Assembly: GCA_023248215.1 (NCBI GenBank)
Contig: JAHFEW010000034.1
Coordinates: 4,059-42,608, forward strand
Direction: 5' to 3'
Length of the DNA stretch: 38,550 bases
Source: Nitrospira sp.
Lineage (GTDB): Bacteria; Nitrospirota; Nitrospiria; Nitrospirales; Nitrospiraceae
Shown here: one piece after another, positions 1 through 38,550 of the stretch
Numbering within the stretch: position 1 is the first letter of the stretch
Layout: the number at the start of each line of letters is the position of its first letter
Translations under genes and position numbers: made by a program
Notes under the pieces: model-generated
Seen by the model: only the letters and a program-made list of their open reading frames with translations
Databases searched by the model: none
Told to the model about the DNA's origin: nothing

Positions 1-240
1 AGGTGCTGGCAGTCCCCAGCAACGTCGTGCCATCAAAGAACTGCATAGTCCCGGTCGGTCGGGTAGTCCCAGTCGCGGCAGTGACAATCGCGCTGAACGT
101 TACCGCGGTGCCGTACGTGGATGTGGCGGCGCTGGAGGACACCGTGGTGGTTGTGGTCGTGGCTGCGATAGCACTATCGCTGATCACGATCGCGACGCTG
201 CCGCTCTGATCGGTATAGTTGGTGCCGCCGCTGAAGGTCC
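1..240. repeat. Ig-like module repeat, near-identical to 550-789
   Basis: This stretch matches 550-789 at an offset of 549 bases with only a few differences, for example around positions 121, 129 and 219. It encodes one Ig-like domain (GTMQFFDGTTLLGTAST) plus the start of an MBG repeat. It is the next step of the same domain ladder and probably continues beyond the left edge. Confidence 0.85.
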
Positions 241-3200
241 AGTTCGCCGTGCCGCCCGGGACGTTAATGAACGTGGCCCCGAGGTTCAGGCCAGCGCTCA
301 GGTTCTCGCCCAAGACGCCCACGGCTGTGCCCGTGGCCCCGTGCGCGGCCCCGTCGTAAACGCCGGTGTAGCCGCTCACCGTCACCGTCGCGTTGGCCTT
401 GTTCACCGTCTGTGTGATGTTTCCGGAAGCACTGTTATTAAAGCTGCCTACTGTGCTGGTGAAAACGGCGTGGATCGATGCATGCGTGCCCGCATTGAGA
501 GTCGCGATGGTGAGGCTAAAGCTCGATTGCGTGGAACTGACGGCGGTGGAGGTGCTGGCAGTCCCCAGCAACGTCGTGCCATCAAAGAACTGCATAGTCC
601 CGGTCGGTCGGGTAGTCCCAGTCGCGGCAGTGACAATCGCGCTGAACGTTACCGCGGTGCCGTACGTGGACGTGGCAGCGCTGGAGGTCACCGTGGTGGT
701 TGTGGTCGTGGCTGCGATAGCACTATCGCTGATCACGTCCACGACGCTGCCGCTCTGATCGGTATAGTTGGTGCCGCCGCTGAACGTCCAGGTGTCGGTA
801 TAGGTCCCGACACTAGCGTGCGACGTGTTGCTCAGGTTCAGGCTGGCGTTGAGGTTTTCGCCCAAAACACCCACCGCCGCGCCCGTGGCCCCATGCGCCG
901 CCCCGTCGTAGACGACACTGTAGCCGCTTACCGTCACTGTCGCGTTGGCCTTGGCGATGGTGCTGATAACAGTGCCGCTGGCATTCTTATAGTTTCCTGT
1001 GAAGTCGGTGAATGTCCAGGGGTCAGTGTACGTCCCGGCGTTGGTGTGCGCCGTGCCGCTCAGGTCCAGCCCGGTCAGGCTCTCGCCTAAGACGCCCACC
1101 GCTGTGCCCGTGGCCCCGTGCGCCCCCCCTGCGCTAAAGACGCCGGTGTAGCCGCCGCCGATCATATTGGTCAACTTGAGTTCCGGGCTGGCGCCACTCA
1201 TCTCCAACCCGAGATAGCCCAACCCACTGACAACATCCACACCGGTCATCGTGTAGCTGATTTCGGCCTTCCAGACGCCGTTGTGGTAGGAATAGGCCGT
1301 GATCGTATTGCCGACGACATCCGCTCGGATTTGATCGCCTGCGGCCAGCAGCGTGCCGGAGCTGGCAAGCGCACGCGTCTGGGCATCGTTGTTGACCAGT
1401 CGCCCGATGAGCCAGGTGCCGGTGGTGCCGTTCTCCTGATAGGCGATGTAGTACGAGTTCAAGTTGGCGGTGTTGGGATTCTGCGTGCGGAGGAAGACAA
1501 AGACAAAATGTCTACTGCCGGCGGCCGGCGCGCCCGTGAGCGTGACCTGCGCTTCCTGGTCTGCGGGGAACAACGTGTTGACATACCGGAAGCCGTTCGT
1601 GCCGCTCAAGCCAGCACTGCTTGTGTTCGTGACCCCAGTAGCGGAGAGATCGAGGACTGCGCCATAATTCTGAATCGGGATTGGGAGGCTGTTGCTCATG
1701 AGGCCCAGCGCCCCCCCGTCGTACACGCCGTTGTAGCCGGTCACCGTCACCGTCGCGTCAGCCTTGTTGATGGTCGCGGTGGTCGTGCCGACTGAGGCGA
1801 GCGTGTAGTTGCCGGCGGCGGTGCCGGCGAGCGTGGCGCCGGTGAGCGTGACGGTCTTGCCGGTGGCGGCAGTCGCCGTGGCAAAGGTCGCGGTGCCGCC
1901 AGTCAGGCTCACGGTGGCCAGGTCGCCGGTGAGCACGCCCGTCAGCGTGCGGGTCAGCACCGTCGCGGCAATGCTGCCGTCGTAGGTCTTGTCGGCGGCC
2001 GTGAAACTGCCTGTGAGGGACTTCTTATTTACCGTCTGTGTGATGTTGGCTGAGCTACTGCCCGTGAAGCTGCCGGTGGCGGTATAGACGGCGGTGATGG
2101 ATGCATGCGTGCCCGCATTGAGAGTCGCGATGGTGAGGCTAAAGCTCGATTGCGTGGAACTGATGGCGGTGGAGGTGCTGGCAGTCCCCAGCAACGTCGT
2201 GCCATCAAAGAACTGCACCGTTCCGGTCGGTCGGCCATTCGTAGACACGCCGGCCGTGACCGTCGCGGTGAACGTCACCGCAGTGCCGTACGTGGACGTG
2301 GTGGCACTGGATCTGACCGTGGAGGTCGTGGCCACGAGCGAACTGCTGGTGATCACGATCGCGACGCTGCCGCTCTGATCGGTGTAGTTAGTGCCGCCGC
2401 TGAATGTCCAGTTCGCCGTGCCGCCCGGGACGTTAATGAACGTGGCCCCGAGGTTCAGGCTGGCGTTGAGGTTTTCGCCCAAAACACCCACCGCCGCGCC
2501 CGTGGCCCCATGCGCCGCCCCGTCGTAGACGACACTGTAGCCGCTTACCGTCACTGTCGCGTTGGCCTTGGCGATGGTGCTGATAACAGTGCCGCTGGCA
2601 TTCTTATAGTTTCCTGTGAAGTCGGTGAATGTCCAGGGGTCAGTGTACGTCCCGGCGTTGGTGTGCGCCGTGCCGCTCAGGTCCAGCCCGGTCAGGCTCT
2701 CGCCTAAGACGCCCACCGCTGTGCCCGTGGCCCCGTGCGCCCCCCCTGCGCTAAAGACGCCGGTGTAGCCGCCGCCGATCATATTGGTCAACTTGAGTTC
2801 CGGGCTGGCGCCACTCATCTCCAACCCGAGATAGCCCAACCCACTGACAACATCCACACCGGTCATCGTGTAGCTGATTTCGGCCTTCCAGACGCCGTTG
2901 TGGTAGGAATAGGCCGTGATCGTATTGCCGACGACATCCGCTCGGATTTGATCGCCTGCGGCCAGCAGCGTGCCGGAGCTGGCAAGCGCACGCGTCTGGG
3001 CATCGTTGTTGACCAGTCGCCCGATGAGCCAGGTGCCGGTGGTGCCGTTCTCCTGATAGGCGATGTAGTACGAGTTCAAGTTGGCGGTGTTGGGATTCTG
3101 CGTGCGGAGGAAGACAAAGACAAAATGTCTACTGCCGGCGGCCGGCGCGCCCGTGAGCGTGACCTGCGCTTCCTGGTCTGCGGGGAACAACGTGTTGACA

Positions 3201-4594
3201 TACCGGAAGCCGTTCGTGCCGCTCAAGCCAGCACTGCTTGTGTTCGTGACCCCAGTAGCGGAGAGATCGAGGACTGCGCCATAATTCTGAATCGGGATTG
3301 GGAGGCTGTTGCTCATGAGGCCCAGCGCCCCCCCGTCGTACACGCCGTTGTAGCCGGTCACCGTCACCGTCGCGTCAGCCTTGTTGATGGTCGCGGTGGT
3401 CGTGCCGACTGAGGCGAGCGTGTAGTTGCCGGCGGCGGTGCCGGCGAGCGTGGCGCCGGTGAGCGTGACGGTCTTGCCGGTGGCGGCAGTCGCCGTGGCA
3501 AAGGTCGCGGTGCCGCCAGTCAGGCTCACGGTGGCCAGGTCGCCGGTGAGCACGCCCGTCAGCGTGCGGGTCAGCACCGTCGCGGCAATGCTGCCGTCGT
3601 AGGTCTTGTCGGCGGCCGTGAAACTGCCTGTGAGGGACTTCTTATTTACCGTCTGTGTGATGTTGGCTGAGATGCTGTTATTCCAGCCGGTGGTCCCGGT
3701 ATTACTCGAGATGTATTTGGCATTAATCGAGGTATGCGTGCCCGCATTGAGACTCGCGGTGGTGAGGCTAAAGCTCGATTGCCTGGAACTGACGAAGGAG
3801 GAGGTGCTGGTGGTCCCGAGTAACGTCGTGCCATCATAGAACTCCACCGTCCCCCTTGGTCGGCCATTCGTAGATACACCGGCCGTGACTATCGCGGTGA
3901 ACGTCACCGCAGTGCCGTATGTGGTCGTGGCGGCGCTGGAGGTCACTGCGGTTGTTGTGGACACCACCGCGTCCGTGAACGTCGTGTTGGCCACAGCCCC
4001 AGAATTTTGGCCGGTGGCGGTCAGTAGCAAAGACGCGCCCAGGTACTGGGGCTCCACATACCAAGAGGTGCTGATACTGCCGTTGACGGTGAGATCGTTG
4101 TCTGGCGCGATCCAGTCGGCCACGCCGTCAGCGTTGCGGTCGATCGCCTGTCCGTTTGCATCGAATTGCTGGTGGGCGGTAAATCCGCCCACGCCGTCGA
4201 TGACATACCACGGTGCACTGCCGGCAGGCGCGATGCTCGCTAGCTCGATGGGGCTATCGGCAATGCCGTCGGTGCGGGTCACCTGGAACTGCACCATTTC
4301 GCCTGCAGAGAATTGCGGGCCGTTGCCGTTCGTGTTCGACGTGGTGATCACCGCAGTCTCTCCCGGCGCATAGTCCGGGTGGTCGGTGGTCACCACCGCG
4401 GCCGTCACGTTCGATGCGCTCGCGGTCATCTGTGTCACCTCCAAGGGCGTGGCCGACAGCAACACGCGAGATTCCAGAGACTCCAGCACAAAGGCACTGA
4501 CGCGCGGCTGTGGCCGTTTCGCCACGGCTTCGCGCATGGTGCGCGGCTTGCGTCGGATGCGTGAATAGAGGTTCAACAGTTGTGTGAGCGTCAC
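1..4594 (-). CDS. Giant repetitive surface protein/adhesin, N-terminal part (runs off left edge)
   Basis: The minus frame is open from a GTG at 4594 to the window edge, giving 1531 codons without a stop. The GTG is chosen because AGGAGG lies 6-7 bases upstream. Near the N-terminus is the motif LESLESRVLLSA (about residues 38-49), like the LEPR-XLL motif of large surface proteins. Next comes a region of about 130 residues with no repeats. Then follow Ig-like domains (TYGTAVTFTA, GTVQFFDGTTLLGT), YDG-like domains (FTAADKTYDGS) and MBG-like repeats (VTVSGYTGVYDGAAHGATG). A LamG-like beta-sandwich segment occurs twice (about 1150-1700 and 2770-3320). There is almost no cysteine and much Thr/Ser/Gly, as in adhesins. 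The likely role is cell-surface adhesion or biofilm matrix. The secretion signal and C-terminal anchor would lie outside the window. The function is inferred from domain style, and several opposite-strand open frames here are shadows. Confidence 0.85.
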   Translation of the reverse strand, partial: MTLTQLLNLYSRIRRKPRTMREAVAKRPQPRVSAFVLESLESRVLLSATPLEVTQMTASASNVTAAVVTTDHPDYAPGETAVITTSNTNGNGPQFSAGEMVQFQVTRTDGIADSPIELASIAPAGSAPWYVIDGVGGFTAHQQFDANGQAIDRNADGVADWIAPDNDLTVNGSISTSWYVEPQYLGASLLLTATGQNSGAVANTTFTDAVVSTTTAVTSSAATTTYGTAVTFTAIVTAGVSTNGRPRGTVEFYDGTTLLGTTSTSSFVSSRQSSFSLTTASLNAGTHTSINAKYISSNTGTTGWNNSISANITQTVNKKSLTGSFTAADKTYDGSIAATVLTRTLTGVLTGDLATVSLTGGTATFATATAATGKTVTLTGATLAGTAAGNYTLASVGTTTATINKADATVTVTGYNGVYDGGALGLMSNSLPIPIQNYGAVLDLSATGVTNTSSAGLSGTNGFRYVNTLFPADQEAQVTLTGAPAAGSRHFVFVFLRTQNPNTANLNSYYIAYQENGTTGTWLIGRLVNNDAQTRALASSGTLLAAGDQIRADVVGNTITAYSYHNGVWKAEISYTMTGVDVVSGLGYLGLEMSGASPELKLTNMIGGGYTGVFSAGGAHGATGTAVGVLGESLTGLDLSGTAHTNAGTYTDPWTFTDFTGNYKNASGTVISTIAKANATVTVSGYSVVYDGAAHGATGAAVGVLGENLNASLNLGATFINVPGGTANWTFSGGTNYTDQSGSVAIVITSSSLVATTSTVRSSATTSTYGTAVTFTATVTAGVSTNGRPTGTVQFFDGTTLLGTASTSTAISSTQSSFSLTIATLNAGTHASITAVYTATGSFTGSSSANITQTVNKKSLTGSFTAADKTYDGSIAATVLTRTLTGVLTGDLATVSLTGGTATFATATAATGKTVTLTGATLAGTAAGNYTLASVGTTTATINKADATVTVTGYNGVYDGGALGLMSNSLPIPIQNYGAVLDLSATGVTNTSSAGLSGTNGFRYVNTLFPADQEAQVTLTGAPAAGSRHFVFVFLRTQNPNTANLNSYYIAYQENGTTGTWLIGRLVNNDAQTRALASSGTLLAAGDQIRADVVGNTITAYSYHNGVWKAEISYTMTGVDVVSGLGYLGLEMSGASPELKLTNMIGGGYTGVFSAGGAHGATGTAVGVLGESLTGLDLSGTAHTNAGTYTDPWTFTDFTGNYKNASGTVISTIAKANATVTVSGYSVVYDGAAHGATGAAVGVLGENLNASLNLSNTSHASVGTYTDTWTFSGGTNYTDQSGSVVDVISDSAIAATTTTTTVTSSAATSTYGTAVTFSAIVTAATGTTRPTGTMQFFDGTTLLGTASTSTAVSSTQSSFSLTIATLNAGTHASIHAVFTSTVGSFNNSASGNITQTVNKANATVTVSGYTGVYDGAAHGATGTAVGVLGENLSAGLNLGATFINVPGGTANWTFSGGTNYTDQSGSVAIVISDSAIAATTTTTTVSSSAATSTYGTAVTFSAIVTAATGTTRPTGTMQFFDGTTLLGTAST
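550..789. repeat. Ig-like module repeat, near-identical to 1-240
   Basis: Partner of 1-240. More diverged versions of the same module lie at about 2177-2410 and 3800-3990, so the adhesin has at least four Ig-like modules of this type in the window. Confidence 0.85.
834..2054. repeat. 1221-bp direct repeat, copy 1, inside the adhesin gene
   Basis: By reading, this block is identical to 2451-3671 at an offset of 1617 bases. It encodes an MBG repeat, the LamG-like segment, another MBG module and a YDG-like module. The unit length of 1617 is a multiple of 3, so the frame is kept. Confidence 0.9.
2451..3671. repeat. 1221-bp direct repeat, copy 2, inside the adhesin gene
   Basis: This is the partner of 834-2054. 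Identity breaks on the left just before AGGTTCAGGC and on the right just after TGATGTTGGCTGAG, where the Ig-like modules differ. The lack of silent differences points to recent duplication or conversion, or to an assembly effect. Confidence 0.9.
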
Positions 4595-5183
4595 AGCGCA
4601 ACCTCCTTTTGAAACAATCAGCGAATTCTTTCCCGAAAGCTGTTTTCCACGTCTAACTCGTTGACGCCGGCCTCAATATATACAATGGGCTTTTTCTTCA
4701 TTTGGGCAAAAGAACCATCAGGCACAATTACGTGGGGGCGCACTATACTTAACCCCAATGAATAAAAATATCCCTCAAAAGTGGTAGTAGGACGTTTGTG
4801 GGGCAGTAAGAGGTAATAACCTACTCGTGGTGTCCAGGTCGTCCTGGATCACTGTCCCCTTCGTCCTGGCAATGCAGCGCTTCCATGCGAATTTGAATTG
4901 GTGACGTTTCCACTCAAGGTTTGCGATTCTGCGACCCTCGGGTGACCTCGCTCACGAGGTCGCTGCAGAAACAAAGAGGTCGGGAACATTCTTGTTTAAG
5001 ATAACTTTTTATTAAAGCGCTCTTGGACAGCATGTGACGGGTCTGCCCGCTATCGACGGGGCATCGTTTGGCCCAGATAGTCTCCAGCAGCCGCGATTAG
5101 AGACGCTTCGACGTTCCACTGTCCGATTCGACGCGCACGCTGGTGTCTTGGACAGCAATGAGTCAGACTCTTTAAATGATTCC
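4595..5183. other. Non-coding leader upstream of the adhesin gene
   Basis: I find no convincing gene in this 589-base stretch. It holds the adhesin ribosome binding site (AAGGAGGTT on the minus strand at about 4602-4609) and A/T-rich sequence at 4670-4790 that could hold its promoter, though I could not settle on a -35/-10 pair. A perfect 7-bp stem with a 4-base loop lies at 4944-4961 and is not followed by a T run. The right part borders the IS110 remnant. Confidence 0.5.
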
Positions 5184-5345
5184 CGGAGGAACCCCCTGAT
5201 TCGGGCGTTCTATCAGCGACTCTGTCAGGTGGGGAAAGCGAAGAAGCTGGCGTTGACGGCATGCATGCGCAAACTGTTCACGATTCTCAACGCGATGCTG
5301 AAGAGTCGGACACCATGGCGGGTGGCCGCGACTCTGTCGACTTGA
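5184..5345 (+). pseudogene. IS110-family transposase, C-terminal remnant
   Basis: About 45 residues (NPLIRAFYQRLCQVGKAKK and then LALTACMRKLFTILNAML) match the conserved C-terminal end of IS110/IS116/IS902-type transposases. The reading frame extends upstream to 5034, but that part shows no IS110 motif. The catalytic DEDD domain is absent. This is a dead fragment that marks past insertion between the adhesin and the EPS cluster. Confidence 0.8.
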
Positions 5346-5590
5346 TTTTCAAGACAGTTGCTGACCCTCATTCTTTTTTCTGGTCAGCGGGCTTGGTAAA
5401 CAGCGGGAGTTGCCCAACGCGACGGTTCAGGACATGGATAGGCGAGGTCTCCGGCAACGAGGCGAAAACAGCGAGGCATGGCGGATTGTCTAGCAAAACC
5501 GCCGCGATCCTGTCAAGGGAAAGACTCTTAAGCTGGCCTGGGTTTGACGGCCACCTCACAAGGGGCACGATAACTCCCGAGGAGATGCGA

Positions 5591-6208
5591 CATGGGCCAG
5601 CGTCGACGATGCACTCCAGAGTTCAGACGCCAGACGGTGCAGCTTCTGAACGCCGGGCAACGCCCGGCAGCCGAGATCGCCCGTGAGCTCGGCATCCCGC
5701 GCAATCGTTTCTACAAAAGGCAAAAAGAGGTGGCCGTCCATGGCGGGGCGTTTCCTGGATCGGGGCGCTAAACCGAACCGGCCGCCGAACTGGCACGCCT
5801 CAAGTGGGAATTGGATCGGGTCAGGATGAGCGCGACATTTTTAAAAACTGCCTCTACTTTACGAAGGAGTCCCGTGAGATACGCGTTTATCCACGCGCAG
5901 GAGTGCACTCACCGGGGCACGCACTTGTGCGCGACGCTGGCCTCCAGTCGCAGAGGCTGCGATGTCTGGCGGAATCGGCCGGTGAGTGCCCGCACAGCAG
6001 AGGAGCAACGGCTCCTCCCGGTGCAGCAGCGGCTGCATCAGCAAATACTGGAAGCGTATGGCGCCATTAAGTTGTGGCGGGCGCTGAACCGGAGCAGGAT
6101 TCGGGGTGACCATCATCGCGTGGCGCGGCTACTGAAGCTTGCGAGCCTGGAAACTGCACCAGGGTCTAGAATACCTCAGTCCGCTGGGGTTCGAGCGACA
6201 GATCAGTG
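5591..6208 (+). pseudogene. IS3-family transposase remnant (orfA and orfB pieces)
   Basis: An orfA-like start reads RRRCTPEFRRQTVQLLNAGQ with the helix-turn-helix AAEIARELGIPRNRFYK. It is broken by an in-frame stop near 5770. The frame shifts before the orfA tail (ERDIFKNCLYFTKESRE near 5830) and again for the orfB start (RYAFIHAQE near 5880). OrfB then shows LEAYGAIKLWRALNR and HHRVARLLKLA, and jumps by deletion to the C-terminal LEYLSPLGFERQ near 6165-6200. The DDE core is missing, so it is not functional. Confidence 0.8.
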
Positions 6209-6283
6209 ACCCTTAACTCGGTGTCCACGGAACCCGGGCCCGCTCACCTCCGATTTGTGAGGGGAGTCACAGCGTGCCTCTTC

Positions 6284-7714
6284 TTAGCGCACTGTCAACC
6301 CCTTGGGCGCGCTCGGCGGGGTTAGGTCCGAAGACGAAGAGTTCCCCGCATATATCCCGAGAGTCCAAGGCGCGGTGCGGACTACACCAGTTTTGTCCTT
6401 TGATACATCGATTAACTCGCCCCCATAGCTTGTGAAGGAGACCTGGACCCCGGACCCGAGGGCCGGGCTGCCCGAACTGAGGTGCCAGTCCGACTGCAGG
6501 TTGAGGAATTGAGGATCGCCGGTGATCGCATGTACCTGCGAGGGCGTCCCAGTGCAGGTGTAGAAGTTGTTATAGTCTTCTGTAAAGAAGCCGGTGTAAG
6601 TTGTCCCGGTGTGCGCCGCCGCCCCGCCGCAGTAGAAGATATTGTTCTCGACAATCGAGTTCGCAGGGAAGGGCTGCGGCCCACTGCCACCAGAATCGCC
6701 CCCCTTCATAAAATTGAGAGAACCATTGATAACGATATTGTTGTAGACTGCGCAGGCATAGCAGCCAGCCAGCACGAGCGCATACGACCCCGATCCACTA
6801 TCAACGACAACGACATTGTTGTAGGCGACACAGTTGAAGCACTCATACGCGGTGCTCGTATCCCAGATGCCGGTAGCCACCCCTGAGTTGCCACCAAGGA
6901 CCAGGGCCCGCCACCCTCCCGTTTTGTGCAAGACGTTGTTGTAGAACTGACCGTTCCGCGCTCCCCCCTTAATGGTGAATTCATCGCCCCAGGCATCATT
7001 GGTGTCGATATAGTTGTTACGGAAAATTTGATTGATCCCATTAAAGGCTTCGAGGCTGGAGTGCATGAGACAGTTTTCGACGAGGCTGTTGTCCTGATTC
7101 GTTTTGATCCCGACGCCACGATGGCTAGACGCATCGACCTGGCAGTTTCTCACCACGCCTCCGACATACCCGGTCGTGCTGCTGCCACTGATGGAGGGAT
7201 TCGACGAACTCCACATTCGCACGAAAGCCCCTGCCGCACTATTCGTCCCGCAGGCAGGATCCGCCACATTGATCTCGCCTCGAAGCCCATCAATGACAAT
7301 ATAGCTGGCATAGAACGCGATATTGGGACCGCAGCTGTTTCCAGACGTTGAACTCAGAATCGCCAACAACGCATGTTCGGCCTTGATGGTAATAGGACTC
7401 CCGGCCGCGCCGCTCACCGTCATATCGATCTCGTTCTCGACATAGGTACCGTCTCCGACAATGAGGGTATCGCCCGGCTTTGTAAGGCAGTTCTTCCCCG
7501 CATTGATTGTGAGCTTTGGCGTCCCCACATTCTGGGCTAATGCACAAGAGTAGCTGTCATTGCCGGTGTTATTCGTGTAATAGGTTGCCGCTTCACTCCC
7601 CAGAGGCATGAGAACGCTCACGGATACAAAGAAGCGTACTAACCGAGACAAAGAAGTCTCGGCGCGAGAAGAGAAGATACGTTGTAGCACTTGAGCTATG
7701 CTTGTTGCTTGCAT
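6284..7714 (-). CDS. Secreted right-handed parallel beta-helix protein (possible polysaccharide lyase/epimerase)
   Basis: This is a protein of 476 residues. I place the start at ATG 7714, with GGAGG 6 bases upstream; the frame is open further up to 8014, but that part overlaps the upstream gene and looks non-coding. An N-terminal hydrophobic segment (RFFVSVSVLMPLGSEA) followed by ATYY looks like a signal peptide cut near residue 40. The body has the Asn-rich turns of beta-helix proteins (YNNVVVVD, VYNNIVING, VENNIFYCGG, FRNNYID). It ends with a DLTPPSAPKGL segment, typical of a linker after such domains. Members of this fold include pectate lyases, alginate epimerases and phage tailspikes. 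As the last gene of an EPS cluster, it could cut or epimerise the polymer outside the cell. The substrate is unknown. Confidence 0.8.
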   Translation of the reverse strand: MQATSIAQVLQRIFSSRAETSLSRLVRFFVSVSVLMPLGSEAATYYTNNTGNDSYSCALAQNVGTPKLTINAGKNCLTKPGDTLIVGDGTYVENEIDMTVSGAAGSPITIKAEHALLAILSSTSGNSCGPNIAFYASYIVIDGLRGEINVADPACGTNSAAGAFVRMWSSSNPSISGSSTTGYVGGVVRNCQVDASSHRGVGIKTNQDNSLVENCLMHSSLEAFNGINQIFRNNYIDTNDAWGDEFTIKGGARNGQFYNNVLHKTGGWRALVLGGNSGVATGIWDTSTAYECFNCVAYNNVVVVDSGSGSYALVLAGCYACAVYNNIVINGSLNFMKGGDSGGSGPQPFPANSIVENNIFYCGGAAAHTGTTYTGFFTEDYNNFYTCTGTPSQVHAITGDPQFLNLQSDWHLSSGSPALGSGVQVSFTSYGGELIDVSKDKTGVVRTAPWTLGIYAGNSSSSDLTPPSAPKGLTVR

Positions 7715-7946
7715 CTTGGTCCTCCATCGCCAACCAGGTTGATACCAACTACCAGGTCGGTATTCGTGACCAAAATTCAAAGCAACATTGATACCCGCAA
7801 CTCTGAAAACCGGTAATACCCTTATAAATCTAGCAGATTCGGTAGAGTTGCGAAGCGACGGAAGAGGTGAACATCGTCCCCAAATGTTCCAAAGTAGGCG
7901 CATGCATACATTGGAGGAACCTGGTTCGTGAAGGCTTATATTCTCA
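7715..7946. other. Intergenic gap between the Wza-like and beta-helix genes
   Basis: These 232 bases hold the ribosome binding site of the beta-helix gene. No clear gene or terminator is visible. The gap is longer than most in the cluster, so a separate promoter is possible. Confidence 0.4.
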
Positions 7947-8732
7947 TTAGAAGAAACGCTGAAGTACCACGATAATGTCCTCAGCCAGCACCAGAGCATC
8001 GAGGGAGATCTCAATCGTATGCTCCTTACCGTTGATGATGCGTAACACCTTCGTCGATGACTTCGAAGCCTTGTCGGTAAAGCCTCCGGCCATCGTAATG
8101 GCTTTATGCACCGTCAGCCCTTTCTCATAGAAATAGTCCCCTGGTTTTTTCACTTCTCCGTTGACATAGAACTTCTGGGCTTGCGCTACATAAATCAGAT
8201 CATCCGGCATGACAAGAGCATCAGGCGCCAGTTCCAGGGTTTCAGGAGCTTGACCGTGCAGTCGCTTCACTTTAATCCCCGCCTTGTCTGACTTTTCGGT
8301 GCCCCCCCCGGCCATGGCAATCGCTTTTTGGATCGTCAACCCCTCTTCATACGGAAAGCCGCCCGGGGTCTTCACCTCGCCCCCAACGTAAAAGTTCCGA
8401 TGGCGGATGATGGAGACGCTTACCTCCGGGCGGCGGAGATATCCGGATGCCAGCTGTGTGGTCAGATGACGCTGGATTTCCTCAACCGTCTTGCCTTCAA
8501 CAGGCACGGCGCCCAACAGAGGGTAGTCAATTTTCCCATCGCCACCTACCTTTCTCTCCACAGTCAAGTCTTCTTCACCGAACACTTGAACTCGAATGAC
8601 GTCGTTTGGTCCAATCCTGTATACATCATGATGTGAAGGAAGCTCCACCGCCGCAGCCTCGAAGGTTGTTATCAAAGCGAATAGCAGGTTGAAGGTCCAG
8701 CGCACAGTGTTCATCCTAATAAAAAACTTCAT
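7947..8732 (-). CDS. Wza-like polysaccharide export protein with two SLBB domains
   Basis: This is a protein of 261 residues. A signal-peptide-like N-terminus (FNLLFALITTFEAAA) is followed by a Poly_export domain (YRIGPNDVIRVQVFGEEDLT, about residues 38-115). Two SLBB beta-grasp repeats follow, each starting with a V-G/N-G-E-V-K-x-P-G motif (FYVGGEVKTPGGFPYEEGLT and FYVNGEVKKPGDYFYEKGLT). Proteins of this family form the periplasmic and outer-membrane export channel for capsule or EPS and pair with Wzc-like kinases. E. coli Wza is about 380 residues and is a lipoprotein. This one has no lipobox cysteine and no obvious C-terminal amphipathic helix, so the outer-membrane pore may come from the separate barrel encoded at 31425-32873. 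The start could also be the ATG seven codons later. Confidence 0.9.
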   Translation of the reverse strand: MKFFIRMNTVRWTFNLLFALITTFEAAAVELPSHHDVYRIGPNDVIRVQVFGEEDLTVERKVGGDGKIDYPLLGAVPVEGKTVEEIQRHLTTQLASGYLRRPEVSVSIIRHRNFYVGGEVKTPGGFPYEEGLTIQKAIAMAGGGTEKSDKAGIKVKRLHGQAPETLELAPDALVMPDDLIYVAQAQKFYVNGEVKKPGDYFYEKGLTVHKAITMAGGFTDKASKSSTKVLRIINGKEHTIEISLDALVLAEDIIVVLQRFF

Positions 8733-8853
8733 CCTACCTCAATCCTTGTTGGGCCCGTCCTGCAAGGTCTTCTGGCGTCGCCGCCCCCCATTGTCAGTTC
8801 TACCTCGCAATGAGCATCGCTGCAGAACTTTTCTAGCATCCTGCCCGGGTTGC

Positions 8854-10776
8854 TCATGGCCGACTCTTCATGTTGACAAGGAAACTCACCGCCTGCGGAC
8901 CCTCTCGCCAGTATTCAATCAGTTCGATCTGCGGGTTCTTTGCCAACCACTCGCGGCAGGCCCGCTGTTCGCCGCATTCGGGACTCCCGCGGAACCGGAA
9001 CCAGTCGTCAAAAATGAGGATCGTACCCTGTCCTACCAAATCGGTAATGAAATCCAGCACCGGCACCGTCGATTCGTAGAGATCGCAATCAATCATCACG
9101 ACGGCCGCCTTGCGCAACCCATATCTATCTTTAGTCTCAGCATTGAGCGACTTGTCGTAGTATCCGGGCACAGTCACTACATCTTTCAGATCGACCCCGG
9201 CTGCGACAAGGTTCGTCCTGAATCGGTCTTCCGGACATTGGTATGAACCTTCATGATAGTCGACGTGGCGTTCGCCTGGTCCGCCGGGTAGGCCCTCAAA
9301 AGAGTCGAACGCAAAAAACCGTGGACGGTTCTCTTTCCAGCGTCGATACTCAGGGGTGTCATAGGCCAGGGCGAGGTGCCTGCCCCGATTGTACATCTGC
9401 GCGTGATATGCCGCCGCAAATGACCTGCCCTTCCAGACGCCGAATTCGAGATAATTCCCCTCAACTTGGTTCCACGTCATGAATGCCATGGCCGCGTTAA
9501 TGCAGCCGTCTTGTCCAACGTACCTCGTGAAAACGAACCTGCCCGCCCATTTGCGCAGCAGGCAAACGACGGTATTGATAACGCGATCCTTCAGCATGTG
9601 GAATGTTCCTCTGTCGCCAGTCGTGACCGTGGTTGAGTGTTTCGCCCAGCCAAGCAAGCGTACTCCAAAGTACCGGAGTTCGCGGTGGATCTGCCAAAGG
9701 AATGATGAATTTGTGGACAATGCACGGCAGTACTGAGCTGTCCGAATCGATTTCGTGTCGCACGCAGTTTTTCGGGGGTGGGCATAATAGTCCGAGAGTT
9801 TCTCATTGCCCATGCCCGGCGTTTGAAGCCACTTTGGCACGCACTCGGAAAGCACGTCCACGTCCGTGAGTACCTTACTCAAACCTGAGCCGGTCGTTGG
9901 GCAGACGCTCTGGTATGCGTCGCCGATGAGCACGAGCCCTGGCTGAATGTGCCCACTCACCCCATACAGATCGACAGGACACATCTCAACCCTGCTTGTA
10001 ATGCGGTAAGGGCCGGTGAGCCGGACCAACTCGGGAAGCGCACGCATGAGCTCCTCGTGTGGTTCCTGCTTGAACCGTTTCACCCATTCCTCTCCCGGGG
10101 ATCGATACACAAAGAAGTTGGCTCGCATCACGTCTCGGATAGGAAACAAAGTCAGAAACGCGATTCGCGTAGCAATCCCATCCGGGTAATATGTGAGCGC
10201 ATCGAACAAAAACGGCTGCCCATTCTCTCGTGAAATATTGAATCCGATGGCAAACGACTGACCCTCGCGAATCATACGTTTGTGAATGCCGAGACCTGCC
10301 TGAAGATTGCCCCCTAGGCCGCAGGCAAGCACGATAAGGCGGGCCGCGATCGTTTCACCTCCCATGAGCGTCAGCCGCGAGACATCCGGACCAGGAACGA
10401 TGTCCAGAACCCGGCCAATTTTCCACGTAACCGTTGAAGCAATTTGGGCTCGAATTGCGTTTACTATGTTCTGATAAAATATACCGTACTGTTCCAAATG
10501 CAATACCCGGATAACCTCCCCGCTTCGGGCGCTGATCACTTCATTAATGCGACTGGCGAAGGGCAGAAGTCCCTCCATCAAGCCAAACTTACGGAAGAGT
10601 TGTGCTTGGTCGGGTTCAATTTTCTCGGCCATGAAGCACGCCGGATAGGTTTGGCGTGAGTCAATGAGCATCACACGCACACCCTTCCGCGCAAGGACGG
10701 CTGCGGCACTGGCCCCAGCGACTCCAGCCCCCACAATCACAACATCCGCATCAATCGAGACCGGTGAGGTATTCAT
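8854..10776 (-). CDS. FAD-dependent oxidoreductase fused to a TylF-like O-methyltransferase
   Basis: This is a 640-residue protein with two enzyme domains. Residues 1-380 are a PHBH/geranylgeranyl-reductase-type flavoprotein: dinucleotide motif VVIVGAGVAGASAA (12-25), an acidic residue at the end of strand 2 (D39), and the second FAD motif GDAYQSVCPTTGSGL (285-299). Residues about 400-640 are a class I SAM methyltransferase of the TylF/MycF sugar O-methyltransferase type: motif I LEFGVWKGRSF (443-453), metal/substrate motifs IDCDLYES (562-569) and FDDW (589-592). The frame runs unbroken across both halves. In an EPS operon the methyltransferase half could methylate a nucleotide sugar or glycan and the flavoprotein half could oxidise or reduce the same substrate or a lipid. 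Both roles are inferred. Confidence 0.85.
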   Translation of the reverse strand: MNTSPVSIDADVVIVGAGVAGASAAAVLARKGVRVMLIDSRQTYPACFMAEKIEPDQAQLFRKFGLMEGLLPFASRINEVISARSGEVIRVLHLEQYGIFYQNIVNAIRAQIASTVTWKIGRVLDIVPGPDVSRLTLMGGETIAARLIVLACGLGGNLQAGLGIHKRMIREGQSFAIGFNISRENGQPFLFDALTYYPDGIATRIAFLTLFPIRDVMRANFFVYRSPGEEWVKRFKQEPHEELMRALPELVRLTGPYRITSRVEMCPVDLYGVSGHIQPGLVLIGDAYQSVCPTTGSGLSKVLTDVDVLSECVPKWLQTPGMGNEKLSDYYAHPRKTACDTKSIRTAQYCRALSTNSSFLWQIHRELRYFGVRLLGWAKHSTTVTTGDRGTFHMLKDRVINTVVCLLRKWAGRFVFTRYVGQDGCINAAMAFMTWNQVEGNYLEFGVWKGRSFAAAYHAQMYNRGRHLALAYDTPEYRRWKENRPRFFAFDSFEGLPGGPGERHVDYHEGSYQCPEDRFRTNLVAAGVDLKDVVTVPGYYDKSLNAETKDRYGLRKAAVVMIDCDLYESTVPVLDFITDLVGQGTILIFDDWFRFRGSPECGEQRACREWLAKNPQIELIEYWREGPQAVSFLVNMKSRP

Positions 10777-10861
10777 GCGCCTTGTTCCCCTTCCAATATG
10801 AAGTCACTCTCCACCATTCTGTGCTTGACCGAGTGTGTGCCAGGATCAATTGACACCGGCT

Positions 10862-10883
10862 CCCCCCTCAAGAGAGAGGGGGG
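10862..10883. other. Perfect 8-bp hairpin between sugar transferase and fusion gene
   Basis: CCCCCCTC and GAGGGGGG flank a 6-base loop (AAGAGA). No T run follows on the minus strand, so it does not fit a standard intrinsic terminator. It could slow polymerase or protect an mRNA end inside the operon. Confidence 0.5.
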
Positions 10884-10922
10884 CGGAAAATGAGCATGTA
10901 CTGATGCACGGGCAAACAATGG

Positions 10923-12137
10923 CTAACGTGCTCCCTCTCCAAATAACACAACTTTGACTGTATTGACCATGATCCGTAGGTCCAACATGAGCGACAAGTG
11001 TTTCACATAATAGAGATCATATTGAAGTTTAATGTGCGAGTCTTCCGGCGAGGCGCCGTAACGAAAACGAGTCTGGGCCCAGCCGGTGATTCCAGGTCTG
11101 ACGGCATGGCGGAGATCAAAATAGGGAATACTGTTCCGCAGTTCACTGACGAACACGGGTCGCTCAGGTCGAGGCCCGACGAGACTCATCTCGCCTTTCA
11201 AGACATTTATGAGCTGGGGCAGCTCATCCAATCTCCACTTTCGAAGCCACCGGCCGACTCGAGACACTCGCGGATCCCGAGTCGATGCCCAGCGAGGCCC
11301 ACTTTTCTCGGCATCGTGCTGCATGGAGCGAAGTTTCCAAATCATATAGGTTTGACCGCATAATCCTACGCGCATTTGCCGATAGAATATTGGGCCGCTG
11401 GAGTCCAGTATAATAATCACACCGAGAAGGACAAAGAGCGGCGATAGCATCGTTAGCCCAATGGCTGACACCACGACATCGAGGAAACGCTTCACCCACC
11501 TCGTGATTCTCCGCCTGCTGAAACCTACCGAAAAAATCAACGCGCTAGGCTTGAGATGGTCAATCGACAAACGTCCGGATACCTCTTCAAATAGATAATG
11601 TCCGTCGACGACATCATGACCCATCACTTTCATATTGAGGAGCGTTTGAACGGGAAGAAGCGCGCGCCGGTCTTCCAAACAGACGGCGATGGTACGAACC
11701 TGGTGTTGTCGCACGATGTCGAACAACTGGTCGTAGGTTCCGATGATACTTGGATTCACCAACCGTTCCCCGACACGGCTTGCATCCTTATCGAGAAATC
11801 CTACGACCTCACTGAAGTGGCTTCGCCTGGACAAGAGCACTTCACAGAGATCAATTGCAAGTGGACCCACACCAAGGATCAGTACTCGCCTCTTGAGGTT
11901 CAGGAAACCATCTGAAATTTCGGTAAGAGGCTGAACTGTAGCCGCTGCCTCTACGTAAGCAGCTTGCTGAACAGTGCTTGGGGTATTTATGACACGCAGA
12001 CTGGACATTCCTCCCATCCGGACTCTGCCCATCGTCTGATCCAGTGAGGTGTCACTCCTTTGTTTCACAGACTGGAACAACCCCAGGGGCCGATACCATT
12101 TGATCTGCCGGTTCAAATTGCGAAGTGTTTCGAGCAT
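10923..12137 (-). CDS. Undecaprenyl-phosphate sugar-phosphate transferase (EPS priming enzyme), lacking the N-terminal membrane bundle
   Basis: This is a protein of 404 residues. A nucleotide-binding (CoA_binding_3-like) domain starts at RRVLILGVGPLAIDL (83-97). A membrane segment (about 220-244) leads into the bacterial sugar transferase domain with KLRSM (268-272), DELPQLINVLKGEMSLVGPR (304-323) and PERP. This is the polyisoprenyl-phosphate hexose-1-phosphate transferase family (WcaJ, PssA), which starts repeat-unit synthesis on the inner membrane. Full-length relatives usually carry four or more N-terminal transmembrane helices. Here the first 80 residues are hydrophilic and no hydrophobic block precedes residue 83, so the protein resembles a shortened form. 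The sugar is probably glucose or galactose, but the sequence does not say which. Confidence 0.9.
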   Translation of the reverse strand: MLETLRNLNRQIKWYRPLGLFQSVKQRSDTSLDQTMGRVRMGGMSSLRVINTPSTVQQAAYVEAAATVQPLTEISDGFLNLKRRVLILGVGPLAIDLCEVLLSRRSHFSEVVGFLDKDASRVGERLVNPSIIGTYDQLFDIVRQHQVRTIAVCLEDRRALLPVQTLLNMKVMGHDVVDGHYLFEEVSGRLSIDHLKPSALIFSVGFSRRRITRWVKRFLDVVVSAIGLTMLSPLFVLLGVIIILDSSGPIFYRQMRVGLCGQTYMIWKLRSMQHDAEKSGPRWASTRDPRVSRVGRWLRKWRLDELPQLINVLKGEMSLVGPRPERPVFVSELRNSIPYFDLRHAVRPGITGWAQTRFRYGASPEDSHIKLQYDLYYVKHLSLMLDLRIMVNTVKVVLFGEGAR

Positions 12138-12310
12138 GGTGGTAGTCCTTACCGGTCTTTAAAAACGCTTGGGTTGATGCGCATCCTTGACGTTGAGAAA
12201 TGCCCTGCCTTATTACTGTTTCAGCAGAATTCCTGTGACAGCAGATCGATTATGGTTGGATACGTGAAGTGCACATGGCTCGTGCAGAGCATCCGTCATT
12301 CATTTGGATT

Positions 12311-13585
12311 TTAGGCAGGAGCGGCTCGATCTCCGGTGCGTCCCCGGCTACCCAGTGCCGATTCCGATTGGCCATTAGGAGATAGGCCTTGGGCAGAATT
12401 TAAGACGGGCGGAGCCAGTTCTTTCTTCAGCAGGCACTGGAGATATTCCTCATACATCGCAAGCCAGATCGTTTCTTGACGAAATTCACGCACCGCGCGT
12501 TCGCGCGCGGCCGAGCCATGCTGACGGCGCAACTCTGGATTTTCGAGATACCCTTTGATCGCTTCTGCCAACCTCTGCGAGTCGTAGGGCGGGACAAGTG
12601 TTCCGGTGATCCCGTTCTGGACAGCATCAACACAGCCTGGGACAGCGGTTGCGACTACGGGCAAGCTCATCGCGGCGGCTTCAAGGAGAACATTCGGGAA
12701 CCCTTCTCGATACGTCGGTAAGACCACAATATCCATGGCGGCATACAGTGGCGGCGTATTCCATTCCTCACCGGTGAGATGAATGCGCGGATCTCGACGG
12801 AGCAACTCTTCGACCTCTGCAGGGAGAGGGTCCTCTGGCTCAGCCCGGCCGACCATCAGAAGGTGCAAGTATGGATATTCGTTTCGCAGAGAACGCCACG
12901 CCTCGGCCAGTTCGACAATGCCTTTGCTCCAGACCATCCGGCCGATAAACCCCAGTACGGCAGCATCGTTCGGAATGCCATACTTTGCTCGTATTTCGCT
13001 TCGGGAAGACGCGAGAACCTTCGACGGGTTGAAGCGATTGATCGAATCGACTCCGTTGCCACTCCCTCCCCCAAGAACCTTGATCTTCTCGGCGGAGCAG
13101 AGGCCATCAGCCACAGCTTGGGCCCGCAAAGACGCACTGACACACAACACTTCATGAGCGAACCGACAGGACAACTTTTCAATCCATACCAGCAGATGGC
13201 GTTTCCAGCCTGTCGCAGTCACAAACCGCAGACCCCGTATATGATAAATGCGGACGGGAACTCGGGCTAACCACGCACCGAGCATGCCGAGAAAGCCGCC
13301 TTTGGGAGTGTGCCCATGAACAATGTCCGGCCGCACCCGGCGTAGCCATCGCCAAATCCTGAGAAGGGCCACGAGATCGAGGAGCGGCGTAATACGTTTT
13401 GTCATCTCTATCGCCTGAACAGATATCCCTTCTCTTTCTGAAAACAGGGACAGAAGCTCACCCGGTGCTGATAGGCCGTATATCTCAAACCCGCGAGCTT
13501 TCATGTAACTCACCTGCCCGGCAAGATAGGTAAAAGAATACGGCACGGTCATGATATGGACCAAACGAATCGGCCTTGGAGTCAT
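12311..13585 (-). CDS. Glycosyltransferase family 4
   Basis: This is a 424-residue GT-B enzyme. The N-terminal half has the acceptor domain (IVHGHTPKGGFLGMLGAWLA, typical of the GT4 subgroup related to PglA-like and N-acetylgalactosaminyl transferases). The C-terminal half has the donor-sugar domain with GFIGRMVWSKGI and the E-x7-E motif EGFPNVLLEA. It would add a sugar from a nucleotide donor to the lipid-linked repeat unit at the inner membrane. The last 35 residues are low-complexity and hydrophilic. A GGGGGAG stretch lies about 9 bases before the ATG. It follows the deacetylase gene at 13894 by 308 bases. Confidence 0.9.
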   Translation of the reverse strand: MTPRPIRLVHIMTVPYSFTYLAGQVSYMKARGFEIYGLSAPGELLSLFSEREGISVQAIEMTKRITPLLDLVALLRIWRWLRRVRPDIVHGHTPKGGFLGMLGAWLARVPVRIYHIRGLRFVTATGWKRHLLVWIEKLSCRFAHEVLCVSASLRAQAVADGLCSAEKIKVLGGGSGNGVDSINRFNPSKVLASSRSEIRAKYGIPNDAAVLGFIGRMVWSKGIVELAEAWRSLRNEYPYLHLLMVGRAEPEDPLPAEVEELLRRDPRIHLTGEEWNTPPLYAAMDIVVLPTYREGFPNVLLEAAAMSLPVVATAVPGCVDAVQNGITGTLVPPYDSQRLAEAIKGYLENPELRRQHGSAARERAVREFRQETIWLAMYEEYLQCLLKKELAPPVLNSAQGLSPNGQSESALGSRGRTGDRAAPA

Positions 13586-13893
13586 CGCGTACGCTCCCCC
13601 AAATAAAATGGTCAGCCTAACTAAATGGAGAACATTTCGGCAGAACAGTTATTCCAGGACGTTCCTTTAAAGACGTCACAAATCACGGAACTGAGGATCT
13701 TTGCCGTTCGCAAGGAGGGAATTAACGGCTGCCCTGATATAAACCATCACGCTGAAGTTCAGGATCTCTTGGGCGACCTCTTCCACGTCGAACGACAAGT
13801 AGGAAGCAAAAGGGGCTCGGCTCTAAAATCGCTCCTCTTGCAGGAAAATAAGGACGATCGACTGCATGGACCGCCTGAAGAACAGTGTCGGAC
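13586..13893. other. Intergenic stretch between deacetylase 1 and the GT4 gene
   Basis: 308 bases. A plus-strand open frame (13625-14032) runs into the deacetylase gene on the opposite strand and has no recognisable domain, so I do not call it. I see no clear terminator or repeat. Confidence 0.4.
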
Positions 13894-14928
13894 CTACATA
13901 ACCGAGGAGCGTACCAGCGACGGCATGACTCTTAACGAAGGGGCAGGAGGTTGTCTCTTTTCTCTCTCCAGGCGCCTCGCATACTCGTCCATGGTCAAAA
14001 TATCGAGAAGTCCTTTTTCCCTCAATTGGTGAGCATAGGAGAATATTTCTTCCAAACCCGAGAGCATCATGTCCGAGTCAAAGTTGAGATTGAACGGGTG
14101 GAACCAGAGGTGGTAGAGTTCCCCGGTCTTCACCGCTCGGTCGATACCCCGTTTACCTTTGAGCACTCGGCTTGCGATCGGAATGTACTTACGAATCCCA
14201 CGCCGCGTCATATAGAGGTGATTGCCGGGGATATTCCAAAGTCCCGGCATGACTTCTTCCGCGCGCACCTTCCGTGGCGGTAGAGCGAACAGCTGGTCCA
14301 GAAAGTTAGCGCCTCGGCGCAGCGCGCCTTTGGTCCATGGAACGATCTCGGGCGTTGCCCCTCTGTAAGTCCGAAGGCCGAAACTCTTCAGAAGCTGCAG
14401 ATGACCGACCTGGTTCCTGGGAAACACGAAACTCTTCAGAACGACATTCCTCTTGGCAGCCGCTTCGACAGCAGCTTGGATGTCTGCCCGGGCGATTGAA
14501 GACGTACACTCAGGATCTCCGTAATAGATGTGCGCGAAGGAATGAGACCCAATTTCGTGGGGGACTTGCGCTTCCCTTATCCAATCCAGGATATCCGGGG
14601 CATACCAACCGGGAGCAAGAGATCCTCTCGTGCATGGGTCAAAGCAGAACCAATCGCGGGGAAACCATGAGAATCGAGGACGAGGACGAATCTCTCCGTG
14701 GGCATGACCGCCTTGATCGCGGTCACAGCTATCCAACATGAGATGTCCAACCATCGCCCAGGTAGCTGGTATTTCATAACGGTCCATGAGCGCAAGGAGA
14801 CTCTTGATGTGCTTTCGTTCCTCCAGAGATTGAGCATCGAGTGCATTGACGGGGACCTTGTCGAATCGTCCCCACGACAGCTCAAGATCCAGACTCAGCA
14901 CCATGGTACCCCGTATATTGCCTGCCAT
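13894..14928 (-). CDS. Polysaccharide deacetylase family protein (copy 1)
   Basis: The start is ATG 14928, preceded by AAGGAG at 6-7 bases; an in-frame ATG at 14979 has no such site. The product is 344 residues. It has NodB-like features: MVLSLDLELSWG near the N-terminus in place of the usual TFDDG, IPATWAMVGHLM, the metal-binding H-x3-H in HEIGSHSFAH, and FVFPRNQVGH. The second catalytic Asp of the classic motif 1 is here a Glu or is displaced, so activity is likely but not certain. It would remove N- or O-acetyl groups from the EPS. No signal peptide is seen, so it may act in the cytoplasm on intermediates. It is a close paralog of the gene at 24001-25077. Confidence 0.88.
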   Translation of the reverse strand: MAGNIRGTMVLSLDLELSWGRFDKVPVNALDAQSLEERKHIKSLLALMDRYEIPATWAMVGHLMLDSCDRDQGGHAHGEIRPRPRFSWFPRDWFCFDPCTRGSLAPGWYAPDILDWIREAQVPHEIGSHSFAHIYYGDPECTSSIARADIQAAVEAAAKRNVVLKSFVFPRNQVGHLQLLKSFGLRTYRGATPEIVPWTKGALRRGANFLDQLFALPPRKVRAEEVMPGLWNIPGNHLYMTRRGIRKYIPIASRVLKGKRGIDRAVKTGELYHLWFHPFNLNFDSDMMLSGLEEIFSYAHQLREKGLLDILTMDEYARRLEREKRQPPAPSLRVMPSLVRSSVM

Positions 14929-15147
14929 GAGATTCTCCTTGAACATCGCGCGGGAAGGTTTCGGATTACAGAATTGCATCCATCTCTCTCTGATAAACCC
15001 CTAGCCCACTGGCAAACCTAAACAATACCGCCCACACACAGGGGTAACGCTCGCCGGGGGATGGACTTTTCCCGGTTGAGAAGCCACTCACCTCGTTCGG
15101 AGGATTATTCCGGCTCGGTGCCTGCAAAATCAGGGGAACATCAGCAT

Positions 15148-16440
15148 TCAGTCGGATGATGGGCGATTGATACTTGCATCGACGAAATTGACGAATCGGT
15201 CCAAATTTCGTTGTGGGAGAAGCCCGCGAACTATCGCGATTGATCTCCTAGCCAGCTGCTTCAGGTATCGTACAGCCAAAACTTCTGGCCATGCACATTG
15301 ACTTCGCAACCGGCGGTCAAAGAAATAATGGGTCGCCGCACGTCGGGAATCCTGCGCCCATTGAAACTTGTACGCTTCATCCCCGCGCAAAAAATCAAAC
15401 CGTTCGTGCCCGGTCCGGATAGCCTCTTCGATGGCACAGCCCATCATGACCAGACCGACGCTCAGACGTTGCCAAGCTGGATCTATCCCGGTCTGGTAAA
15501 AAGAAAAGGTCTTGCCGACCGAGAACCCATAGAGAGCCCCAACGGCCTTTCCGTTTACCTGCAGCAGAAACAACCGAGCCATGCCATTGGCCGCCATGTG
15601 CTTGAGCGCGTCGGCATGAAAGTCTTGGATATGCGGCGCAAGAAATGAACTGTACTTAAGCTGGCGCTCAAACCGCAGTCTGTGCAACCGAACGAACTCG
15701 CCAAAGCGCTCTTGCAGTTCGGCCTGGTTCCTTAGGACCATAAACTTGAATTCGCCTTCGCGCTCAAGCGCCCGCCGCCGCCGCCGAAAGTTATACCGAA
15801 GATTCGACCCCACGCCAGCTAGATACGTTTCGAAAGAAGACGGCAGCGCTGTATACGGACAAGTCTCGGTGTGAGTGACCCGCTGCGTCATGCCAATCGA
15901 CTGAAACCCCTCGCAAAGACGCACGAACGCTGGCGATGCTTCTTCGCCGTCAGCCAATTCGATGTAATCCCATTCCGCCCGCCGTTGCGCCAGAAAACCA
16001 AGAAGCGCCTGAATGGCGGGCTGCTCATATTCAGGATCTATCAAAATATTCAGATGGTCGGATCCAACCCATTTATGAGCCAGAAAACAAAGGCCGCGTG
16101 GTCCCAGCGGCCCAAACACTGAACGACGAACATAGAAGGGAGCGATCGCAACGAGCCGCCCTGACCCTTGCCGCACCGTCACAATGAATAGTCGGTTTTT
16201 TCCGCCCCAATGCCTCCACCAGGACGCCATCCACTCCACACTGAGGAATGGGGTCTGGCACCCGATACGTCGGAAGAACTCTCGCCATTCCCCTGAGAAT
16301 GCCTCCAATTCTGATGTCGTGTTCAAGCATTCAGCAGTGAGGCCACCGGCGAAGACACAACCCTTGGGGGCCTCAAGGCTGATAGCCATTTCACTATCGA
16401 GATCTAGCGTCTGCAACACATGCACACTAATCTTGGACAT
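15148..16440 (-). CDS. FemAB/GNAT-like acyltransferase of EPS clusters
   Basis: I start at ATG 16440 (MSKISV), which has GAGGA 5-6 bases upstream; another ATG lies four codons earlier. The product is about 430 residues. The C-terminal half is an Acetyltransf_6 (BioF2-like/FemAB-type GNAT) domain with LRYNFRRRRRALERE, KAVGALYGF, and FLRGDEAYKFQWA near the end. In EPS loci, proteins of this type are thought to add an acyl or aminoacyl group to the polymer or its precursor. The gene lies 324 bases after the amidotransferase gene, and the pairing fits a joint role in adding an amide-linked substituent. That last point is inference. Confidence 0.87.
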   Translation of the reverse strand: MSKISVHVLQTLDLDSEMAISLEAPKGCVFAGGLTAECLNTTSELEAFSGEWREFFRRIGCQTPFLSVEWMASWWRHWGGKNRLFIVTVRQGSGRLVAIAPFYVRRSVFGPLGPRGLCFLAHKWVGSDHLNILIDPEYEQPAIQALLGFLAQRRAEWDYIELADGEEASPAFVRLCEGFQSIGMTQRVTHTETCPYTALPSSFETYLAGVGSNLRYNFRRRRRALEREGEFKFMVLRNQAELQERFGEFVRLHRLRFERQLKYSSFLAPHIQDFHADALKHMAANGMARLFLLQVNGKAVGALYGFSVGKTFSFYQTGIDPAWQRLSVGLVMMGCAIEEAIRTGHERFDFLRGDEAYKFQWAQDSRRAATHYFFDRRLRSQCAWPEVLAVRYLKQLARRSIAIVRGLLPQRNLDRFVNFVDASINRPSSD

Positions 16441-16764
16441 TTGAATCCTCATCCGACCCAGATGGCCGCCAAACCTTCCGAGGCATGCGTCGCCTGGGTC
16501 TTTTGTTGGAACCCTGCACCAGTATCGTCAAAATTCTGTCTGCCTCACAGAGGGTTTCTGCAAATGCACCACCCCCTGGAGTTTGTGACTGTTTTATGAA
16601 ATCCCGAATAAGCGGCGATTTCGCAAATCCTAAGGCTTGATTCAGGAGGGAAGCGCGTTCATGGCCTTATGCGGAGTGCGTAGTCTCAACGATGCGCTCC
16701 TGCCTCAATGGTCGCCACCGTGGTCATCACTTTTTCGGCAACACCCTCTCCTTCCCTGACGAAC
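16441..16764. other. Intergenic stretch between amidotransferase and GNAT genes
   Basis: 324 bases. One minus-strand frame stays open for about 80 codons into the GNAT start (reads GFAKSPLIRDFIKQ and then GGGAFAETLCEADRILTIL), but it has no good start codon and I do not recognise it. It may be the end of a lost gene. Confidence 0.35.
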
Positions 16765-18729
16765 TCAGCGTCCCCGCCATTCCTGTTCCAGCCAAGCCTG
16801 GAACATCAGCACATCCCACAAGTGGTATTGCCAGGAAGAGGTTCCGGAGAGATGCTCGTTCCATTTTTCTCGGATGGGATCTGGATAGAAGAACCCTTGA
16901 TCCCGCAATTTTTTCTCGTCCAGCAGCGCCTCGGCCCATTCCCGCAAAGGACCACGCAACCAGGCGTCGATCGGCACGCCGAACCCCATCTTTGGTCGTT
17001 CGATGAGCGCCGCGGGGACATACTTGTAGAGAAGTTGTCGCAAGAGCCACTTTCCCTGACCATTGCGGATTTTCATCGATAACGGAAGCTGCCACGCGAA
17101 CTCGGCAATTCGATGATCTAAAAACGGCACACGGGACTCCAGACTGACCCCCATGCTTGCCCGATCCACTTTGACGAGGATGTCGTCCGGTAAGTACGAC
17201 ATCGTGTCCAGGTACATCATACGTTCCTGGAGATGCAGGCGGTCCATTCGGGCTGATGGATCTGTAAAGACCGTCAAAGGTTCCGCCCCCCCAATGACCA
17301 CCGAAGCCGGGTCGGTCCAATGCGAGCCCATGAGTACGTACAAACCATCGGCCCCTCCGGCTGTCAGCATCTGGGCAAGCTTATGGAGCTTCTCGCCAGG
17401 GTTTCGATACCGAAGAGGCTTCGGGAGCAGTGGATCCATTATTTGAAATAACTTATCCCACGATTGAGCGGAGAACATACGTAGCCCACGCGCCATGGGA
17501 GTCTTGGCCATTTCAGGAATCCACCCGATCTTGTTCCAGATGCTGTACCCCAAAAAGTACCGTTCATAGCCACCGAAGAGTTCATCTCCAGCATCGCCCG
17601 ACAAGACCACAGTCACATCCCGCCGCGCCAATTCGGAAACCAAAAACGTCGGAATTTGTGAAGAGTCGGCGAACGGTTCGTCATAGAGGGATGGCAGCTT
17701 CGGAATGACCGCCATCGTCTCTTCCGGGGTGACATACAGTTCGGTGTGTGCTGTACCTAAGTGCCGCGCCACCGCTTTTGCATGTTCGGCTTCGTTAAAG
17801 GCTGTCTCATGAAAGCCGATCGTGAAGGTTTGGACGGGCCTCCCGCTCTGGGCCTGCATGAGAGCAACGATCGTCGAAGAATCGATGCCGCCCGAAAGAA
17901 ACGCACCCAGTGGCACATCCGCGACCATCCGGTGTTTGACCGTGTCTTTCAGCAACTCATTCAGGCAAGCAACGGCCTCGGTATCGGAACCAGTAAATGG
18001 ATCGGCCAACCCTTGATCTACTGCGGATCGAACGGACCAATAGGGAATGGCTTTTGGAGAACGGCCGACATCCGCCTTGGTAATTGTCGCAATCGTTCCC
18101 GGCATGACCTTCCAGATACCTTTATAGATGGAGTGGGGAGCGGGAACGTAGTTATGCCGCAGAAACAGCGCCAAGGCGTTGCGATCCACCTCCATAGTGA
18201 AGCCAGGATGAGCCCTCAAGGCCTTGAGTTCTGAACCGAACACCAACACCCCGCCGATCCATCCATAGTAGAGCGGCTTCTCGCCGAACCGATCACGCAC
18301 AAGGTGGAGCTCACGTTCTTGGCGATCCCACAAGGCGAACGCAAACATCCCGTTAAAGCGTCTCACCGCCGGGAGAATCCCCCATTGGGAAATGCAGGAC
18401 AGCATCACCTCAGTATCCGAATGGCCACGGAAGGTATAGCCCAATTCTTCCAATTCACGGCGCAGTTCCTGGAAGTTGTACACCTCGCCGTTGAAACTGA
18501 TCACATACCGTCCACAGACAGAATGCATCGGCTGGTGGCCTTCTGGCGACAAGTCCACAATGGACAAGCGTCGATGCCCTAACGCAATCCCGGTTTCGGC
18601 ATCTGCCCATGTCCCCACATCGTCCGGTCCGCGGTGGTGAAGGGTATTCACCATCTTCAGAACGGTTCGCTGAAGCTCATGGTTCCCGCACCGGCGAGAC
18701 GTATCGAGCAATCCGCTAATGCCACACAT
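16765..18729 (-). CDS. Glutamine-dependent asparagine synthase-like amidotransferase
   Basis: This is a 654-residue protein. The N-terminal class II glutaminase domain starts MCGISGL, with Cys2 as nucleophile, and contains RLSIVDLSPEGHQP and SFNGEVYNF. The C-terminal synthetase domain has the ATP pyrophosphatase loop LSGGIDSS (278-285) and SGDAGDELFGGYERY. Both active sites look complete. AsnB-type proteins in polysaccharide loci are believed to amidate uronic acids or similar carboxylates of the glycan rather than make free asparagine. The position among EPS genes favours that role. A GAGG lies about 10 bases before the ATG. Confidence 0.93.
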   Translation of the reverse strand: MCGISGLLDTSRRCGNHELQRTVLKMVNTLHHRGPDDVGTWADAETGIALGHRRLSIVDLSPEGHQPMHSVCGRYVISFNGEVYNFQELRRELEELGYTFRGHSDTEVMLSCISQWGILPAVRRFNGMFAFALWDRQERELHLVRDRFGEKPLYYGWIGGVLVFGSELKALRAHPGFTMEVDRNALALFLRHNYVPAPHSIYKGIWKVMPGTIATITKADVGRSPKAIPYWSVRSAVDQGLADPFTGSDTEAVACLNELLKDTVKHRMVADVPLGAFLSGGIDSSTIVALMQAQSGRPVQTFTIGFHETAFNEAEHAKAVARHLGTAHTELYVTPEETMAVIPKLPSLYDEPFADSSQIPTFLVSELARRDVTVVLSGDAGDELFGGYERYFLGYSIWNKIGWIPEMAKTPMARGLRMFSAQSWDKLFQIMDPLLPKPLRYRNPGEKLHKLAQMLTAGGADGLYVLMGSHWTDPASVVIGGAEPLTVFTDPSARMDRLHLQERMMYLDTMSYLPDDILVKVDRASMGVSLESRVPFLDHRIAEFAWQLPLSMKIRNGQGKWLLRQLLYKYVPAALIERPKMGFGVPIDAWLRGPLREWAEALLDEKKLRDQGFFYPDPIREKWNEHLSGTSSWQYHLWDVLMFQAWLEQEWRGR

Positions 18730-18868
18730 AGGTTACAACCTCTTCCCGGAAGCTAGGACATTGGGCTAGATGGTCCAACTGAACTTATGCGTCGACGCTG
18801 ATGATATTTGTGATACTGCTGCGCGAACTGGTCACGAACAAAACTTCGTTGTTCATGATGAAGAGAAT

Positions 18869-20155
18869 TCATAGCAGAGACACACGGGATCCTACCTCTC
18901 CCCCAACGTCACCTGCGAGTTCCTGAAAGAGGCTTTCGTACTGCGCAACAATCTGCGGTAAATTGAACCGCTCCTTAACCCTTTGGCGGGCCGCAACGCC
19001 AAGCCGGCTACGGCCCTCCTGGCCGAGATCGACCAACTCCCGCAAAGATGCGGCCAACGCATTCGGATTTCTCGGCGGGACTACCCGACCTGTTTGCCCC
19101 ACAATGAATGCGGCTTCTCCCACATCAGTCACCGCACAGGGGACACCACAACTCATCGCCTCGCTGACGATGTTCGGGAAGCCTTCCCCGTATGAGGAAG
19201 ACAAACACGCAATGTCAAAGGCAGCGGTGAGCTTCGAAATATCTTCCCGCCGTCCGAGCAGCAAGACCCGTTTTCTGATTCCCGCTTCCTCGATCCAGCT
19301 GGTCAGTGTTTTGTTTTCCCAATTCACTTCGAGCCCACACAGCACGAAATAGACATCAGGCCTGTCCTTATGGAGCAACCTCGCAGCCTGAAAAAAGTTT
19401 CGATGGTCCTTTTGCGGATGAAAGCGAGCCACCAAGCCGATGACTGGGGCATCCTCGGGAATGTGTAATTCCTTCCGGATCGCCACGCGTGCCACTGAAT
19501 CCGGCCTGAATGTTCCAAGATCATATCCGTTAGGAATCACCACCATCTTCTTAGCTACATATCCTGATGCTGCATGGACCTGCCGCGAGGCCTCTGAACA
19601 ACAGACAATTCGAACCGGCAGCCATCGAGATAACAGTGCACACATTCTCACGGTGAGAAAAGTCAGGCGTCCATTTCCTTCGCGGTTGAGATCGCTCTGG
19701 CGAATTCCCCACGCCACTGGGATCCCCCCGGCCAAACGAGCCGCTAAACCACCGATTAAGTCGGCATGGTATTGCCACGTGCTAATCAGATCCGGCGGGT
19801 TTTCCCGCAACCAGCGAGTCAGCCGCAGCAAAGACACTAGGCTTGGCCTTCCTGGTTGCATTCCTAAGCATCGTACCGAAATTCCCAAAGATTGGATCTT
19901 CTCGATAAGTGGCTGGGGACCCACGTCAATGAGTGTTATAACCGTGGCTGTGAATCGTGTCCGATCCAGGCGGGACAGGAGCCGATATAACATCCCCTCA
20001 GCGCCACCCCAACCGATACCTGTGATTATAAAAGCTATGGAAATCGGCCTGTTCAGCTTCCCATTGGTCAAACGTTGTGAGTGAATTGACCTCTTGGACA
20101 CCAGCCGTGGCAGTAGTTCCGTGACGTTCAAAAACGAAGGAGCAAGAAGTGGCAT
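18869..20155 (-). CDS. Glycosyltransferase family 4
   Basis: This is a 428-residue GT-B enzyme. The first 35 residues look non-homologous, and the core begins at IAFIITGIGWGGAEGMLYRL, so the true start may be downstream of the ATG used here, which has no clear ribosome binding site. Motifs are VIPNGYDLGTFRPD, GLVARFHPQKDHRNF and the E-x7-E motif EGFPNIVSEA. It resembles the GT4 at 22785-23963 over its whole length (shared PNG, FRPD and KDH blocks), which suggests paralogs adding similar sugars. It would act on the lipid-linked EPS unit in the cytoplasm. Confidence 0.88.
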   Translation of the reverse strand: MPLLAPSFLNVTELLPRLVSKRSIHSQRLTNGKLNRPISIAFIITGIGWGGAEGMLYRLLSRLDRTRFTATVITLIDVGPQPLIEKIQSLGISVRCLGMQPGRPSLVSLLRLTRWLRENPPDLISTWQYHADLIGGLAARLAGGIPVAWGIRQSDLNREGNGRLTFLTVRMCALLSRWLPVRIVCCSEASRQVHAASGYVAKKMVVIPNGYDLGTFRPDSVARVAIRKELHIPEDAPVIGLVARFHPQKDHRNFFQAARLLHKDRPDVYFVLCGLEVNWENKTLTSWIEEAGIRKRVLLLGRREDISKLTAAFDIACLSSSYGEGFPNIVSEAMSCGVPCAVTDVGEAAFIVGQTGRVVPPRNPNALAASLRELVDLGQEGRSRLGVAARQRVKERFNLPQIVAQYESLFQELAGDVGGEVGSRVSLL

Positions 20156-20217
20156 TGGACTGAACTCCAGTTGTGATGAGAAAACACAAGAGAAGGCGCT
20201 GAGCGGTTCTCAGATGT

Positions 20218-21390
20218 CTATGAGCGTGAGGGTACTCTTTGGAGAAGCTCTCCACACAGCTTCTGGGCAATCAGTACTCCTGCAAGGCGATGCCCCTCGG
20301 TATTCCAGTGACCTGTTCCCATTCCAGAGCTTTCAAAGTGTAAAAACATTCCGTGTTCCTGCGCATACACTTGAAAAGGGAGTGCTAAATTTAGGACTGC
20401 GAAACCCTCACGCTGCCCCAGGTCTCGAATGTGAAAGTCTGGATAAAACAAATGCGGCACACCTAGATGACTCTCAACACTCTGACGGACTGCAGCATCC
20501 GGATGGACCTGCGAACCAGTGCTTAAAGTTACCACTAAGAACGTCGCGCCTTTAGCCTTGACCTCATCTCGCATGGCTAGAATCAATCGATCGGTAAGCA
20601 CCCATGCTTCCTTCCAAGCCTCATCTCGTGGTTCGTAATAGACCGTGGAATCCAGACCGGTCTCAGTGGAACTGTCTCGTGGGGCTGTGGCAATCGCTCT
20701 GGCCTGGCTGAGCACTTGATAAATCCTCGAAACACTCTTTATCCGATATTTCCACCCGGCTATCCAAGTCTGCGAAGAACGAAAGACGGCCGAGTCACGA
20801 AAACTGAGGTCGGGAATGAGATGCCCGTCCTTAAAGAGAAAAAATGGCCTCATGTCTTCTTTTTCAAGAGCCCTTGAGTTGTTCCTGACATCGTTGCCGG
20901 AGAAAAATGCCAACAGAACGATATCGGGATCATACGACCACACTCGATGACGGAGAGTGAGGAGTTCCTGCGCTGTGCCATATCCAGACACGCCGAAATT
21001 AATAACTTCAAGTTCACGTCCTTCCAACATTGGACAGCCTTTGATCTCACGCTCAAGAACTGACCAAAAAGCCTCCTCCATGGGTACTTGCATGGCTTCC
21101 GCAAAAGAGTCTCCCAGGACGGCAATACGCACGGTACGATCCGATTTGGCATAAGCGTGCTCTCGATCGCGTAAGCCTGCACTGTTGATACGTATGTACG
21201 CTTTGCCTTCTTTCTTCCACCAACCTTCGGATCCGGGGATTAATGATGACCCTAACTCGCTATCCGATTGATAGAAGCTCGGATAGGAAATACCAGTCAG
21301 ACGTAATCCAATTTCGCCTAATAGAAAGGCAATGAGAGTTCCTCCAAGTATTAGAAGGATGTTGCTTGTCCACCGCCGATTCTGCATCAC
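20218..21390 (-). CDS. Membrane-anchored SGNH/GDSL hydrolase-like protein
   Basis: This is a 390-residue protein starting GTG-ATG, either of which could be used. A single N-terminal membrane segment (ILLILGGTLIAFLLGEIGL) places the rest in the periplasm. SGNH blocks are visible: block I AVLGDSFAEA with the nucleophile Ser, block II NFGVSGYGT, block III FSGNDVRNN, and a C-terminal GHWNTEGH whose His would complete the active site. Block V usually reads D-x-x-H; here the position is Asn. Such proteins in EPS loci act as esterases or O-acetyltransferases on the glycan. The gene follows the Wzy-like gene by 22 bases, so they are probably cotranscribed. Confidence 0.82.
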   Translation of the reverse strand: MMQNRRWTSNILLILGGTLIAFLLGEIGLRLTGISYPSFYQSDSELGSSLIPGSEGWWKKEGKAYIRINSAGLRDREHAYAKSDRTVRIAVLGDSFAEAMQVPMEEAFWSVLEREIKGCPMLEGRELEVINFGVSGYGTAQELLTLRHRVWSYDPDIVLLAFFSGNDVRNNSRALEKEDMRPFFLFKDGHLIPDLSFRDSAVFRSSQTWIAGWKYRIKSVSRIYQVLSQARAIATAPRDSSTETGLDSTVYYEPRDEAWKEAWVLTDRLILAMRDEVKAKGATFLVVTLSTGSQVHPDAAVRQSVESHLGVPHLFYPDFHIRDLGQREGFAVLNLALPFQVYAQEHGMFLHFESSGMGTGHWNTEGHRLAGVLIAQKLCGELLQRVPSRS

Positions 21391-21412
21391 AAATCCGAGG
21401 TGCGGAAGATCG

Positions 21413-22651
21413 TTAGGTTCTAGCCAAAACCCGAGGTGCTGTTACCTCTGCAGTCGCTATGGATAGGGTTTGTTCCATTTCAGTCTCGCGACTTGACGAC
21501 ATGATGGCCATTAAAGCGAACAGCATGAGGGATTCCGCTTGATTAAGGATGTCGTGCGAGAAGAAGCCTCTAACAATTATGATACAGCCGAAGACAATGG
21601 CTACACCTCTTGCCTCTCCGCGCGCCCGCCAGGTCACGGCCAGGACCAGCAGCGGCAAAATCGCAGCACCCAAAAGACCATGGTCTTGCATGAACATCAG
21701 ATATTGATTGTGCGCTCCTGCGGCCATCTCACGGGATGATCCGGTCCCATTTCCCAGGAACGGGTGGTCAGCGGTTTTATCCCAGGCTTGTTTCGCCAGA
21801 TATTTGCGTTCCCAACTCGAATAATCAGATACACCGGATGGATCCGTAAACCAATCCAACCGCTCTTCCACGTTCTTATTGATCACGCCGGAATTCCCTA
21901 AAGTAGTGAGCAATTCATCCCATCGCGGCAACAACACAAGGGCCACGAGCAAAAGACTCATTGAGATCGACAGCAGAACATTTTTCAGGCCGACTCTGCC
22001 CATAAGCATGAAGCCCACGACGACTATCACCCATTGCAGAATGGCTCCGCGTGAGAACGTTGTAAAAACTCCTATCCCCGTTATCAGAATGAATGGCCCC
22101 CTAACCCATGAAGGCAAAATAGTGACGGCGAAGAGCATCCCCATTACCAATGCTTCCCCAGATTGATTTGGATTCAGGTAAAGCCCGGTTGAACGGCCGG
22201 GAAGGCTGCTAAAGGATAAGGGAACGAAGAGTTCATAAACATTGAGCGCTACCCCAAAAAGCACAGCAGCTGCAAGAGTTTGCCGCACCAATCCGATCGC
22301 GTCCGGATTTGCGAACAGTGCCAGAAACACAAAAAGTTCAATAATCGTGAGAAATCGCCACCGCACTTCCTGCCACGGCATGTCAGATTGTGAGGATAGG
22401 AAAAACCACATCACCGTAATCCACGCATAACCAAAACACCAGAGAACGAGCGGCGACTTCCAAATGTTTGATCTCAACATTTGCCCGATCAGCAACGGCA
22501 ATGACAATGCGCATAAACCGATCACCCAGAGTATGGGGGCTGACTCTTTGGCATTAGTAGCGATCATATTCGTGTAGATCGGCACATTTGTATAAAAAAT
22601 GGCCACGGACATGACAGTCAGCAGATTACGGTAGTAGGTTCCTGTCATCAT
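21413..22651 (-). CDS. Wzy/O-antigen ligase-like polymerase (integral membrane)
   Basis: This is a 412-residue protein made mostly of hydrophobic helices, about ten to eleven by eye. The Wzy_C/O-antigen ligase family feature is the periplasmic loop with a TADHPFLGNGTGSS segment, then GAHNQYLMFMQDHGLLGAAI in the following helix region. These proteins join lipid-linked repeat units into long chains or transfer glycan to an acceptor at the outer face of the inner membrane. Since the cluster also has a flippase and a Wzc-like protein, polymerase is the better guess. Primary sequence alone cannot separate polymerase from ligase. Confidence 0.85.
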   Translation of the reverse strand: MMTGTYYRNLLTVMSVAIFYTNVPIYTNMIATNAKESAPILWVIGLCALSLPLLIGQMLRSNIWKSPLVLWCFGYAWITVMWFFLSSQSDMPWQEVRWRFLTIIELFVFLALFANPDAIGLVRQTLAAAVLFGVALNVYELFVPLSFSSLPGRSTGLYLNPNQSGEALVMGMLFAVTILPSWVRGPFILITGIGVFTTFSRGAILQWVIVVVGFMLMGRVGLKNVLLSISMSLLLVALVLLPRWDELLTTLGNSGVINKNVEERLDWFTDPSGVSDYSSWERKYLAKQAWDKTADHPFLGNGTGSSREMAAGAHNQYLMFMQDHGLLGAAILPLLVLAVTWRARGEARGVAIVFGCIIIVRGFFSHDILNQAESLMLFALMAIMSSSRETEMEQTLSIATAEVTAPRVLART

Positions 22652-22784
22652 GGCACCGGAGTGAAATGTCTTGCCGGATCAATAGACTCATGGTCGAGTA
22701 GAAGACTCTGGAAAGTTTGACTCGACATGCATCACTTCGTGAGGGTCACCGTGCTAAAGTTTTCAGCTGCTTCAGTGGCATTGC

Positions 22785-23963
22785 TTACCGGCAGCAACCG
22801 TTCTGGAAATCTTTTGTACGCCGCAAGGGTAGACCCTCAGGCGACACCGCACCGTCAAGCAATAAAGACAGAATGTGTTCCGTGTTGTCGACCAGGCTGC
22901 TTACAGATAATTGGCCCACGATCCGTTGTCGAATTTGCACCGAATCGTACGCTTTGTGGTCCAGCAATTTTGCGATGGCGTTCATGAGGGCAACGGAGTT
23001 TTTGGGTGGCACCACCTCACCCTGATCGCCGACCACCCATGCTGAGTCACCGACGTTCGTGACCACACAAGGTACTCCGCAAGCCATCGCTTCGCAGATG
23101 ACATTCGACAACCCTTCTCCATAAGAACTGCTAACGGCAATATCTAAGGCATTGTAGATATGGGGCATGTCTTCGCGCGTCCCGATCCACAGTAAGCGAT
23201 CTTTCACCCCTAAATTCTGCGCGAGCACCTGAAGACGTTTCCGATACTCATCAGGTCCGCCTCCAACGCATACGAATCGTGCATCCTTGCGTTTCTTCGC
23301 CAGTAAAGCGGCGGCTTCAAGAAAGATTGGGTGGTCCTTTAGGGGATCCAACCTCCCTACGAGACCAATGAGCTTCTCATGCTCAGTGATTCCCCATTCT
23401 GATCGTATGCGTGTTCGCGACTCATGATCAGGACGAAATCTCTCCGTATCGATTCCATTTGGAATTACGGCCGTCTTCTCGGCAAGATACCCCATGGTCA
23501 CATGATACTCGCGCCCGACCTGAGAATTCATAATGATGGCGTCCGCGAATCTGGACAGCAGGCAAGTCAGCTTGAAACTCAGCCTAGAGAACCAGTCGAC
23601 CTGATCAAAGTCCACCAGGGCGCATCGAACTCCCCATACAATCTTGATAGAAGGAAACAAGGGCTTGAGAAGGCCTGCCACGAGGTTCTGATCGGTAAGA
23701 TAGCTATGCAGTATATCCGGACGCTCCTCCCGCAAGACTCTGGTCAATCGGAATAGAAAGACGGGCATATCCCACCGCCCTCGCTTCTGCAACGGGCGGA
23801 TCCGTACCCTCGCCTCCAGTAATTCTTTCTCCAACGGTCCTCCGGAGTAAAAGGTCGCGACCACGACATCATGTCCGCGATCACGAAGCCCCTTTGCAAG
23901 GAGCACCAGTTGCCGCTCCGCACCTCCGTAATTCAGGGAACGAAGAAGAAAAAAAATCTTCAT
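22785..23963 (-). CDS. Glycosyltransferase family 4
   Basis: I start at ATG 23963 (MKIFFLLRSLNYGGAERQL), where GT4 homology begins. The frame is open to 24185, but that would overlap the deacetylase gene, whose stop is at 24001. The product is 392 residues with the acceptor motif GGAERQLVLL, VIPNGIDTERFRPD, GLVGRLDPLKDHPIF and EGLSNVICEA (E-x7-E). The gap to the deacetylase is 37 bases, so the two are probably coupled. It is a paralog of the GT4 at 18869-20155. Confidence 0.9.
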   Translation of the reverse strand: MKIFFLLRSLNYGGAERQLVLLAKGLRDRGHDVVVATFYSGGPLEKELLEARVRIRPLQKRGRWDMPVFLFRLTRVLREERPDILHSYLTDQNLVAGLLKPLFPSIKIVWGVRCALVDFDQVDWFSRLSFKLTCLLSRFADAIIMNSQVGREYHVTMGYLAEKTAVIPNGIDTERFRPDHESRTRIRSEWGITEHEKLIGLVGRLDPLKDHPIFLEAAALLAKKRKDARFVCVGGGPDEYRKRLQVLAQNLGVKDRLLWIGTREDMPHIYNALDIAVSSSYGEGLSNVICEAMACGVPCVVTNVGDSAWVVGDQGEVVPPKNSVALMNAIAKLLDHKAYDSVQIRQRIVGQLSVSSLVDNTEHILSLLLDGAVSPEGLPLRRTKDFQNGCCR

Positions 23964-24000
23964 TAATGTACCGTTTGTTTTCCCAACAAGTTGCAGCACG

Positions 24001-25077
24001 TCAAGACGGATCCCTGGTAAGTTCCTGTACCTGGGCCAAGATACGCCTGCGTAATTCATCTGTACCGACAGAGTTCTCCCCGCGTTGAAATCGAAGCACC
24101 CTTCGCTTTTCTTTCTCGAGGCGCTCGGCATATTCACCCATGGTGAGAATGTCCAGAAGCCCTTTCTCACGCATGCTATTGGCATGGGAAAATATCTCGT
24201 CTAAGCCTGACAACATGGCGTATGAGTCCACGTTGAGATTGAATGGATGAAACCACAAGTGGTAGAGGCCTCCGGTCCTCACCGCCTGGTCGATGCCTCG
24301 CTTCCCCTTGAGTACCCGGCTGGCCATTGGAATAACCTTGCGCAGACCATAGCGAGGAATGTACGAATGATTTCCGGGAACATTCCACAGCCCCGGCAAC
24401 GTTTCTTCTGCTCGCACCGGCCTGGGGCGAAGCGCAAACAACTGATCCAGGAAGTGAATAGCTTTCATTAGAGCGCCGTTGCTAGAATAAATAAAAGGAG
24501 GTTCCGCCCCGCGATACGCCCTCAGCCCTGAATGCTTGAGAACTTCCAGATGACCGACCTGGTTTCGAGGAAAGACGAAGCTTTTCAGAGCAATACCCTT
24601 TTGAGCCGCTGCTTCAAGAGCCGCCCTCAGATCCGCCTCGGCTATGGGAGAGCTGCATTCCGGGTCTCCATAGTAGATATGGCCAAATGAATGCGATCCG
24701 ATTTCATGTCGGGCTCGCGCACGTTGAATCCAACCCACGACATCCGGCGCGTACCAACCTGGCGCTGAAGAGGCATTGGTACATGGATCAAAGTAATACC
24801 AATTATTAGGGAACCAGGAATAGTTAGGCTGTGGATACAGGTCAGAGTGAGCGCGACCGTTGCGGTCACGGACGCAACTCTCTAGCATGAGATGCCCAAC
24901 CATCGCCCATGTAGCTGGAATATCGTAATGGTCCAGGAGGGCAAGAAGCCGTTTGACTTGCTTTCTCTCCTCTATGGATTGAGCCTCGATCTTCCCTATC
25001 GGGAGTTTGTCACACCACCCCCACGATAGTTCCAAATCAAGGCTCAACACCATCGTGCCGCGGATAGTTTTAGACAT
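24001..25077 (-). CDS. Polysaccharide deacetylase family protein (copy 2)
   Basis: This is a 358-residue paralog of the 13894-14928 protein with the same blocks in the same order: MVLSLDLELSWG, IPATWAMVGHLML, HEIGSHSFGHIYYGDPEC, FVFPRNQVGHLE, and VLKGKRGIDQAVRTGGLYHL. The metal-binding H-x3-H (HSFGH) is kept. By eye well over half the residues are shared with copy 1, with most change in the C-terminal 30 residues. It carries no signal peptide. Two deacetylases in one cluster could act on different sugars or positions of the repeat unit. The ATG has only a weak ribosome binding site. Confidence 0.88.
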   Translation of the reverse strand: MSKTIRGTMVLSLDLELSWGWCDKLPIGKIEAQSIEERKQVKRLLALLDHYDIPATWAMVGHLMLESCVRDRNGRAHSDLYPQPNYSWFPNNWYYFDPCTNASSAPGWYAPDVVGWIQRARARHEIGSHSFGHIYYGDPECSSPIAEADLRAALEAAAQKGIALKSFVFPRNQVGHLEVLKHSGLRAYRGAEPPFIYSSNGALMKAIHFLDQLFALRPRPVRAEETLPGLWNVPGNHSYIPRYGLRKVIPMASRVLKGKRGIDQAVRTGGLYHLWFHPFNLNVDSYAMLSGLDEIFSHANSMREKGLLDILTMGEYAERLEKEKRRVLRFQRGENSVGTDELRRRILAQVQELTRDPS

Positions 25078-25257
25078 AAGAGCACTTTCGATTAGACCGC
25101 GACCAAGGCATGAAGTTCATCCTGACGAATCTCTTTCGCAATGAGCAGCTGCTTCCTTGCTGCTCACAATCATTCAGAGAGCCAAGAATATTACCCATCT
25201 TCATTGATTTACCGTTTCTTCTAAGAAACCCCTCTTATAAGTTGCGACTAGGAAGTC

Positions 25258-26421
25258 TCATATAATTTCGCGTAACCTTTTCACAAGACCACCAGTAGCC
25301 GAGCCCTCCTGGCTGAGGGGCTGTGGACAAGCCTGCATCAAAACCTTTTCCCACAAGCTCATTATTCTCTCGATGCTGAACCGCTGAATGACTTCACCGG
25401 CACGCGCCCCAAGCCGTTTACGCTCGGCCTGATCTGCCATCAAGCGATCCATGGCGGCGGCCAAGGCGTCTACATCGTTTGGAGGAACCAAAACCCCATC
25501 CACGTTGTCACGGACAATATCCCTTGGTCCGCTGGGACAGTCAGTGCTGATCACAGGGAGCTTGCAAGCCATCGCTTCTAACAGAGCGTTAGGAAACCCC
25601 TCGTATCGGGAAGACAACACAAAAAGATCCGCCCTACTCAGAGTTTCGGCAGGCTCATGAACCTGTCCGGCTATGCTGACATGATCCGCAATTCTCAAGT
25701 CAGCAGCGAGGATCTCCAGGTTACGACGTTCCCGGCCTTCACCAAGGATGACCAGCGACCAATCTGAATGCGTCGTTATGCATTTCCCAAACGCTTTGAT
25801 CAAAAGATCGAACCCCTTTTCCCGTCCCAATCGTCCCATGGCAACGACCATATGACCGGAACCTCGGAAGTTAGAATGGTGTTCAATTACGTTAAACATG
25901 GGCTTTATGGGGTTGGGAATAACATGGACAGTCGATGTTCTTAGGAACTTGCTGGCCCAATCACGTACGGTGTTTGATTGCACCACTACGGCGTTCGCAT
26001 GTCGGTAAAACAAGGCACGCAATGCACTCCAGGCCAAGTTTATATGGTGCTGGCGGGGATCAGTGCGTTCTGAGACAATAACAGGTATGCCAAGCCCAGA
26101 ACTTGCCATGAGCGTAATCACATTCATGGTATCGAGGAAACATATCACCGCATGAGGCTGTAATAACCGTAGTTCTCGTCGCAGGCAACAGACTCTCTGG
26201 ACATTATTACGTACCGCCTGGGCGATATGTGTCGGCCCTGATATGAGACGTAATCCCACGCGTTTGACACGATGGTGCAGCTTGTACCAATCATTGGATT
26301 CTGGACTCAAAGTAATGATCGTAACGTCTTCTCCTCGCTCTGCCCAATAGTTTGCCATGACAGTCATGACACGTTGTGCGCCGCCAGCCTCGAGAGACGT
26401 GATAATAAGGGTGATACGCAC
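25258..26421 (-). CDS. Glycosyltransferase family 4
   Basis: This is a 387-residue GT-B enzyme with a GTG start, preceded by AAGGA at 4 bases. It has the GGAQRVMTVMANYWAERGEDV acceptor start, VIPNPIKPMF, MGRLGREKGFDLLIKAF, and E-x7-E in EGFPNALLEA. The N-terminal pattern is like the GT4 enzymes that add N-acetylgalactosamine or similar sugars to glycolipids, but the donor cannot be read from sequence. It differs from the other three GT4 proteins here and would add another residue to the repeat unit. Confidence 0.9.
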   Translation of the reverse strand: MRITLIITSLEAGGAQRVMTVMANYWAERGEDVTIITLSPESNDWYKLHHRVKRVGLRLISGPTHIAQAVRNNVQRVCCLRRELRLLQPHAVICFLDTMNVITLMASSGLGIPVIVSERTDPRQHHINLAWSALRALFYRHANAVVVQSNTVRDWASKFLRTSTVHVIPNPIKPMFNVIEHHSNFRGSGHMVVAMGRLGREKGFDLLIKAFGKCITTHSDWSLVILGEGRERRNLEILAADLRIADHVSIAGQVHEPAETLSRADLFVLSSRYEGFPNALLEAMACKLPVISTDCPSGPRDIVRDNVDGVLVPPNDVDALAAAMDRLMADQAERKRLGARAGEVIQRFSIERIMSLWEKVLMQACPQPLSQEGSATGGLVKRLREII

Positions 26422-26671
26422 AGTTTCCTTGGAAGAATAACCGTCTATGCTCTATACGTAGCGTGAGAGCAGAACATCAGACGTCAATAACGAATTGAGG
26501 AGAATGGCAATCTCTATCTGTAATGAGATGCAGCTCTGGGCACAGTTTGAGAATTTCGCCACAATGATTCCAAGATGGTGACATGACCGGGGAGCTTCAA
26601 GAATTCGAATTCGTTGCAACCGATACTGCCCCCATCAGTTTTCATAGCCAACAGAACGAATCTTCTTCTCT
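26422..26671. other. Intergenic gap after the broken methyltransferase
   Basis: 250 bases without a supported gene. It holds only the ribosome binding site of the next GT4. Confidence 0.4.
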
Positions 26672-27413
26672 TCAGAATTTAAATGCGTCCTTGGGTTTAG
26701 CAACCTCGAAAGGCCAGCCACTGATCCAATCCAGCATATCGTGCCACCGGCTCATGCCACGATTACTCTGGTAGCTTGTCCCCGTATGCACGTACAGTCT
26801 AAAATTTCCTGTTACCAGCAAATAAGCAGCAGACCATGCTTCATTTGGAATCGCGACAAAAACGGCAAATAGTGGCTGCAAAAAGTGAGATAACGTTTTG
26901 TTTATCTTTTTTATGAACTTCCAGCGTACGTTCCATCCCTCTTGGTCGTTGTAGATCGCGATAAAACAAACGCCCTCTTTCGGCCACCCGCTGATGGGTA
27001 TTATCGATGGCTTCCCACATCATGCCGGTGTGGTGCAGCACACCCCAGGAGTAGACGATGTCGAAATTGCCCAGGGATACCAGGTAGCCTTCGTCGAGAG
27101 CCGAGGCTCGCTCGACAGTCCATTGTTCATCGCATGGAAAGTAGCGCCGCTTCAATTTGGCGGTGCAGCCTACAGAATCATGATCGAAATCGAAGGAATG
27201 AACCCTTGCTCCCGATTGCCTTGCAGCCAGAGAAGACAAGCCGCTGCCAGAACCGATATTTAGAAATGTCATTCCGGCAAGAGCGTCCAGCTCTAACGTC
27301 TGGAGCGGGGAGTCTTGAGCTGCAACGATTCTTTCATCATTAAGGAGTGTAAGAAAATTTCTCCAGTTCCTACCGAACTTAAAGCGTCTTTCAGATTGGG
27401 CTTTTGGGGCCAT
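26672..27413 (-). pseudogene. Class I SAM methyltransferase, broken by a one-base frameshift
   Basis: The N-terminal part starts at ATG 27413, with GGAG about 8 bases upstream, and shows the SAM motif FLNIGSGSGLSSLAARQSGA and YSWGVLHHTG. After residue 149, reading continues sensibly only in the next frame (LFIAIYNDQEGW, AVFVAIPNEAWSA, WPFEVAKP to a stop at 26672). The break sits in a run of four A/T pairs at 26963-26966, where three would restore the frame. The intact protein would be about 246 residues. Related EPS-locus methyltransferases modify a sugar or a lipid carrier. Either the gene is newly inactive or the base is a sequencing error. Confidence 0.82.
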
Positions 27414-27656
27414 CCCCCCTGCTCTCCGATTAAGTTCTCCGGAAAGTTTGTTGAGGGGAAGCCAACCAGACAAACCCGGTAATAGGGTCGCCTTTGCATG
27501 TGCCTAACCGGAAAGTCTTTGCCAGGATTCATGCCATCACGATCTCGTCTGGGTTAAAAGATACTCAAACAAGTTTTCAAGATTCTTTCAGCTTTTTTGA
27601 TGATTCTCGGCAACATCAAATTCACAATATCCGATTCCTGGCTGCTATACCTATTT

Positions 27657-29030
27657 CTACCCTCGTCCAGCCGCCTTCTCCCTTATCAATCGCAATGAAA
27701 CAAACACCAGGAAAGAGCATGATATGAAATACATCAGACTTGTAGCCAAGGCGATGCCCACCACTCCAAACCGCTGCATTAAGACATAACTTAAAATAAT
27801 GCACATGGCGAGGTTGATAGCGTTGCCCCACAACATCAACTGGTTGGCCTTTAAGGCTGATATTACGCGTGAAAACAGCATGCCCAGTACATACAGCGGG
27901 AGTTGCAATACGCACATCGCCTGCACCAAACCCACTAACTGAGTATCCGCTGCCGTGAATGCGCCCCGCTGAAAAAACGCTGCAATCACTGGTTCTGAGA
28001 AGTAAATTAAGGCGAGTGTCAGTGGGAGCGTGGTCATAAGAAGCAACCGCGAATATATGAGTAGGGTACGCCGTAGCCCATTCCAATCCATCATCGTAAC
28101 CATCCTGGAGAAATGGGGAAGGACAGCTGTGCTCACAGCCACAGCCCCGATCCCAAGGATAAGATTCGTGACCTTGCTCCCATAGGCTAAGACGGACACA
28201 CTTCCAGGATCAAGCATAGTTGCCATAGATTGAGTCACCACGCTTGTGCCACTCATTAAGAATGCGCTGGCCACCATTGGAGCATACTGCCCTAACACCT
28301 GTTTAACGGCAGGACTCGTCCCGCACCACCGGGGAACCAGAGAGACTCCTGCTCGTATCAATCCCCATCCTAAAAAACACGTTTCAATCAGCGCTCCGCC
28401 AACTGCTCCTCCTACAAGGGCGTAGCTGCCCCAATGTTCTGCCAAGGCAACCACCAGGGTCACCGTGACAATTGGGGTGGCTACCGGAACCACGGCCGCT
28501 AACACAAACCGGTTTTCTGCATTTAAAATCGCGCCCCAGGTCGTGGCTACCCCACTAAAGACAAGGGTGGAGAGCAACGCATAGTATAGTGAATGAGTAA
28601 GAGCCAGCTTTTCGTCTGCAAACCCAGATGCCACAAGCGGAAGAATAGACGAGGCAGCAAGTGCCAAAAGGGCTGACAGGGCCACAAGGAAGCTGACGCT
28701 TAGAATCATCACGCTCGACAACACACGCTGAGCCGCCCTCTGCCCCTCTTGTTCCCGTACCTGAATGTAGGTGGGGATCAGCGCTGAATTAAACGACCCT
28801 CCGATTATAGTAATGGCAAATTGAGGCAGAAGGAACGCGATCAGAAATGCATCTAAGTCGTCACTCGTACCGAATTGGTACGCAACAGCAATCTCCTTGG
28901 CAACAGCGGCAAGTTTAACCAGGACGGTCAAGCCACCCACCGTGATCATGGCCGCAAAGATACGACGGTTGACCGATCGTTCCTGCCATGTGCTCCACCA
29001 GTTCAGGCCGAGTTGAAGGACACTGTTCAT
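27657..29030 (-). CDS. MurJ/MviN-like lipid-linked oligosaccharide flippase
   Basis: This is a 457-residue polytopic protein with about 12-14 hydrophobic helices. It has MviN/MurJ family features: an early FGTSDDLDAFLIAFLLP segment, SALIPTYI in helix 3, TVLPHFSRM-like VLPHFSRMV, and FFQRGAFT-A-DT. Family members flip lipid II or lipid-linked repeat units across the inner membrane. The position between the Wzc-like gene and the glycosyltransferases makes a Wzx-type role in EPS more likely than peptidoglycan synthesis. It is shorter than typical MurJ (about 510 residues). Confidence 0.88.
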   Translation of the reverse strand: MNSVLQLGLNWWSTWQERSVNRRIFAAMITVGGLTVLVKLAAVAKEIAVAYQFGTSDDLDAFLIAFLLPQFAITIIGGSFNSALIPTYIQVREQEGQRAAQRVLSSVMILSVSFLVALSALLALAASSILPLVASGFADEKLALTHSLYYALLSTLVFSGVATTWGAILNAENRFVLAAVVPVATPIVTVTLVVALAEHWGSYALVGGAVGGALIETCFLGWGLIRAGVSLVPRWCGTSPAVKQVLGQYAPMVASAFLMSGTSVVTQSMATMLDPGSVSVLAYGSKVTNLILGIGAVAVSTAVLPHFSRMVTMMDWNGLRRTLLIYSRLLLMTTLPLTLALIYFSEPVIAAFFQRGAFTAADTQLVGLVQAMCVLQLPLYVLGMLFSRVISALKANQLMLWGNAINLAMCIILSYVLMQRFGVVGIALATSLMYFISCSFLVFVSLRLIREKAAGRG

Positions 29031-29165
29031 GTTGCACTAGCACCCAAACGTCTCGCAGGTTCCTGGAAAATGTCTGATCGATCTCTCATGTCTCCTCTGC
29101 TGTGTGCGTCTGGCATCCCGAACGACGGTCATGCGTGTCACCAGAGGATCGCCATGCACGGGTCA

Positions 29166-31409
29166 CTAGAGATTGGAAGAGGAAGTCGGTGGGTCAGATA
29201 CATAACAGTAGTACGGGTTAGCGGGGACTCTGGCTTTCTGCAGAACGATGCCCAGTATTTTCCCTCCCGCAGCCGTTAGACGTTGGATCGCCAACCGACA
29301 GGCTGCCCGGGTTGTCTGACCTGCACTGACGACCAAGAGAACGCCATCGACCTGGGTTGCTAGAACCACAGGATCAGTGACGGGAAGCACCGGCGGAGCG
29401 TCCAGAATTATGTGGTACCCTTCTTGTCGGCACCAATTCAGAAGATGGCTCATCTGTTTGGAGTGGAGCAATTCCGAAGGATTGGATGGGCGGTTCCCTC
29501 GGGGAATCACCGACAGGTTGCCGATTTCGGTCTGATGAATAATCTCTTCAAGTTCAGCCCGTCCAGCCAGGAAATCAGCTAGGCCTCTTGTGTTCCTTCC
29601 CTCACGTTGGACCCCATGGATGTGATCGTGAGCGGGTTTCCTAAAATCCGTATCAATCAGCAAGACTCGCGTATTCTCCAACTGAGCCACTGCCATCGCG
29701 AGATTCACTGAAAGAGTGGTCTTCCCCTCACTTTCCCCGGGGCTTGTTATGAGAACACAGGATGGCAACTCGCTGGGACTAGACAGCAACACATTGGTCC
29801 GGATGATGCGCACACTTTCAGCTGTGGCGCCTGAGGATTGGTCGGTGAGGAGATGCGCTCTGTTTGCAGTATCGGTTTTCGGCAAGAGTGGCATCACACC
29901 TAACAATGAGATCCTGGGCAGATATCGCTCCACATCGTCGGGCCCCTTGAGGGTCCGGTCACGAACTTCGAGGAAAAGAGCGAGCCCAACCCCTGTCATG
30001 AGCCCTACCAGAAGACCCAGTAGGATGTTTAACTGTTTCTTGGGTTTGACTGGGATGGAGCTTGGCACCGCAGGGTCGGCGAGATACACATTGCCGGTTC
30101 TCAGTCCAGCCGAGAGGTCGGCTTCTTTCGTCTGTTTCAGGAACATGTCGTATAAATGTTGACTGCTTTCGGCCTCCCGTTCCAAAATGCTGTACTCAAT
30201 TTCGTACTGTTCGAGCTTTATTTTTTCGTGCCTGTGACGCCCGGCTGCTTCCTTAATGGCTCGTACACGACCAAGCGCCGCGTCATACTCGTGTTTCACC
30301 GAGTCGAAAATTTTCTGAACCTCTTGTCGTATCCGTTCACGGAGATCCTGCAGCTCCGCTTTTGCCCGAGCCAGCTTGGGATGAAGGGAACCATACTTAT
30401 CCGTCAGCTCAGCTACCTGGCCTGACGCTCTGATTTCCTGCGCTCGTAGCGTTTGAATCAGCGGAGAACTCAAGACCTCGGTCGAGGCATCCAAACTCGA
30501 CCAGTCTATCTCTATCGTTCCGTTCTTGTCGGTCCGGTTACGCAACACCGATTGAATTTGTTCTAAACGCGATTGAGCTTCGGCCTTCTTCATTTCCGCC
30601 TTGACAAGCTCCGTATCCAATTCGCTGTTCGTTTGAGCGGTGAGTGTTTGCCGTTCGCGTCCTCCTAGCAACCCATGCTTCACGCGAAATAGATACAGCG
30701 TCTGTTGAGAGGCTTCAGCTTTTTTGCGCAACTCATCGAGATGGGTGGTAAACCACTGGGCGGCCTTTTCCTTCGAATGCGAATTCAGATCCTGGGTGCG
30801 TTCGATATAGACCGAGGCCAGCGTATTGGCGACGAGGGCGGCAAATTTGGGGTCCTCAGAAGTCGCGATGATATGAGCCAACCTTGCGCCTCGGATCGGC
30901 ATGATCTCAATGCTCTTGGTAAACCGCTTAACCAATCGATCTTCAGCCTCTTCCGGAGTCATCTCAGGCACCCCCTTGGCCGAAGCCAAGAATTCCTGGA
31001 ACGCAGCTGGCATCACTCGCACAAACATCGATGATATGGCAGAGGGTTTCGTCTTGTATTCCGGCTGCTCGGGCAGATGAAGAAGCTGTGCCGTTCGTTG
31101 AAGAACAAAATGACTTTTCATTAATTCAAACTGAGTCTGAAAGTATTCCGGACTGTAGTCCGGATGATAATAGGCCTTCTCCTTTTCCAAACCCCCAGGC
31201 CCTTCTTGGTCGATGACCACAGTGGCCTTCGCCTGATACAGCGGCGTCTGCATGTATGACCAGCCCCCCGCAACTCCTGCGAACCCAATAGCTACAGCGA
31301 CAATTAACCATACGCGCTGCCTAAAGACATCGGCATATTCGGCAAGGGTCTTCTCCGGGCCGTCAGCTTGGACTGATTCGAACGGAAGCATGTCAATATT
31401 ACGATTCAT
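29166..31409 (-). CDS. Wzc-like chain-length regulator and tyrosine autokinase
   Basis: This is a 747-residue protein. A Wzz domain with a first membrane helix (33-52) is followed by a long coiled-coil periplasmic region (about 210-430), a GNVR segment and a second membrane helix (about 459-480). A C-terminal CpsD/CapB-type BY-kinase follows: Walker A TSPGESEGKTTLS (555-567), Walker A' VLLIDTDFRKP (582-592), Walker B IILDAPP (667-673). The C-terminus carries a short tyrosine cluster, PYYCY (732-736), a likely autophosphorylation site. It would control polymer length and open the export channel. AAGGA lies 8 bases before the ATG, and the gene follows the barrel gene by 15 bases. Confidence 0.93.
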   Translation of the reverse strand: MNRNIDMLPFESVQADGPEKTLAEYADVFRQRVWLIVAVAIGFAGVAGGWSYMQTPLYQAKATVVIDQEGPGGLEKEKAYYHPDYSPEYFQTQFELMKSHFVLQRTAQLLHLPEQPEYKTKPSAISSMFVRVMPAAFQEFLASAKGVPEMTPEEAEDRLVKRFTKSIEIMPIRGARLAHIIATSEDPKFAALVANTLASVYIERTQDLNSHSKEKAAQWFTTHLDELRKKAEASQQTLYLFRVKHGLLGGRERQTLTAQTNSELDTELVKAEMKKAEAQSRLEQIQSVLRNRTDKNGTIEIDWSSLDASTEVLSSPLIQTLRAQEIRASGQVAELTDKYGSLHPKLARAKAELQDLRERIRQEVQKIFDSVKHEYDAALGRVRAIKEAAGRHRHEKIKLEQYEIEYSILEREAESSQHLYDMFLKQTKEADLSAGLRTGNVYLADPAVPSSIPVKPKKQLNILLGLLVGLMTGVGLALFLEVRDRTLKGPDDVERYLPRISLLGVMPLLPKTDTANRAHLLTDQSSGATAESVRIIRTNVLLSSPSELPSCVLITSPGESEGKTTLSVNLAMAVAQLENTRVLLIDTDFRKPAHDHIHGVQREGRNTRGLADFLAGRAELEEIIHQTEIGNLSVIPRGNRPSNPSELLHSKQMSHLLNWCRQEGYHIILDAPPVLPVTDPVVLATQVDGVLLVVSAGQTTRAACRLAIQRLTAAGGKILGIVLQKARVPANPYYCYVSDPPTSSSNL

Positions 31410-31424
31410 TAGTTAGTCCTTGTT

Positions 31425-32873
31425 TCAAAACACCATCTGCGCAGACACCATGAAAGTGTTTGCATGGTATTTAAACTGATCTTGAGTTGAACTTCTGTCC
31501 TCAAAGATGTATTGGAACCCGAGCCCTAACCATTTTACGGCACGATATTTCACTCCAACAGCAACATTCTTTATGAGATCGGTCCTGTCGAATCCCGTTG
31601 TTGTGCTGGAAGCACCGGTAAATTTATCCTGCTCTACCCCCAGGTTGAGGGTTAACGTCGTGCTATCGGTCAACGTGTGGCTGGCCCCGAGGTTCACCCC
31701 GGTTGTCACATAGAACAGAGAGCCGAACACAACTATCTGTTGGATGGTGCGGTACGGCTGCAGACTGATCGTCAGCAATGATGTCGGCTTCCAATTTAGA
31801 TTTCCCATAAAAAAGAAATTCCCATAGGAATCTTTCTCCCTAGTAAACTGACTCAGCACCGGACCAGGCTGAATGACCTGAGCGCGAGTATATTTCAAGT
31901 GCTGATATCCGACCAGAATCTGTCCGGAAATCAACTCGCTCGGGTTCCACGTTGCTCCCCCATTGATCTGATACATGTCACTGTCGAGATTCTTGTTTTG
32001 GTCATAAATCGATTGGATGACTCCGACATTGGCCAGTACAGACGTTTTGCCCGTGGCATTGCCCGAAAACGTCATCCCGACATTGTTAATCAAAACGTCT
32101 CGAAAGATGCCCTGGTTATTATTCAGCATATTCCAGCGCATCGTTTGCGCGTTCAGCCTGACCGAGGATTGAGCCCCAACATATTCAGCCTGACCAGTGA
32201 AGCTATTGGTCGCCCATTTATTCACCTCGACAGCCTGGTTGTCCACCGCGGACCCTCTTGGATCATGTCCGAGCTTATGCTCGCCTTGCAGATCAAGTTT
32301 GAGGCCGCCTGGAAAATCGAATTTGAATCTTCCGGACGCGGTCTGATCCTGGACATCGTTCGACGAAGTGCGTTGGTAGTACTGAATATTGGTACGGTAA
32401 TCGATGAGGAAGCTATGGAATCCGCCGAACGGCAATTGTGCCTGGATGCCTGGTCCAAGGGTGGTCACAAAGTCACCCTTTCTACTGGTGTTGGTCCTGA
32501 ACACATTATCGGTGTACATTTGGGCTGCCCCCACGAACGGGTGTAGCCGGAGTGGGCCCACCAACACCCCGTCATCGGGAATGACTTGAGACAACCCTCC
32601 TGGGTAGAGAGGATAATAACCCGTGAGGGGCCATTCCGGGGTCAAGTAAAGAGCTCCAAAGAGGGCCGGATTGGCGAACTGAGACAAATAAGCCCACCCT
32701 GCTCCACCAAAGAGGGGCACTTGGCTTTGAGGAAGACCACTTGGTGCTGGGGGCTGCTGAGCCCAGGTTCTTTCTGCACACAGTACCCCCTGAAGGCAAA
32801 TAATGAGCACAGGGATGATGAGGATAATGAGGGGTCCTGCTCGCCGGGGAGAAGGATTCTTTCTGAATAACAT
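31425..32873 (-). CDS. Outer-membrane beta-barrel protein of the EPS system
   Basis: This is a 482-residue protein. The hydrophobic N-terminus (PLIILIIPVLIICLQGVLCA, ending TWAQ) fits a signal peptide cut near residue 39. The rest alternates polar and hydrophobic residues in strand-like blocks (YGNFFFMGNLNWKP, LTISLQPYRTI, YHANTFMVSAQMVF) and ends in the C-terminal Phe typical of outer-membrane barrels. It resembles the barrel proteins linked to exosortase-type EPS clusters (BBP2-like). It may provide the outer-membrane channel that the short Wza-like protein lacks. The start lies 85 bases after the stop of the disrupted antiterminator gene. Confidence 0.87.
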   Translation of the reverse strand: MLFRKNPSPRRAGPLIILIIPVLIICLQGVLCAERTWAQQPPAPSGLPQSQVPLFGGAGWAYLSQFANPALFGALYLTPEWPLTGYYPLYPGGLSQVIPDDGVLVGPLRLHPFVGAAQMYTDNVFRTNTSRKGDFVTTLGPGIQAQLPFGGFHSFLIDYRTNIQYYQRTSSNDVQDQTASGRFKFDFPGGLKLDLQGEHKLGHDPRGSAVDNQAVEVNKWATNSFTGQAEYVGAQSSVRLNAQTMRWNMLNNNQGIFRDVLINNVGMTFSGNATGKTSVLANVGVIQSIYDQNKNLDSDMYQINGGATWNPSELISGQILVGYQHLKYTRAQVIQPGPVLSQFTREKDSYGNFFFMGNLNWKPTSLLTISLQPYRTIQQIVVFGSLFYVTTGVNLGASHTLTDSTTLTLNLGVEQDKFTGASSTTTGFDRTDLIKNVAVGVKYRAVKWLGLGFQYIFEDRSSTQDQFKYHANTFMVSAQMVF

Positions 32874-33186
32874 CTTTATACAAACGGATCAAGCTGGAGC
32901 ATTTCCACTCCTGCCTTCTGGCTTCCCAGTGCAATGACTATGATGGGTCACACTCAGTTCAATTGATAGCTTGCAAGCTGATCGGCGACCCGCTCGCCCT
33001 CACGGGACTTTCCAGTGCCACCACATCGTCAGCGTCGATCCTCACCGTTGCGCCTTGCTGAATGAGCTGCACGCCAATAACCACATAGTGATGACCCTCC
33101 CTGCGGATCAGGCGACCTCTGATGCCCGCTAAAGGTCCCTTCGTGATTTCAACGAGTGACCTTCCCCCAATTCCGTGGACACCCGG

Positions 33187-34050
33187 TTAAGCCACAGCCG
33201 CCCTCGCTTCGAACTCGGCCGGGGAGTCATAGCCGAGGGTCGAGTGACGACGCTTCCGATTGTAGAACACTTCGATGTACTCGAAAATGTCCTGTGTCGC
33301 TTCTTCACGGGTCGCGTACTGCCGATGGTACACGAGCTCGCGCTTGAGTGTCCCGAAGAAGCTTTCGACACAGGCATTGTCCCAGCAATTACCGGTGCGG
33401 CTCATGCTGGGGGAGATGCCGTGCTCGCCGAGCAGGCGCTGGTAGCTCGTGGCGGCATACTGACTCCCGCGATCTGAGTGGTGCAGGAGTCCTGCGGTGG
33501 GTGTCCGGTTTGCCAGCGCCATGGTGAGGGCCCGCTCGGCCAGCTCCACGGTCAGACGGGAGCCCATCGCCCAGCCGATCACGCGGCGTGAGTACAGATC
33601 GAGGATCACGGCCAGGTAGAGCCAGCCCTCTGTGGTCCAGACGTAGGTGAGGTCCCCGGCCCACACCCGGTTGGGTTGGGCCACTGCGAACTGACGGTTG
33701 AGAGTGTTGGTCGTCACGGGGAACCGATGATGGGACTGCGTCGTGGCGCGCCACTTCTTCACGGTCTTGGCCCGGGTGCCGTGCTGACGCATCAGTCGGG
33801 CCACGCGATGTTCACCGACACGGTGCCCCTGCTTCATCAGGGCATCCCAGATACTGGGACTGCCATAGGTCTCGCGGGACTCTCGATGGATCACCCGGAT
33901 GGCCGAGAGCACGGTCCGGGCCGACACCGAGCGGGGACTCTCCGGCCGTGTGCGCCACGCGTAATAGCCCGCCGCTGAGACCGCGAGGGCGCGGCACATC
34001 AGCCGGATTGGATAGCGACGGTCATGTTCCTGGATCGCGCGGTATCTCAT
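33187..34050 (-). CDS. IS3-family transposase OrfB (DDE integrase core)
   Basis: This is a 287-residue protein. It starts MRYRAIQEHDRRYPIRLMCR (HTH_21-like region), then gives the rve core with WAGDLTYVWT (first Asp), LHHSDRGSQYA (second Asp) and NCWDNACVESFFGTLKRE (Glu), and ends RRHSTLGYDSPAEFE. All three catalytic residues are present. The product would normally be made as an OrfAB fusion by frameshifting from orfA. The ATG overlaps the TGA that ends the shifted orfA frame. Confidence 0.93.
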   Translation of the reverse strand: MRYRAIQEHDRRYPIRLMCRALAVSAAGYYAWRTRPESPRSVSARTVLSAIRVIHRESRETYGSPSIWDALMKQGHRVGEHRVARLMRQHGTRAKTVKKWRATTQSHHRFPVTTNTLNRQFAVAQPNRVWAGDLTYVWTTEGWLYLAVILDLYSRRVIGWAMGSRLTVELAERALTMALANRTPTAGLLHHSDRGSQYAATSYQRLLGEHGISPSMSRTGNCWDNACVESFFGTLKRELVYHRQYATREEATQDIFEYIEVFYNRKRRHSTLGYDSPAEFEARAAVA

Positions 34051-34084
34051 TGGGATTCCCTCGCGAAGAACGCCGCCGCACGTT

Positions 34085-34342
34085 TTAAAAATCCCGTTCC
34101 TGCCGCAGCGTCTCGTTTTCTCGTTTCAGCCGTGTCAGCTCGTCCTGCTCAGCCCGCCCCGCCTGGCGCGTGCGGGCCTGGGATTCGATCTGTTGCTGCT
34201 CGGTCCTCCAGCGGTACAGCACCGTGTCAGAAATCCCGAGTTCCCGGGCCACCTGGGCCACCGGCCGGCCCGATTCCCGCGTGAGCCGGACGGCCTCGGA
34301 CTTGAATGCGTCGGTAAACTGACGTCGCGTGACTTTTAGCAT
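34085..34342 (-). CDS. IS3-family transposase OrfA (HTH protein)
   Basis: The ATG at 34342 has GGAGG 5 bases upstream, better than the ATG at 34360. The product is 85 residues with a helix-turn-helix (VAQVARELGISDTVLYRWR) and a coiled-coil tail (LTRLKRENETLRQERDF). The frame ends at TAA right after a T5A4 run. Reading back one base gives LKRAAAFFARESQ, the normal family ending, up to a TGA that overlaps the orfB start. This is either programmed slippage or loss of one T. Confidence 0.85.
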   Translation of the reverse strand: MLKVTRRQFTDAFKSEAVRLTRESGRPVAQVARELGISDTVLYRWRTEQQQIESQARTRQAGRAEQDELTRLKRENETLRQERDF

Positions 34343-34879
34343 GATGACCTCCGATTTCATAATTCTCCCACTTATGGAGGTATCTATGAAATCAGGGGAG
34401 GGTCAGAGTGTCCCCTCTGGTGTTCCTTCAGACATAGCAACATAGGGGTCACATTTTAGCCCGCTCTTGGTCAGTCTTGTCAGTGCATCGATTTCTTCCT
34501 GAGGCACCGGTTCAGGCTGCCCTTCTCGGCTCACAATGTACGCCACTCCCGGCACGTCCAGCACCGTGATCCGTTCAGGTGCCAAAAATCTTGCGAAGCA
34601 ATACCCCGGAAAGAGCGGCTCCTCGATGAGCTTTTTGCGGTCCTTCCACTGACTCAAGCGCGTGCGCGTGGGAAGCAGTTGTTCGACCCCTTGCTGGCTG
34701 AGACGGTCACGGACCGCTTTTTCATGGCGCGCGCGTGTATGCAGCACGAACCACTGTTTTCCACCGCGAGTTCCACCGTGTTCTCGGTTCTCGATTTCCA
34801 TGTTCATTCGCACCCTTCGCACAACAAGCTCAACTCAAAGATAAAGCTTCGCCCTGCCAGTCACAGAATTGACTTCCAA

Positions 34880-34912
34880 CCTTTAGTAGAAGAAACAGCT
34901 ACTAACTAAAGG
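34880..34912 (-). promoter_or_regulatory. Imperfect hairpin in leader of antiterminator copy A
   Basis: CCTTTAGTAG pairs with CTAC-TAAAGG, with a 4-base bulge. An identical copy lies at 36078-36110. It is about 75 bases before the start codon, so in the 5' leader RNA. Confidence 0.45.
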
Positions 34913-34951
34913 GTGGCCTCTCTTACATGTTCCGCAAGGAGCAGCACAATA

Positions 34952-34963
34952 CCTCTTAAGAGG
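34952..34963. promoter_or_regulatory. 12-bp perfect palindrome upstream of copy A
   Basis: CCTCTTAAGAGG, about 150 bases upstream of the start codon, repeated at 36150-36161. It could be an operator for a dimeric regulator. Confidence 0.4.
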
Positions 34964-34970
34964 CACATTT

Positions 34971-35099
34971 ATAATCAACAGGGCCTTCAAGTCTCCTCCG
35001 CATCTGTATTACCCCCTGTTATTCATGATGATTTCTCATAATGCTGTGCCGACACCACGCGAAACTGGCGCATAGAAGCACAAAAACTAATCTCGATCC
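34971..35099. other. Diverged copy of the region upstream of antiterminator copy B
   Basis: This stretch aligns loosely with 36169-36290 (shared TTATTCAT and TTCATAA blocks) and has no gene. Confidence 0.45.
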
Positions 35100-35352
35100 T
35101 GGAATTGCTGGGACAACACGGTGGTAGAGTGCTTCTTCGTTATGCGGAAGGCAAGGCTTATTTAGGGGCGGCTGCACTACACTCGGTGGAATCTAAGAAC
35201 AGAGTATTGAATATTTGAGAGTCTGTTGCACAAACTCGATTTTGTGTTTCCACAGGCTTAAGGGAGTTGACAATCGGTCCAGGGTCAAACTTGATCTTGG
35301 GTTATCTCAGCCACATGGAGTTCAAGCAGCCTGCCGAGCATTCTATTTAGTT
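35100..35352 (+). pseudogene. IS3-family OrfB remnant between the antiterminator copies
   Basis: The sequence reads WNCWDNTVVECFF, matching the NCWDN-x-x-x-ESFF block around the catalytic Glu of IS3 transposases. It then runs through frame breaks to ILGYLSHMEFKQ, matching the family C-terminal TLGYLSP-x-EFE. The middle is deleted and stops are present. Confidence 0.7.
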
Positions 35353-35417
35353 GAGATTGGTTCGCTGCTCAGATTTGTGGTAGCTCTGCGAGCGAAGGTT
35401 ACTGCTCGTAAAACGAA

Positions 35418-36005
35418 CTACTGTAGGCTGAGCAGCGCTCCGCTTGCCTTCACGGGGTTTTCCAGCGCCACCACATCGGCCGCATCGATTCTCACCGTGG
35501 CACCTTGCTGAATGAGCTGTACACCAATGACCACACAGTGATACCCCTCTCTACGGATCAGGCGGCCTTTGATGCCCGCTAAAGGTCCCTTCGTGATTTC
35601 AACGAGTGTCCCCTCTGGTGTTCCTTCAGACATAGCAACATAGGGGTCACATTTTAGCCCGCTCTTGGTCAGTCTTGTCAGTGCATCGATTTCTTCCTGA
35701 GGCACCGGTTCAGGCTGCCCTTCTCGGCTCACAATGTACGCCACTCCCGGCACGTCCAGCACCGTGATCCGTTCAGGTGCCAAAAATCTTGCGAAGCAAT
35801 ACCCCGGAAAGAGCGGCTCCTCGATGAGCTTTTTGCGGTCCTTCCACTGACTCAAGCGCGTGCGCGTGGGAAGCAGTTGTTCGACCCCTTGCTGGCTGAG
35901 ACGGTCACGGACCGCTTTTTCATGGCGCGCGCGTGTATGCAGCACGAACCACTGTTTTCCACCGCGAGTTCCACCGTGTTCTCGGTTCTCGATTTCCATG
36001 TTCAT
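35418..36005 (-). CDS. NusG/RfaH/UpxY-like specialised transcription antiterminator, copy B (intact)
   Basis: This is a 195-residue protein. The start is ATG 36005, with AAGGG 5 bases upstream; a GTG five codons earlier has no better site. The NGN domain covers about residues 16-110 (KQWFVLHTRARHEKAVRDRL, EPLFPGYCFARFLAPERI, VAYIVSREGQPEPVP). A linker leads to a KOW domain (about 131-180: TLVEITKGPLAGIKGRLI, GATVRIDAADVVAL). Proteins of this group load on RNA polymerase at the start of long polysaccharide operons and stop premature termination. It is first in line before the roughly 30-kb minus-strand cluster. With copy A broken, it is the only intact one in the window. Confidence 0.92.
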   Translation of the reverse strand: MNMEIENREHGGTRGGKQWFVLHTRARHEKAVRDRLSQQGVEQLLPTRTRLSQWKDRKKLIEEPLFPGYCFARFLAPERITVLDVPGVAYIVSREGQPEPVPQEEIDALTRLTKSGLKCDPYVAMSEGTPEGTLVEITKGPLAGIKGRLIRREGYHCVVIGVQLIQQGATVRIDAADVVALENPVKASGALLSLQ

Positions 36006-36077
36006 TCGCACCCTTCGCACAACAAGCTCAACTCAAAGATAAAGCTTCGCCCTGCCAGTCACAGAATTGACTTCCAA

Positions 36078-36110
36078 CCTTTAGTAGAAGAAACAGCTAC
36101 TAACTAAAGG
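36078..36110 (-). promoter_or_regulatory. Imperfect hairpin in leader of antiterminator copy B
   Basis: Same sequence as 34880-34912. On the minus strand the loop side reads GTAGCTG, slightly like the GGTAGC core of RfaH-recruiting ops sites, but the match is too short to claim. Confidence 0.45.
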
Positions 36111-36149
36111 GTGGCCTCTCTTACATGTTCCGCAAGGAGCAGCACAATA

Positions 36150-36161
36150 CCTCTTAAGAGG
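36150..36161. promoter_or_regulatory. 12-bp perfect palindrome upstream of copy B
   Basis: CCTCTTAAGAGG, identical to 34952-34963 and about 145 bases before the ATG. Possible operator. Confidence 0.4.
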
Positions 36162-36301
36162 CACATTTCTAATCACTAGTGCTTTCAATTCTCTACCAGC
36201 ATTTGTAATAGCCCGTATTATTCATAAGCATTCTTCATAAAAGCGCTCATTCACCATGCAAGACCGGCGAATGGAACCGCAAGAGATGATCCCAGTTCCA
36301 A

Positions 36302-36350
36302 AATTGCTGGGACAACGTGGTGACAGTGAGATTCTTTGTTACGCGAATAC
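36302..36350 (+). pseudogene. Short IS3-family OrfB remnant upstream of copy B
   Basis: It reads NCWDNVVTVRFFVTR, the diverged counterpart of the remnant at 35100, so the two antiterminator copies were probably duplicated together with this fragment. Confidence 0.55.
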
Positions 36351-36365
36351 AACGCTCATTCAGGA

Positions 36366-36584
36366 GCGGAATCGTTCAATACCACGCTACGACGGGAATG
36401 CCTCAATGCGCACTGGTTCGAGTCCCTGCATGACGCCAAAGAATGCATTGAGGCCTGGCGGCGCGAGTATAACGAGAGTCGCCCTCACCGGGCGCTCCAA
36501 GATCGAACGCCAGAGGAATTTGCCAAGGAGGTCGCGGAGAATCATCTCTGCGAGCTCATGGTCACCGCTGGAAACTCTTCCTAG
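36366..36584 (+). pseudogene. IS3-family OrfB C-terminal remnant (different subgroup)
   Basis: About 70 residues (ESFNTTLRRECLNAHWFESL and then EAWRREYNESRPHRALQDRT, PEEFA) match the C-terminal end of IS2/IS51-like transposases, including the region around the catalytic Glu. The N-terminal two thirds are missing. Confidence 0.8.
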
Positions 36585-36718
36585 AGATGGTACAGAAATC
36601 GAGGGCCGACCAACAGGCCGCTGCCTTAGATTTCTTCGGCCTACATTCGCGAGGGGGGAGCACTGGACATGTACGAGCGGCAAGAGAAAAAGAAAGACGA
36701 GCTACAGAACTATGAACT

Positions 36719-37309
36719 TTAAGTTGAAGCCGATTTTTCTACTAATCCCAAACGTCTATCCCCTCTTTTCCGGATGAGTCGTGCCGGGTTGCCACCAACA
36801 ATGCAGTATTCATCAACGTCCTTGGTTACCACAGCCCCCGCGGCCACAATTGCTCCCTTTCTTATTCTGACCCCATGCATGATAATCGCCCGCGACCCTA
36901 TCCAGACATCGTCTTCAATGACAGTCTTTGGATAAGTCCTACAACCCTGGAGCATCATCGGTCTTGTGACATCCTCATAATTATGACCGATGTCAAGAAT
37001 CATGACTTCTGGAGCGATCATGACATAATTATGCACGTCCACATTACGGAGACGACAGTGCTCTCTGATATGAACATAATCACCGATGGTCACATCGCGT
37101 CCACTCCCAATCTTTACACCCGACGATACTTCCAGGCTCCTGCATCGTCCACCAACCATTCTTCGAACGCACATGGCCCGAAATCTCATGAAATACTTGC
37201 CGAAAGCAAAGGGCGAATCGGGAAGCTTCGTAGCCAACACGTGGTATAGAATGGTGAAAAATGTTTTCATGCTCCACTCTGTTGATAGCAGTGATCGGCT
37301 AATTCGCAT
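36719..37309 (-). CDS. Hexapeptide-repeat acyltransferase (WcaF/serine acetyltransferase-like)
   Basis: This is a protein of 196 residues from the ATG at 37309, or 183 from the ATG at 37270. Neither has a good ribosome binding site; the first overlaps the end of the LuxR-type gene by 11 bases, which favours translational coupling. The left-handed beta-helix is visible as hexapeptide repeats ([36 protein letters not shown]-like, [17 protein letters not shown]) ending in the usual [13 protein letters not shown]. The active-site His is in DIGHNYED. Such enzymes O- or N-acetylate sugars of EPS or lipopolysaccharide from acetyl-CoA. It acts in the cytoplasm. Confidence 0.9.
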
Positions 37310-37577
37310 GAGTGAGCTGAAAGATCTTCGTCAGCAAGGCAGTCCGACGATGAATCTTAAGCCGATAGAAAATATCTCGCAGATGCACCTTAACGGTATA
37401 CTCTTCAATAAGAAGCTTTGTTGCGATTTCACGATTAGACAAACCCCGCATGACTAACACTACGACCTGCTGCTGGCGTGGTGTTAAACCACACGTGGCG
37501 AGTCTTGCATGAAGGTCTGCTTCGTAAAAGCTTAGACTCTGGTGGCCCAATTTTCTCTTTTGACGACATTCATTCAC
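37299..37577 (-). CDS. Small LuxR/GerE-type HTH regulator without a sensor domain
   Basis: This is a 92-residue protein. The start is a GTG at 37577, with AGGAGG 5 bases upstream. After about 28 residues comes the GerE helix-turn-helix: [20 protein letters not shown] (30-49), [20 protein letters not shown], and a C-terminal helix. The Thr-Pro-Arg start and V-K-x-H-L-x-x-I-F recognition helix fit the family well. There is no receiver or autoinducer domain, and none is seen upstream. It overlaps the acyltransferase gene and points towards the EPS cluster, so it may regulate it. The target is unknown. Confidence 0.88.
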
Positions 37578-37981
37578 TTGAACCTCCTCGCACGGCGTTT
37601 CCTCATCAGTGTCCTACCCGCCGACAGCTGCCTTAAACCACAGGACCGCACCCCGATAGGTCAAACCCGCTAAGTCAATCCAGCCTAACTGGCAATAAAG
37701 TTCGTTTAAAATGAATAGACCAGTCCAGATCCTCTTAGCAACGCTACAGAAGCAGAAGATTTGCCACTAAAGAGGTATTGATATCTTTGTGCCCACTTAT
37801 TTTCCACTTATAGCGGTCTCCTAAACAGGTGGATCATCGGCGCGGACGTGATTGCCCAGCATGTTCAAATCCGGTGAGACCGTCCGCTTCCCAATTCACC
37901 ACATGTACCCTCGGGCGAATCTGAGCCAGGCAAGAAGAGAAAAGTGAATAACCAGCGTCTCCAGGTTAAAAAGGAGGATCG
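37578..37981. other. Non-coding stretch upstream of the LuxR-type gene
   Basis: 404 bases. It holds the AGGAGG ribosome binding site of the regulator and presumably its promoter. I found no other gene and no clear repeat. Confidence 0.45.
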
Positions 37982-38220
37982 ATGAAAAAGTCCCGGTAAC
38001 TAGAGGAGCAGATTACAATCGTATACGGCAGGCGAATGAAGGCGAGTCCAATACCAATGGTGCCCGCAAGCTGAGGACCAGCGAACCGCATTAGTATGTG
38101 TGAGGAGATATTGCTCTGAGACAGCTGGAGGCGAAGAACCGAATGTAGAAGCAGCTGAAAGCTGACCTGATATTCGAGAAGGTCATGCTCCAGGAAAAGC
38201 GTATAAACCAGCTCTCAGGC
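37982..38220 (+). pseudogene. IS3-family OrfA remnant
   Basis: It has a good ribosome binding site (AAGGAGG) and starts MKKSR, then a stop, then LEEQITIVYGRRMKA, like the family start MKKSRFTEEQI. The frame then breaks, and a coiled-coil end follows (LEAKNRM, stop, KQLKADLIFEKVMLQEK). Several stops make it inactive. Confidence 0.7.
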
Positions 38221-38429
38221 GCGTGCAAACGAACCCTAGTGAGGCACCTCATGGACACCTGCACTCTGAATAAACGCGAGGCCGGCGCCGGAAGCGAGAC
38301 AGTCACTTGCGCATTCTGCCTCCGCTGTCCGTCGCCAGTAGAACCATCGTGCTTATTCATGCACGGACAACGCAGGGAGGCGCCCGCCTGATATTGGGAA
38401 TGGCGAAAGGGGAGCAACACGTTGAATCG

Positions 38430-38519
38430 TGGTGCCGGAGGCCGGGATTGAACCGGCATGGACCTTTTGGGTCCGAGGGATTTTAAGTCCCTTGCGTCTG
38501 CCAATTTCGCCACTCCGGC
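38430..38519 (-). tRNA. tRNA-Leu (anticodon UAA)
   Basis: The 90-nt cloverleaf includes an encoded CCA (38430-38432). The acceptor stem GCCGGAG pairs with CTCCGGC, the T arm reads GGTTCAATCCC, a long variable arm is present (CGGACCC-loop-GGTCC), and the anticodon loop CTTAAAA carries TAA. The discriminator base is A, as usual for leucine. The plus-strand-looking MAKLADARDLKS frame across it is a common false gene. Confidence 0.95.
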
Positions 38520-38550
38520 ATATCAGCCTGGTGAAACAATCTCCCAGCTT

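Follow-up and report, generated by a model that had tools for sequence, protein, structure and literature searches.

How is a 26.6-kb polysaccharide cluster controlled when an antiterminator gene at its head has been split by an insertion sequence? This question is raised by a stretch of 38,550 nucleotides (the window) from Nitrospira sp., a relative of the nitrite-oxidising Nitrospira. The first gene of the cluster encodes an outer-membrane barrel protein (31425-32873, minus strand; PF10082, 106.8 bits, with an EpsL-like C-terminal stretch below the cutoff), and a Wzc-like chain-length determinant with a tyrosine-kinase domain is encoded at 29166-31409 on the same strand (TIGR01007, 157.3 bits, cutoff 108.05). 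The original prediction placed two NusG/RfaH-like genes in tandem ahead of this cluster, and both were found there as UpxY-type NusG paralogs, which is also the position expected of UpxY genes.

The upstream gene, copy B, is intact (35418-36020, minus strand, 200 aa). It scores 112.9 bits with the UpxY family model NF033644 (cutoff 100) and 70.2 bits with PF02357, while its scores stay below the cutoffs of the equivalog models for RfaH (TIGR01955, 60.2 vs 144.5) and NusG (TIGR00922, 28.5 vs 135.7) and of the LoaP model (NF033641, 56.5 vs 125). With the UpxY proteins of Bacteroides capsule operons it shares a family score above the cutoff and a gene position at the cluster head, but Bacteroides is of another phylum, and the window differs by its two tandem copies and a conserved ops-like element. 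UpxY has been reported to keep transcription from ending early in the leaders that precede upxY (PMC7819879). Like LoaP antiterminators, the protein is a NusG paralog encoded beside its predicted target cluster; unlike with LoaP, whose cutoff it fails to reach, no structured leader RNA was detected in the B leader. RNA structure in that leader was considered as a target and discarded, since it folds no better than shuffled sequences (z 0.24).

Copy A, which adjoins the barrel gene, is split by an IS3-family element with a GAG target duplication, as had been predicted. The element (33157-34405, minus strand; 1,249 bp) is flanked by GAG at 33154-33156 and 34406-34408, its terminal repeats agree at 20 of 27 positions, and it carries orfA (34085-34360, minus strand, PF01527 match) and orfB (33187-34050, minus strand; NF033516, 365.8 bits vs the NCBIfam IS3 cutoff of 160). 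OrfA, OrfB, terminal repeats and a 3-bp duplication are those of IS3-family insertion sequences, of which it is an unremarkable member, and other genomes of the family contain relatives with up to 88% identity. If the IS is taken out, copy A is an open frame of 203 codons that continues into the KOW part. The insertion hit the onset of the KOW domain; in the domain model, the first KOW strand starts here. It left a 5' part with the NGN domain (34403-34822, minus strand, 139 aa; PF02357, 71 bits), whose frame ends with a TGA at the terminus of the IS, and a severed KOW domain (32959-33156, minus strand). The cut copy scores 76.8 bits, below the UpxY cutoff of 100, and its product would at most be an NGN-only protein. 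Such a protein might bind polymerase at the sites shared with B and help or compete with it; the NGN domain is complete, the cut coincides with the beginning of the first KOW strand of the model, and leader and start are identical to those of B, but selection would not yet be visible after so recent an insertion, and we regard an active copy A as distinctly unlikely.

The two copies were expected to be identical over 599 bases within diverged flanks. With the IS left out, such an exact run was indeed found, comprising 35570-36168 in B and 33120-33156 plus 34409-34970 in A, that is, the leaders and the NGN-coding half of both genes. Over 926 ungapped positions, A and B differ at 147; when these differences were placed at random 20,000 times, the longest run never exceeded 115. 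In the 125 positions following the tract on its 3' side there are 21 differences. Beyond the 5' edge the ungapped count is too high due to an indel, and a gapped alignment was used, which yielded no substitutions in the tract, 3, 13, 19 and 17 per 50 columns outward from the 5' edge, and 7, 8 and 10 past the 3' edge. Compared with B, the 3' part of A has 18 synonymous and 13 other substitutions, three of the latter in the stop codon of B. One exact run within diverged flanks agrees with the predicted homogenisation, which must have preceded the insertion, because the identical tract extends through the IS site.

An assembly artefact, through wrong resolution of the 599-base repeat, its collapse into a single consensus or the merging of strain variants, would give a similar picture. 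The assembly consists of 199 contigs with 3.93% contamination, and a contig end lies 2.4 kb from B; both copies, however, share a contig, their flanks differ on every side, and the IS junction is clean and has its target duplication, so that we consider an artefact very unlikely. Among the matches listed, 15 of 17 related barrel-gene loci have a single UpxY gene preceding the barrel gene, two are seen in none of the 17, and the position of A corresponds to this single gene. Taken together, the alignments indicate a tandem duplication of the UpxY gene at the cluster head, after which a block of box, leader and NGN-coding half became identical in both copies.

To find what these leaders have in common with others, UpxY upstream regions were compared. 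The leader of B contains AGGGCGAAGCTTTATC (36038-36053, minus strand) and that of A the same letters (34840-34855, minus strand). This ops-like element belongs to a motif of approximately TGTAAGTGAGAGGGCG(A/G)AGCTNTG, which is located upstream of 84 of the 98 UpxY genes examined among the matches listed: GGCGNAGC is present in 82 of these upstream regions (controls: 13 antisense, 10 downstream) and, with one change, in two more. The motif core was exact in 47 of 99 leaders among the matches listed, vs 0.1 in shuffles. Nothing resembling the element was seen upstream of 10 of the 98 listed genes, two of them labelled Nitrospirae. All 66 distinct sites have A or G at position 5; position 11 is T in 63 and position 12 is G in 48; the window's own copy has A at position 12 (TA instead of TG). 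Conservation extends 12 bases further upstream. Depending on the locus, about 30 to 840 nt separate the site from the gene. The comparison identifies, in UpxY leaders of the Nitrospira family, an oriented and conserved 12-mer, GGCG(A/G)AGCTNTG, whose left flank is likewise conserved.

Of 175 genomes scanned in full, 68 contained the 82 sites found, compared with 30 sites when the pattern was reversed, and in this genome the A and B sites were the only perfect matches. At least 64 of the 82 lie directly upstream of a UpxY gene, counted with 150 listed UpxY matches, of which more exist. The 24 sites that are not near a listed UpxY gene were considered as potential targets in trans. One of these (G060:C23) precedes a UpxY gene, and 20 were fetched with their surroundings, those in G152, G172 and G174 being left out. 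A UpxY gene follows at 28-117 nt in five of the fetched stretches and at 4.95 kb in one; another runs into the contig end. In the remaining 13 stretches both the flank and a UpxY gene are absent; 12 of these sites lie inside frames of at least 150 codons, and four represent one conserved coding place in several genomes. From the stretches covered, trans targets of the site were rejected. A search of the other UpxY leaders for a common perfect palindrome gave none that was consistent. Downstream of 80 named UpxY loci (up to 8 kb, often less) no barrel or Wzc homolog was found at E 1e-4, and these genes therefore appear to serve other clusters.

The element could also act in translation or as RNA, either as a Shine-Dalgarno sequence with start codon or as a protein or RNA site, rather than as DNA. 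Where it is near the gene, GTG or ATG occupies positions 10-12 in 40 of 52 sites, often as the UpxY start, with GAGGG 7 bases before it. However, at 14 of 31 far-class sites these positions hold no start codon, the frames after far-class sites are short and mostly dissimilar, and neither the conserved flank nor the variable distance fits this explanation, which we hold to be unlikely.

The element resembles ops of E. coli, the site of RfaH. E. coli ops is given as GGCGGTAGCGTG, with a hairpin inside ops12 (PMC5995543). RfaH is likewise an NGN-KOW protein, and its site shares GGCG at positions 1-4 and TG at 11-12; letter by letter, positions 1-4, 11 and usually 12 agree, whereas 5-9 do not as a block. 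The pause-type TG is common among the 66 distinct sites (T in 63, G in 48), with TA in the window. Both elements place a potential GC-GN(N)A-GC DNA mini-hairpin before this TG, with a GNNA loop in E. coli and a GNA loop here; by letter comparison GCG(A/G)AGC falls into the GNA-loop class of DNA mini-hairpins, as that class is set out in PMC4686876. In the C1 paralog, both bases of the putative outer pair are changed and pairing is kept. ViennaRNA with DNA parameters predicted no hairpin in the element. The targets of RfaH are unlinked operons, whereas the UpxY-element sites are almost only found before the UpxY gene itself. As separate observations, a Ca. Methylomirabilis locus has a similar flank together with GCGGTAGC, and a Planctomycetota locus has the TGTAAGTGAGAG flank together with another potential hairpin.

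We propose the 12-mer as the predicted recruitment site of cis-encoded UpxY proteins. With somewhat better than even confidence, we suggest that those of the Nitrospira family would be recruited by a dedicated pause element carrying a hyperstable GNA mini-hairpin, d(GCG(A/G)AGC), in the TGTAAGTGAGAG flank, that E. coli ops would be its GNNA form, and that the Ca. Methylomirabilis and Planctomycetota loci may represent exchange of the hairpin within one frame.

Upstream of both elements lie the identical palindromes that had been pointed out earlier, at 34948-34965 before A and 36146-36163 before B, and they proved to be real and rare. They are NarL-like 7-2-7 boxes, and a third one (37762-37779) precedes the neighbouring gene for a NarL/LuxR-type regulator of 92 aa (37299-37577, minus strand), which consists of a GerE domain (PF00196, 53.3 bits) with no receiver found. 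Scanning the 4.69-Mb genome gave four sites, all perfect, vs two in the control. The letters TACCTCT-TA-AGAGGCA resemble the engineered NarL site TACCCCTAAAGGGGTA, and a NarL output domain on its own is able to activate from positions -40 to -49 (both PMC4549865); the NarL heptamer is given as TACYYMT (PMC4886647). NarL, unlike the regulator encoded here, has a receiver domain, and binding of the latter to the box is inferred. As a general feature the box was rejected: it has no match with up to three mismatches in the UpxY loci of other genomes (L023-L131), so the activator step is drawn from this genome only. Consensus scans of the locus gave three sigma-70 promoters and five terminators, vs 3.6 and 5.3 in shuffles, so neither kind exceeds chance.

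The following sequence of events may be envisaged. The HTH-only NarL-like protein would bind the box and start transcription, and polymerase would pause at the TG of the 12-mer, where the non-template strand could fold the GCG(A/G)AGC mini-hairpin. The UpxY NGN domain would dock on this hairpin, as RfaH does on ops, and ride polymerase through the 26.6-kb cluster. Antitermination by B could also pass through the IS, whose genes point in the same direction as the cluster.

It had been argued that the gene which probably controlled the operon in cis is gone, and one could suppose that loss of the cis antiterminator beside the barrel gene, plus polarity of the IS, leaves the cluster poorly expressed. 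The IS does separate the A leader from the barrel gene, and A has lost its KOW domain. However, only this part of A was taken away; B is intact and shares the NGN half and leader with A, the NarL-like box and the ops-like site are preserved in both leaders, and the cluster's long reading frames remain open. Poor expression is thus an unlikely outcome, and the concern over a lost controller is weakened. With B intact and both ops-like sites preserved, antitermination of the cluster by B probably continues. The account as a whole, comprising duplication, a homogenised block, an IS in A, ops-like recruitment and control kept by B, appears to us reasonably probable.

A 2020 survey of NusG paralogs describes recruitment modes as unknown where the paralog gene is part of its own target operon (PMC7593976). 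An element that is conserved and oriented, stands almost only in front of UpxY genes, and has a defined pause position and a mini-hairpin open to testing turns this question into a bench experiment. The look of ops would also have a possible reason, as a frame for pausing built around a DNA mini-hairpin of unusual stability. For this locus, the story of a broken regulator gives way to one in which control has probably been retained by the surviving copy.

The polysaccharide cluster runs on the minus strand from 32873 to 6284 of the 38.55-kb window, which covers one end of a contig of 42.6 kb; the genome, placed in the Nitrospira family, has 4.69 Mb (199 contigs, completeness 99.96%, contamination 3.93%). 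At its head stand two tandem UpxY-type NusG paralogs: copy B (35418-36020) and, adjoining the outer-membrane barrel gene, copy A (34403-34822 plus 32959-33156), which is split by an IS3-family element. A tRNA-Leu gene (anticodon TAA) is located near the cluster head at the contig end (38430-38519, minus strand). The original prediction held that the copies are identical over 599 bases and differ at about 20 of the next 125, attributed this step to gene conversion or recombination, and proposed counting differences per 50 bases and comparing copy number in related genomes. With the IS left out of A, exactly 599 bases match, and 21 of the 125 positions beyond the tract on the 3' side are changed. 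Substitutions per 50-column bin of the gapped alignment are zero in the tract and step up on both sides (7-10 beyond the 3' end; 3, 13, 19 and 17 beyond the 5' end), and when the 147 A/B differences were placed randomly 20,000 times, the longest run never exceeded 115. The step is best explained by gene conversion or by recombination that replaced the middle part. The A/B similarity stops at another IS3-like transposase C-terminus remnant directly upstream of B (36336-36584, plus strand; PF13683, 73 bits), which may have helped the duplication.

Both copies are read as genes under selection, because A had 203 uninterrupted codons before the insertion and the A/B differences in the 3' part comprise 18 synonymous and 13 other changes (three of the latter in B's stop codon). 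Since the tract extends to both sides of the IS without later change, the IS entered after homogenisation, and recently. Its closest other match within this genome is 70% identical, and relatives across the family genomes reach 88%. In a UpxY structure predicted from an alignment of 42 sequences (mean pLDDT of 81.1), the NGN domain spans residues 23-128, 132-135 have low confidence, and the KOW strands follow from 138; the IS enters A after codon 139, where the first KOW strand begins. The NGN domain is complete in A and the frame ends at the IS's own terminal TGA; the truncated protein may do nothing, assist B or compete with it.

Across the 175 genomes of the family, the barrel gene was detected at E 1e-40 in this one and 16 others (17 in all). 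Outside this genome there are 17 barrel loci; 15 of them have a single same-strand upstream UpxY gene, and in none were two found within the examined stretches, of which that of G165 stops 155 bases ahead of the UpxY match, where a second copy could be missed. Of the two loci lacking an upstream UpxY gene, one is on a contig of G164 that has 2.7 kb upstream, and the other is the distant G157 locus. Among the UpxY matches listed (n = 150), only A and B lie less than 20 kb apart. The tandem arrangement seems to have arisen in this organism's own lineage. Seven of the 15 loci encode a full NarL-type response regulator divergently, upstream of UpxY, and so does the locus of this genome's second UpxY gene (contig C61, 3138-6882 of stretch L019; gene 44% identical), which has an ops-like element at its start codon and two polysaccharide-export-like genes downstream. 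On contig C1 lies a decayed paralog of the head of the cluster (467-942 and 3569-3908 of stretch L018). It consists of an HTH-only gene that is 85% identical and has a perfect box of its own, IS debris, and then the leader and N-terminal portion of a third UpxY gene (74% identity in DNA), with a full NarL-type response regulator (4267-5112) after it.

Towards its upstream end, the tract contains the box, a NarL-like 7-2-7 palindrome (TACCTCT-TA-AGAGGCA). Allowing up to two mismatches, the whole genome contains four sites, all perfect (reversed control, 2): before A, before B, before the window's 92-aa HTH-only gene and before the second such gene on C1. NarL sites have the same layout, and the NarL output domain is able to activate by itself from -40 to -49 (excerpts of PMC4549865 and PMC4886647). 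We infer that the HTH-only protein activates the two UpxY genes as well as the gene that encodes it.

Alignment of five UpxY leaders gave a conserved block of about 24 bases, whose core, GGGCGAAGCT, also occurs in both window leaders and is exact in 47 of 99 leaders, against 0.1 expected from shuffles. Within 1,200 nt, GGCGNAGC was found upstream in sense orientation in 82 of 98 regions, compared with 13 antisense and 10 downstream; adding L071 and G164, in which position 1 is changed, 84 of the 98 UpxY regions have the element. These regions are partly non-independent, 83 sites representing 66 distinct 32-mers. The other 14 comprise L080 and L106 (less than 330 nt upstream), the variants L122 and L126, and ten without anything similar, two of them labelled Nitrospirae and the others from other phyla. 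A scan of the 175 genomes gave 82 sites in 68 genomes (reversed control 30, tallied from the table), 64 of which immediately precede a UpxY gene (58 according to the UpxY matches listed, plus six more). Among the matches listed, 44 sites are at most 125 nt from the gene and 14 at 482-816 nt. Fifteen further sites (79 of 82 classed) are one 4.95 kb upstream of UpxY, one at a contig edge and 13 chance-like ones. In this genome the perfect element occurs only before A and B; C61 has one mismatch. At L234, L236, L237 and L238 the 15-base core lies within one conserved coding frame shared by several genomes, with neither flank nor UpxY gene. In far-class leaders (e.g. L063, L069, L081, L094), with the element some 400-840 nt before UpxY, the following stretch often translates as YLVYLV-like repeats and thus consists of a short repeated DNA unit.

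The family 12-mer was compared with the consensus-pause formula G-11 G-10 T-3 Y-1 G+1 and with ops. In E. coli ops12, GGCGGTAGCGTG, pausing is induced by the TG at 11-12, C3 and G8 form a pair, and RfaH is contacted by base-specific hydrogen bonds from G5 and T6 (excerpts of PMC5995543). A TG stands at these positions in the family 12-mer too, and its variable position is 10; in the window's copy, position 12 is A. As TG is often part of the UpxY start codon in the near class, the element might be a translation signal, but this does not cover all sites, since 14 of 31 far-class sites lack a start codon there. The interior of the 12-mer, GCGAAGC, is known as a DNA mini-hairpin with a melting temperature of 78 C, of a class with GNA or GNNA loops and at least two G-C pairs (excerpt of PMC4686876); the E. 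coli interior GCGGTAGC matches the GNNA type. At position 5, which corresponds to the N of the GNA loop, 66/66 distinct sites have A or G although the search pattern left it free, and the inner pair is C-G in 76 of 80 matches when left free. The C1 paralog has ACGAAGT, two changes with the outer pair kept. An energy model gave no hairpin in the element. L122 (Ca. Methylomirabilis) combines a Nitrospira-like flank (11/13) with the E. coli interior GCGGTAGC in its leader, TGTAAGTCAAAGGGCGGTAGCTTATC, about 118 nt before the codon for UpxY residue 23; the flank alone is not decisive, because the antisense background reaches 11/13 in 1/98. L126 (Planctomycetota) has a 13/13 flank and, by eye, a different potential hairpin in its leader, TGTAAGTGAGAGGCCCATGGCATGCC, about 121 nt before the residue-23 codon of its own UpxY gene. 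Profile scan scores were 8.7 (L122) and 10.5 (L126) against a background 95% value of 0.7, yet one of 193 background stretches scored 32.0.

Searches of open-licence literature on Nitrospira with NusG, antitermination or exopolysaccharide, and on ops-like with NusG or UpxY, found no report of such an element, nor is one described in the excerpts of PMC7593976, PMC13015549 and PMC7819879; of eleven papers containing one of three motif strings, the ten whose titles were listed concern other subjects. Of the original prediction that the gene controlling the cluster in cis is gone, the split of A by the IS is confirmed, but a simple loss of the controller is not supported, as B is intact and the sites of both leaders are kept. 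Given that B is whole and shares its NGN part and leader exactly with A, that both boxes and both ops-like sites are kept despite the IS, and that the IS genes are oriented along the cluster, the simplest expectation is that B would go on antiterminating the cluster.
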